Source of the DNA: Polytrichum commune
Lineage: Eukaryota; Streptophyta; Polytrichopsida; Polytrichales; Polytrichaceae
NCBI GenBank assembly: GCA_950295325.1
Contig: OX485809.1
Coordinates: 15,254,001 to 15,318,000, forward strand
Direction of reading: 5' to 3'
DNA length: 64,000 nucleotides
Shown here: piece after piece, positions 1-64,000 of the stretch
How positions within the stretch are numbered: position 1 is the stretch's first letter
Layout of the letters: each line of letters opens with the position of its first letter
Made by a program: the position numbers and the translations under genes
Notes under the pieces: model-generated
Databases searched by the model: none
What the model saw: the letters and a program-made list of their open reading frames with translations, nothing else
Told to the model about the DNA's origin: nothing

Positions 1-971
1 AATCTCATGAAAAAAATACTTGTTTCGTACCATGAAACTTATGCACCAAAAACTGTGTCACTGTGAGCCCAAAATTGATGCCCACATTGGTTGTTAACAC
101 TTGTAAAACATTACAAGTGGTGTTTTGGTGATTTATGATTATTCACAAAAATATAAAAAGAGTGAAGCTTAAAGAAAACTTAGTTTGAATCATTAGGCTT
201 TTGTGGAGTGGATTTAAGTAGGAGAAGGACAAACCTTGGTAAAGTGTGGTAGGTAGAAAACCAAGGTTAGTTAAATGTTTGAATTAGGATCCTTGTTGAT
301 CATTTGAGGGAGGAAGGCTTAGGAGATAGGATAAGAGCCTACAAAGTAGGAGAAAATCTCGAGGACTTATCGTGAGCCTTGAGGGTGCTCACCCCCTCAA
401 ACTCATTATATAATCCCTCATTCTTCTCTCACTCATCCTCTCTTTCCTTCGTGCTCCTTGGCACTCCACGTGTTATAAGTGTGGGTGCATGGGAAGCAAG
501 ATAGGAGCACGTGTGTGTGCATGGATGTAACGTTAGGAGCCAAGGCTAGTTGGCCTTGAAGAGGGTTTGACCTCTTGTTAGTAGTAGTTGGGCGTGAATG
601 ATTTAAAATTCAATTTATGACTTTGTTTGAATACTTGGATTTACATTGATTAGCCTTATACTTATGCGGATGTGCAAAGTCTCTTATTGGAGCATTTAGT
701 TTTGTTGGACTTCATATGAATTTTTGAAAGCCAAAAAACCGAGACTATGTCCAAACTTCCAAAAACTAGTGAAAAAGTGTAGGTTCAAAGGGAACAGCGT
801 AGAATTGCGATCATATACTTTGTGGCAGTAGAAATATTATTGCATATTCATGTAGAGGACTTCATTACCTATCCATGGATACCATGAACTCATTTTTTGG
901 ACTTCATATGAATTTTTGAGAGCCAAAAAACCGAGATTATGTCCAAACTTCCAAACTTCCAAACTTCGAGA
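1..971. other. AT-rich intergenic DNA with a diverged direct repeat
   Basis: No coding region is supported here. A segment of about 60 bp beginning GGACTTCATATGAATTTTTG (707-766) recurs at 899-967 with a few substitutions. The second copy ends in a short CCAAACTT reiteration. The rest is AT-rich and unremarkable. Confidence 0.6.
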
Positions 972-3900
972 TTAAGGAGTGTAAGAAGACATAGTATAGA
1001 CTTGGCTAAGTTGCGTATATTCCAACGATAGATTGGAATCATACATTGTGTTACAAAGAAAGAAATCTCTACATGTCATTATAAACTTCTCCATTCGGGC
1101 TAGGACAAAATTGAAGGGTGGAGGCTTTTTGGTGACAGTCACTTTTGCCTTCCACCTCCAAGCATGTCTCCCAACTGCCACATCTAGATCAATGATCACA
1201 AAATCGTCTTTTCGGAACTGCTGCCCATATAACATCAATGAATAGAAAAGTTGAATTCTGGTACTGAAAAAGGGTAGGAGACCATTATTGAACCCATGGA
1301 GTCTCCAATACCTTTGGAGATATATATTTGTTGGCTTTGGGATTGCAGTAACCATGCCATTCTTTCGGCCTACAAGAATCCCTTTCTTTTGTATAAGTTC
1401 CTTGCACACGCAATGTGGTGGCAGTAGGGTAATGAGTTTCCAAATCTGAAGAGCAATATCTGAAGAAGGCACCACAATGACGTACGATTCATGCCACTGC
1501 TTACATATCAATGGTGACCTCATCAATGTAATTCGTTGTGCCTCACTTGGGGTCTGAAGGTATTTATGAACATCCATGAGTGCCCTACTTTTAGGAAAAA
1601 GACCATCACCATCCACTTCAACAAGTTTGTACATTTTGGTGAACCAATATCGTGCAAAAAAATCACTAAAAGTCACTTCACTATTAAGTTAATTGGATCG
1701 AATATTCACAAAATTAGACACCTCCTTCTCAAATGGGTAGCACCAAAATATATCGTGACAACCATGTTTGATCACGTCGTCCAAAATTTCTCCACTTCCT
1801 GGAAAAAAACATCAAAGGGTTAGTACATGTGTTGTCTTCCACAAACAAATCATATTATTAAAAATTGTAGTATGTTAACAATGACACATTGCTTACAATA
1901 TATTTCCACGAAACTGGCTTATACTAATGGAACATGGTTGATATAGCAAAGCCTTTCTATCTTATGAAATTGAAGTGAAATTCTGAAGAATATTTGCTAC
2001 GTGCTCAAATGGTGAAGAGTTGGGACCAACACTCTCCTCCATTTGAATGCACCATGCTGCTAATAATTTCCTCGCATTTACCATCGTTTTCTCTGTCCAT
2101 CCATATTTTCTACTATGGCTGCAAAAAAACCGTCTAATTTCTGTTAGTAGTATCCATGTAGCTCCTAGAACAGAGCTTTCTCCAATGTTTAAGTGATCCA
2201 ATATATGTGGTAAACACCACATTACAAAAAGTTGATACTCTTCTACCTTATAATAACCCAATGATGATATATTTCGAGGCCATCTTGCCCCAAAACCTTG
2301 AGGTCTACAATGCTTAACAACATACAAAGCCGCATCGATATCCTTTGCCCTTCCATGTTGCTCATCATATTGTACAAGCATGTAAACATACTTCTTGAAT
2401 ATGCATAAAGCTAAGATGTGTATCACATCATAAACAATATCCCGAAGAATATCAAATCCATATAGAGCGTGCAATCTCCACAATATGGAATGACTAGAGA
2501 TACCTGCTTCACGTCCTAATAAATCATTTTCTTTCCCATCTGGCAATTGACGCCAATTAGCCAATGCTACTGCAGTGTCCTCCATGGTTCGGACAATTGG
2601 TGGATACCTATGTTGTTTCCTGTTATCATGGTACTCCACTAAACCTTTCTTTGTATTTGGTATGCCTCGCCATCTAGATGCAACTTTATGGCTTCTACAA
2701 CAAGAGTATCCACCCACTTTCAACCCTCCAATTTTACATTGGGTTGGTTAATTCCCCAGTCCACAATATAAGCATTGCACGTAATGTAATCACTTCACCA
2801 ATGGAGATCAAGGGAAGTTTGTCGCTAATAGCATCTACAGGGTATGCATATGATACTGGAAAACCCTTCACAAAAATTTCCTCTAAGTCTTTGATAAAAG
2901 GCTCCAAAAAAAACATCAACATGTTACTATCTGCACCTTTGATCAACTTCTCAGAACTTGAAGGGATAAATAAAATAGGTATAGGGCCAATGGGTTCTAC
3001 TTTACCCGCATTCAAAATTACCAAATCCACAGCCCAACAACTTTTCAGGCTTGTCTTTGCAGTTAAGAATCCATCCCAATGTAGCATGAGTGCAAAATTT
3101 CTTGGATCACCCTACATACATATATAAAACTTGTGAGTATGTCATACTGATTCATTGACATCAATCTCAAGCAAACACGAATCCAATATCATATAATGTA
3201 TTCAGGGTACTCATAATGCTTACCTTTTCCATTTTTTTGGGAGCATGGATTCGACTGGAACATTCTGTACAACATAAGGTGTAATATTTTGTATGTTCAT
3301 TCCATGAAGCAACCAATTCTTCGCACTTTGTGAGAAAAGCTCGAAATGAATGTGAACAATTTGTGTTCGGGCAAATGATAGGGGTCTCCCATTCTTTTTC
3401 CGGGTCCCAAAATGCTTGACATTCCCGAAATTTAGAGCCATCATAATGCTCTTCAATCTTCTCAGGCACCCAATCAATGTCTTTTCCCAGCCATTTGTCT
3501 TTGTTCCTCCATACATGCAACAACTTATGACACATTGACCTACTTCTACACATGCTTGCCAATAGCAACCCAATTGGCATGTACTCGAAAGCTAAGATAT
3601 CCTTCCTCATTTTAGAGCAACAAGGACATTTTTCTGCACAAATAGAGCAATCACCTTTGAACCTTGACCCCACTCCTGGCCTACATTGACATCTAATCAT
3701 TTCAAGTCCTTCATACACATCTTCAAGGCTAGGTTGCATAAGATGGGGTTTATGCGACACTTGTCTTGATCCCGTGCATAATCTAACCTTTTTTGCTTCT
3801 ACCAACCCTAGTGACTTATAATATTTTTGTAAGTGCTTCCAGGAACTTGGTGCAACAAATCCTCCACCTACATCTCCTTGCCACTCTGGGCCAGCAAGTG

Positions 3901-4327
3901 TCAACAATTTTCCCAAAGACAACCCTCTGTGATCAATGCCTCCAACTTCAAGGACTGTTGGCTCTTTTTGTAATGACCCAAATAATTGGTTTAGCATCTA
4001 ACCTTGCAATCCAATGGGAACATGAGCCTTGTCCCACATTGTTTGAATGTCCACAATGCAAGAATTGATTGCCTCCTGCAAGGATAATGCAGGAGGACCA
4101 TTACATGTTTGTGCAAGTTCATTAGTAGGAGACACACTGATTGGTGGACTGGGTGCATCTTCTAAAATATTAAACAACAAAGTAGGAGTATGTGTGGGTG
4201 AATGCCTACTTAATGACTCTTGGGTAGTTTCAAAAGACACATTATCAGCATATGAACTCAAATGTCTGTACACTGTGGCTCTAGACCGCCACTTCAACCC
4301 TTTGCAAATCGTGCAAAAACATTGCAT
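972..4327 (-). pseudogene. Decayed CACTA (En/Spm) transposase, tnp2 family
   Basis: Five minus-strand ORF blocks lie in order and together read as one tnp2-type transposase of roughly 990 residues. Block 1 (4327-3998) opens with a CxxC zinc-binding start and the R-x-T-V-x-R-H-L motif seen at tnp2 N-termini. Block 2 (3997-3167, 276 aa) is in the same frame after a TAG stop at 3998-4000 and is rich in CxxC pairs (CSICAEKCPCC). Block 3 (3087-2734) carries the catalytic-region signatures PILFIPSSSEK, FLEPFIKDL and LRAMLILWTG. Block 4 (2723-1962) continues with KVGGYSCCRSHK and the late CRPQGFGARWPRNISS segment. Block 5 is 1676-972. Blocks 3 and 4 are joined only across a frameshift. Family assignment rests on motif order known from plant CACTA elements. 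CACTA termini were not located. It is non-functional as it stands. Confidence 0.72.
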
Positions 4328-4794
4328 TAAGTGTCATAAACTTGAGGAACCTTTCTCATGTGCTCCATGGGTTCCTTGTTCCATTGGAAAAGATGTTCAC
4401 AAATGCAGTTCATCACCCCATCCCGGGCCATTCAAGGCTTCGCACAATCACATCTTTTTGAAGTGGAACAGTGTGGATACTCCAAAACCCTACATGAGCA
4501 GATTGCAGATACTTAGCATAACAATGAGTGCAAGGAACATGAGTGAATTAGAGCGAAGCCTGTGGTTTCAATGTCCTTAATCTTAGAGAACCCTGGAGAC
4601 ATGGTCGTTGCGAAGCTATATTGTGCATATGTAGAAATGTCGAGGAACGAATAAACCACCTACATTACACACCAAATTCCATGCCTAGGGGCTTTCACTT
4701 TTTTCAGCAAGAAGCTGATGAATGTCGGCACCGATGTAGTACTTATGTACATACCTGGAATGGCTTTCTTCGGTTTCTTGGAGATGGTCGTTTG
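4328..4794. other. Upstream flank of the tnp2 remnant
   Basis: No convincing coding region or RNA gene is visible. The plus-strand reading frame over 4047-4580 overlaps the transposase N-terminus and has no recognisable content. This stretch may be the 5' part of the decayed CACTA element. Confidence 0.4.
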
Positions 4795-6550
4795 CTTTCT
4801 TCGAAGAAAACAGACGAGCAAGCTCATTGTCATCGCTCGAAATGAATAAAACCGTACAGCAAGAAGTGGTGCTGCATCGATCTCAGCAATGTTCATCATG
4901 TGTGTGTGTAAGTAAACATCGCTAGCTGTTCAAGGTTTCGAGGAGTTTGATGGCTTCCAAAATTTATTGCTCACCACAAGAGAAATGACGAGAAGTAGAA
5001 GTTTAAAAAAACCTCGTTCAGAGCAGCCAGAGTGAGATTGCTCAGCGAGACGACAACCCGGTTACATCGAGCAACGTCCACGCATAGTAATGTGACTGCA
5101 AACAACACGTCCCTTGAACCTTGAGCACACGAGCATCTTGTGGTGACATAGAGCAGTTCACAAAGAGTGAAGCTCTGTTGATTCGCAATCCTGGAAAAAA
5201 CACGGAGAAGATGCTGCTTCAGGCAAAACGGTAAAATGTCTCCAGCTTCACATAATTGATCTTTTTTGTTGCCAGCGAATCAAACCTGGAAACTCTCTTT
5301 GTCCACCTTCTTCTGGGCATGGTCTCCACACTCCATCAATTTGCACAAAGCGTGGAAAAAAATCTCGCGTAACTTCCACTATACTCTCTGTTATGTGAAG
5401 CTTGACATTTGAACCTCCATGATCAATTAGGAAACCAAGAACTGTAACCTACGAATACCCATACAGAATACTAATACGGAGTATGCCGCCAACCTCACAT
5501 TGTCATGCCTCATTGTCATTGTTTATTTATGATTGTCATGTCATGTCACTGAAGGTTGATGGAGACACTTAATGATGTTATTGTGATCTTGTCACTTGAT
5601 GTGATGCAGTCATGATGTCACTTAATGATGTTATTGTGATCATAATGTGAGCTCGTATGAATATCTTATTCATTATCAAAGTGAAGATTCTCGTGCTCAT
5701 TAAGTGGTCATATAGCCCCCCCAATTATGTTGATTGTTGAGCCTAGAATGGTTATCATATTTTCAGGGTTTTCAGGGTTTCATCCACATAGTTTCATCCA
5801 TCGTCCATCGTTTTGCCTGAAGCAACATCTTCTCCGTGTTTTTTCCAGGATTGCGAATCGACAAAGCTTCACTCTTTGTGAACTGCTCCATGTCACCACA
5901 AGATGCTCGTATGCTCAAGGATCAAGGGACGTGTTGTTTGCAGTCACATTACTATGCGTGGACGTTGCTCGATGTAACCGGGTTGTCGTCTCGCTGAGCA
6001 ATCTCACTCTGGCTGCTCTGAACGAGGTTTTTTTAAACTTCTACTTCTCGTCGTTTCTCTTGTGGTGAGCAAGAAACCTTGAACAGCTAGCGATGTTTAC
6101 TTAGACACACACACATCATGAATATTCCTGAGATCGATGCAACACCACTTCTTGCTGTATGAGCATAATACACTCTTGAAAATGTTTTCACCTGGAGTAC
6201 TGATCATTGTTTGTTAAAACTGCACCACTGGATAATGCTAATGGAACACAAACCTCGCAACTCGCCTGGCCATAATCTCGTTAACTCGTTACCTCAAAGC
6301 TCCATCACAACTTCATTGAGCTTGATTTACTTGAATGTTGTGGATTTTCGTTAGAAGCTATTAATTGCTAGCAGAAATTGTGTTCATCGCTACCGATTTC
6401 ATCGCAGAGGCGGCAACGGTGGTGACAGTTTTTGGCTAATAGTCCCTTTCCGCCTGCAGAGTCCTGCAGCAGAAAGGTTGCGGTGATCAGTGGAGGTTTT
6501 ATTCATTTCAAGCGATGACAATGAGCTTGCTCGTCTGTTTTCTTCGAATT
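4795..6550. repeat. Long imperfect inverted repeat (foldback or MULE-like)
   Basis: The left arm (about 4795-5233) is the reverse complement of a right arm starting at about 5808. The main block pairs 4855-5233 with 5808-6163 at high identity, and includes both copies of the stretch with CGACAACCCGGTTACATCGA. The outer block 4795-4853 pairs with about 6497-6550. The right arm therefore holds about 335 extra bases (6164-6496) between its two blocks. The spacer is about 575 bp. No transposase is inside. Plus-strand ORF 5727-6068 is an arm shadow. It could be a foldback element, a Mutator-like element with long TIRs, or an inverted duplication able to make hairpin RNA. Confidence 0.85.
5555..5645. 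repeat. Short direct repeat in the inverted-repeat spacer
   Basis: CACTTAATGATGTTATTGTG occurs at about 5566 and again at about 5618, within a spacer full of TGTCATG-like words. This is simple local reiteration. Confidence 0.6.
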
Positions 6551-7049
6551 CGTGACAGAATTGAGAGGAGAGGTCACTTTAAGCCTCTCATGTGTGGCCG
6601 CTTAGTGTTGCTATCACAGGAAATGGAGGGAGTGATGTTTGAGGTTTGGGAGCAAGGGGAGTTTGGGGTTTGGTAGGGTTTGGATGTCGTTTGCTAATCC
6701 ACTATGTGGTGCAGACAGTATGTGAAGTTGATGTCTATTTTCGACTGTTAGGATTTTTAACAATCTGAACCAGAGCTCGTTCATTTTCTTTTCTTTTTTT
6801 CTGCTGGTTTTGGTAAGGATTTGTTCTATCAGTTTTCCTAGGTACTATGTAAGCTTAGGTTGGGAACTTAGAATCAAGTCAGGCTGATTTTGCATTTGTC
6901 CTTCGAGCTATCTCAGCTAGTGCAAGGCGAGACTACGATAGTGACGAAGACTATTTACCAGCCATGTCAGCTCCCCGCCAGCTTGCTACTTGCAGGATGA
7001 ATGAAAAAAATGGATGAATTGTTTTTGTATGGCGCCTTCTCCTTCTTCT

Positions 7050-7230
7050 AGACTCTCTCTCTCTCTCTCTCTCTCATGTCTCTCTTGTTTCTTGTTTTGT
7101 CCTCTCAGCTTCTCGCAACCATGGCAACTACCTGAAATTGAAGTCATGTCCTCTGTCTCTTTCTTTCTTTCTTTCTTTCGCATTTCTTGTTTTGTCTTCT
7201 CAGCTTCTCGCAACCATGGCAAGTACCTCA
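7050..7230. repeat. CT microsatellite and 98-bp tandem duplication
   Basis: A (CT)n run occupies about 7051-7076. The following 45-bp segment containing CTCAGCTTCTCGCAACCATG (7088-7132) recurs at 7186-7230 with two differences, giving a period of 98 bp. A second (TTTC)n run at about 7161-7180 lies between the copies. The duplication carries an ATG in good context in each copy, so it duplicates a possible start region. Confidence 0.8.
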
Positions 7231-7491
7231 AGAAGAAGACCCTCCCTACAAGTTGTGTTTGTTCTTTTGCGTAGAATTGCCGCAAAATTTGATGAGGAAT
7301 TCATCAAACCTCATGAGAATAATGAAGTAGAGCCTTCAATTGAAGTAGTTGTTCTGTCTCTCTCAGAGTGTGAGGGTTTGCATTTGTTCTACCGCTTGAG
7401 TTTGACGAATAAAAGAACTAGGAGGTTTTCAAGAAGAGAGTACCCTGCACTATATGACTTGAGTTGTGTGATTGTGAGAGCTAGAGCATGA
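7138..7491 (+). CDS. Small ORF, unrecognised, uncertain
   Basis: This open frame could begin at 7138, or more plausibly at the ATG at 7216 (ccATGGC context). It encodes a basic start (MASTSRRR) followed by a mixed segment with no domain I recognise. It lies about 400 bp upstream of the spliced gene at 7885-10036 and could be its first exon, but no splice junction links them convincingly. It may also be chance coding inside the duplicated start region. Confidence 0.2.
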   Translation: MKSCPLSLSFFLSFAFLVLSSQLLATMASTSRRRPSLQVVFVLLRRIAAKFDEEFIKPHENNEVEPSIEVVVLSLSECEGLHLFYRLSLTNKRTRRFSRREYPALYDLSCVIVRARA

Positions 7492-7884
7492 GGATTTACG
7501 TGGAAGTGACTGCCTAGGTGAACAAGATGTAGCACATTAGGAAACTAGGGGAAGTAGTTAGTGGAGAAGTAAGAAATTAGAAATAACAACAAATTATCTG
7601 CATAGGAGAACTGAGGAATTGTGCACACCTAAGAAGCACTTCTACAGACCTGAGCACAACATGATTGGACGACTACAATACTAGTGTTTGGTGCCTATTA
7701 TCAGGTGTGCATCTGTCTCCCTTTTTTCAATGACGACTACAATGTTAATGATTGGTATAGATCTATTATTAGGCGTGTTTTTGTTTCCCTTTTATGAATA
7801 ACTTTATCTTAGTTCAAGTGTTATTTCTAAATGTTACTTCAAGTTTTACACCTGATTTTTGACTCTTTGGTTTTGTAATTGCAG

Positions 7885-10036
7885 AGTAGAAAAAAGAAAG
7901 TCCACTATGGTAGAAGCTTCTGAAGAGAATGCATATGAGTTGTTGAAAATTGAGACTATGAAGAGGAACAATGTAAGGATGATTGAATTGGGATTGCCAC
8001 CCTTGAGGCTTCCTGGAGAAGATACCCTGGTGAAAGGAAAGAAGGCAGTCAAATCCCCCTTAGCAACAAAAATACCAGACTTGCATAAGGTCAGAACATC
8101 ACAGAGACAAACCGAGATAGACAAGATGCAGTGTCCTGTGAGTGAGGGTCCTATTGTAACTTTCTGTGCATCAAAGTGTGGTGAGTGTTAGGAGTTATTT
8201 CCTTCTGAGAATTCAAGGTTCTGTTCAAGTTGTGGAACACCTAGGTCTAGTAATAGACAACATCTTTCTTTTTATGACCAAAAAATAGCAACAGTAGCCA
8301 GTGTACCAAAAGGAGAGGGATGCATTAATTTGGAAGAGTTGTATGATCGAATCTTCAAGAAACCACCTCCACATTCCAAAGGGAAATACAAATGGGGTAG
8401 GCAATTTCTCAGAGATCATCACCCTTTACAATGGAAAACATACAATGAGAATGTGAAGAGGGTGAGGTCTTGGTTTTCAGACTTAGAGAACCCTGAAGTC
8501 AAAATCCTATTGAATTCTAATTTGAGGAAAGAGAAGGAGATGGTGGATAAGGTCAAGGACTACATTAAAGTTCGTGAGCCCTCCTTGGGTGGTTTACTTT
8601 TCCTTGCAAATGAAAGCATTGCTTGTGTGCGCTGGAAGGTAGATGATATCTACCAGTGGTTCAAGGAATTCAAACATTACTTCACCAACAAAGAACAATA
8701 TGGAAAGCAAACCAAGGTGCAGCAAAGGTAATTTTCCCTACTTTGAAATTATTTTTTGTCATTAGAATTTTATTTTGAAATGTGTATTCTAGAATGTGTT
8801 TTCTGAAATGTAATTAGAATGAATGAATGAAGTTGAGATTAACTCCACTCATATGGTGATCTATGGGTAGTGATGTGGAGGCCGGACAGGTGCAAGATGT
8901 TGCAAAGGACCTTGCAGATACAGAGTTTGTTGAGCCTCTTTTAGTGCAACTGTGTGACAGTCCAAGCATGGAGACTAATTTGAAGTTTTTCATCAAACCT
9001 TCATTATTTTGATTATTTTATGATACGTTTAAGAAAATTTATAGTGTCATATAAATGAACATGTATATTTTCAAATGTTACACTTCAATATATCAAGTCA
9101 AATAATGGTCTATAATGGTCAAATAGTGGATACTCATATAGTGGTATGCACAGGGTTTGGGAGGACACACAGGTGTTGGAGGACACACATGTGCAACCTC
9201 AAAAACTAATGCCTATAACGTTGAAGAGGAAAAAAAAAGTTGATGGTGCAAAGCTTCAAACACCCTTTAAAAAACCCCGCAAAAAGTAAGTTATCTACCC
9301 TTTGTTTGTTTGATGTTCTTGAGAATTTATTATAATGCATACACTTCAATTTGGGTTGGGTGTTACAGATATATTGATTTTCTAGGTGTGGGGGTAGGGT
9401 GTTGATGGAATCACAGAAACTTGAAGGTGCATGTGACTTCATGAAACCCAACAAGACAGTTGCAATGAGTACTTTGTTACAGTGCCCAACCCCTATGAAG
9501 GTGGTCAATAAGGGGCATGCAAAGAAGATACACCAAGAAGAGCTTCTGAAAGTTGCACTTGATGGTCAACTTACATCACATTTTCAGGCATGTCTTCTCT
9601 CCCAGCTAATCTCTTCTATTTTAGGTGAACTCTTCTCTTTTAGGTAATTCATTCTCTGCATTTCAAGTAATTTTATGATTTTGAATTATCCTTTTAACCA
9701 TTTTGGAAAGCAATTCAAACCTGAATGTGTGTGCAGGGAGTCCAGATTGAGAAACTAGACTTGCATGCCAAAAAAACCATAGCTATGGTGGTAATGGGGC
9801 TAGACAACATTCATGATGTGCTTCTGAGCATATCGACATTTGCTGGGAGTAAGTTCCCGGAACTTCAAATTCAAGTGAAGAAGGGAGAGGTGGATACAAC
9901 AAGACAACTAAAGCACTTGGACTTAGTGGTAGTATGGGCACTGCGAGAGTTCAAGGTTGGCATTGTGAATTTACCCCCTATGAACAATGGCATTCAACCA
10001 TTGTATTTAGACAACATCAAGAACCTTCAACATTAG
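7885..10036 (+). pseudogene. Unrecognised multi-exon gene with an in-frame stop
   Basis: Coding segments bounded by plausible splice sites run from an acceptor at 7884 (TTGTAATTGCAG) to a TAA-independent end at TAG 10034-10036. Candidate exons are 7885-8728 (ATG 7907; donor GTAATT), about 8873-9000, about 9153-9287, about 9370-9587 and about 9737-10036. Exon 1 has an N-terminal E-N-x-Y-E and R-N-N-x-R-M-x-E-L-G-L pattern, then a zinc-ribbon-like C-x2-C ... C-x2-C pair (KCGEC and FCSSCG), then a basic/aromatic segment to residue about 270. A TAG at 8189-8191 interrupts exon 1 between the two cysteine pairs although the frame continues unchanged for 180 codons. The third exon encodes a lysine-rich NLS-like stretch. 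No family is recognised. It may be a transposon-linked or host nuclear protein gene, now damaged, or the stop may sit in an unrecognised intron. Confidence 0.45.
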
Positions 10037-10509
10037 TGCTTCAGTTGTTCCCGTAGTTACAGCTAGGAAGGCTTCGTACCATAGATTCAAGGCAATTCAG
10101 TAGGATATCACACAAGACAATCCATTGTGGTTCTACTTGTGGTTTGACAATTTTCATGTGATAATGTAGTATGGATTCCCCTGAAGGAATGTAGAATGGA
10201 AAAGGAAATCCTTGTGGATTTACCTCATTTGTCAATTTTACCATGTGAGAATAAAGAATTGAATTTCATGATATTTTGCTGAAGATAAAATGATTGTTTT
10301 TCCCTTGTTTGTATCTACAAGATTTCCAAGTTTTTAACACAATTTTAAAGGTTTGTTTTTCCCATGTTTTCCCAATCAGGGACTGTCCCAATTTTCCCTG
10401 ATTAAAATAATTCCCTCATTAGTGTAGTTGAGTTGTTTATAATCAGGTTTTTTTAAAAAAAATTTCCCTCGTGGGAACACATTATATATTCCTTGTGATG
10501 TATCAATGA
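10037..10509. other. Intergenic, nothing recognised
   Basis: AT-rich DNA downstream of the unrecognised gene. It contains short TTTCCC/GGGAAA reiterations around 10300-10420 but no supported feature. Confidence 0.5.
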
Positions 10510-10517
10510 CATGGTCA

Positions 10518-10857
10518 CTCGGGGGGGCAGTGTGTTAAAAAGTTAAGGATATAGGTGCGAACAACCACTATTTTAGAGGGGGGTATTACTTTCAATTCTC
10601 TTCTTTTTTTCACATGCTATCATTATGTAAATTTCTACTTTGGGTTAATAGAAAAATGGCTTGCATTACTTATAATTCCAAATTACCTATTATTCCATAC
10701 CCTATAGTACTTTAAAGATGTCCAGTGCCATTTTTGATACCCTATATTACTCTTAAGTCCATTTATAATTTTTAGCCCCCATGTTTTTAAAATACCCTAT
10801 CATTTGTTCGCACGTATATTACTACTCCAACCAATGACTACCCCCCCCCCCCCCGAG
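10518..10857. mobile_element. hAT-like MITE with 8-bp target duplication
   Basis: The element begins CTCGGGGGGG and ends in a C-tract followed by GAG, with inverted similarity extending about 70 bp inward. Both ends share the words GTGCGAAC/GTTCGCAC (about 10555 and 10805). It is flanked by the direct repeat CATGGTCA (10510-10517 and 10858-10865). An 8-bp duplication is typical of the hAT superfamily. The roughly 340-bp interior has no coding capacity, so it would be non-autonomous. Confidence 0.75.
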
Positions 10858-10865
10858 CATGGTCA

Positions 10866-11785
10866 AAACATTGATATGCTTGACATGAGTCTCATTTAAA
10901 TCAAAATTTTAATTATACATTATCATTTGGTACATGCATTATCAGATGATGTCAATGAAAATATTGTCCCCTACTAGTTGTTTATTCACACAGTTTTAGT
11001 GGCATTATTGTCTCTCAAAATTTATGTTTTCATAAGTCAAGCTCCAATATTGAGCTTACTGATGTTGGATTCTTTACAACTTCTTACTTGCTTGTGAACA
11101 ATTATTGAATGTTCATAAGTTGTAATGGCATTGGTGTCAAGCATCCATAGGTCTATCATAGAACACTCTAAGGGAACACCTTCAAAAAATCGTATCTAAC
11201 TCAAAATTAATTTCCAAAATTCCCAAAATTCTAAAATAGACAAATATTTCATTTTACCTTGTATAAAAAATTGAAATATCAATGATGCCACAGACAAGGT
11301 CATTGTGATAATTCACCAATGTGTAGTTCTCGGTCATAAGCTAGGATACCATAATACATTAATTTCATTGATTCCGTGTTCCAGTCACTTGTTTCCAAAT
11401 TTGTACTAGATTGATATGGTTCTTACTCTGTATCATTATAGTAATCTAGCAATTTCAAGTGGACACTCTCGTATAGTTTGGCTATGGATCAAGAGGGTTC
11501 CTTCTCCGGGGAAAAATCCCCATCTACATCTACCATGTTTTCAAAATTGGGAGTTGTAACTCCACTTCTAACCCTCTCTAGGATCCATAAGTTTCTTCAT
11601 TATCCGCAGATAACCTTTGAAACTTCCCCAAAATCAAGTGAACATTCATCCAGGCTTTTTATACCTCTTGAGATCCTCATTCATTGCTAATGCGATCCAT
11701 TTGTTCTCCAAGCGGCTTCGGTGGTCCTTCATGGTGTTCCCATGATATTCCTTGTGCCCATGCCCTTTTATGCTCCTCCTACATA
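10866..11785. other. Intergenic, nothing recognised
   Basis: AT-rich sequence. Short ORFs such as 11478-11690 have no recognisable content. Confidence 0.5.
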
Positions 11786-11979
11786 TGAACCAGTTGAGTT
11801 TGAGAAATAACTTGTTGAAGTTCAAGGTTTCGGGAATATTACCCATCGTTTAAGAGGAATCTATGAAATATACTACAAATTGATAAAGAGAAACCGAAAG
11901 ATCGCAACATGTAACCAGTTCGACTTGGAAACACACACTAGGATTTTGACCAATTATGCCCAAAAATCTCCCGGGACAT
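11786..11979 (+). repeat. Dispersed repeat family R1, copy A
   Basis: This copy shares ordered words with three others in the window (33163-34080 interrupted, 34493-34645 inverted, 36647-36866). The shared words are ACCAGTTGAGTTTGA, GAGGAATCTATGAAATATAC, AACATGTAACCAGTT and TTATGCCCAAAAATCTCCC. It ends where the palindrome begins. No coding content. It may be an LTR or MITE fragment. Confidence 0.75.
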
Positions 11980-12319
11980 TAGAGTTATCCTTTAACTCAA
12001 CTGGAGTTTTAGTAGGGAGTTGGTTGTTTCGCATGCATAACTTTCCATGTTCGGTAAGTTGTGGGTGCATGCTTGGAGCTAATGTGGAGGTTTGAACGAA
12101 GAACCTTCCATATTAGTTCATTGGGTACCAAACTCATTTTGGCGTCTCTTGGCATGCCAAAATGAGTTTGGTACCCAATGAACTAATATGGAAGGTTCTT
12201 CGTTCAAACCTCCACATTAACTCCAAGCATGCACCCACAACTTACCGAACATGGAAAGTTATGCATGCGAAACAACCAACTCCCTACTAAAACTCCGGTT
12301 GAGTTAAAGGATAACTCTA
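11980..12319. mobile_element. Near-perfect 340-bp palindrome (TA-flanked foldback MITE)
   Basis: The arms 11980-12148 and about 12160-12319 are almost exact reverse complements around a loop near 12150-12160. The termini are TAGAGTTATCCTTTAA and its inverse, bounded by ATT on both sides, so a TA or 3-bp target duplication fits. A second, more diverged member lies at 27423-27734. A Tc1/mariner (Stowaway-like) origin is inferred from the TA boundary. A transcript would fold into a very long hairpin. Confidence 0.82.
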
Positions 12320-12758
12320 TTGCCTCCGCCAAGTTGCCACACTTGTCCCGGGACTAAGTTAGCCGGCCTCCGTCAAGTGCTCTTTTGGTGTGCCCATGGT
12401 ACTCGAGGATTGGGAACTTCGTCTCCCTCCCCTCGCACCCTAACTCCCTCAATTATAGCGGGTGTCTAGGAAGATGTGATCGAGTAGCGGGAGGAAGTTG
12501 ACCGCAAAATATTGAAGGTTAACAAGTGTTGCATTAATTTCCTTAGGCTTGGTGCGAGATGGTTTTCTCTCAAGATAGATGGAACCCATGACCATTCTCA
12601 AGACTTGTAGCCGTGATGACTACGACAAGAGGAAGTTCAATTGTTGACTTGTTTTCCCTTTTTATCATCATTTCCGTGGGAGGTTCTCTAGTCATTCCCG
12701 AACGTAAATGTTTGTCACTAGGATCATCTTTCTTGTAGCTGCTATTTTTGTCAACCCG
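12320..12758. other. Intergenic, nothing recognised
   Basis: Moderate-GC sequence with no supported ORF. It separates the palindrome from the 400-bp duplication. Confidence 0.4.
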
Positions 12759-13557
12759 CCCAATGTGTTTAATGTTTTTTGAGCGTTAGCATTTAGTAGA
12801 AGGCGAAGGGGTAATATGAAAGCGTTACCTGCCTGGTTGACAAGTGTTACTCTTCAAAATTCAAAGTGTAGGGAAATGAAAAATGTTGTGCATTTATCGA
12901 GTTCTTGCGTCTCGGACACAATTGAGGCACTTTGGAATTCAGGAGCGAAGGGGATCCTTTGAATTTAAGAATTTGAAGGTTCAGGATTGAGGGTGATCCT
13001 TTGCAATATTTGAGGATTTCCACATGCTTCCGAAGCAGGTAGTGATGCTGATCCGGGTGGTATGTGAAGTTCATTTACTATCCACCCGCAATTTTGACCC
13101 AAGCCAATTCGAAAATCGGCATGTTGGTGAGTAATTTTTCTGCTAGAGGTGGAGAATGCCCAATGTGTTTAATGTTTTTTGAGCGTTAGCATTCAGTAGA
13201 AGGCGAAGGGGTTATATGAAAGCGTAACCTGCCTGGTTGACAAGTGTTACTCTTCAAAATTCAAAGTGTAGGGAAATGAAAAATGTTGTGCATTTATCGG
13301 GTTCTTGCGTCTCGGACACAATTGAGGCACTTTGGAATTCAGGAGCGAAGGGGATCCTTTGAATTAAAGAATTTGAAGGTTCAGGAGTGAAGGTGATCCT
13401 TTGCAATATTGGAGGATTTGCACATGCTTCCGAAGCAGGTAGTGATGCCGATCCGGGTGGTACGTGAAACCGATTTACTGTCCACCCGCAATTTTGACCC
13501 AAGCCAATTCGAAATTCGGCCTGTTGGTGAGTAATATTGCTGCTAGAGGTGGAGAAT
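12759..13557. repeat. 2 x 400-bp tandem duplication
   Basis: Copy 1 (12759-13158) and copy 2 (13159-13557) both start CCCAATGTGTTTAATG and are nearly identical over 400 bp, with scattered substitutions and small changes near the ends. Each copy has an ORF on the minus strand (12847-13074 and 13254-13502), but the two are in different frames and encode unrelated peptides, so they are not counted as genes. Confidence 0.88.
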
Positions 13558-13694
13558 GCGCAGTCCCCCTCATATACCTGTATGTTCCATCATCATTCAT
13601 CTCTTTCCAACCTACTCTCCCTTGTTCCTATTGAATTTTGTTAGTTGCAACAGTCTTGAAGTGTACTCTTATTCCTCTTGATCCAACCTACTAC

Positions 13695-14850
13695 TCCTGC
13701 CAAATGAAGCACTTCAATGGAATATTAGGTCGACAGGCATGGACAGAGGCTCGAATGCTGCGAGATTTGTTGATTGCTAAATACTATTATAGGTGCACAA
13801 GTCGGACAGTGGTGTGGATTATATGACGCATTTCAATCGAAAGTTGAGTCCATTGGCATGGACAAAGGCTCAATTATGAGGAATTTGTTGATTACTGATT
13901 ACTGATGCACAGGTCGAATGATGTGGATAACATGAAGCACTTCGATGGGGATTTAGGTCGACATGCATGGACAGACTCGAATGGTGAGGCAATCTGTTAC
14001 TCACTGAATGATGAGGAATATGTTGGTCACTTTTACCGATCATGCTCAAGTCGGATGGTGACCCGGTGGCGTACACTGTGGATAACATAAAGCACTTGAA
14101 TGGAAAATTAGGTCGACACGCATGGACAGAACCTCGAATGCTGTGAGATTTGTTGATTGCCGATTACTGATGCACAAGTCGGATGGTGAGGATGACGTGA
14201 AGCACTTCGATGGAAAATTAGGTCGACAGCTATGGACAGAGACTCGATAAGTGGTAGATATGTTGGTGACTGATGCACAAGTCGGATGGTGTGGATACCA
14301 TGAGGCACTCCATTGAGAAATTAGGTCGACAGAGGCTTAAATGATGAGGATGTGATGATTACTAATTACTGATGCACGAGTCAGATAAAATGTTTAAAAA
14401 AAAAAAAAATCGGCAGGCATGGACAGACTCGAATGTTGAGGAATTTGTTGCCCACTGAATGTGTACGAATTTGTTGATTACTGAGTACTGATGCCCAAGT
14501 TGGATGGTGTCCCGATGGTATGCACTGTGGATAATACTAACCACTTCAACGGAAACTTAGGTCGACAGGCGTGAATGGACAGAAGCTCAAATCCTGCGAA
14601 ATTTTCTTATCACTAGAAACTGATGCACAAGTCGGATGGTGTGGACAATATGAAACACTTCAATGGAAAATTAGCACGATAGCAATGGACAGAGATTCGA
14701 ATGGTGAGGGATATGTTGATTACTGATGCACAAGTCCGATGGTATGGAGAGCATGAGGCATTCCAATGAGCATTTAGGTCGACAGAGGCTTGAATGATGA
14801 GGGATAAGTTGATGACTAATTACTGATGCACAAGTCGGATGGTGTGGATA
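13695..14850 (+). repeat. Degenerate minisatellite, unit about 110-150 bp
   Basis: About ten diverged copies of a unit with the ordered words GATGCACAAGTCGGATGGTG, ATGAAGCACTTC, AATTAGGTCGACAGGCATGG and GAATTTGTTGATTACTG. Unit length varies through internal insertions, one of which is an A-tract at about 14396-14408. The last unit overlaps the first codons of the ORF at 14826. Confidence 0.85.
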
Positions 14851-15965
14851 GAGTGCAGGGGTACTACAAATGCTACGGCAGGGATATCCATGGCGGAAGC
14901 GGAAGAAGGCCGCGAGACGCAACACCGCGGGACCAGCAGCTGGGCAACATCTGGGAGGTGGTGTCCACATTGGCAAACGCACTCACCGATGCACGAGACC
15001 GACTCGTGGGGCTCATGGTGCCCAACCAAGGAGGATACGCATTGCAAAACCGTGTGCAGAAGGGGCAAAATAATGTTTGCAGTCCACCACGGAGGGTTAG
15101 CCCACCTCGCTATTATTCTCCTCCAACACCTAGAGTAGGATCCCTTAGCCCAGGCCGCAGGGTTAGCCCAGGCCGAGGCTACAACTCCCAATTGCAACCA
15201 ATTGTCGGACGCAAGATCACTCCCAGCAGATATCCACCGGCATGGACAACACCATTCAAGCGTCCGCCTTACTCTCCCACTGCTGGAGCTGCAGTGCAAA
15301 ACCTTCACCGTGACCATGTCCATGGTCATGTTGCGTTTGGATTAAGCTCCGAGTACAGGGTTAGGGCTGCCAATGTTGGAGTGACCCCGCGAAGGGATCG
15401 ACCGAGAAATGCTCCTCCGCCTTTCAAGAGATGTCCCAGGCATGAATGTGGGCATAGTGTTTACCCTCCACCAACGTTTCGCACCGCCACCACTGCCTCG
15501 CAACGGACTTACATCAGTCCCGGTCCATTTAGGGTATCACTTTCTCCACGAAGGTCAAATGAACCACCTGTTGAGTGTAAGTCCCCCACTCTGAGAATTG
15601 TGACCTCGCCGATGTTGCGAGATCGTGGTGGATGCTCCTCGAACGGAGCTGGACAGTGCTGCTTGCACAGTGGATCTGCGGCGGATCAAGCTAGTAGGTC
15701 TACGTCAGCCGAAAAATGTGGAGCTCCATCACAAATTCCAGCTCTACCATCTACAACAGCAGCTGCGGGGGGCAGGAGGAGTCCTGATGATCATCCTCCT
15801 GGCAGCCGAGATGGCTCTCCGTCGAAATCTCCGGAAGACCCCAAACGCCATTGCATTGGTACGCAGTACGCTGCTTTGCTGCGGCAAGAAGCGCAGCAGT
15901 TACGGCAGCGAAGGCTTGTTGAGGAGAGAAGTGGCCGATTGAAGCCCAAGTGGCAGCGTTACTAA
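14826..15965 (+). CDS. GC-rich Pro/Ser/Arg-rich protein, unrecognised
   Basis: A single open frame of 379 codons ends in TAA (15963-15965) and is markedly more GC-rich than its flanks. The N-terminal third holds a helical-looking segment (IWEVVSTLANALTDARDRL, about residues 42-60). The middle is Pro/Ser/Arg-rich with repeated SP and PR words (RRVSPPRYYSPPTPR), suggesting a disordered region with many potential proline-directed phosphorylation sites. The C-terminus is a charged Gln/Arg-rich helix (RQEAQQLRQRR) ending PKWQRY. The assigned ATG lies inside the last minisatellite unit. Alternatively the exon starts after the acceptor-like AGTGCAG at about 14860, giving GYYKCYGRD. No domain is recognised and homologues are unknown to me. 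Length and composition support real coding. Confidence 0.5.
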   Translation: MHKSDGVDRVQGYYKCYGRDIHGGSGRRPRDATPRDQQLGNIWEVVSTLANALTDARDRLVGLMVPNQGGYALQNRVQKGQNNVCSPPRRVSPPRYYSPPTPRVGSLSPGRRVSPGRGYNSQLQPIVGRKITPSRYPPAWTTPFKRPPYSPTAGAAVQNLHRDHVHGHVAFGLSSEYRVRAANVGVTPRRDRPRNAPPPFKRCPRHECGHSVYPPPTFRTATTASQRTYISPGPFRVSLSPRRSNEPPVECKSPTLRIVTSPMLRDRGGCSSNGAGQCCLHSGSAADQASRSTSAEKCGAPSQIPALPSTTAAAGGRRSPDDHPPGSRDGSPSKSPEDPKRHCIGTQYAALLRQEAQQLRQRRLVEERSGRLKPKWQRY

Positions 15966-18456
15966 CAGAAGATTTTTCTCTCCAATTTATTTATTTTTCC
16001 TTCTACAACGTGTTGATGATGATCGATGTTGCTGCTGCTTGCTTGAATTCTTCTTCCAGGAGAATTTCATGATCTTCCTTCAGATATCGCGAAGAAGATG
16101 CTCTCCTTTGGCTGTGATGTGACGTAGATCGGCAGGTTTATGTCCTCAAACCGGATTTGAGACCGAGAGGATGGTGCAAATCAGATTGTGGAATCGCAAA
16201 GTTTCGGCCATCACCAAGTCATGGCAGGGGAGATGAGCCTTGCATCATGATTGATCCCTTGGGACTGTCAACCATGTACATTAAACTGAGACTGCCAGGT
16301 GGTACCATGGACAAACCATCCACACTAATGATGCTGCAATTGATTAATTGTTGTTGTCCCACCGTTTTGCTCTTGAGATTGAACAGGCAGGTTATGAGAG
16401 TCACAGATTGTCAGTCAGGCTGCATCCTCCTGTCGAGATTTGAAGAAGTTACAGGTGTTTCGATTCATCTATCCCCGGTATGATGTACGTGCTATTTGTT
16501 TCTTGGATTATTAACATGATGATCGTAAGTCAGCATGTTTCTCCGGAATTGTGAATTGACGTCATAGATCCCCACGGTCTTTGGATCATCATTTGGCATA
16601 CACTTGTCTGAACTTCTTTTCCACTTGCGATAATTCTCATGAAGACTTTGTAGTTTAGTCGAAAACATGTTGCGTTTGTCTTAACTGAATCCACAGATTC
16701 CAGGGTTCACCAGGAACGTCGACTCATATAGTTATTTTTGCTTTCTTTGGATGGAGGTTGAACTTCACCAGTTACATGCATCAAAAGAGTTATCCTTTAA
16801 AGTCTCTCCAAAACCTCTTGGTTCGGAATGGAGTTTTGGCTCACTTTTGACATTATATAATGTTCAAGGAGTGTTCAAGTGGTGTTGAAACCCCCAACTT
16901 TAGTGAATGAAGAAGAGGCATTTCACTTTGGCCAAAAGACAGCTATATAAACCCAAAATTCATGGCAAACTTTTGAAGGCACCTAAAATTGGTGCTCTCC
17001 AAAGTTTCATGAGCACTGTAATAATACTTGATTCTATTGGAGGTGGGTAATTTTATTATATTTTGCGATTGTAGGGCATAAGTATCCATCTTAACATTAG
17101 TTTTTTGTTATCATTAGCTGATGTGGATGTGTTTGTTGTCGCAATGTATGTCTGCTATCAAGCCATAGTAATGGAGCATGCTGTAAGTACTTACCATTAG
17201 GGTCAAGATCTCAAATTATGTCAATATTTTGATCATTTGCACCAAAATGTTTCAACACTTCTATGATATCCAATTGAATTTTGAGATGAACTGAACTCCC
17301 AAGTGAGCTTCCCAGAATACATGCCATGGAAATTTTCCACTCAACATGTGGTTTGAAATAAGATAATATATGAGTGCGGGCACTTTATAAATTGAGGTAC
17401 AATGAGTTGAGTACAAGGGCTCAGTGTTATTCAAGTGAGGTATGACTTGCTTGGGCACTCAACCTACTTGCACATGATGCATGTCTTGTACTATTCCAGC
17501 ACAGCCGAAACAACCAAAAGACCATCGTAGTACATTTCATGCTGAAGAAATGAGGGAGAAATGAGCACCATTGAAAACACATTTTCCAAAGACTGGCTAA
17601 CGTTTGTGATTAAACTCATTCTTACTGCAAGAATCTCAACTTGCTCTTGCAACTTTCTACTCATCTTTGGTATCTGTAATTTCAGCCAATCGTACCAAGT
17701 TTCTTGTCCAAATATGAGGCTTTTTAAAAATTGGAATTTCACTACTTCTATACTCATTATAGAACGGCCAAGAATGTTTTTTTTCTGTCTGTCTAACTGT
17801 ACAATATGTGATCCTGTACAATGCTTCACAACTTCTCTTTTTATGATATCTGTCTAAAGACCCTTGAAAATGTAACTTCCTAACACATCTCAGAAAATGC
17901 TTCAACCCTCAAGCCTTGAAAGCTTATGCCAGTTATGATGACCACGAAGTCAATTTCCTTTGAAGATAATAATGATCATGAAATATGTTGCCTCTGTCTC
18001 TCGAGATGCGAGCACTTCAACAAGCTCTGATCATTTGAAAAAAAAATCCGGAAGTCTCATTCTAGAACATTTAGGCAACTACTACGGGTTAAAACTTGCA
18101 TATGGTGAAGACTCCAGTGGTACACGTAAATAGATATTACTGAAGAATGCATGATAGGTCGGTCGACTTCCGTAAGCATGAGATCCAAATCCTCACACAA
18201 TTACAATTGGCCACGGTTTCATAAAAGTTGCATGACCGGCTTGCCTGGCACAGCCTCGACTGTACACATACAAGACTCACCAATGACTTCTATGTAATAT
18301 GCTCCCACCCAGCCATTGCTCCCATAACACACTTTGAAGCATCCTTCGAAATCCTGCTCACTCGTATTATTGTTTGGTGTGTTCTTACACTGGCGAGAAG
18401 CTGACTCGATTCTCCTGTTTCTTTCGGGCCGGACAGGTATACATTGAATCATCAAG
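15966..18456. other. Intergenic; no supported gene
   Basis: 16157-16483 is open on the plus strand but looks like 3' flank of the preceding ORF. Minus-strand ORFs at 17491-17829 and 17657-17905 overlap in different frames and match nothing I recognise; they could be remnants of a lost gene. A lone AGAGTTATCCTTTAA at 16786-16800 matches the terminus of the palindrome family without a partner. Confidence 0.45.
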
Positions 18457-18857
18457 ATGGCCGCGTGCTCCAAGAAGCAGTCTATAACGAAGCTGAATCG
18501 GCAGACTTGGGGTGGCCTAATATTGATGCAGCTCACATTGATCCTCGTGGCGTCTAATAAGAGTTCGTGGGTGGACGGCGCGGTGACGGTGCTGAACCCA
18601 GCAGGCGTGATGCAGGTGAGCCTCATCGTGGACGGCAACAATGTGAAAGTGGATGCGCCTATCATGAACGTGGATGTGAGCTGGAAAGGCAGCCAGAACA
18701 TTTCAGTCGATCTGCCCAACGGCCATGGCATGGACGTGGCCGTCAAGGATGGGGATGTGCTGGTCTTGATGCCCGACTTCACCGGCGACGGTCATGGCAT
18801 CGTCGTCCAAGTAAACGGCGGCAACAACAACGACGACCACAACGACAACAATGATCA

Positions 18858-18902
<45 letters not shown>

Positions 18903-18921
18903 CGCTCCTTCCCCGGCCTGA
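18457..18921 (+). CDS. Small probable secreted protein with poly-Asn tail
   Basis: A 154-codon ORF with ATG in a good context (AAGATGGCC), GC-rich relative to its AT-rich surroundings. Residues about 18-33 form a hydrophobic stretch (GGLILMQLTLILVAS) that could be a signal peptide or signal anchor after a basic N-terminus. The central 80 residues alternate Val and Asp/Asn (VTVLNPAGVMQVSLIVDGN), suggesting a small beta-rich domain. The C-terminus is an Asp/Asn-rich region ending in an uninterrupted Asn run encoded by an AAC microsatellite, then APSPA and TGA. No family is recognised. Short homologues with variable Asn tails would be expected. Confidence 0.6.
18856..18903 (+). repeat. (AAC)n microsatellite inside coding sequence
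   Basis: About 15 consecutive AAC triplets within the preceding ORF, all read as Asn. Length polymorphism here would change protein length without a frameshift. Confidence 0.9.
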
Positions 18922-20220
18922 AGAAGATTCATGATATCCTGCTCCCTATATCCGGTATTATAAAGGATCACACAATGTACAGTTCCAGATATAGGAAGCT
19001 TGGCTCTTCTACTCAATAATGTTAATAAGGTTGCTTATAGACGTACATATTATTGAGCTCACCGGCGACTTTGAGTGTATAGTTTGATGATACATGACAA
19101 TATGTAAGGAAATGCATCGCATGTCCTTTGCATATCTGTAGGTCATAAAGTTATATGGATCACATAATTGTGATTGATGAATAAATTAGAGGAAAGTACA
19201 ATGACTTGAAATATCCCAAAATTGCAGTAGACCCAAGCAAATGTTTGTACATGCATTGTCCCTTGTTGTTATCTTCAATTGTGCAGGAAATTCATGCTTA
19301 TGAACGCATTTGATGGTCCTCTCCCACTACCATGCCTTATCAATGGGATACTCTTTAAACATTAAGGCATTTGGACGAGAAACATATAATCTAGATACTT
19401 CTTGTAGGTGAATTCATCATTTGATACAAACCTCGGGGAGTGCACTTCCTTTAAAACAAGTTGTTCTCCTATGTTGGGAGGGTAAAATTTCCATGCCTAT
19501 GACCTTATCAACTAAAATGATCCAATTGGGCCATTATGAGACAATCTGTACCTTGGGAACATGCATTGGGAACGATGTTCATGAGCAAAATCCCATGAAA
19601 ATGACTTCATTGACAATGTTTAGAACAACAAGAAGGTCATCAAGATAGAAAAACACATTGTTTCAAACATATTGGTTGATTCATGTAAGCTACAAGGGCA
19701 CATACTGCTACACAAACTAGAACTTAGGCGAGATCTAACCACGGGTGAAAGACCGTGACCAACCAACACCACGTAACACATGTGGGAAAATCCATAACAC
19801 AAGCCCGACTAACCAAAAGAATGTCAACACAACTAAGAAACAAAACAAAGGCTGAAGATTGGGGATTGCCATACACTCCCAGACCTTATGGCATCGTTCA
19901 TGGCTATTGGGGATCCCACTATTGTCCCCTCCTTGAACCACGAGGTAGCTAATCCGGCTTGGTATGCCTCAAAAGTTGGGCTCCAGAAAGAAGAATTGCT
20001 CTTTCAAATGTGGACCCTATCATGAAGAAAACCATATTCCCTACAAATTAGTGGGTGTCTTGTTCGTATTGCTTTGGAAGTGCATTAGAAAATACATGGC
20101 GTGAAGTACGTAGCCCACGGTGATCACCCATAGGCCGTTAGTTCATGGTATTGCTCTGAGCTCAATATATGTTTGTTTTATACCCGTTCTGTTCCAAGAA
20201 GGGAGATGAAAGATTTTGTG
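18922..20220. other. Intergenic, with a short dispersed motif
   Basis: No gene is supported. AATCCGGCTTGGTATGCCTC (from 19951, continuing CAAAAGTTGGG) is repeated almost exactly at 25765-25795, suggesting a remnant of a dispersed repeat. Confidence 0.5.
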
Positions 20221-20900
20221 AACATAAAGCTTAGGGTGAAAGGTTTTATCAAGTATTAGAAGGATACGGCAGATCAAGATAGTTCAGGTCAATATATGGA
20301 GTCCATTGCACCAATAATTTTATATTGGGAGAATGTGCTTGCGGCTATGGATCATTCTTTACCCCCAACTCCATCTGAACTTAGCGAGCAATTTTGGCCT
20401 TCTATATGGCTCTCCATTGCACAAGCCCTACATGTCAATAATGTGCATCTATTTGAGGAAAACATCATTGACTATGCTTATGTGGGGCCAGCTTGTTTGC
20501 GACCTATTGAGACATTCCATCCTGGTGCACATATCAGGGTCGGCCATTATGTCTTACTACGTCCTAGTGAGGATTGTCCTAATCCAGTGTGGATGGGACG
20601 ACGTGATTTCCGAGCCTAATTTGGCACATATCGGTCCTCATGCTCGTTCCATTGAGATTGTAAATTATGTACCGGTCCTTGGCTAAAGGAACAAGAAGAC
20701 CTTGGATGAACATTATGAAGAATGGGACACGGCAAAATCTTTTAGATGGATGAGGCTCAAGGAATATGCTCCAGCTCATCAATCTTTGAATTGTGTTGTG
20801 GCATCATGGGCAAGATAGAAGAATGCGTCCGATGACAATGTAGTCATCCCAGTGAGGCAAATTCTTTTCGCATAGGATATTTTAGATCGATGCACCAGAG
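20221..20900 (+). pseudogene. Frameshifted coding remnant, transposon-like
   Basis: Two overlapping frames (20296-20619 and 20333-20686) read as one damaged protein. The first gives HVNNVHLFEENIIDYAYVG then GHYVLLRPSEDCPNPVWMG. After a +1/-1 shift near 20600 the second gives SEPNLAHIGPHARSIEIV, and the frame recovers at about 20690 to give KTLDEHYEEWDTAKSFRWM. Composition is protein-like throughout. I do not recognise the family; a retrotransposon- or transposase-associated protein is a guess. No intact start or stop pair is left. Confidence 0.45.
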
Positions 20901-20983
20901 GTGAGAAAATGACCGGTGGAGATCAATTTGAGGATGGGGTACCAACATAGGGCCTCTAGATTAAAGATGTATTGCTCAATCCT

Positions 20984-21222
20984 TAGTATCCACGGGTGAA
21001 CTCCCGTGGGTGGGCACCCAATTAATTTTGTGAGCATAAATTAGGGAGCCCCACACCTTGACATTTGTCTAGGGATGTTCAAATTACCACTTTTAATGGC
21101 ATCCTTGATGTGAACTTTCATGTGCATGTTATATTTTGCGAACATGTTCTCTATGTATGGGAGTCTTCCAATGTGCATGGTGGGAACAAATTATTCACGG
21201 GGGTTCACCCGTGGAGTGTAAG
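20984..21222. repeat. Short inverted repeat pair, possible MITE
   Basis: CCACGGGTGAACTCCCGTGG (about 20988) pairs with CACGGGGGTTCACCCGTGG (about 21196). Each half is itself partly palindromic. The 200-bp interior is non-coding. No target duplication was identified. Confidence 0.5.
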
Positions 21223-21262
21223 CACACTCCTTTTCTCTTCATTGATGATATCTTCCATATTA

Positions 21263-22998
21263 CACCCTAACCTTGATAATATCACACTTGTTAATAGAAC
21301 ACCTTGATATTGTCACCTAAAAGTTTGAAACCGATTTCCATAGTGTAAAACTCCCTCGTTATTATCACTATCACCCTTGATAATGTCACTTTTTTTTTTC
21401 AAAATTTGTAGTGTAAGTGTGATAATAACAAGTAACATGGATGAAAAAAGGCCGGATGGACAACAAATTCTATGGATGACGTCGGCATCTTCACCTGCTT
21501 CCGCTTGAATCTTGGGTTCTTGAATCTCATGTGCCGAAGAAGCAACGGTTTCTCTCGTAGATCAACCTCTCGCAGCTCCGCCTGCATCGTATGCATCGTA
21601 TGATGAGACAGGTTTGTATTATAGAGCCTCTCCTTATAAGACTTTGAATATTGGGAAGGCGAAAGGAAATAAGAAAAAGAAGGACCGTGTGACATTGGGG
21701 CTTTGCACTAATATCTCAAGGAAGGAGCAATTGAAGCTTGTTTTCATTCACAAAGCAGCGCGTCCCAGATGCTTTCCTCGGAATTTTGATCCAAATAGGA
21801 TAGTACACTATAATTCTAACAATTCAGCCTAGATGAATGGTGATGTTTTTACACATTGGGTGAAGAGTGAGAACCGAAGAATGGCATTGAAAGACAGAAA
21901 GATTTGCATTATTATGGATAATGCAAGAAGCCATGATATTCATGGTGAGGTCAAGAAAGTTATAGATGGGTTTCATGCTTTTGTACTCTCCCATATCACT
22001 ATCTTGTTCCTTCCACCAAATGTGACTTCAGTTGTTCAGCCTTTGGATCAAGGAGTGATTGCAGCATTCAAAATGTGCTATAAGCGCAAGCTTGTTGCTT
22101 GGACTTTGCAACAAATTGATAACAACTCAAATGAAGATTTGGGGAAATTGAATGTTGATGTATTTCAAGCTATGCTATGGTGTGTGGCGGCATGGCATGA
22201 ATTAGATGATCAAACCATTAGAAATTGTTGGAGAAAGTCCGCCATATTGCCTGCAGAGTGGAATGCAGATATAAACAATCTTGATGAACGTATGAAGTCC
22301 AAAATGGAGGAAGCAACTTTGGAATTGGGTAGACTCATCGCCGCATTAAATTTGGGTTTGGATGTTGAAGGCAAGCCTGTAGAAAAGCTTTGTCCTTTGG
22401 AGTACATAAACATGGAAGGTGAAGATGATTTTGAGGTGGAATTTTCTACTGAGGAGCTTGTGCAATTAGTGCAAGATGGCGAACAGGTTCTTGATTCCAT
22501 GGAAGTGGACCCATTGATTGTTGATAGCAGTGATGATGACTCTAAAGTAGTGAAGCTAAGCGATGCACAAAAATATGCTAAAGATGTTTTGAATTTTATG
22601 GCTAGCCAAGGTTCTCAGATTTTCAGCACTCATGAGTAGTTAGAAATGGAAAAAATCCATGACAAACTCATTAGAATTGGTGTTGCACATTTAACATCAA
22701 CAAAACAATGTGACATTAGAAGCTTCTTTGTCTCTAGTGAGAGGTCTTTACCTAATCTCAATGACACATTATGATGTGCTCTTGTTGTTATTCACAATTT
22801 TGAATTAGATTTTACATTGGTAAACATTGAAGTCTCGTTTTTTTTTTTAAAAAAAATTGTAATTATATTTTGATTTTCTACATATATTTTGATAATATCA
22901 CATTATGCACAAAATGTGACATTATCAAGTATGTCACACCTTGTTTATATCACACTTTTTGGTGAAACGGAGGGTGTGACATTATCAAGGTTAGGGTG
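21263..22998 (+). mobile_element. pogo/Tigger-like (Tc1/mariner) DNA transposon
   Basis: Terminal inverted repeats CACCCTAACCTTGATAAT (21263) and its inverse (ending 22998) bound the element. They are flanked by TA on both sides (21261-21262 and 22999-23000), the standard Tc1/mariner target duplication. Subterminal copies of GATAATATCACA/TGTGACATTATC recur at both ends (about 21290-21390 and 22890-22985). The element is 1.74 kb and contains a damaged DDE transposase. The ends look intact, so it could be cross-mobilised if a related transposase were supplied by the host genome (inference). Confidence 0.88.
21602..22771 (+). pseudogene. Tigger/pogo DDE transposase, truncated with two TAG stops
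   Basis: The frame opens with DETGLYYRASP, the first catalytic Asp segment. It continues through VFIHKAARPRCF, meets TAG at 21830-21832 (between NSA and MNGDVF, where the family normally has Trp), and resumes with CIIMDNARSH (second Asp) and FLPPNVTSVVQPLDQGVI (third acidic position, D). This is a DDD-type catalytic core of the pogo branch. A second TAG at 22637-22639 is followed in frame by LEMEKIHDKLIRIG up to TGA at about 22771. The N-terminal helix-turn-helix DNA-binding domains are missing; sequence just upstream (21440-21600) is unrelated, suggesting an internal deletion or rearrangement. Not functional as read. Confidence 0.85.
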
Positions 22999-23000
22999 TA

Positions 23001-25240
23001 CAATTGATTTTTTGCATGGTTTTATAATTATGTGTGGGTGTAGCGGAATGCTTGAGTTGTATTTTAAGAATCCTCAACAGGTATTCTCTCATACCAACTA
23101 GCCATCATTACGTTCCCATCACATTCCCTACATTAAATTGAGCATACCAATTGGCTCATTTTAGTTGATAAGGCCATACCTACTTATAGATACAAATTCT
23201 CATTTTCTCGCGTGCACACACACATATATATACACACACACATATACATATACATTTTTTGTGTTTGTGCATGTGCACCTTATGTGTATTAGAATTCTTT
23301 ACTAATAGTTCACTATGTCCTTTATTTTTGGATCTTTAATTTTGAATTTTACATGGGTTATCTTACTTGATGACTTTCAGATACCTCATACTTTGTTTGC
23401 ATGTCATTTGGGAAATTTTGAAAGTGCAACCCCAAGATACAAACCCAATGCATCCCATGTTTCGTAAACATACATCACATGTGAGGGAATCTTTGCATTG
23501 CTCTGTTGGGTTTCACATTGCAATTCATGAACACTTTTGGATTGTGTTTCTTCATGACTGTTTCTTGCCCTCGCAAATTTAATTGCCCAATGAAGGGAAA
23601 TACATCAATTGTCAACTGCATTTGCACCAAAAAACAAGAACTTATGAACACCTCATTGCATCTCCAAAAGTAATTAGCCAAAAGAAGGAGCCTTGGGACT
23701 CCTTCACTACCATGTATGGTATACGGGTGTTATGCAATTATTTTCTTAATCAAACACCCTATAGTAGAACCACCTATTCCTTTTCAGGACCACATCGGGA
23801 ATCTGTAGGGTGTCATATTTCAATCAAGCTAGGACCAATTTCGGTAATTTCTTTTCATGAGTGGTTAAAATAAGTCTCCATGTTTCATTATTTCTAAGGG
23901 TTAGTTTTCATGTAGGCTGCTTCTTCCACTTATATCTAGTGGGTGAAGCAACCTACATGAAAACTAACCTTAAGTCTCCAACTTCGGTTATGGATCATTA
24001 GGGAATCGATAGTGCCTTAACACATGTCCCCAATTTTGAGTGCTAAAGTTAGGAGGAATTCGTCTCAAAATGAGCTGTTATGGCAAGCTCTAGACATTGG
24101 TAATGTGTTTGGGACAAACTTTTGGCTTCAAGAATTCATAATAATTTCAATTTAACGAATAAAATTATTGAAAAATTTGCAATCCTCTTGATTTCTATCT
24201 TCCAACACAGGAAAAGATTACAATGTCATGTACTTCTCCAAATTTGGCACAAAATCCCTTCAGTTATCGGTTATGGTTACCTCTGCTCTATATTTGATTG
24301 GTGTGTGATTAGGTGAGGATCAAAGAACAAACACCATATGTAAAGACACCTTCAAATTTTAATAACTACTCCAAACTTCAATAGTGAACACAATTGGGAA
24401 CACCTATGTATTCAATTAAGGAAACAACACACATGCACTTCCAATCACAATAACTAATTCATGTGAGATATGGATTTCAATCCGATATTTGCTGATGCTT
24501 CATTGTACATTTCCTAATGCAACGCAGGTTTTCTTGTGTAGATCTAATCGGTAGAAGTTGGAGTACATGGTAAATGAACCAAATAACAGCCACATATCCA
24601 CAAGATCCCTCTATGCTCATAACATGGCATTCCAAAAGTACCTTTGCAACAACAGTTTCATATCATGCATTTGCCACACTATCGATGTGAATCAGAAGTT
24701 TAGAACTTACAAATTGCACCCAGTCCCTGTTGTGATGGTGAACATTGGAAGCCTTTGTTCAGAGGGTGATATTCATGTCAGATGTAACAATGCTGTGATT
24801 AGCCTTCATTCTGTCGGATGAAGCCAATTCGAACCAGCCTCACTGAAATGATTTATGATGTCCCTTATTGCACTGAAGTGGAGCTCTTGCCAACTATCAG
24901 GACACTATTGCTCATGCTGCAAATAAATTCTTCTCCATTATCATGCCCAACTAGCCCTTGGAAGACTTGGATTTGGCACAACTTATTACAAAACCACCAT
25001 AAATACTGCCCCTTTTTTTCACGTATGATAGTCACATACACTCTGCCTGTGATGCACCAATAAAAAACTTCACCAGGGATAAAGGCGGCGCCTCACACTA
25101 TTTATACAATGGATGCAACCACACATCCTGGGAGACACTTTAAAAGCTGGGTAGCCTACCTACAAAGCCATTCTCCGCATTCTACACTTGAAAAGTTGTA
25201 AGAGAACAGAAGTCCTCAAGAGGACAAAATTGAGGCATAG
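23001..25240. other. Intergenic / 3' flank, with CA/TA microsatellite and hairpin
   Basis: A (CA/TA)n tract lies at about 23211-23255. Open frames at 24558-24821 and 24818-25063 look weakly protein-like but match nothing I recognise. The last few hundred bases before 25240 should include the 3' UTR of the minus-strand RING gene. Confidence 0.4.
23896..23974. repeat. Compact hairpin, arms about 35 bp
   Basis: GGTTAGTTTTCATGTAGGCT in the left arm pairs with its inverse in the right arm (CTACATGAAAACTAACC), leaving a loop of about 8 bases. It is small enough for a foldback MITE or a miRNA-type precursor, but no evidence of expression can be read from sequence. Confidence 0.7.
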
Positions 25241-28200
25241 CTAGCCTTGGCCTTCTCTGTTCTCCTGGTTGGAGGTGGTGTTTCTTTGCAACGAAATCCG
25301 ACAGATAGGGCAGCTAGAGTGGCTTAAAAACCACTCATCAATGCAGTTTACATGGAACACGTGTCTACACACAGGGATGCGACGGAGCAGCTGCGGGACA
25401 CTGTAATCCACCAGGCAAATTGGACACCTGCAGTGGGAACAGGAAGGAGAATCAGTTCTTCATAGATCCACAGATGGACCAGAGCTTGTAAGTAACTGAA
25501 TTAAATTTATTGAATTTATTGAATGAAAAAAATAAAGAATTAAAAAATCTGTCAAGCCAAATATCCAAGAAATGGAGCAGTAGTCGCACATGAGATGAGT
25601 GTGTGACATAGTTGATTAAAACAGGACACACCACTGGTATTTTTCATGGCTTAAATGCTAGGCTTCGAGGACTTGTCATGTATAAAGTGTGACAACTCGG
25701 ATCACACATTGCTTCAAGTACTATGGTGGATGTAGCTAGTTGACATTGCAACAGGGAGCAACCCAAATCCGGCCTGGTAAGCCTCAAAAGTTGGGATTTA
25801 TCATGTATATTGAGTCACTGTGTACGTGATCTATTCATTTCCACACTTTTGAAGCTAATTAGGTTCGATTTTCTAACCGATATAATTAGGATCATGCTCT
25901 CTAAACAGGCTTGAAAAAAACAAAAATTGAACTTTTTTAACATTTTTTAAACAAAAAAGCATGAACAGGTATTTTGTACTCTGGGTCGAAATAGGGACAC
26001 CTACCTTTATGACATCGGCCACAGTCCAATTCCCATAGCAAGGATTAGTCCTAAAGCTTAACCTTAAAACATAAATATATGGATAACCCTAAGATATGGG
26101 TGGCTTTGAAACCTGGTATCCTGAAGCAATCCCTCTCGGTAAGATAGCAGAGGATATGTGCTCACAATCCCTCTATCCATGCCACTCCTGTCCAGCACAA
26201 CCTGGAAGCACATGGCACTCAAAAAGTAGTGAATAGAAATATCCAACATGACTAGCAGTGTTAATAGTGGAATTCAATAGCATAAGTGTAGTCTTGGTTT
26301 TTGAAGTGAACATTCGCAAGAGCAAAGTATGTCAGTGTACCTCACTACCCTGAGTTGCCTCAAAGTCAAGTGGATGATCCCCTGTGCGTTCACCCCCACA
26401 TGTCATGTACCGTCTGGAAACAAGCAGTATGGCTAATACGACCAGGGAGGAGCAAATGGCCACCAATAGAATAACCCAGATCTTGAGTCCATTTACACGA
26501 CCACCTGGCAGTGCAAGAACACTTTATTAATACACATCTCAACATAAACATCGACTGCGTGAGTGATGGGTGTCAAGTTACCTCTCTTAGACACAAGGAT
26601 CTGTTTGTTACTTCAAGAAATATGAAAGAACTGGAGGACATAACAACACTCTCCTCTGGAAATGCTAAAAATATTTAAGTGGGACACTAGTGGCAGGAAG
26701 ATTTTGATGGAGATTCACTTACAAACTGCAAATCTAGAGATATGCCACAAATTCTGAGTGGGACTATAGTGACAGGAAGACCTCATTAAAGGTTAATCTA
26801 TCAATGATCAGTAATACAAACTGCAAATCTCCAGATCTGCTACAAATGCTAACAGGACAATATTGACAGGAAGACTTCAATGGAAGTTAACCCTACCAAT
26901 AATCAGTAATTCGAACTGCAGATCTCCTTGCACAGGATAATCCACATTGAACAAGGCCAATATCAGCTCCCCATCCGCGAGCGAGTCCGTATTGACATCA
27001 TAAGTATCTGACGCAGTGGCATTTAGAGATGTGTCGGTGAACTTGAGGTGGTTGTCTGTGAGTGTGGGGTAACCATTCTGCTTAGCCAGGAGAATTCCAT
27101 GACCCCCTGTGTGTACAAACTTCACAGACACGTTCTTCATGTTTGGCACATCACTGTTTCGAACGCTGAAGTAAGCCCAGTCACCTGGATGTAGCAGACC
27201 AGAGAACGAATTTCGAGGCTTTGCCGGCGAAAGTGCTGCCACAGTCAAAAAAACAACGCCAATAATTTTTAGAGCTATTTATAAGTTCCATCTGAAGCTG
27301 AAACAGATATGCACACAGAATCTTCAAGAAGAGAGGCCCCAGAAAAGAGATACAAGGGTGCTACCCTATGTTTGCCTTTAACGTCCAGACTAAGTCTACA
27401 AATTGCAGAACTATATAGCCATTAGAGTCATCCTTCTGGTCGGAGTTGGTTGTTTTGCATACAAAACCTGTTTGGTAGGTTATTGGTGCATTGCTTGGAG
27501 GTAGTATGGGAAAGAACATTCTGTATCGGTCATTGAGGGTCAAACTCATTATGGCATGCCAAGAGGTGTCAAAATGAGCTTGGCCTTCGATGAACTCAAA
27601 TAGGTTGCTCTTCGTTCAAATTCAAACACTACCTCCGACACGCACCACAAGTGGAAAGAACTTATTAATATTGTGGAACATCACAGGGGATGGACTCCTG
27701 ACAAAAAGTGACATTGAATTAAAGGATAACTCTAGTAATCCTAGATTTTTAGTACTGAGTCATTATTTTGTGAGAAGATCACAAATGCTGGAAACAGCAC
27801 CACAGTTGTTCCTAGTTGAGAGACTCACATCCTTCACAGTAGCTTCCTCCAAAGCCAGACTCACAACTACAGTTGCCATCTTCAGTGCATTTCCCATTAG
27901 GGTAAGAGCAATTCAAGGGGCACAATGCCACAGTCTTGAGGCTGGAGGGAGCAATAGATATAGAGAGATTGAAGTATGTATCCTCCTCCATGCAAGCATC
28001 ATTATTGTACACTCCAATGAAGTAATAGCCCCACCCAGTGCCGTAAATGTGATGGTGGCTGAGGCGATTCTGGAAACTTGTCACGTCTGCATACTTGTAG
28101 AAATCAATTTCTATAGGAAGATCGCCATCTCCTTTTGGCTTTAGGTAAAGAACAGGATCACCAAAGGACCTCGACATCTCCACCAATATGCGACTGTCAG

Positions 28201-29596
28201 GCTCGTCAACCTGAGAGACAATTTTCCCATTTATGAGTGTTTACATATTTGTCAAAAGGCGTCGTCAACCGCCTATGATGCCGTCACCACAATTTGCACA
28301 ATAGAATTTCTTCATGGTCTGGTGCCAATCGCACATCACAAGCAAAATAGAACTCGGCCTGATAGAACAGAAATGCAAAGAATGAAAAGGTGACTGACTT
28401 AATAATATTACCTTGAACTTGAAATACTTCCATTCCCCATAGCCAAGAGATATTTGATCGTGGACAAAGTAAAGTGCATGTCCTTGTCCTGGATTACCAG
28501 TTATAGATAAAACTTCCTCATCTGAGCAGGACAGAGATTAAGGTTAGGAAAGGGTAGTAAACCATTGAAACTGTAGATTCGTGACCCATAAAATCACAAT
28601 TTACATCAATTTTAGATTGCAGCTACCAAAATTAACTTGAATGAAACAACACATATTACCTCACATAAAAACATAAAAATAAAAGGAATCAGTAAGTGAC
28701 TTACGTATGTCGCAGGATCCATATGCAATGTCCCTGATGCATCGGCACGTGTTTGAGCTGACACATGGACCCGTGTCTGGATCACTGCAGCTCGGCTGGC
28801 ACCCATAAGTGTCTGCACCCAGAGCATTCATACAAACACAACCCCTTATAAAACACTTCTGGGGAAGTTTTCAAAATACCAGATAAGTTGGAGAAAACGT
28901 AGAGTTTGCAATTGAAACTAGTAGACAGGACATGCGAAAGGGTAACTTTGAAGAATTTCAAGGAAGTGTACCAGAGCACCATGCTTTGAGGAGGAACACT
29001 AAAGGGCCTCCTGTGCTGTAAACACTTGCATAAATGTCTGGTGCGGAGTCCTCACTCACGGCTAACGTGACGTTTAATAATGCGTAAGATTTGCCATCGA
29101 TAGAGTCTGCCACAGAAAAGGAGGGAGAAATTCAGCATTGCTACACTTTGCAGTAATATATGTTTCAATTTCGGCAATCGATTCCTCCCGAATATACAAA
29201 TACGTTTGTAAGAGAAGTTTTGCAGACAACACCAAATGCACAACAACATTCATGTGTTGTCGAATAGAAAATGTGGTCGAATTGGATGCTCACCACTGGA
29301 CACTGCCACGGTACCGTTGCTGATGGTGAAACTATCGTCATCAAAGACTGGCACAATTCCCTGCGTGTTAACTAGAAGTGCCCAGCTCGGCACTGTGCTG
29401 TTGGTGTCCGGGATTCGAACTTCCACAGTCAGAAAGGATGCGTTTGAATAATAACAGTAGCTAGGGTCGAGCTTGTAATGGTTGTAACCTCGGTCCCCAA
29501 TCTGGTCTTTTAGACAAGCATTATTCGCGTCCAACGTGCTTCTGACTGTAGCAGTGTTCACTAGGAGCGTCCCGAAGCACCCTGACCCCAGGAAAC
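25241..29596 (-). CDS. EGF-like / transmembrane / RING-H2 protein, probable E3 ligase
   Basis: Nine exons with consistent phases: 29596-29294, 29106-28972, 28812-28705, 28521-28412, 28210-27829, 27235-26897, 26504-26341, 26201-26113, 25427-25241 (stop TAG 25243-25241). They give about 604 residues without the missing first exon. Order: N-terminal ectodomain with NxS/T sites; EGF-like module 1 (CQPSCSDPDTGPC, then CRC and C; exon 3); a beta-rich stretch; EGF-like module 2 (CPLNCSYPNGKC then CSCESGFGGSYC; exon 5); a second ectodomain region (exon 6); a transmembrane helix (WVILLVAICSSLVVLAILLV) in exon 7; a cytosolic linker; a C-terminal RING-H2 finger (CPICLVDY, CRHVFHVNCIDEW, CPIC). All eight zinc ligands are present in C3H2C3 order. 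The RING implies ubiquitin transfer from an E2; the EGF modules suggest an extracellular or luminal ligand. The signal-peptide exon lies upstream of 29596 and was not found. Confidence 0.85.
27423..27734. mobile_element. Diverged member of the palindrome/foldback MITE family, intronic
   Basis: This lies inside the intron between 27828 and 27236 of the RING gene. It starts TAGAGTCATCCTT and ends TTAAAGGATAACTCTA, and shares GGAGTTGGTTGTTTTGCAT and TCATTATGGCATGCCAAGAG with the palindrome at 11980-12319. Here the arms have diverged, so the fold would be weaker. Confidence 0.75.
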
Positions 29597-30095
29597 CTAC
29601 ACAAAATTAAATTCGCCACCATGGATTAGGACCTCCAACAACAGCAGCACAAACAATTTACAAGATCCTGTGACAATAATACCTAGGATCCGGTCCCCAG
29701 TTGCCCTTGCCACTCTTTCCCTACGTTACCGCCAGCATCAACATGATTAAAACCCTAGCGCTGAAGACAATCGAGACCAGATTAAGTCCAACTTGGTCCC
29801 TTCAGAGGGTTTGCGACGACGGCCGACCTAAATGCAGAGAGAATGATGTGCACCACACTGCTACAAAGACGTCAATGTAGGTCTCCGCGCTATGAGGTGA
29901 ACTCTCAATCCATCACGCCCTTGACACAGAACGTCAACGCTTACATTGTTGCCGCTCTCCAACTTTTGGGAGACTCGTCTCGAACTTAGACTCAACATAC
30001 AGCCGCGTTCACTCACAAAAGGAGAAACGAACTTACCGCCATAGTGCACAAGAAGAACCTCGGGAGAAACCTACTCCCAGGAAAAAGAAAACAAC
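29597..30095 (-). other. Probable first intron / 5' region of the RING gene
   Basis: The acceptor TTTGTGTAG precedes exon 29596. A strong donor-like ATGGCG|GTAAGT occurs on the minus strand at about 30034 and an ATGTTGATGCTGGCG|GTAACG at about 29730. Neither gives the one-base phase that the next exon needs, so the start exon is left open. Confidence 0.35.
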
Positions 30096-30475
30096 AACAA
30101 CCCAAGGTCGATTTCCTGACCACCATTTCCACATTGTCGATATCCTCGGTCACTTTCTCGAGGCCGGGACCAGGAGACCTCCCAACTCAACGCACAAACA
30201 ACAACAACAACAACAATTCCCGCCATGGCACACTGCACGAACCCTTGGACTTCCTCCCAAGAAAGAAAAAACAAGAAGCTAAGGTGCGAGCCTCGATTCC
30301 CTAACCACCACTTCCAAATTATTGACATCCTTTCACTTTTCCCGAGACCCCGGACCACGAGAACTCGCAACTCAACACATCTCAAAAAAACATTTCTCGC
30401 AACCCGGGGAAGGGAGGGGAGGGGAAACTCACAGAAAAACAACAAGCTGAGGGCGAGGCTCGATTTCATAACCAA
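30095..30475. repeat. Diverged tandem repeat upstream of the RING gene
   Basis: A segment with GGTCGATTTCCTGACCACCA ... TCTCGAGGCCGGGACCA ... CAACTCAACGCACA (about 30104-30195) recurs at about 30284-30380, and its first part again at about 30445-30475, with a period of about 180 bp. ORFs across it are not credible. It sits where the RING gene promoter or 5' UTR would be. Confidence 0.65.
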
Positions 30476-31110
30476 TCCCGCCGTCGCCTCCGTCGTAGCA
30501 CCCTTCTTCTTCTACTCCGCCTAGGCCCCACGGATCCCAACAGAACCCCGCCTGAAGCCCCGCCACACAACATCCACAACCCCCCCGCCCGCACAAACCC
30601 CCGACACCCCCTACCCCCGCAGACCACCGATCCTCTCCTCCTCCTCCGACTCCACACAAGTGGTAGTAATTCACGTGTCCAGGCTTAGAGTTGCGCACAC
30701 AGCAGCTAGCGGACGAGATCATCGGCTGCATCACCACGCGCTGGACGCGGGCAGTGAGCGGCATGGTGCAATGGTGAGGTAAGCAAGGTAGCTAGCAAGC
30801 TTGCTCGGAGAGCCGGCAGGGAGGCAGGCAGCAGGCAGGGAGGGAAGCTGGTCGCCCACCTGCAGCCTGCGCCAGCCCCAGCAGGGCGAAGGGTGGGGCG
30901 GGGATGGAGGATGGACGGCAGGGAGGCAGGGCGGAAGCAACCCGCAACGAGATTCTACCGTCCCCGAGTACAACCCTCCCCGAAGTCCCCGGGCACTCCA
31001 GGGAAGGAAGGATTTGGGAAGGGAAGGGAAGGGAAGGGAAGGGAATTGGAAGTAAGCTTATGGAAGGAAGGGAAGTTAGCCTCGTGATCCGATGCGGCCG
31101 TGCTGTGCCA
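30476..31110. other. GC-rich DNA with GGGAA minisatellite
   Basis: Strongly GC-rich, C/G-asymmetric sequence with GGCAG reiteration (about 30810-30930) and a (GGGAA)n run at 31016-31045. Several overlapping ORFs exist in many frames, as expected from GC-rich DNA; none is supported. Confidence 0.5.
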
Positions 31111-32105
31111 TGCGTCCTCACCTGCGCCTGCAACTCGGACTAGTCCCGACCTGGATTGATTGGGTGCTCCAACTTATAAGGTAGCCTGGCGCATTCTCAC
31201 CCGCCCGATCGCTGACGTCGCCACCCAGCCTTCGAAATTCGAATTCCCCCGGCCGCATCTTGCGCAACCCTTCCCTTCTCGAAATGGAGTAAGTACGTAC
31301 TGCCATTTACACCTGCAACTCGGCCTAGTCCCGACCTCGATTGGGTCCTCCAACTTACACCAGTCTGGAGCCTTCTCACCCGGCCCGCCCGATCGCCGAC
31401 TTCGCCACCCTGCACCCTGCCCTGCCTCGCCTTTGAATGCCCCCTGGCCCCATGTCACGCAACCTCCCTAACCTTCCCTTCTCGAAAAGGGGTGATTAGA
31501 TTATGTAGGATCCTCGTCATTTGCACCTGCTGCTTGGACTAGTCCCGACCGTCTCGATTGGGTGCTCGAAGTTAGTCTGGCGGCTTCTCACCCGCCCGAT
31601 CGATCGGTCGACGTGAACGTCGGGAGTGGCTCTGCCGCCTGCCTCGACTTCGACTACCCCGGGCCGCATCTCGCGCAACCTCCATAACCTCCCCTAACCC
31701 CCTTTCCTTCTCAATATTGATGGAGGAAGTACTACCATTTGCGGCTGAAACTCGGACTAGGTATTCCCGACCTCGATTCGGAACCCCAGCCTCGAATGCC
31801 CCCGGCCGCATTTCACGCAACCTCAGCCACTCACCTTCCCTTCTCGAGATGGAGTGATTAGTACTACCAGAAGAATCCTCGCAATTTGCAACTGCTGCTC
31901 GGACTAGTCCCGACCTCGATCAATCGGGTGCTCTAACTTACCTATTAGTCTGGCGGCTTATCGCCCACCCGATGGATAATCGCCGACTTCGCCTTCAAAT
32001 GCCCCGGCCGGATCTCACGCAACCTCCTCCCTCACCCTCCCTGCCCCTCCTCGAAAAGGATGAAGTATTACTAGTCGAATCATCACAACGTGCACGCAAG
32101 CAGAC
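31110..32105. repeat. GC-rich tandem array, about five units of 140-220 bp
   Basis: The word CTCGGACTAGTCCCGACC (or close variants) occurs near 31134, 31319, 31534, 31752 and 31898. Each is followed at similar spacing by CTCACCCGCCCGATCG-like sequence, GGCCGCATCTCGCGCAACC and CCTTCCCTTCTCGA. Units are diverged with variable length. The core CGGACTAGTCCCG is itself palindromic. Confidence 0.8.
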
Positions 32106-32628
32106 CAATACTGTACCTGGACTGTACCAGGTGATCATGGTGTCGACATTCATCAGGCTCACCGGCTTCGACAATATTATAGCTCCGACTTCGTCAACGA
32201 TCGAGACGCGACAAGCCTACCAATCACCTTCACAATAGCATCGTTACAGTGATCGCTAGGTGGTGGGCTTGCTTGATCGACCTGTTGCCATATTGCATCA
32301 CGTTGCATGCATCCTGCACCTAGCGATTTAGGATTTAATCTATATTCAGTTCTATGTCATTTAATTGGCATGCCTTCTTGCCTCCCACATGATGACCATG
32401 AGGTGCTCCCCATCAGACCTGCCTCGCCGATAACATTGTGCAAGAGTACCTCTAGCCACATGATAGCATGTATTCCAATATTACCATGGCGCTCCGCACT
32501 CGATCAAGGCAGCAACCTGGACAGTCCAATCTACAACCGAGTTCCTGTTGATCGTGGTCCCGAATATTTTTCTCTACACCCTCGAATTGCTCCTATTACG
32601 TTGATCGAGCATCACTACACTCCCCAGA
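32106..32628. other. Intergenic, nothing recognised
   Basis: The plus-strand frame 32307-32648 runs into the next tandem array and has no recognisable content. Confidence 0.4.
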
Positions 32629-33145
32629 AAACTCACTCCGCACACTAACCGCCCAATCAAACATTCCACTTCCGAATCATCGTACGTGGTTGCCATCTCA
32701 GGGTTCCAAAGGAGGATCCCATCTTTTTGAGGGATTGTTTTATTAATGAATAAAAAATTACACTGCATGAATCTCTGCGTTGTCGAGTTGCATCTGATTG
32801 CGTTTCTTCGACACTCGCCAAGATTAAACTCACACCGAACCCCAAGCGTCCAATCAACTGTTCCACTCCCGATTCATCATGGTTGCCATCTGAAGGTTTC
32901 AAACGTATGACCCCACTTTTTCGAGAGAGTTCTATTTCATACTTTTTTTAATCAACGTTGCATGAATTTCTGCGTTGTCCAGTTGCATCTGGTTGCGTTT
33001 CTCCGACATTCCCCAAAATGAAACTCACACCGAACCCCCGGAGTAGAATCAACCGTTCCGCTCCCGAATCATCATGTTTGCCATCTCAAGGTTTCAACGA
33101 CAAGATCCCATCTTTTCGAGAGATTTTTCTTTGTTTTTCTTACGG
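32629..33145. repeat. About 196-bp tandem repeat, 2.6 copies
   Basis: Units start near 32629, 32826 and 33021 at AAACTCACACCGAACCC-type sequence and share TGCATGAATTTCTGCGTTGT and GATCCCATCTTTTCGAGAG. A further piece with the last motif appears at 34077-34105, beyond the R1 copy B insertion. Confidence 0.85.
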
Positions 33146-33162
33146 CGCGTTCAACCAATGAG

Positions 33163-34080
33163 CGAGGAGAACCGACCGCTAGTTACAGATGTACCGATGA
33201 GTTTGAGGAATAACCGGTTGAAGCTCAAGACTTAAGGAAAATCACCAATCATTTTAGAGGAATCTGTGGAATATACCTCAAATTAGTAAAGAAAACCAAA
33301 AGATCACAACATGTAATCGGTTGGACTTAAATTCAATTTCATTTCAAATCAAATCAATTTCACTTGGAAACATTGTATATTATTTAGCATTGTGCGTTCG
33401 TTCATGTGAACTCTAAGAATATAACCATGGGATGCCACAACTTAGTGCAATTAAGGGCCACTTCACACAAATGAGCCAAGAGCCATGACCATGAAATCGT
33501 GAGAGCCCAAAAGAAAATGTCCAAATGTTGTCCCAAGACACCTCCAAAGTCATGTAGTGTGGTCCCAGACCCTCAAGTGTAGAGTCATATGTGACCAGGC
33601 CCCCAATCAAATGCTATTTCAATGAATTTCTATTCATGCAGGTCCTCACACATGATAAAATAGAATAAATCAACGGTTGTGAGCGTTCAGAGTGCCATGG
33701 TCTCCTGGTTTTGTCTTAGGCCTTCCTCCAATAGATGGTTTTTGAAAATAATCCAAGTGACCATGAACACATTATCCATTCGATGCCATGTACACTTTAC
33801 ATCCATCTTGCATTCACATACTCTGTTGGTCCATCAACCGTAGTGTGAAGCGAACTTGACCGGCTCCGCCCTTTTCCACCAATGAGAGTGCTTGAAGTGT
33901 AATTGGTCACGGGCTCTCAGTCTCGTGTGTGAAGTGGCCCTAAGTCTCAATCTGCACTAGGTTGGGGCATCTCATGGTTATATTATGAGGGCCCACATGA
34001 ACGAACACACACTACTTATTAATGTTATAACTAGAATTTCGACCGATCATGCCCAAAAATCTACCGGGACACTGCTTTCA
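33163..34080 (+). repeat. Dispersed repeat R1, copy B, interrupted by a MITE
   Basis: R1 words GAGGAATCTGTGGAATATAC and ATCACAACATGTAATCGGTT lie at about 33260-33330. The R1 tail CGACCGATCATGCCCAAAAA is at about 34038, separated by the MITE at about 33372-34030. The TTTTCGAGAG-type segment of the 196-bp repeat occurs on both sides of copy B (about 33105 and 34095). Confidence 0.7.
33372..34030. mobile_element. MITE with about 110-bp imperfect TIRs, nested in R1
   Basis: The left arm (33372-33485) pairs with the right arm (33911-34030). Shared words in TIR sense include GTTCGTTCATGTG, AATATAACCATGGGATGCC and AGGGCCACTTCACAC. The interior is non-coding. The arm sequence GGGCCACTTCACAC resembles the terminus of the MITE at 35834-36331, so the two may be related. 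Confidence 0.8.
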
Positions 34081-34141
34081 ACAACATGATCCCATCTTCT
34101 CGAGAGACTCCTTGTCATTCATTTTTTTCAAGTCAACATTA

Positions 34142-34434
34142 GGGGTTGTCACACCTCCTCGGAGAATGGAGAATGAGGAAAAAGAGGAGCCAATAGGATA
34201 GCTTCTCCATGGAGAAAGGTGTGACACCCCTTTGTGGCCCGTGGAGAATGGAGAATGGGAATTACCATTGCCGCCCGCATGTGGTAAGAATTTGTGCTCT
34301 ATTCACACGCTCAGAAATCAACTAAAGCCCCGCCGCAACAAAAAGAAGCGACCCCAAGTGAAAAACAGTAAAACCTTCGCACAAGAAGTTTTCTCCATTC
34401 TCCAAGAATGGGAAGAAAGAGGTGTGACAACCCC
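34142..34434. mobile_element. TA-flanked MITE, about 293 bp
   Basis: TIRs GGGGTTGTCACACCTC and its inverse, with inner GGAGAATGGAGAA also inverted. TA lies on each side (34140-34141 and 34435-34436). An internal extra copy of GGTGTGACACCCC lies at about 34217. Non-coding. Tc1/mariner (Stowaway-like) by the TA boundary. Confidence 0.78.
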
Positions 34435-34492
34435 TATTTGTATAAATCATATTTGAAGTCAGATAAATCCAGTGGTCGGGGGGATTTTAGGG

Positions 34493-34645
34493 CATAATCG
34501 GTTGATATCCTAGCGTTTGCAAGCCCAACCGGTTACATGTTGACATCCTTCGGTTTTCCTTTGTTAAATTGGGGTATATTCTGTAAATTCCTCTAAAATG
34601 ATCGGTAATTTTCCTGCAGTCTTGAGCTTCAACCGGCTATTGGCT
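34493..34645 (-). repeat. Dispersed repeat R1, copy C (inverted)
   Basis: Read on the minus strand it has TCATTTTAGAGGAATTTAC, AACATGTAACCGGTTGG and CCGATTATGCCC in the same order as copies A, B and D. Confidence 0.75.
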
Positions 34646-35833
34646 TTGTCTTTAGGACAGAGACTATGCATCAACTTCTTCGTTTCAAGAGCAAATTTCC
34701 TAACCACTTTGCGTTCACACTTGGACATTATTTGTTCTTGTTATTTTTGGTCCACTTTATTTAATGTGGATGTTAACTATAATTAACTATAATGAACTAT
34801 AATGAACTATAATTATATATATATATATATATATAACACTATAACTGCTCCTTAAAATGCATTGAAAGAATCTAGTTAACTATAGTTATTTCGGTAGTTC
34901 TTGATTATTTATTTTGAAAATTTCGGGTGATAAATGAATAGCTTCAATCCTTGTCCCGCATTTGAGATGAAGGTGCACAAATCCAAGAAAGGTTTGGTAT
35001 AGTAAGTAACCATGGATTGGCATGAATAAAGCGGACAACTACAATTGTAATCTTTCATAGTAAAGGACAGAGCCTCACGGTTTTACCGTTTTCTTGTTTC
35101 TCAAACTCGACCGGTTCATTTGGATAAATCAGTTTGAGAAGTTTGAAGAAGGCGACTCGATCACAAGCATTCAAACTTACAGAAACGTATTTATCCTATG
35201 AGTGTGGTCTACGTTTAGGAGCTTTGTCACATGCACGCCAGCTGCATCATTGTCAGAGTGCGATATATCTTTGGTACACAGTTGCCAGCAAAGCTTGCCT
35301 CATGAATTCGTCCCTTTTCTTTCATAGCATCATCCTCGAAGAGAGCGAATATTTATCCGCCGTCCGTCCGCTTGAGGCTTCGCCATGAAGCTCCGCCTTC
35401 GTGCACACTCGAACTGCGTCCATCCAGTGGGTCACATTTTGTCTCCTTCAATCAATGAGGTGTAGTTAAAGTTCTTAAGAGAAGGTAACGGCTCTTTTTT
35501 TTAATGAAATACGTAGCTTGACCTGAGCAAAATTACAGGTGTCGGAATTGGGGCCGCTACCAAAGTCGTTACATCATGCTTCTACCTTAAGTTGGAACCT
35601 ATCAAGAAATTAAAAAAGCATGTTAAAATAATTTAGATTATTCTAGAGTACCAAAGGTAAACTATGTTCATTGGAGGATTTGTTTCACAACACCTATCAA
35701 GGGTAATAGTTAGAACATGCCACGAACTCTATAAATGTGTTGTTGATTCATTCCAAATTCACTGAATTGATTTGGGGTCTCCAACTTTGAGTTGGTGTTT
35801 TTTAATAATAGAAATCGTAAGGCTTCACAAGAA
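34646..35833. other. Intergenic, AT microsatellite
   Basis: A run of AACTATAATGAACTATAAT words leads into a (TA)n tract at about 34811-34833. Frame 35134-35388 is open but unrecognised. No gene is supported. Confidence 0.4.
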
Positions 35834-36331
35834 GGGTCACTTCACACTATGACTGAAGGTCAAGAGGCAGTCAATTTCCTCCAAGCAAATTGCAAGAAAC
35901 CAAGAATTCGGCCTCTCAACCTTTCACACTAGAGGCTAAAGTCCAAAGGTTGTTGCAATTCAAAACGCCTACATGGCAATACTTTTTGACCAGGGCGACG
36001 GACTCTAAAAGGAAGTTTGGGTCAAACATGAATGGAAACCCACACTATTGTCGAGAGGTTGTCGATTTATTTACATTAAAAAATCAAACATTGACAAGAT
36101 CTTGGCCGTTTAGATTGGAGGGGTGGTTTTGGGCCAGAAATAAAGTGGGATGTTGCTTCTTTCTTTGGAGTTTGGGCTTGGCCTTTGGAGGCTTCACACT
36201 ATGCCTGGCCGAAGGCTCCAATTCCTATATTTCATTGACTAATTTCAACCCATTTCTTTGGACTCTCAACAAAGCTTGGCCATTCAATCCCACGGCCTCT
36301 CGACTTGGACAACCATAGTGTGAAGCAACCC
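35834..36331. mobile_element. MITE, about 498 bp
   Basis: Left terminus GGGTCACTTCACACTATG and the inverse of the right terminus GGGTTGCTTCACACTATGG match, with further similarity (CAAG-GAGAGGC) inward. The ORF at 35890-36318 lies wholly inside it and reads through inverted repeats, so it is not taken as a gene. Confidence 0.72.
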
Positions 36332-36646
36332 AAATAATCAACTTTTTCAACCCCCCCCCCCAATGCATGCAATAAGAGCATCTAAGGTACAAATGCCTTT
36401 CAGTGGTTTGAACTTTGGTGTGAAAGGAAGAATGGACATCAACAATACACGTGTTTTAAAACATATTGTACTATGTGTTCAAAAATTATTAACCATTCTA
36501 AGCTCAATAGTCAACAAACTTTATTTATTGTTTGGGGTGGGGACCCAGGTGACCATTTGATGAGCTTGAGAATCTTCACTTTGATAACAAAAAAAATGCA
36601 TATGTGCTCTGAAAATAATGAGGGAAATGGCTACGGACCAATGAAC

Positions 36647-36866
36647 GGGGAGAACTAACCTCTCGTTACAGATGAACCAATTGAGTTTGAAAAGGAAGTG
36701 GTTGAAGTTCAAAACTTCATTAAAAAATACCAAACATGTTTGAATAATACATGGAATATTCCTTGGATATGTAAAGAAAAAACTGAAAGATCACAACATG
36801 TAACCGGTTGGTCTTGGAAATACTAGGATCTTCACCGATTATGCCCAAAAATCTCCCCGGACACTA
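36647..36866 (+). repeat. Dispersed repeat R1, copy D
   Basis: Contains ACCAATTGAGTTTGAAAAGG, ATCACAACATGTAACCGGTT and CCGATTATGCCCAAAAATCT in R1 order. A C-tract (about 36350-36361) lies upstream. Confidence 0.75.
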
Positions 36867-38398
36867 CTACGGACACAATTTGGAACATGCAATTGTCTAA
36901 TTACTAGTCACCAATCGTGTGTTTCACACCCTAATAATGAGAAGTGGGTGTCAAGCTAAAAGTGTGCATTTGAGGCCTGCTTATTTTATGCCCATCATTC
37001 CTATAGTGTTTTCTTGGCCGTATTCTTCTTGCCAAAATCTAAAAGTCAATGAAAAGTCTCATCAATTGAAGTCATCAAAGTTTTAGATTTTGTATGTGAG
37101 AATATTATAATAATATTCTCAAAGTAAATAAAGTAACAAGAACCTTTTTTCACGACTGGTTTTTCACAATATTTTATAAGGTTCAACACTTCACAAAAAA
37201 AATGGGTTGTGTATAGTACACATTAAGGTATGTGGGTGTTAGTTGGTTCGCTTTTTATGTTCTCCAACTTCTACCAATTAGATTTACATAATGAAACTCG
37301 TGTTGCATTAGCAAAGCTATGATGAAACATAGGCATAAACTAGATTGAAAATTAGACCTCTACTAATTTAGTTATGGTTATCGTAATTGCATGTTTGTCA
37401 AATTTTTAACTGGATATGCCCTCCCAATTGTGTTCACTATCGAATGTAGAGTAGTTATTAACATTGGAAGACATAGTTCATGTTAATAACTACTCTAGAT
37501 TTAGCCATGTGTCTTTATGATGTTTGCTCGTTGATTTACACTGAACCACATACCAATCAAATCTAGGGGTCCAATTAAGAAAACAAGCCACTTAAGACCC
37601 TTCTACCTCAAAGCCCTTTGTAACTTATGTGAGACGTGTAGTTGCAACCAAACGAAATTTGCATTTGTTTTACGCATATCATGTTGTTGACTTTCGAAGC
37701 TACTCGTCAAAACCAAACCTCAAAAAAATGGATTTCACCTTGAATTTAGCAAAGTCTCATTTCTATGCAACTTGGTGCATTTTCTCCGGTGTTATCATTG
37801 ATGGGGATCAAAATAAGGCATCCTAAGTACCCAAAATGGAATCCCTAATTTCAAACGCCGGGCTATATGTTATTGGTATACCGAGAAAATCAATAAATCT
37901 TAGCAATGTTTCCCCCCTCCCCCCCCCCCCCCCATGTAACAAACAGCTGAGGTTGTCTAACCCTAAAATTCATGAATGGTTATCCTCTACGCCTTGTGAA
38001 GTGCTCACATTTCAAGTGACCGTTTGGGACGATTTGATCACTTCGAGGTCGTTTCATGCTTTCAACTTTCTCATCAAAAGAGATGAATTTTGAAAGTACG
38101 GTGAATTTTGAATGTTGGACCTTAAAGGAGGGCCAAAAAAAAAATTGCATGTTATTTGAAATGCATGGATGTAATCCTTGAAGTGATGCCCAACAACTTT
38201 GTCTTTTGCGATGATTCTCACAAAAAGCAACTCATGGAAAGGGTTTTTGTACAACACATCTTAGAACGTGGTTTACCCCTCGACCTTTTAATATTGCACG
38301 TAGCGATGATCCGCAAAGTTATTCCTTTGTTATAAAATGAAGGCTTGCAAGACTAAAAAGCAAAAGGTTCGTAAAGCAAAGTTGTTGATACTTATTTA
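36867..38398. other. Intergenic with small hairpin and C-tract
   Basis: A perfect 18-bp inverted repeat, TAGAGTAGTTATTAACAT, lies at 37447-37464 and 37480-37497 with a 15-base loop. A long C-tract lies at about 37912-37934. Otherwise AT-rich with no supported gene. Confidence 0.6.
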
Positions 38399-38680
38399 GG
38401 GTCCAAGATGACCCTAAACTACCGGGTGATAGTGGAGAGGTACCCATTTCCAAATGAAGTGGTTGGCAGTTCAATTCCCGCTGTGAAATCTTTTTTCTAC
38501 TTGACGGAAATTATTAAAAAAAACCAAAAAAACTAGCTAAGTAAATAGGAAGCCAAGAGCCCACCCACCGCAAGGTAGGCAGTAAACCCCACCCTGCACC
38601 AAGAGGATTCTTGAGCAGGGTAGGACCAAAAGGCTCCAATTCACGTCGGATTGCCCGACGTTGGTTTTTTATATATATAT
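38399..38680 (+). mobile_element. SINE copy 1 (tRNA-derived)
   Basis: Matches the copy at 54095-54359 along its length: GATGACCCTAAACTACCGGG at the 5' end, a B-box-like AGTTCAATTCCCGC, the conserved body CCAAGAGCCCACCCACCGCA, and the 3' end CGGATTGCCCGACGTTGG followed by a T/TA tail. The target duplication is not clear here. Confidence 0.82.
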
Positions 38681-38948
38681 GACATCCACAATATGGTTGT
38701 TGTACTCATATAAACCATTTTAAGTGTGTCACATAGGGAGTTCAATTTGTTGAACCTACATAAATTTCTTGTGAAGGTAATGGAGAATTGCGCTTCAATA
38801 CTTTTGTGCGTGCTTACTTAAATGAAACCCTACTAGAATTACATTTATGACTTAGCATCCACAATTGTGCTTGTTTGTGGGTCCTAGAAAACAATTGTAG
38901 TTGTTGTACATAAAGATATAACAACAAGTAGAATGTTTTGGTGGGATT

Positions 38949-39332
38949 CTAATCAAGGTTACATGATATTGGTTGTAGTGAATGTTTACTGTAGTAAGTT
39001 TTTGCTATGTCTTCTTCTTGTATGGTCACATGCTTACCCTTCTTCCAATCCCTATTAGATGGTGGACCTTCCTTCCGGGGTTGGTTACACTCGGCCGTAG
39101 GATGTCCTGCCTCCTTACAATTCCCACACAATGGGATATATTGTTGAATCTTTCTAGGATTGGGACAATCCCCTGCATAATGACCTATCTCTCCACATCG
39201 GAAACACACTACGTATTGATTGGGCATCGGTGTCTTATAATTTTGGGTTCGGGGGTTATATGGAGGACCCCTCCAATTTGGCGGTTGGTTAGTCTCACCC
39301 CAAGTTGGTTGATTCCCAAAACTAAGAGGCAT
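38949..39332 (-). pseudogene. Gag C-terminal zinc-knuckle segment fused to LTR end and flank
   Basis: Two CCHC knuckles, CFRCGEIGHYAGDC and CGNCKEAGHPTAEC, bind nucleic acid in retroelement Gag. The last 20 or so codons are not Gag: IAKTYY is read from the relict LTR end and SKHSLQPIS from genomic flank beyond the target duplication. Separated from the preceding knuckle block by a frame change or stop near 39340-39400. Confidence 0.8.
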
Positions 39333-39402
39333 GCACTTGCCGATGGTTAAAGTTTATTTTGGGATTATAACCTGACGTGGGTCCATCGCCCATTCGCTCT
39401 TG

Positions 39403-39705
39403 CTACCAAGGTTGTGACTGATTGGTGCCTATTTGATTGACCGCACGACTTCTACGCAAATTCCAACAGTCATTTACCGAATGATTTCCTCCACAAAAGG
39501 TGCATTTAACCCTCAAACCCTTAGGAGTGGGACACTCATTGGATAAGTGACCATGACCTTTACAATTGTTACACCACACATTGGTTCTTTCCTCACTTGG
39601 TTGTGGTCGTTTATTAGCTCCTCTGGTAATTTTGACTTCCAAGTTTGCTAACTTCTTGGTTATATCCATAAGAGCTAACTCTTGGGATGTGGATTGAGCA
39701 ACCAA
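39403..39705 (-). pseudogene. Gag zinc-knuckle segment
   Basis: A 100-codon frame with CNNCKGHGHLSNEC (a CCHC knuckle) and CTFCGGNHSVNDC (variant, spacing one residue shorter). It directly follows the Gag core ORF, whose TAA is at 39714-39716, so Gag is split by a frame change here. Confidence 0.75.
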
Positions 39706-39713
39706 TGGAGCTT

Positions 39714-40811
39714 TTAATATGACCTTGGGGGGTTAAACAAATCTGCGCTAGGGTGTTTAAACCGTGTGGCATCTATCATTGGCTTAGCACCTGGATATGT
39801 CAAAGATTGACCAGGTAAAACATGATAGTAAGTTTGATCCTTTAAGGGTTGGTCGTAGAGGTCATAATTATAATTCTCAAAAGTATATTGATCCTCCACA
39901 CGAGACTCCTCCCAAGCTTTTGCTAAGGCAAATGCATCCTGTGCAGTAGCTGGGGTCCGCTCTCTCACATATAATTTTAACTCAGAAGGGTACAAACCTC
40001 CTATGAATATATTTCTTAAAAAATTATCTGGGATCTGGTGAGCGCCCATTCTTAACAATATGTCACTCATCCTTCCCCAATAACTGTCAACAATTTCATT
40101 TATATCCATACGAATTGTCCTTAATCTTTCCATCAGACTATTTTCAAACCCCAAGGGTCTGAAGTAGACAAGAAATGCATCTTTAAGGGCATCCCAGTCA
40201 GCAAATGGTGTTTGGCGGGAATACCATAAGAATGCATTCTCTTGCAACGTTGCTGCAAATACCTCCATCATTTTGTTATGAGGTATACTATTTGCAGCAC
40301 ATGCAATCTCAAATTTTCTCACATGGACATCAGGGTCTGTTCCCGGTCTACCTTGAAAATAGGGCAAATTCACTACACTATTAATTCGAGGTGGATTAGC
40401 TGCCATATTGAGCAATGGTACTACGTGTACTGGTGGAGTGTAAGGTGTAAATAATGGGTTGCCTTGTACATTAATATTTAAACTGATATGAGGAGATGGG
40501 GTGCGTTCATAAGCAGTAGCCCACAACGGGGGAGTAAATGAATCCTCTGTAGCGAATAGAGCTTTTGGGGACCAAAAATCTCTCTCACCACTTGTTGTAG
40601 GTCTATCTGAGGATGTTTCAAATTCACCTTCTGTAGTATCACCATAATCTCCCCTCACCACTTCTAAAAATGGTGTAACCCAACTTCTTCTCTTTTCACG
40701 TAATTGTCGTCTGTATTCTCTAGCTGCCGCTCTATCTTCTCTAGCTTTAGCGCTAGCTGCTCTCCTTACGGATGCAGATTGAGAATGAGATTTCTCATGA
40801 GCAGGTTCCAA
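39714..40811 (-). CDS. Retrotransposon Gag polyprotein core
   Basis: 365 codons. The N-terminal third is basic and Arg-rich (REDRAAAREYRRQLREKRR), followed by an acidic Ser/Thr-rich linker. Residues about 145-300 form a Ty3/gypsy Gag core: LPYFQGRPGTDPDVHVRKFE, WYSRQTPFADWDALKDAF, RLRTIRMDINEIVDSYWGRM and FIGGLYPSELKLYV. Gag packages element RNA into virus-like particles. This ORF is uninterrupted, but its knuckle region lies in separate frames downstream. It starts 31 bp after the stop of the upstream ORF. Confidence 0.82.
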   Translation of the reverse strand: MEPAHEKSHSQSASVRRAASAKAREDRAAAREYRRQLREKRRSWVTPFLEVVRGDYGDTTEGEFETSSDRPTTSGERDFWSPKALFATEDSFTPPLWATAYERTPSPHISLNINVQGNPLFTPYTPPVHVVPLLNMAANPPRINSVVNLPYFQGRPGTDPDVHVRKFEIACAANSIPHNKMMEVFAATLQENAFLWYSRQTPFADWDALKDAFLVYFRPLGFENSLMERLRTIRMDINEIVDSYWGRMSDILLRMGAHQIPDNFLRNIFIGGLYPSELKLYVRERTPATAQDAFALAKAWEESRVEDQYTFENYNYDLYDQPLKDQTYYHVLPGQSLTYPGAKPMIDATRFKHPSADLFNPPRSY

Positions 40812-40842
40812 CTTGACTGTCTCTTATCATCCACTTGACTTC

Positions 40843-41334
40843 CTACAAGCATATTGTTCTAAAATCAACGGGGTTAAAATACAAAGGATTTCGGTCCATG
40901 AAATCAGGTATAAAAGGTGTAGCCCTTGGGTTCGGCTTCCCAAACACAAATTTATACTCTATTCTAGACAACTTAGTCCCTTGCCAGGTTCCGTCAACTG
41001 GTGGTACTACTTCTGACGTTATCTTCTTCAATCTCCCATAAACAGAAAATAAGAACCTAAGGGATAAAGGTAAGACAGGGGAATTGTTGTTAACAATTAC
41101 TCGTCTGTATCCCTTCCCTTTATTCCAAATTCGATTAGTAATGTTCCGTTGTAAGTCTAAAGGTAGTGCTACAAACGAGTCGATAAAGTCCTTGGGTAAG
41201 GCTACATCAGGAGTAATATAGATTCCGTTCCCATGATAACTGAAGCGGAAAAATCTATATAAAGCTGAGAATAAATATCCCCCTGAATAAATTTTGTATT
41301 TGGCAGAGTCCGAGACTTGCCAACACCACTCCAT
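40843..41334 (-). CDS. Extra ORF 2 of the LTR element, unrecognised
   Basis: 163 codons, aromatic-rich, between the PBS and gag. Recognisable family: none. It reads as a folded protein (YLFSALYRFFRFSYHGNGIY; LPLSLRFLFSVYGRLKKI). Because gag starts just after its stop, translation of gag would need reinitiation, leaky scanning or a spliced RNA. It could be a captured host sequence or an element-specific accessory ORF. Confidence 0.5.
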   Translation of the reverse strand: MEWCWQVSDSAKYKIYSGGYLFSALYRFFRFSYHGNGIYITPDVALPKDFIDSFVALPLDLQRNITNRIWNKGKGYRRVIVNNNSPVLPLSLRFLFSVYGRLKKITSEVVPPVDGTWQGTKLSRIEYKFVFGKPNPRATPFIPDFMDRNPLYFNPVDFRTICL

Positions 41335-41374
41335 CAGTTTGACAGGGCCTAACTAGAACAATAACGACATTGAG

Positions 41375-41818
41375 TTATGTCGATGGTTCTAGGTTTCCCA
41401 GTTGACTCAATTGGATCCTCCCTATAGTACCCTCTACGGTTCTTTGGTCAGCCTTTAATAGATCACTCGACACACTAATCCCTTCCCTAAACTCTCTCGC
41501 TTTCCCTCGCTGAATTTGGTACCACAGTGCTTCTGCACCTGGAAGGTTATCCTCTCGGTACTGATCTCTCTTTAATCTCTTCGACGTGTTATACACGCAA
41601 TGTTCTAGTCTAGTGAGTCTATCGGAAAAGATACTTAAGAGTTCATAAATTAGGTTGTCAATTCTCACAATGGGTTCTGACACTGGACGAATATTGCAAG
41701 GTTTAGGTGGAAGAGCAGAATTGGGGATAGGTGGGTAGTGTTGCTTTTGACTTTCAATTACCTGTACCTTATCCCTAGCTCTATGACCTCGAAACCTCCA
41801 TTTGTTTTGTGTGTTCAT
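41375..41818 (-). CDS. Extra ORF 1 of the LTR element, unrecognised
   Basis: 147 codons starting about 65 bp after the PBS. Basic N-terminus (MNTQNKWRFRGHRARDKVQV), then a helix-prone region (IDNLIYELLSIFSDRLTRLE) that could form a coiled coil or dimerisation helix. Not a Gag domain that I recognise. Confidence 0.45.
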   Translation of the reverse strand: MNTQNKWRFRGHRARDKVQVIESQKQHYPPIPNSALPPKPCNIRPVSEPIVRIDNLIYELLSIFSDRLTRLEHCVYNTSKRLKRDQYREDNLPGAEALWYQIQRGKAREFREGISVSSDLLKADQRTVEGTIGRIQLSQLGNLEPST

Positions 41819-41883
41819 TGTGATAGACGCTGACCATTTGTTATTACGTTCCTTCCCAATTTAACCTTAAAAGACGACCACAA

Positions 41884-41908
41884 CCTTCCCCAGCAGCGGC
41901 GCCAAAAA
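41884..41908 (-). promoter_or_regulatory. Primer-binding site of the LTR element
   Basis: On the minus strand TTTTTGGCGCCGCTGCTGGG directly follows the LTR end. It closely resembles the TGGCGCCGTTGCCGGGGA site typical of plant Athila/Tat elements, which is primed by a tRNA 3' end (tRNA-Asp is the one usually cited). Confidence 0.85.
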
Positions 41909-43608
41909 TGTAGTAAGTTTTTGCTATGTATCAAAACAACAAAACCCAGGGAACAAAGTCTCCAGGAAGACTGAGATAGTGTCTATAAGGGTTAATGTCA
42001 CATTGGATTAAGGTTCTTAATAACATCTTAGGGTCTTTCTTCCTTCATTCCTTCATTATTCCACTTATTCTCCACTCTTATGGTTCCTTTGTGCTTCCTC
42101 AGTCGTGAGTGATCCCGTCCTATCTTCAGGGAAAGTTTCTATCACTCTATGTCTTTGACCTATTTCAGTCGTGAAGCTCAAAAGCTTGGCAAGTTGTCAT
42201 GGGCAATTTGTCAGGACCGAAGTCCGGGGTAATGTCTTTTAGTAACCACATCGTCTTGAGTATGCCAGAAATAAAACTTGTAAAGTTCCTTAATTAATTC
42301 ATGGTTACCAACTTACCAACCTCATGTATGCCTCTGCTTGCTCAAGTCACCACCTTAGTCTTCAACCCTCTGGTGACTCATCTCAAACAACCATCCAATT
42401 GTCAATACTACTCAATACATCAACAACTAGGCGATATTCTTCCTTAAGGCTTTAGTCCTCTATAAACTAATCAACAACATTCAAAGGGTAAAGTCTTACT
42501 CCAGTAAGATATTCTTTCCTTCTTGGGAAGGTACTGCCTTGACAGCCTATAGCTTGCCTCTAGCCCTTCCATCTCTTTCTGCTGACAACTCGCCTAGCTC
42601 TCCTTTTCTCTCTCTCTAATTCACCAACTAATAGTTGTTAATTTGAGGCGCTAGCCCAGGCGATGGCCTCACTCTAGCCTCTCCGTCTATCCCTCTTCCT
42701 AAGACTAACGCCCTTCTCGGTTGGCTACTAGGCAGTCTCTGGGACCTCACAGCCCTCTCTACAGACTATGGCCATTATCTTGTCTTGACTGGGCCCATTG
42801 CCTGTTCTGCTTCTCATCAAGCTCTCTCATGACTTGCTTTCTTCACGACAGGCTGACCTCATCCGTCATGTCTCTTTCCAGACCAGTTGCCTTGCCTCTT
42901 CCTAACATACTATCAGACTATTGCCTGTCTTAGCATTGCTCTCAACCATTTCCCGATCTTTCAGACCATTGCCTCACACTCTACAACTTCTCAGCCTCTT
43001 TTGTTCCTCCTTGATCACTCACTCTTAGCCAGTGTTGACTCATTCAACTGCGGACTTCCTCTCAGCCTATTTGCCTGATCATGACATTACAATGCTATGT
43101 CAGACTACTTGCCCAACCTTACTTCCAGATATCACTCACACCATTACACATGGCACACTTCAACCATCCTCTCCACTCATAAGACAAACAACAACACATT
43201 ATAACTTGCTCATAACTTCCTCATTAACACAAAAGATGTTTCCACTTCAGGGTCCAATTGTTGCGGCCCTTTAACTTCCTAGCATTGTGATATCAAGCTT
43301 CTTGCTTGGTCCTGACTATAGCCTGGCTCAATCACTGAGCTATAGACTTTCTACGCCTATTGCTAATACTATGGTGAGACTATGTCAAATCTTTGCTGGG
43401 TGCAAATAGCCTACCTTCCTTCCTGACAGCCTCTTCCTTAATGCCGAGAGAGAAGACCAGGTGGTTAGCCGTCGTAACCACTTCTTAACGGCTATTGCCT
43501 GCTTTCATCCCTCTGGATGGCTACTGACTGCCTATAGCCGAATGAAAGACGTTAGATTTAAAGAATTGCCCTTTTCAAACAGGCGATAGCCAAAAATTCA
43601 GTCCTACA
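41909..43608 (-). repeat. 5' LTR, 1.7 kb
   Basis: In plus orientation it runs from TGTAGTAAGTTTTTG to GTCCTACA, giving a 5-bp terminal inverted repeat TGTAG/CTACA. It adjoins the PBS on one side and TSD TTTAC on the other. It contains CT-rich, repetitive DNA and no credible ORF. Confidence 0.85.
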
Positions 43609-43613
43609 TTTAC

Positions 43614-45337
43614 CAAATCTCACATAATTTTGATTTGGTTTGATGGACTATGTAAGTTTGAAACATTTACAAGCAATTTTAGGACATGATAACTTGGCCT
43701 TAGCTGTATTTTAGTTGCATTGATGTCGTCCGTAAAAAGGTATTTTTAAATTTTCTTCTTTGATTATCGAAACTTTTTCATCAACCAATTCTTATCTTTT
43801 TGCGGCATCCTTTTGGGTGAAAGACAAGCACTTCTTGCACACGGAATTTTAGCACATTCATTTAGTTGTTGAAACTAATGATTTTATATGGGTTATTTGA
43901 GTCCAAAATTGTCGAGGGATAACTTGTTTGTGAAACATTATCATCACAAAAATAGTCAAAGAAAATTGACTTTATTTACATCCACATCCATCCCTTATGG
44001 AGTTTTTCATTTGTGCAAATAACATCCTTGTGGACAATTAGGGGTCAAGGTTAAAATTCTTCATGATCTCATTAATCTTTGTGGCATCTTGCGGAACTAG
44101 AAATGTTCTTCAATTAAAGAGTATAAGATAGTCTATGCATAGCATTGTTATCCAGTTGGATAATGGACTCTTTGCAAAGAAAAATGTTTCAATCAAAAAA
44201 CTCTAAATATATAACTACATGTCGAAAACTTCGCAATCTACAATCTAAGTGCTCCCCATAAACAGGATTCCCAAAATCAGAGGAAAAATTAAACTCACTT
44301 GATACATGGTCCCATAGAACACAACCAAGGTCTAGTTGAGGAATGTTATGTGTGTCAACAAAAAAGGTGAAATATTAGCATGTTGGAGGAATGTTTGCAC
44401 CCAAGAAGCTCTTTTTTTTTTCTTTTTTTTTCTCTATATCTGAAACACATGGCCTAAACCAAACCTCAAATGTTGTAGCCTCTCTGTTTTACTAATATCA
44501 TAATCTATAAAAGCCTACATTGGGTAAATCGGTCAAACTGCATCTCAAAATGCATACCTAGTTTCTCTTTGATACTTTGGACACAAATATTATATAACTT
44601 GAAGTTTAGGGTTCCCATATAAGTTCATCTCACATGATATACCATTGTGAGTGGGACCCATTCCCACAATAATGGGCCATTCCTCATAACTTGTATTTTA
44701 AGATTGAATTTTGGATAAGGCACCTAACAAAAAAAAAATCCAACGTCGGACAATGAATTTGAGCATGTTGGCCCTACCCTGCTCAAGAATCTCCTTGATG
44801 CATGGCTCGGTTTACTGCCTACCTTATGGTGGGTGGGCTTTTGTTTGTATCTATATGTGTGTGTGTGTTTTATTATCAAGTTTTATTATTAAATATTAGG
44901 TATGTGAGATATTTGATGACTATTTCGTGGATTTTCACTGTTTTTGAAAAGGCACCTTGTTTATGTCATTCTTAAAAACCCTCTTCATGCTTTATACTCA
45001 AATGGGTGAGCTCCTCCACCGTCTTAATAACAAGGCATCATAGAAAGATAAGTTACTATCAAGTTTACATTGTGTCATAACCAAGATCGTTGAATTAGTA
45101 GCAAGCCACGAAGAAGTCATGTATATGGAATCGCATAAAGTGGTAATCAAGTCAAATTGGACTAAGGTCTAGCTTAAAACGAAACACATGCAAGCCGCTC
45201 CCAAGCTGCCTAGTAAAGGAATCCTAACTCGTGATTATTTTGAACCCGAGTGACGGTTAAATTCACTCTAGTGCAATGATTTGCCTAGCACCCCAAACTA
45301 ATATCAACTTCTAGCATGATTGATTTTGAAAGATCAC
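43614..45337. other. Intergenic, contains a truncated SINE
   Basis: Apart from the SINE at 44739-44842, a T-rich tract (about 44411-44431) and a (TG)n tract (about 44856-44868), nothing is recognised. Confidence 0.5.
44739..44842 (-). mobile_element. SINE copy 3, 5'-truncated
   Basis: The inverse of the 3' part of the other two copies: ATCCAACGTCGGACAATG, then CCCTGCTCAAGAATC and TGCCTACCTTATGGTGGGTG. The tRNA-like head is missing, as expected for a truncated retroposed copy. The poly-A/T end abuts 44738. Confidence 0.78.
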
Positions 45338-45652
45338 TACACTAAAAAGGGTTTAGTTATATTTAATGTTGTTACCACTCTACCCTGCTCAACACTAATT
45401 TTCAATTCCTTGACAATTAGTGTTAGACATAAATGTGCCGCTACCTTCCCTACTACCACCTTTTTTCTTGTGAACCATGGATTTCATATCCCTATTAACA
45501 TTAAATTCAAACATATAACTTCCACATATTATCATAGTTGATATTTAGCATTTAAGTTTACATTTAATGTTACTTATATTCATAGGGTTATCGAATTTTA
45601 GTGTATTTGTCCGTATTTAGTGTATCAAACACTAAATATCCTTTTTAGTGTA
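45338..45652. mobile_element. TA-ended MITE, about 315 bp
   Basis: Left end TACACTAAAAAGG and right end CCTTTTTAGTGTA are inverse, and both begin/end with TA. The interior has several TTTAGTGT/ACACTAAA words. Non-coding; consistent with a Tc1/mariner-type MITE. Confidence 0.72.
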
Positions 45653-46002
45653 CCGGACTTATAAGACTTCATGGTTCACATCCATTTAACCATATAATCA
45701 AGGATACTTCTCTTAAGAAACGCATAAAACTCACATGTTTCTAATATAGAACATCCAAAGGTCTTTCATTTACAAAAAATTGATGAAAATCTTTGGATAT
45801 TCTATATTTGCATTCCCAAGTAACAACCTTCCCATTAGTATTCAAGTGGTCATAAGATTGGTGTTGGTTTTAAATTGCGTTATCTTGCCTTACTTATGGC
45901 ACCCCACTCTTGAACAACACATGCACCTAGTATTGTATTGTCCTAGCCAAAAAACTTATTATTTATTTATTTATTTTTTAAAAATGACTCTAATGCTGAC
46001 AC

Positions 46003-46360
46003 CATCATGAATTATGGTGTTGCTTCATTTTCGAGTTGGTCTAAATTTATAAGCAATCCAAGAACAACCATTACGAGGATTAAATGGCCATGTAAGACTA
46101 CTGCCTCTTTTCAAAGGTGAACACCTTGAATGGGTGCAGACAAGTTGGCTTGCATCTATCTCCCCCAAAGGCCAACCCCAAAGTTCTCACATGGTTGACT
46201 GAAAATATCTAGTTCACCTGAATACCCCACTACCATTGAGTGGGCCATAGGTGGTAGAATGCACAGGAAGATCAAGTGCCAGGAAGATCACCCATCCGAC
46301 TACTATTCTAGCTTTAGGCGACTTAATCTCGGACTTCCCATGGGATCCAGGTGAAGGCCT
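46003..46360 (+). repeat. Dispersed repeat R2, copy 1
   Basis: About 360 bp aligned in the same orientation with 52821-53182. Shared words: TTCGAGTTGGTCTAAATTTA, AGGTGAACACCTTGA, ATACCCCACTA, GACCATAGGTGGT-like and AGTGCCAGGAAGATCAC. No intact ORF. Confidence 0.8.
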
Positions 46361-49300
46361 CGTTGGGTTTATTCCAACTTTAATGATAAACTCGTGACAC
46401 GGGGCTTATCGTGAACTCAAGACTCACTCAAAAATATTGTCGAGTTAGGACCTCATCCATTCAAACCCGTATGCAACTTCTCAAATGCCATTCAACATTC
46501 CCATGTTCCATGGTCCTACCCTAGTACCTACCGTGCATATTACTATGCAACATAAAGTGGGAAATACTACCTCGGGCATGATGGGGAACATATGAATACT
46601 ACTAGGTAGGACCTTGAAAAAGTGCATTTGCTAGATAGGCTCTTATAGTGCATTACAAAGTGTGGGAGGTGACACCTACCTTGTTGTTGGTATTATTAGT
46701 TCTAGTAGGGTGTCACTTGGTTGAGTTCATTGCCAAATGCACACGCCTTACCTACGTTATTATCCACTTTTTGGGTGAGATAAAAATACATTAGATCTCG
46801 TACCCCAATTCTTGGACTAGGCGGAGGGGAGGTAACAAATTTTAAAGTGCATTGTGGGCCATCATTTAGGGACGGTTTTGAGGACGAGGTGGATGAGTGA
46901 GTCTTGGTTGCAAGCGTCATTGCATACATTTCATTTGTGATTTACGTGATGTTTTATCATTCTTGTAAAGTATGTAAGTATTTGATGAAACATATTGTTA
47001 AATGCAACCGATTTTCTTTTCTTTTCTTTGAAGTGGGCCCACTTTTTAGTTTGCAAAGGCTTGGCAACTGTCATTTTCTATCTCATGTTTTAACAAATTA
47101 TTTTTTGTTTGTTAATAAACTAATCTTAGAAGGTTTAGAATATAATTTCACTTGTATGTCCAATTTCGCTTGGTGTATTATGTTAATTAGAGTGGTCCTA
47201 GTGACTCTTCATATAGCTCTTGAAGTGTCACATGCCATCTTTTCTAGTTGCCATCCAGTGATAGCAAGAGAATTGATGTGGATCAAGGATGGATAGTTTG
47301 AGATACACTAAATCAACTACAAAATGAATTGATACTTATGGTATTTACTGACAATACATCACTCTAGGGTGAATTTATGATTGATACTTTAGTGTATTGC
47401 AACTACTAAGAGATAGAAAAATACGTGCTTTGATGACACAAACAATATCATTCCTACTTTTCCACACTAAATATCACGGACGGTGAAATGACATGTCAAA
47501 TCAACCACAAACAAAATGTAGAGGAACACGCTTTTTGAACGGACACTACAAGAATCACAAGTTGTTGCCAATACAAGGAAGATTTAGGGTATCTGGTTCT
47601 ACCTTGTAATGGACAAGGACCAAGGACAACAAATCATGATCCTTGTGCCGGACCCGACCCGCAAGATTAAGTGAATACAAAAGTATGAATTGAGATTGTA
47701 CCTAAATGAAAATGTAAGTGTACCATCTATGATTGATTGTATCCACTACATATAGTATCAACTTACAATACCAAGTCTTGGGGGACCCAAATTTGACATT
47801 GAATCCAACCATAAAGTTGGAAATGAGTTTTGCTTGACAATATACCTAGTATGGATCCAAAGTACATTGATTATAATTAGAAATATTGTGGAAACACCAA
47901 TTTTGAAGCAATGTCTAATGTAGAGGTCATTTACCAATTTAATCCATATTGGCTAAATAAAGCTAGTCAATAGAACAATTTGGGTGTGTGCCCAAAATCC
48001 TTAACAAAAAAACCCATTTCAAACTATCCTTGTGGCCAGTTTACCATTATTGCAAAGAATGGGTTGGCCAATTCATGCCATCATTAATAACAAAATCTTA
48101 CTTTAATTGTTGCCACAACATGCCAGCTAAGAGCGAAATGTCTTGCCATATCTCAACACCAATCTGACAAGATTGAATGTTGAATGTTGATAAGTCTACC
48201 CTAATTGTTTCGGTCACATTCATGCCTTCATCGCCAATATTGCCACAAAATTTGCGCATTCATCACCCTCCTTTGAGCCTTCATCTCACCATGGCCATTG
48301 GGTCTTTTGCCAACCTCATGGATGACCAACACAAACTTTGTAGCTTGTTCTTGGGATTCTCTCCCTTTAATGTTTTCCCACGGGTAGATCACTCCATTGT
48401 CAAGTTGAACACCACGTGCGACCAAAAAAAATCTTCTTTTGGTAAGTTGCACCACCAAAATGGGTCAAAATTTTATCAATTTTTTTTCATGAGTAGATAT
48501 ACACAGTACCTATAACATAGGTAAAAGTGGTAACTAAATTTGATGATTTGTTTTTTTCATAAAACATACCGTTTCTAACTAGAATGACACAGAATTGAAC
48601 TAAAACATTTATTAAAAAAAAATAAAGATGACTAAACATTTCAAAAATATATAGAAAAGATACTATCAATGGTTATGTATATGTAGAAAAAATATCATAA
48701 ATTTTAAAATTATATATGGCATGTAATATAGGGGTAGCAAACTTTGTCCGCACGTGGTGTCAACTTGACAATGAAGTGACCTCCCCGTGCGTTTTCCATC
48801 CTCAATCTTGCCTTTGTTGGTTGAACTGGTGTGGCTTTGGAAGTAAGGCTACTGCTAACAAGAGGCATGGTTGAATGTGTGGAGTGGGTTGTGGTGAATC
48901 ACGAAGGGAGTTGCAATACAATCCAACGAGGAGTCGCCACCGACAGCGAGATGCACAATGAATCATCATGGAGAAAGGGGGATCTATGACCCTTTGCCTT
49001 TTAGTTTTCTCATACGTTTGAGTATGTCAACGTTTTTGTTGCAAGTGGTGTGAGTGGATGTGTGCAAATTTGTTGTGAATCCAAAGCTTGCATTAGGTTG
49101 ATCAACATGCTTTCGGGTAGTCTTGTTTCTTGTTTTTTTTTTAAAAATGGGAAAGGAAGGTATCCATGGCCAAACTAGTCACAACCTCTTGGAATTATGT
49201 CTTGGAACTTTGCTTCCTTCTCAATTAGAATGTAGCCGACCGTAGACCCTTGGTGTTGCCGTTAGGCTTCTACAAGGTCGAACCTGGTGGTGATTCCGAG

Positions 49301-49934
49301 GCTAGCTCCTCTCGGTTGAAGGTCACAGGCTTTGCCTACGTGGGCTTTGCCTACGTGGGCTTTGCACTTCACATTTCTCGGAAGTATGCCAAAGCCTCCC
49401 TTCCAATATCCTCCATAACTTAATGTTGAGGAGATCAACCTTGTGGACCCTAATGAACCAATTGTGAAGAAGGCAAAACGAGGTAAGGATAAGGGTTACA
49501 TGTTAGGAAAAAATTGTGAGTGCAAGTGATAACATGCATTATGAGGATGTTTGGGCATGAATGCACCTTTGGGCATAATTGCTCCAAAGCAAAATTGGAC
49601 ATACAATATGTAGAAGATAGAGCATCAAATTGCTCATAGTCAATAAAAATACAAAGCAAGAAGAACATGAGACCATCTCACTCCAAATATTGTTCATATG
49701 CCTTTGTATAGGTGTCTATGCTTGTGCAATCTTATCTATTATTGATTTTAATAGGTTATGGGCCCACCATGCAAGTGAAATGCCTAGAGATTTGATTGCA
49801 TTTAAGTTTGCAGAGTGGATCTCTAGGAGTTGGCGCATCGGAGCGTTGGAGGTGTCCGAGGGCGCATTTTGTTGTTGTAAGTATTTTGTTTTGTTTTTTG
49901 TTTTTGTTTGAATGTATGTTTGATGCAAAAGCAT
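46361..49934. other. Intergenic; short 15-bp tandem repeat
   Basis: GGGCTTTGCCTACGT-type units repeat 2.7 times at 49328-49366. Short ORFs (46904-47296, 48177-48515) have no recognisable content. No gene or RNA is supported. Confidence 0.5.
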
Positions 49935-50400
49935 GTGATTTGAGTTTCTTGAATGTTAAGAGTTTTTATTTGAGAGGTTTGGAGGTGTGTAGACTTCAAA
50001 CATTTGACTCGAGTGTTTTGAGTGTTCAAGGGTTTCTTTGAAAGCTTTGAAGATGTTTAGACTCCAATACTACATGACTTGAGAGACTTGAGTGTTGAAA
50101 GACTTATTTGAAAGGTTTGGAAGTGTTTAAACTTTAAAACATCTGAGTTGAATGTTTTGAGCGTTCAAGAGTTTCTTTGAGAGCTTTGAAAATGTTTAGA
50201 TTCCAATAACACATAACTTGAGATGCTTGAGTATTGAGAAACTTATTTGAGAGATTTATAGATATTTAGACTTTAAAGCATTTAACTTGAATATTTTGAG
50301 CGTTCAAGAGTTTCTTTGAGAACTTTGAAGGTGTTTAGACTTTAATAACACATGACTTGAGAGGCTTGAATTTTGAAAATATTCTTTGAGAGTGTAAGAT
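49935..50400 (+). repeat. 139-bp satellite-like array, about 3.5 units
   Basis: TTCAAGRGTTTCTTTGA lies at 50025, 50164 and 50303, exactly 139 bp apart. Each unit is a dimer of two related halves of about 70 bp with GACTTGAG-, TTTGAGAG- and TTTAGACT-type words. It degenerates towards 50500, where copia-like sequence begins. Confidence 0.85.
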
Positions 50401-50489
50401 GCATCTAAATTGGAAATATCTCATTTGAATGATTTGAGTGTCCTTAGAACTCTCTTGAGGTGTAGATTTGAATGATTTCATAGTATAAG

Positions 50490-52410
50490 GCATTTGAAGT
50501 GAATGAGATCTTATTTGAATGATTTGAGTGTTTTTCGAAAGTTGGATCACGTCAACAAGGTCAAGGTGTTCGCAGATCAACTCACTTGTTTGGAGGTACT
50601 TGTGATAGATGAAAATATTGTCATGGCTCGAGAGTTTGCCGGCGTCGTTCGAATACTTAATCACCGCTATGGTGACGATGTCGATGAAAGAACTGATGAT
50701 GGACTACATAATGGCGCGTTTGATGCACGAGATATCAAAACGCAAAGAAAATGAGCCCCAAGGTGAGGATGCCACCATGGTGTTGCGACAAGGCAAAAAT
50801 GCCAACTCATTTCCGCGCCAAGGTACAAAATTATGTTACGGCCACATTACGCGTTTTTGTTACAAAACAAATAACAAGGAGTGAGAACAAATAAAAAATG
50901 TGAATGAAGATGATGATTACGCATTTGTAATGCATAATGAAACATGTTCAAAGAGTGTGTGCAAATGGATCATGAATTCATGTGCCTCTAAATATATGAC
51001 TTCGCATAAGGCTGCATTTGATACGTATGAAGTAATCACTCTATGCAATGTGTATTATGCTAATATCATGCTTGGATGATACTAGCGTTGTCCAAGCTAT
51101 CGGAATGGGATCTATTGTCGTGGAAGTAATCTTGGAAGGTAAAATCAACCAAATCCATATAAAAGATGTGCTCCACATATCCAAATTGCTTGTTAATTTG
51201 CTCTCAGTGAACAAACTTATGTCAAACGGTCCAATTCAATCTAAATGAATTCATTGTCAAATCTTGCAATGGTGAAGTCATTGCAATTGCATCACGCAAA
51301 CATAACATGTACAAGATTAATTTTGTGAAGGTGCACAAAGTGAAAGCGGCTAACTTTGTGCAATCTCCAACGGGAGATGACACGCTCGAACTTTGGCACC
51401 GCCGCCTTAGCCATTTGAACATGAAAGGTATTCATACACTCCCAAAACATGGTAAGTGGTATGAACATTGGCAAATTTCTTGTCCTATATTCTCCTTACT
51501 TTGTGAAACGTGCATCGAAGGCAAACAACATAGGGCTCTGTTTCCAAATGAGGGAGGGATGCGAGCAACCAAACCTTTGGAAATCGTGCATTCCGACGTG
51601 TGTGGCCCCATGAGGACTACATTTATGGGCGGTGCAAGATATTTTATAACTTTCATCGATGATTTTTCAAGGAAAATGTGGTTGTATGTCTTGAAATCTA
51701 AAGGGAATTGCTTTGAGAAGTTGAAGGAATTTAAGGCACTCGTAGAGATACAGTCGGAGCACAAAATCAAAATATTTTAGTCAGACAATGGCGTGGAGTT
51801 TGTTTCCAAGGCATTTAACCATTTTTTGAAGGATCATGGTATCGAGAAGCAAATGTCTAGCCCATATATGCCTCAACAAAATGGAGTGACGGAGTGTACG
51901 AATCGTACCATCGTGGAAAGGACAAGGAACATGTTTCATGTTCAAAATTTTGACAAATCGTTTTGGGCGGAAACAGTGGTTAATGCGGTTTACACATAAA
52001 ACCGTTTTCATACAAGGGCGTTGGATTCCATTACACCCAAAAGAAGCATGCAGCGGAAGGAGGCCTTGCATTGCATAGATGTGTGTGTTTGGGTGCATTG
52101 CCTACATAATGGTGCCGGATGAACGAAGGAGTAAGCTTGATGCAAAGGGCACAAAATGTTTGTTTTTGGATTATTGTGAGGGGACTAAGGCCTATATGCT
52201 AATGTGTTTATAAACTAAACAAATCATAAAAAGTAGAGACGTAGTATTCATGAAAAATGACATGAGCATTTTTTTTGCAAAGTATGACACACAAACATAT
52301 CACCATTGGTGCAATTCTATCACCGTGGGCGCAAACACTGACATTCTAAAAAAAACACACTTCAATATGCCATGCTACAAAATATTTGTCCCACAATGGC
52401 GTCAAGTTTG
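50490..52410 (+). pseudogene. Ty1/copia gag-protease-integrase remnant
   Basis: Gag: LESLPASFEYLITAM and ARLMHEISKRKENEPQGEDA, with a zinc knuckle that has lost its middle (CYGHITRFC). Protease: WIMNSCASKYMTSHK, where the catalytic D-S-G has become N-S-C. GAG-pre-integrase: LWHRRLSHLNMKGIHTL and CETCIEGKQH. Integrase: IVHSDVCGPM, FITFIDDFSRKMWLYVLK, SDNGVEF and QQNGVTECTNRTIVE, so the D, D and E residues remain. A TAG at 51778-51780 splits the integrase in frame, and TAA at about 51997 plus frameshifts follow. Reverse transcriptase and RNase H are absent. No LTR pair was found. Confidence 0.85.
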
Positions 52411-52820
52411 ATGACTACTTCATTAATTTGAAATGTAAGAACCTTAAAGCTTTGGCCACCTATAACTCGCAATCTTTCAATCACCTCACCATGTTGGAAT
52501 AGGCATGTGCACTCCTTCCTTTATCCTGAATCATATTTTAAGTTATCTAGGTTAATTGTAAGTTATATAGATTTAAATAGATCAATATCGAAGTCCAAGT
52601 CTTAAAAATGATATGTGCCAATATTCTTTTGTTTGCTTAAAAATTGATGCACCTATGGATGAACTTCCATAATCCAGTTTCTCAAAATGACACATATGGT
52701 GCAATGTTTGGTATTGCACCAAGTAAACAAGTTGAACCTTGTTTCTCATCTTCAAAGCAATATTATAAACTCGTTCATTATGTTCACAAATGTAAAAAGA
52801 AAGAAAGATGACTTTGATGT
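52411..52820. other. Flank of the copia remnant
   Basis: AT-rich, no supported gene; ORF 52687-52911 runs into repeat R2 and is not credible. Confidence 0.4.
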
Positions 52821-53182
52821 TGCCATTGGCGTGACTTATGATGTTGTTTCATTTTTGAGTTGGTCTAAGTTTATATGTAATCCCGAAATGGGCATTACGA
52901 GAATTAAATGAGCCTTAACGACTTCTACTTCCTCCTTTCGAAGGTGAACACCTTGAGCAGGCGCAGACAAGCCGGCCGTCACTTGTCTCCCTTGAAGGCC
53001 AAACCCTAGGTCCCCACACGGTTGGTTGAAACATTTGATTCATCTAGATACCCCACTATGATTGGAAGGACCATAGGTGGTGGGGTGCACCAGGAACCAA
53101 GTGCTAGGAAGATCACTCATCCAAATACCACTCTAGCCTTTGGCATCTTAACCTTGAAGTGTCCATGGGATCAATGTTAAGG
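52821..53182 (+). repeat. Dispersed repeat R2, copy 2
   Basis: See 46003-46360. This copy lies 400 bp after the copia integrase remnant, so R2 could be part of that element's 3' region; the other copy has no recognisable copia sequence beside it. Confidence 0.8.
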
Positions 53183-54081
53183 CCGTGGGTTTAAGCCGCC
53201 CTTGTTCATAAGAGCACAAATTATGGTGTCCTTTTGTGAATTATCTTTTGAATTTAGAAATACATTCATATACAACTTTCATGCATTACATTGCATGTGG
53301 GATAAAGAAACGTTGCATTTCGTACTAGCACAAACATTTGATTCTCAATAAAGTTTCCTAATATTACATGTGTGAGATAGAAAGAGGAAGATATCACCTT
53401 TGGATAGACTTCACCTGTTTATAAATCCAAGATAGATTTACATAATTAATCTGTAGGCTAAATGCTACTGCCTCATGTTGGAAGTGCCCTCTTTTGATAG
53501 TGACAACTTATAATTCAATCACCACGTACACCCCCATTCACACATCAAAGACGGAGCTCCATGAAGGGCTACATCTTTTGAAGTCGTAGGAGATAATAAT
53601 ATACCTTCATTTTGTTGTCCCCAAAATGGGAGATCTCCACCGCACTTGGGGTTGTCAATGACCGAAAAAAACACCAAAATAAATAGTCCTAGGCCAAGAA
53701 AGTGTCGCTATTACCAAAAACATACAAATACCTAAAGAGACCAACTTGCATAACATTTTTCAGTGAGGTGAATATGTTCGCTGCTTGAACAAACAATAAG
53801 CAAAGAAGGCAAGGAGGTTCAAACGGAGGTGATGAGAATATTGACATCGAATGCCCTTGATTCAAGCATCCCGTTCTTTTTGTCCCACCAACCAATTTTG
53901 AATTACCGAAAAATGCTATGATCATGTGCTCATAGAACTTCACCAACAATGCCCCTTTTTCTGCACATCTTTCCACATGCACACTTGTGAGTGGCTTGTA
54001 CTAGTCCAAATTCTAAAGAAATGTTATATTGTATATCATCATCTATTACAAATATATGCTAACTAATAGCTCCTTTGTAAC
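53183..54081. other. Intergenic, nothing recognised
   Basis: The minus-strand frame 53689-53982 is open but has no recognisable motif. Confidence 0.45.
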
Positions 54082-54094
54082 GATTTGAGTGTGA

Positions 54095-54359
54095 GGTCCG
54101 AGATGACCCTAAACCACCGGGTGATAGTGAAGAGGTACTTATTTTCAAATGGAGTGGTTGGCGGTTCGATTCCCGCTATGATATCTTCTCTCTACTTAAT
54201 GGAAAGAAAAAACCAGTTAGGTAGGTAGGAAGCCAAGAGCCCACCCACCGCAAGGTAGGCAATAGACTTCGCCTGTACCAAGAGGATTCTTGAACGAGAT
54301 AGGGCCAATGGACTCAAATTTAGATCGGATTGCCCAATGTTGGTTATTTATTTATTTAT
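54095..54359 (+). mobile_element. SINE copy 2 with clear target duplication
   Basis: The best preserved copy. The 5' head resembles a tRNA: an A-box-like GTGATAGTGAAGAGGT and a strong B box GGTTCGATTCC (about 54157). The body holds CCAAGAGCCCACCCACCGCA and the 3' end CGGATTGCCCAATGTTGG with an (ATTT)n tail. GATTTGAGTGTGA (54082-54094) before it and GATTGAGTGTGA (54360-54371) after it are the target duplication. RNA polymerase III transcription is expected from the boxes. Confidence 0.88.
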
Positions 54360-54371
54360 GATTGAGTGTGA

Positions 54372-55840
54372 ACAAAGTAAAAAAAGTTGTTCAAACAACG
54401 AGTAAGTTGTAGATAACACCTTGGCACTCCGGTCTAAAACAAAACGGTTGTTGCAAAGCACAAAGCGCATCCTCTACATGACCCTCTAAAATGTGTAATT
54501 TAATTTAAAGAATACACAAGTTTATCAATTCTAAATGTGATGTAGACCACATCACTACGACCACAAAAACTCCTTTTTAAGTGAAGATCTAATGTGGGTC
54601 ACCTCAATTTTGTAAATTTTGAGTTTTGCATGGATGGAGTCAATTAAAGTGGAATCATATGATGACATTAAAGTATGACTCGTTATGCTCCACATGATAA
54701 ACGGGTCTTGAAGAAGAGTAGAAATTTGTCGAGGTTTTTCATCCACTTGACCCATTTAGATATGAGACGAGTGTTACAAAATAACATACCGGGTTACAAT
54801 TATAATCCTTCATGCGCTCCAACACATCATAAAGCTCTTCTTGTTTGGACAACACCGCTCTCAAGGTCTGCCACAACACAACAATGAAGAAGTTGAGACA
54901 TTTGGACAGAGAGATAATAGGTTGTGGGATGATTTTTTTTTGTTGAGAAAAATTCAATTAATTTGAGTTTTTTTTAATTGTTATTATTGGAACTAGTAGC
55001 AGAGGGAAAAAAAAACCTATTGGTTGCTGGTTAATTAAATTAAGCAAACCACATGGGAAAGTGCCACTTGAAGAAGAACTTGACCTAGCATGTAGATAGT
55101 TACCCATAACAAAACGAAAGGTCGTTGGGTTAACATATATAAGGTAGACGTGTATACAAAACTTGCGATTAGTGTGCTAATTATCTAAATCATGCCCTTA
55201 ACCATTTGCCTAATCCTATTTTATATTCATCAAACCATATTCACAAGAGTATTTCCCATGACATCACAACCTAAGGTATCTTAACATATCTACTTCTTTT
55301 CTTTTCTTTTTTACAGTTTTGTGTTGTTGATTTTGCAAACATTTAGTTGATACATTTAAATGTTTCAAGCATCTTGGAATGCAATGGGTTCCACTCTAGT
55401 TAATTATTAAGCACTAAATCAAGAAGCTACACTAAACATCTTCAATGTGGTGTTGGATTTTGCATGCCATGTTAGGTAGTCTTCATTACTAGTTATATAG
55501 TGACAAGTGTCATATGGCACCCTCTTTAATTGTCACCCCATTATTGCAAGGCACTTAACCCTTAGAGGCCCAACCTCAAATCTTTTCAAAAGCGCTTGAA
55601 ATCCACCCTCCCAATTCAATAACTTATTACAAAGAAGACATGTAGCTCTAATGATGGATATGACTATACAAATGGCATGTTTGTAGAGTTAGGATAGTTC
55701 CAAAAACATTCCATTGTCTACATGTCCCAATTCAAAAGATTATACCACAAACATGTACAATGATATTGATAGGCAAAGGTGATTGCCCAGACAAAGAAAT
55801 CCTTATGAGCTTTCAAGATTAATGTGGGTTGATGATGAGT
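54372..55840. other. Intergenic, nothing recognised
   Basis: Minus-strand frames 54555-54755 and 54739-54957 overlap in different phases and are not recognised. A-rich tracts at about 54998-55012. Confidence 0.4.
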
Positions 55841-55910
55841 GGTCTAGGCAACACCAATTGTATTTTCAATTTGTGCCCAAAAAAAAGAAAAAAAAAGGTC
55901 TAGGCAACAC
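55841..55910 (+). mobile_element. Tiny A-tailed insertion with 14-bp target duplication
   Basis: GGTCTAGGCAACAC occurs at 55841-55854 and 55897-55910. Between them are 42 bases ending in an A-rich tail with a single G. This is the structure of a very short (5'-truncated) LINE-mediated insertion. Slippage duplication is an alternative. Confidence 0.7.
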
Positions 55911-55929
55911 TTGATGATGTGTTTAATGT

Positions 55930-56350
55930 AAGGTAGAGGGTGCTTAGACTAACTTTTGGTTGCTTTAGCCTATTTTTGGATTTCATTTGGATTAGTGGTA
56001 TGCACAATTGACTTAGCAAATTGGCTTTGATCGCACAACATATGAAAATATTGCAAATTTTAGAAGTCACTTACCCCTAGCTTTCACAACCGTCACCACA
56101 AAAGAACCAAGACTCCACCCAATATATATAAAGTTTGTAGCCATGTTCCAACTCTTGTGCAAACCCAATCCCAACTTCGCTCAAAACCAACCTTGTATTC
56201 TTCCAAAATCTCCCCATATCTCACCCAAAATTTGTAGCCACTTTGCACTAGAGTCATTTGAACGGTTCAAGGTGTGCTCTAATTACGAGATGAGGAGGCA
56301 TGCATAAGGGACGCTTTTAGGAAGGGGTTGGAATGAGCACCCTCTTCCTT
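55930..56350. mobile_element. MITE family M1, copy 1
   Basis: TIRs AAGGTAGAGGGTGCTT and, inverted, AAGGAAGAGGGTGCTC. Shared interior words with 58795-59461: TAGCCTATTTT, GGATTAGTGGTATGCA, CAAATTGGCTT and GAGGCATGCATAAGG. Non-coding. Confidence 0.78.
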
Positions 56351-57013
56351 AGCACAATGTATGCCAAGCATTCTAAGATATGTAGTCGAAGTCATTAGAA
56401 AATGAGTTCATTTTTTGTAACACGAAATTTAATATGCTCATAGAAGAGGACTTGCATGTTGGCTTATTGTTCATAATCACGTGCTACTATTTTACGATCT
56501 AAAATTAATTAAAAAAATTTGGATTCTTACATATTTATGAGCTCCATGTTAATGTTTATAGATTGATTAAACCATGTTGCAACTTGTGTTGCATGTTTCC
56601 ACACTAAAGGCATTCCTTTGCTTTCCTTTAAGAAGAAGATACAATTTTTGCGTGACAAAAGTCCTTGATGCAACATAAAGGACATCTACACTAAACCAAC
56701 ATCACTAAATACCAATAGTTTTAGTTAGACCACTATATAAGGTATACAAAGGACTATCGTTTCCTTAACTTTAGAAGAAGATCTAGTTATGAGCTACTTC
56801 AAAACCTTCAAAAATTTCACAGTTTTGGTACACTCCTTTTGGGTGCCCCGACTGTGCGTGCACCCAACATTACATGAACTGACTTACGAGACCTCTTTTT
56901 AGGTCGTGACGGACGTCTCTGCGCGCTCTAAATTCAGCGAATTGTTGAGTGACAAAACCCTCATATGGTAATGATAGAAATATGTTAGTAGGTGGATGAA
57001 TTGATTACCCTAC
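56351..57013. other. Unresolved 3' end of the SFH gene
   Basis: The donor after 57014 (AAG|GTAGGG) requires at least one more exon on the minus strand towards lower coordinates. None could be identified with confidence in this AT-rich stretch. Confidence 0.35.
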
Positions 57014-60000
57014 CTTCCGGGTGTTGGCCAACTCCGTCTCGAGCATGCTAATCTTCCGAGTAGCGTCCTCGGGCGTCGACGGATCGGTGGAGGTCGTCCG
57101 GGACTCGTAGGCATTCGGCGGCCGGAAAACACTCAACCGGCCAACTTCCGCCTCCAATTTCGTGATGCGCTTTTGCAAGTTTGGGTCCACATTGCGTGGG
57201 GACGCGGGGCCGATTGCATACCGGCCCACGAGGGAGATGATGGACGAGAGGACGTGATAAGGGAAGGCAATGCACGCGAACAAGAGCCTCGCCCCGCTCG
57301 ACAACAACCACTTGGAGCCGCTCCCTATCCTCCAAATGATCCCGTATTGTTGGACTCTCCGTGTTTCTGCTTTGCAGCAAGGAAAATGGAGACTTCAAGT
57401 AGGCGGTGGTGGTGGTGCAAAATTTGTCACATAATTAGGTACGGAGCATATATGCTATTATAGATTCAAAAAAAAAAATTTAGATGATCATTCTTAGTGA
57501 CTGCTAAGGGATAACAACGCACAATTGTATTTTGTATTTGAATTATGTATGTTTGGTTTACTATAAGGGTGTCAAGTGTTATTGGTAGATGATTCAAAAC
57601 AAACGCAAGAGCTTGAGTTTAAACTGGTGGACATTTCATAATCTATGTCATAGTATTACTCGGTTTTTTTTCTTCTACACTCTTTGTTTCCTTGGACTCG
57701 GGAAAAGCGAGGTGACAAATATTACATAATTTTTGACCCTAACTCTCGTTGATAGCCAACGCGGCTATACCTGGCTAGTACGTTCCCGGCTCGAATTATA
57801 TCATTATGTCTAATGGTTGCAAGAGCTGTCAGAGAATCATGCACATGCCAGGGGTTCAAACCTCCCACCCAGTGATATTAGAGATCTTTTAGTAATCGAC
57901 GGTTTAGATGTTAGATTGTGAACAATACTCATCCTGAGTATTGTTCATTTTGCTAGGGAAGCCCAAAATAAAAGAGGCATGACGCCCAACAAATTCCCGA
58001 CACCACAGCACCTCAACCTACAACCGAGAGATGTTATGCATGTATTCATTGTGCAAGATTCACTGCGAGGTAAGATTTTAGATTAGAATGTTAATAACAT
58101 GTTTTAAACACCTAAAATCTACCTCATGTTGACACAGAACAAGTGGCATCGACCCGTGATCCTTCTAATGCACAGATAGTTGCTACCCCAGGATCGCAAT
58201 TCTGAAGCATTAACGAACGTGTGGGAGTTGTGATGAAATCTTACTGGATTGATCAATTTTGGGAGCTACTTTACTGTGCGGATTCAACCGGCGCTGCATG
58301 CCTGTAGTTGTGGTGCTTCGGCTCATCATCTGCTCCGCCCTTTGAGCTCCCTGCAGCCTTCATCCAAGACAAAAGATGGTTGGAAATGACTTTATAATTT
58401 GTGGGTCCAGTACTACTAATTAATTGCAACCCACACGACATGGTGTCCAATTTGGAGCATTCAAACAACAGAGTGACATGCATGACAACTAGTTCGATCG
58501 ATCAATTAATTAGCAGCCTGCCAGTTGCCAGTGACTCAATACGATGATGGTTGATTGTTTATAGTTCACCCATTAGAGCTAGTATCATCACGAGTGTCCT
58601 CTTTGTGTGAGAATGCATGGTGATTTGTGCACTAACAGGCACAGGTCCGGGTTCAGAAATACTCGGTCCGGCCTCGACAGTAGCATCTGCAGCTTGGGGA
58701 GTAAAACAATCACCATCCAACCCGAGGTCTGCTTGCTTCCCCTGCTACAGGCATCAGGATTCAGAACTTACACTTGTGGACCTAACATAGAGTTGAGGTA
58801 GAGGGCCCTTTGGTTGATGTAGCCTATTTTGGAGTCCGTTTGGATTACTGGTATGCATGTTTGGTTTAACAAATTGGCTTAGATGTGGTAGAAACAAGGA
58901 TAATCTAGGTTACGCATTCTATGAGTATATTACAAATTTTTGAGGTCATGTATCCCTAGTTGATTAAATTCCTCCCTAAGCCCACTTTTCTCATTGTTGA
59001 ATGGCTCCCAAAAACGTCCCACCACTCGTCCAATACCAACCCCGCTTTCTCCCAAAATTGCCTCCAACTTCATCCGAACCACCCCCCCGCACTAAATTCA
59101 ACACTCCGCCCATTAAAAAGTAACTTGAACCCTTATAACTTTTGCATACGGGATCTTAATAAAACATATGAGTAACCCACCCCTAGCTACGTCTAGACGT
59201 TTGTCCAAATCCATTCCCACTTTCACCCAAAACCAACCCCTCATTCTCCCGAAACCAACCCTGCATTCTCCTGAAACCAAACCCAGATTCTCCCAAAACC
59301 AATCCCGCATTCTCCTGAAACCATCATGTTTTCCACCTAAATCCACCCCCGTTTTGCGCCAGAGACATTCAAATAGTTTGAAGGTTGCTTCAGTTACAAG
59401 ATTAAGAGGCGTGCATAAGGTGCTCTTCTAGGAGGAGGTTGGAACTAGGACCCTCTACCTCATACATGTAACTTACTAGATATAAACATCAGGTTTCCGA
59501 GCAGCAAGCATGAATAAATAGCCTCTTTGCCCGCAAGCTGCTACCCTCTTTCTAGAGGAGGCTATCAACGTTTAACCATACAACATAAATAGCTACTACC
59601 ATGAATATCCTAAAAAACCTATTGAACTTTCATTAATAACAATTGAACTCCTATAATTGCGGAAGACGCTAATGCATTGTGTAACCTCGAATAGCAACAC
59701 GCACTAATTAAGATAATCAGTGTAGTGTGGGCATCAAGAAATAGAAACATTTTACTTTGTACAGAATGGTAATCTGAATTGAAGTTGCAGGAATCACATA
59801 ACTCCAAATGGCAACCCACACTAATTGGACAAATCAATGTAATTAACAAAATATTGTGGCGAGTGTTAACCTTCAAGTTCTGTCTCGCAACAAGGAGGTC
59901 GTCGTCAATATCTTCATTCACCACAAATACCACATGTGTTGCAGTTTTTGCTCTCCCTTCTTTGACTGCCTGTACGATTATAAAAGAGAATACATGATCC

Positions 60001-63000
60001 TCTATGCCAATGCGAGATTAGAGACAAAGAGTACCAAATTTGATCTGAGTGACTCATAAAGTGGCCTAATAAGGTGGCGTAAGAAGATGGACAAGAATAA
60101 CAAAATTTTACTCCATGAAAACTTACGATGGGTGTATTTTACAATAGGCATCTATGTCAACTTGTCCGTCGTAGATGAAGGGGCTCTGGTTAAAACAAGT
60201 CCCCTACAACGTTGAGGGTTGATTCACTCGAACCAAGAGGGTGCATTACATTAAAGACGTGCGACTATACGTGAGTGTACAAATGGGGTGATAAGTTGAA
60301 TTTTGTCGTTCTATGTATACATATGCTACACAAATTAAAACTCGTATGGAGGTCATTCAAAAAGTATACAACACTTGTATTTGTATGGTAGTGTCACTAG
60401 ACTTTCTAGCATAGGTCATACTATGTTAGATGTTGGTTGTGATTGTGGTGTGTGATTTTTGAATACACCCAAAGCTAAAATTGTAATAAAATGAGGTAGA
60501 CCAAAATCTTCAACTCCAATTAAGGTTTGGTTTGTTGGGAGGGTTAATAAGATGCGTAAAAAGTTTGGCGATTGGTGGTTTGTTGGGTGGAGTGTATTGG
60601 ATATCCAATCGACTTGATAGAATGTTCAGCAAACATAGAAATTGGCTTATGTTGGCATCAAAAAAGAACCAACAACAAGTGAACGTACGTTCTTACGGAT
60701 CAGTTGATGGTAGACTTAGAAACAATGATTGCATTAGTTCCTATGACATATATTATAGACTTACATGCTTATGAGTTATATGCAAAGGATGAAAAAGACT
60801 TCAATGACCTAATTGATAAATGCTAGGGTTTCGCATTATACACATGATAGGGGTTGCTTGTTATCAATAGTATATTTGTATATTTATGTGAATGACTATA
60901 AACAAATGTATTTTTTTTACGTATACAAATTATCACTTGTACTTCTATCATTGAAATTGCACGTGTATTGCTCATTATTTTAAAAAAATCAAAAGGTGCA
61001 CACCCCTGGATTCCAATTGGAGTGCACTATCCTAATTCAAAGTCTTTGATACCATTTCCAGAGTCAAATGATCTTTAAATAGTTGTTTTCAAACCATAGA
61101 ATTCTCTGCGTCTTCACCTTGCCAATGGATGAGTTTACGTCGACACCACGAATCCTAGCCCATGAGATGCTTAACTTACACACAAACACATATGTAATAA
61201 ATACCTTGGCAGTTTGTGGGTCCTTCCAAGGGCCCTTGTCAGAATATAAACATCCTCCAGGCACTTGACAATCACACGTTCCTCCCAAGAACTCCGGAAG
61301 TTCACTGTGAAATCACCAGGATCGAGGCACCACATAAATAAATCCATGTGTGATACGGTTCAGAGTGCATGCAGATTCATTTCTAAACAGCTCTTCTGAC
61401 CAAAAATGCGCTCATTGAGAGCAACACCATCCCAAACCTATGAAATGATTCATCTCAAAGCTTCAAGGATAGGTACCTTGGATCAATAGCATCCAGAAGT
61501 TTATTCTGGTAATTACTTCCAAGAACCTGCCAAAATGTTTATTTGCAAAATTTCAAAGAAGTCTCCAGAGACATGATGCACACCACTTTTGTAAATCCAT
61601 GACAGAAATCATTAGGTGATCCAAATTTCACAGATTGCCCCTTTTTGCGGGTCAAATCTTACAGTGATTTTGGTTGCTGTTTTAGGGTCGAGAAAACCCT
61701 TAATGCTACTCCAGAGCATCCGAAATCCAGTGCCCGCATTTATGATGAACATGCGATGCAATGTCTGCCGCCACCAAACATAATCAACCCACTTATTTTC
61801 GATGTTTAAAGCTCAAAATCCAGATTCAACAGAATAAGAATCCTCCCTATAATTTAACTTTGAGACTGATAGCCTCGCAATGTGGCTTTACCTCCGGATA
61901 ATTTGCAGAGTCAATCTTTTGGATGTCGATCAACAAGTCTCTTGCAGGTTTGCTGAAGTTTTTTAAGCCCTGTTTCATGATCATTGATCACATTGACTTT
62001 TAATACAATGTGGGCCATCCTATATATTGTTCTTCAGTCATTTCTACCTGGTCTGGAACAAGTGGAGAGTCATCCTTGTTACATTTTTCGTCACCCGAAA
62101 TCTCAGTATGAATTTTTAATGAATCATAGGAAGGTCAAGGGTGGACGCTCAGACGGCACCTCTCCTTAAGAATTTGCTTCTATCTCCCCACTCCTTCCCA
62201 CCAGGCTTCCATCCCTTCCGTCACATCAAAGTGCGATTCATTGAGTTCATCTACTGTATCAATCGTTTCTTGCAATCACCAACTTGAAACCTTAAACTAA
62301 AAGACACAATATACAGCTTTTCATCTATCAATTACATCATGGATGGAACATGGCATCAGTCATTGTTATTGCAACATGCGTTATGATCCTATTCATTAGT
62401 TTAAAATCTACCTCTTCATGATCTACACATCCCCATCTCCAATAATAAATTTCTCATGGTCACCTACCATTCAAACTTTGTCAAATACCTAGCTTACCTT
62501 GTTCTCAACAAGCCTAAACTTCAATGAGAAAAAACAAAACTTTAGTTGATCTCTCTCTCTCTTAGATTTCTCTGAAATAAGGATTGGGTAATACCTCCTC
62601 AATCAAAATCAAAAGAATCATGATTGGGTGTTAATGTAAGGATCATTTCCACGTCAATGTTCCCACACCATTTTTTATTTTTTTTCTCATTCTTGCATGT
62701 AATGTCCATTCGTCGAGAAAATTGAGACATAAATTTGCAACTCAAGAGCTATCAAATTCTTTAAAGGTGCACCATCTTCGCAACAATCTAGGATTGGACA
62801 AGTTCATCTTCAAAGTACTTACCACCCCATCAACGTCCAAGATTGTGGTGGCCGTGTCCACATGATGTTTCGCGGCAAATGAGCACGCGGGAAACTTGAG
62901 GTTGAGGGTCCTCTCGAACTCAAGCACATGGTATTTCAAGTACCTCTCGAGCGTGGTGCACTCCATGAGCTTGGGTGTGTCCACTCGCCCGATCCTCTCA

Positions 63001-63325
63001 ATGTACACCGGCCTCCCATCGAGGTCGATCCCATGGTGGCCTTGCGGGTAATACTTCCGGACTTCATCCAACTCGGTGAACACGAAATCCTCCTCAATTG
63101 TATCCGCACCATACTCTTTGCGCCATTGGAGCATAGCAATCCACATAAGCTTCGCTCTTTGGATATCGTATTTCCTTGCTTTCAAGAACCTACAAAATCC
63201 TTCAGCAAAAAGAAAGATCAATATGAAGGAGGAGGAGGAGAAGAAGAAGAAGAAGAAGAAAGGTCAAGAATACCCATGAAGAAGGTTTTCATGCAACTTG
63301 GGCCGTGAGAGCATGTTCACAGGAG
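57014..63325 (-). CDS. SEC14-nodulin-like (SFH) phosphatidylinositol transfer protein
   Basis: Minus-strand exons: 63325-63274, 63189-62823, 61969-61892, 61764-61663, 61526-61477, 61304-61205, 59969-59871, probably 58357-58275, and about 57370-57014 (5' edge uncertain). Phases agree through 59871. CRAL-TRIO N-domain: [16 protein letters not shown] and [17 protein letters not shown]14 lipid-binding fold: [80 protein letters not shown] and LPEFLGGTC. Next the family's [11 protein letters not shown], a segment like [15 protein letters not shown], a hydrophobic region ([20 protein letters not shown]) and a coiled coil ([23 protein letters not shown]). The family exchanges phosphatidylinositol and phosphatidylcholine at membranes to stimulate phosphoinositide signalling, for example in polarised growth. 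N-terminal exons lie upstream, possibly outside the window. Confidence 0.9.
58795..59461. mobile_element. MITE family M1, copy 2, in an intron of the SFH gene
   Basis: Perfect 11-bp TIRs GAGGTAGAGGG (58795-58805) and CCCTCTACCTC (59451-59461). It lies between the exons at 59871 and 58357. It is 245 bp longer than copy 1, partly because of an internal about 20-bp tandem repeat, CATTCTCCTGAAACCAA (about 59215-59325). Confidence 0.8.
63226..63262 (+). repeat. (GGA/GAA)n microsatellite in an SFH intron
   Basis: On the coding (minus) strand this is a CTT/CTC pyrimidine tract between the exon at 63274 and the acceptor at 63190, so it may act as an extended polypyrimidine tract. Plus-strand ORFs through it are shadows. 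Confidence 0.8.
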
Positions 63326-64000
63326 CTAGCAAATTTTCTCACTATCATTGGCTATTTTAGAGGTTGTTCAAGGTTGGTGGACAATGATTAATTTTGGTTA
63401 TAAATGGAGGGACAACGATGTTGTCATGGTCATACTTTGAGATGTTTCAATAGTCGATGGGAGCGAGAAAAATTGCCCAATCTGTGGGCTTGTTGTAAAT
63501 GTCACAACTAACCAATTTCATAGCCATAGCAATGATCTCGTGAGTCATTGTTCATATTTTGTACCCCTAGATCAGTTTCAACACTTTTTATGCTTTTATA
63601 ATTTAGTTTTGGGATTCAAACAATGCAAAATATTCTTAAATTTTTGAGGTTTTTGTGAACAACTAATAGTAGAGTTTGATGTCACAAATGAATTAAAACC
63701 ATATCAATAAATAAAAATTATGTTGGAAAGTCTTGAAACACTTGTCTTTAGCTTTAGAAGCAAGCTTTAGAACATGCTTAGGGTATAAGAAAACTTATTT
63801 CCAGATTGCACTCAAGAATGCAGCATATCATGTGCTTCATTCGATGGCACTTTATATGCATTTGCATCACAAACTTGAATTCATATATCATCAACATTGA
63901 CTTCACATTGCATCAATCACATCAAACTATAACATTGAAACATCACCTACCAAAGATAGGGTTGAACTCCAAAACTTCTGATTCTAAATTCATGGTTGCA
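63326..64000. other. Upstream intron or flank of the SFH gene
   Basis: The acceptor at 63327-63326 implies at least one more 5' exon. No SFH N-terminal exon was recognised in this AT-rich stretch; it is probably beyond the window. Confidence 0.4.

Follow-up and report, generated by a model that had tools for sequence, protein, structure and literature searches.

The window, by which we mean the whole 64,000-nucleotide stretch of Polytrichum commune DNA analyzed here, lies on a 42-Mb contig of a 408-Mb genome and contains a gene on the minus strand with ten predicted exons (30469 to 25241). All exon borders are GT-AG, and joined together the exons stay open and encode 617 residues (Table 1). 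In order, the protein holds a signal peptide, beta-rich domain 1, EGF-like module 1, beta-rich domain 2, EGF-like module 2, beta-rich domain 3, one transmembrane (TM) helix, a GLD-like stretch and a RING-H2 finger. The first-pass annotation had claimed nine exons giving the order EGF-like, EGF-like, transmembrane, RING-H2. These exons (2 to 10, 29596 to 25241) indeed join in phase, yielding about 604 residues, and the four parts are present; the three beta-rich domains, which form most of the ectodomain, went unnamed. The label 'beta-rich' is our reading of the sequence together with a weak PPC match described below.

Table 1. Predicted exons of the window gene, with E values of the matches in its two paralogues (L003 and L004).
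Feature	Position in window	Strand	Content	Borders and phases	Paralogue E values
Exon 1 (predicted)	30433..30469	-	Start codon and signal peptide MKSSLALSLLFFC...	Ends in phase 1 at donor GTGAGT	
Exon 2	29294..29596	-	First part of beta-rich domain 1	GT-AG; phases 1-1	1.6e-13, 1.5e-13 (L003, L004)
Exon 3	28972..29106	-	End of beta-rich domain 1	Phases 1-1	5.5e-6, 6.0e-6 (L003, L004)
Exon 4	28705..28812	-	EGF-like module 1, cysteines 28801-28712	Symmetric 1-1	9.5e-15, 3.2e-15
Exon 5	28412..28521	-	Start of beta-rich domain 2		1.3e-6, 5.9e-6
Exon 6	27829..28210	-	Remainder of beta-rich domain 2 and EGF-like module 2 (cysteines 27922-27836)		3.3e-48, 1.1e-55
Exon 7	26897..27235	-	Beta-rich domain 3		4.1e-43, 9.4e-40 (L003, L004)
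Exon 8	26341..26504	-	TM helix, residues 482-500, about 26475-26419; RR on cytosolic side		2.4e-8, 3.0e-11
Exon 9	26113..26201	-	GLD-like stretch GMDRGIVSTYPLLSY	Phases 0-2	6.3e-7, 3.6e-5
Exon 10	25241..25427	-	RING-H2 (25426-25301) and stop; 19-residue tail		

The signal-peptide exon that was still to be found upstream of these nine is likely exon 1. Four combinations of an ATG and a donor were candidates, and exon 1 was picked for its donor and its short signal peptide; the remaining three have the donor GTGCGT in common. As modeled, it ends in the phase 1 required by exon 2 and is the likeliest of the four. Both paralogues likewise begin with a signal-like first exon ending in phase 1, the hydrophobic part of the L003 exon lying about 40 residues in. 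Two further features were seen around the gene. Intron 1 holds a 31-base direct repeat (84%, window 30164-30194 and 30349-30379) adjoining the signal-peptide exon, and a DDE_1 transposase match (PF03184, 79 bits) occupies a 268-residue open frame at window 21833-22639 (plus strand), about 2.6 kb beyond where the RING gene stops.

Topology prediction, proposed earlier as a check, returned a signal peptide and a single helix: hydropathy gives one strong helix (peak 3.25) preceded by 481 residues, and a signal-peptide peak at 7. Ahead of the helix there are nine N-glycosylation sequons and 18 cysteines, and behind it a single sequon. The predicted layout is therefore type I, with an extracellular or luminal ectodomain and a cytosolic RING.

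The RING-H2 assignment proved to be beyond doubt, Pfam zf-RING_2 scoring 49 bits against a cut-off of 27.3. Its spacing is CX2CX15CX1HX2HX2CX10CX2C, with IPVC at the third ligand and a Trp after the sixth. PxC is found in all three family genes (IPVC in the window gene, IPAC and LPDC in the others). At the GLD position the window gene reads GMD, L003 SLD and L004 PPN, in each case followed by a conserved VSxxPLLxY stretch. The genes also differ behind the RING, where the window copy ends after 19 residues but its paralogues continue for 115 and 101. The last exon of L003 and L004 encodes a Ser-rich tail with DYQPLL, a sequence that fits both YxxPhi and [DE]xxxL[LI], which we take to be adaptor or post-Golgi sorting motifs. 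DYQPLL is absent from the window copy, and a downstream extension of its tail was not found either (no YQP, DYxPL or QPLL in 21001-25300, minus strand). With its short tail lacking this motif, the window copy may traffic differently from its paralogues.

As for the ectodomain, both EGF-like modules show a six-cysteine pattern that is kept in all three family genes. The EGF profile check put forward in the first-pass annotation came out less uniformly: both modules show the six cysteines, but module 2 matches several weak EGF models, all below the Pfam cut-offs (EGF_TEN at E 0.0046), and module 1 matches no Pfam EGF model. By profile comparison module 1 does resemble module 2 (hhalign E 9e-5). 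Elsewhere in the genome, five stretches in all exceed the EGF_2 cut-off, including C5:26661823 and two close together at C2:26010467-26010928. Domain 2 looks PPC-like on its sequence: in the paralogues it matches PPC (PF04151) over nearly the whole length at E 0.021 and 0.035 (16.1 and 15.4 bits, below the cut-off of 25.9), while the same Pfam search gave no PPC match in the window copy. Domains 2 and 3 are probably related to each other, judging from their profiles (hhalign E 1.2e-4, probability 55%); comparing domain 1 with domain 3 gave no match. Searches of the PDB with three ectodomain profiles returned nothing below E 0.09, and an NCBIfam search of the proteins returned weak RING matches only. 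Relatives of domain 2 plus EGF-like module 2 were also sought in prokaryotes and viruses, where 102 viral and 123 genome stretches fitted the patterns and none was confirmed, by scans of a kind that misses distant relatives.

A genome search with exon 7 leads to three places, namely the window gene, L003 and L004. A query made of exon 6 and most of exon 5 gives five matches. The window gene accounts for two of them and each paralogue for one, and the fifth, at E 3.8 with stops, we take as chance. The family thus comprises three loci in this genome as a lower bound, and all comparisons come from this one genome. In L003 and L004 every exon from 2 to 10 is matched in the same order, the RING at E 5e-22 (L003) and 5e-25 (L004). 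The three loci lie on three contigs, with exons 2 to 10 spanning 4356, 5354 and 4471 bases. Exon 4 (108 nt), exon 5 (110 nt) and exon 7 (339 nt) have the same length in all three genes. The intron phases of the window gene and L004 are 1,1,1,1,0,1,1,0,2, and those of L003 are identical from exon 2 on. Identity of the paralogues to the window gene ranges by region from 31% (domain 1) to 58% (EGF-like module 1 against L003). Synonymous change per site exceeds replacement change in 24 of 24 comparisons of a region between two genes, in 12 of which the synonymous value is too high to correct.

Since two sister genes keep both order and phases, the gene design is real rather than a chance arrangement. 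Moreover, co-linear paralogues with identical phases, together with the synonymous excess, indicate a single gene, maintained under constraint, that includes both the EGF-like and the RING parts. The first-pass annotation had proposed a receptor-shaped RING-H2 protein with EGF-like modules, and had named the lack of any homologue keeping both parts together as evidence against it; two paralogues keep both, which supports the proposal. It might be argued that our model joins two neighboring genes, one for a secreted EGF-like protein and the other for a TM-RING protein, given that the ectodomain exons can be told apart from the TM-GLD-RING exons and that the latter occur at two other loci (L022 and L023, see below) with no ectodomain detected. 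However, three loci, each on a contig of its own, show this order with these phases, and we regard such a mis-joining as very improbable. A decaying or altered state of the window copy, its tail cut short and its beta-rich domain 1 the most diverged, deserves somewhat more attention, though we still consider it rather unlikely. The 19-residue tail agrees with it, as does the divergence of its domain 1, which shares 31% identity with that of either paralogue, while the paralogues share 46% with each other. Nonetheless, its ten exons are open with GT-AG borders, the RING ligands and EGF cysteines are intact, and all of its regions show more synonymous than replacement change.

The helix-GLD-RING part has 30 matches in the genome, six of them in exons of the window gene and its paralogues. 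Fourteen of the 24 others were compared: 12 as ATL rows of a tree, and two (L015 and L016) replaced by longer stretches around the same sites (L022 and L023); ten were left out. All 14 compared loci carry PxC at 15 residues. In 11 of the 12 ATL rows at least 100 residues ahead of the RING lie in one open frame, as expected of single-exon genes. At the two longer stretches (C6:30858899 and C1:15273522) the RING occupies its own exon, starting one base before the first-cysteine codon, and here the helix exon ends in phase 0 and the GLD-like exon in phase 2; all of this is as in the window gene. The GLD-like exon is 89 bases long in the window gene, 95 in L003 and L004, and 95 and 89 at these two cassette loci. 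The cassettes themselves (L022 7386-8534 and L023 7813-8663) have the arrangement TM-0-GLD-2-RING and continue into long and differing C-terminal tails. No ectodomain was detected within the 9.9-kb stretches, where a diverged one could be missed: the RING match alone is convincing, and the others (E 0.08 or worse) are taken as chance.

A tree of 20 rows and 73 columns was built from the three family genes, the two cassette loci, the 12 ATL rows and three RMR rows. The window gene and its paralogues share one branch at 87/81, which is below the starred level, with the long ATL branch L005 beside it. Family, cassette loci and one long-branched ATL row group together at 93/94, and the RMR rows form their own branch at 97/96. 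With so few columns the grouping is a hint only. Given the intron phases, the gene most likely originated by the addition of extracellular modules, carried for the most part on phase 1-1 exons, to a TM-GLD-RING cassette of several exons that resembles the ATL ligases.

The likeness to ATLs noted in the first-pass annotation is apt for the RING, where PxC, the cysteine and histidine spacing, the Trp after the sixth ligand (also carried by the ATL RINGs of this genome) and the order helix, GLD-like stretch, RING are all shared. It does not extend to the gene as a whole, which differs from typical ATLs by a signal peptide and a total of 481 residues ahead of the helix, its nine introns and a RING in its own exon. 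Whether the protein counts as an ATL depends on the rule applied. In the available text of PMC5133618 the RING signature is the sole requirement, the helix and GLD motif not being needed, and by that rule it does. In the available text of an ATL survey (PMC3161093), the N-terminal region is absent or several tens of residues long, and ATLs have no recognizable domain besides RING-H2, GLD and helix; the 481 residues of the window protein exceed that size.

Another close system is that of the RMR (PA-TM-RING) proteins. According to the portion of PMC5085694 available, these have the same type I layout of signal peptide, luminal part, one helix and cytosolic RING-H2, followed in many by a Ser-rich tail. 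The family could accordingly be read as vacuolar cargo receptors of the RMR/VSR kind, whose luminal modules bind soluble cargo in the Golgi while the RING tail helps sorting rather than tagging for destruction. Besides the similar layout, a PDB search with the window protein points this way: among the best 60 of 82 matches the first plant chain is AtRMR1 (7bvw, 2e-11), aligned over the GLD-like stretch and the RING, followed by EL5 (3e-10). By this measure, with AtRMR1 ahead of EL5, the RING is not plainly nearer to the ATLs. Also in favor are the paralogue tails (115 and 101 residues with DYQPLL) and the ETTPLL found after the RING in two RMR-like genes of this genome (L019 and L020). RING similarity alone does not decide RMR membership, however, as a genome search with the AtRMR1 RING stretch came upon ATL-type PxC loci ahead of the RMR-like ones, which carry an intron within the RING. 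The PA domain (PF02225) is absent from all three family proteins up to E 10, in a search whose HMMER filters drop most very weak matches. In the genome there are 17 separate PA matches, and separate RMR-like genes exist on C5 and C6, where a PA domain and a RING lie close together. The two RMR-like RINGs compared have PC instead of PxC and an intron inside the RING, whereas the window gene has its RING on one unsplit exon. Taking the missing PA domain, PC against PxC, the split RING exon and the separate tree branch together, we reject RMR membership. The window copy, moreover, has no DYQPLL-type tail. A cargo-receptor role is thus unlikely in our judgment, albeit the foremost of the alternatives weighed here.

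The same PDB search, through the RING region only, also lists the ERAD ligases synoviolin/HRD1 and AMFR; the RING of ZNRF3 is among the matches as well. A quality-control ligase of internal membranes, with the ectodomain recognizing misfolded glycoproteins in the lumen of the endoplasmic reticulum for removal, would be compatible with a luminal domain and a cytosolic RING. But HRD1 and AMFR are multi-pass proteins and the window protein has one helix, and the paralogue tails carry motifs presumed to act in post-Golgi sorting. We find this reading improbable, slightly more so than decay of the window copy.

Proteins combining a RING finger with a wall-receptor-type ectodomain have been reported before. 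The accessible text of PMC5133618 mentions one grape ATL with GUB_WAK_bind and one with WAK_assoc, and that of PMC10834447, a survey of 350 genomes, gives a RING finger match in 13.94% of WAK-type receptor-like proteins (WAK-RLPs). The WAK domains of the latter are EGF-like, calcium-binding EGF or GUB_WAK_bind, and the text available does not state which of them pair with a RING. Given these WAK-RLPs, the principle of a RING with a wall-receptor ectodomain is already known (PMC10834447, as available). The window protein shares this combination, but shows no match to GUB_WAK_bind or WAK_assoc, and its beta-rich domains are interleaved with the EGF-like modules. GUB_WAK_bind, presumably a plant wall-receptor domain, exceeds its cut-off in seven stretches of the genome. 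It is found in none of the three family proteins up to E 10 (Pfam), for which reason WAK membership is rejected. In the open-licence RING and EGF literature, as far as its text was available (including PMC10317173 and PMC10834447), no protein with the same domain order is described, and EGF does not occur in the available main text of PMC6118397. The ectodomain and domain order of the window protein look new.

Overall, the protein is probably a type I membrane RING-H2 ubiquitin ligase whose ectodomain would pick the partner that the cytosolic RING ubiquitinates. What we count in favor is the signal peptide with one helix, the co-linear paralogues with exons 4, 5 and 7 of equal length, the synonymous excess, the complete PxC RING-H2 with its Trp, the sequons lying mostly before the helix, the shared cassette phases and the DYQPLL tails. 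Against it we count the window tail without DYQPLL, a comparison that covers three family members of a single genome, beta-rich domains that gave no confident fold match in Pfam or the PDB, AtRMR1 ranking over EL5 in the PDB and the tree support of 87/81 with the long L005 branch alongside. As to how such a ligase might work, the signal peptide and single helix would place all three beta-rich domains, along with both EGF-like modules, on the extracellular or luminal side of the membrane, with the RING facing the cytosol. The ectodomain would then bind a partner, most likely another membrane protein, or else a cell-wall or luminal ligand. Together with an E2, the RING would ubiquitinate the cytosolic tail of the partner or of the ligase itself, and the ubiquitinated protein may be taken into the endosome-vacuole route. 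The ectodomain may also sense a ligand, as suggested in the first-pass annotation.

In animals, ZNRF3 and RNF43 consist of an ectodomain, one helix and a RING that turns over a receptor. The window protein would work like these, but its ectodomain is a different one and they are animal proteins, so that no membership is claimed. A more speculative extension, to which we give little weight as yet, is that the family is a plant counterpart of ligand-gated receptor ligases: an extracellular ligand on the EGF-like and beta-rich modules would switch the RING on or off and thereby set the surface level of a partner receptor. The family would then have been assembled by exon shuffling, in which extracellular exons of phase 1-1 were added to an ATL-like cassette.

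Receptor kinases are the main means by which plants perceive their surroundings. In a membrane ligase that has a large ectodomain of its own, sensing would be coupled directly to protein removal, and proteins could be tagged for removal according to what the ectodomain binds. With three loci in this genome (a lower bound), the family is small enough for all its members to be knocked out, provided that the species or one of its relatives is transformable.
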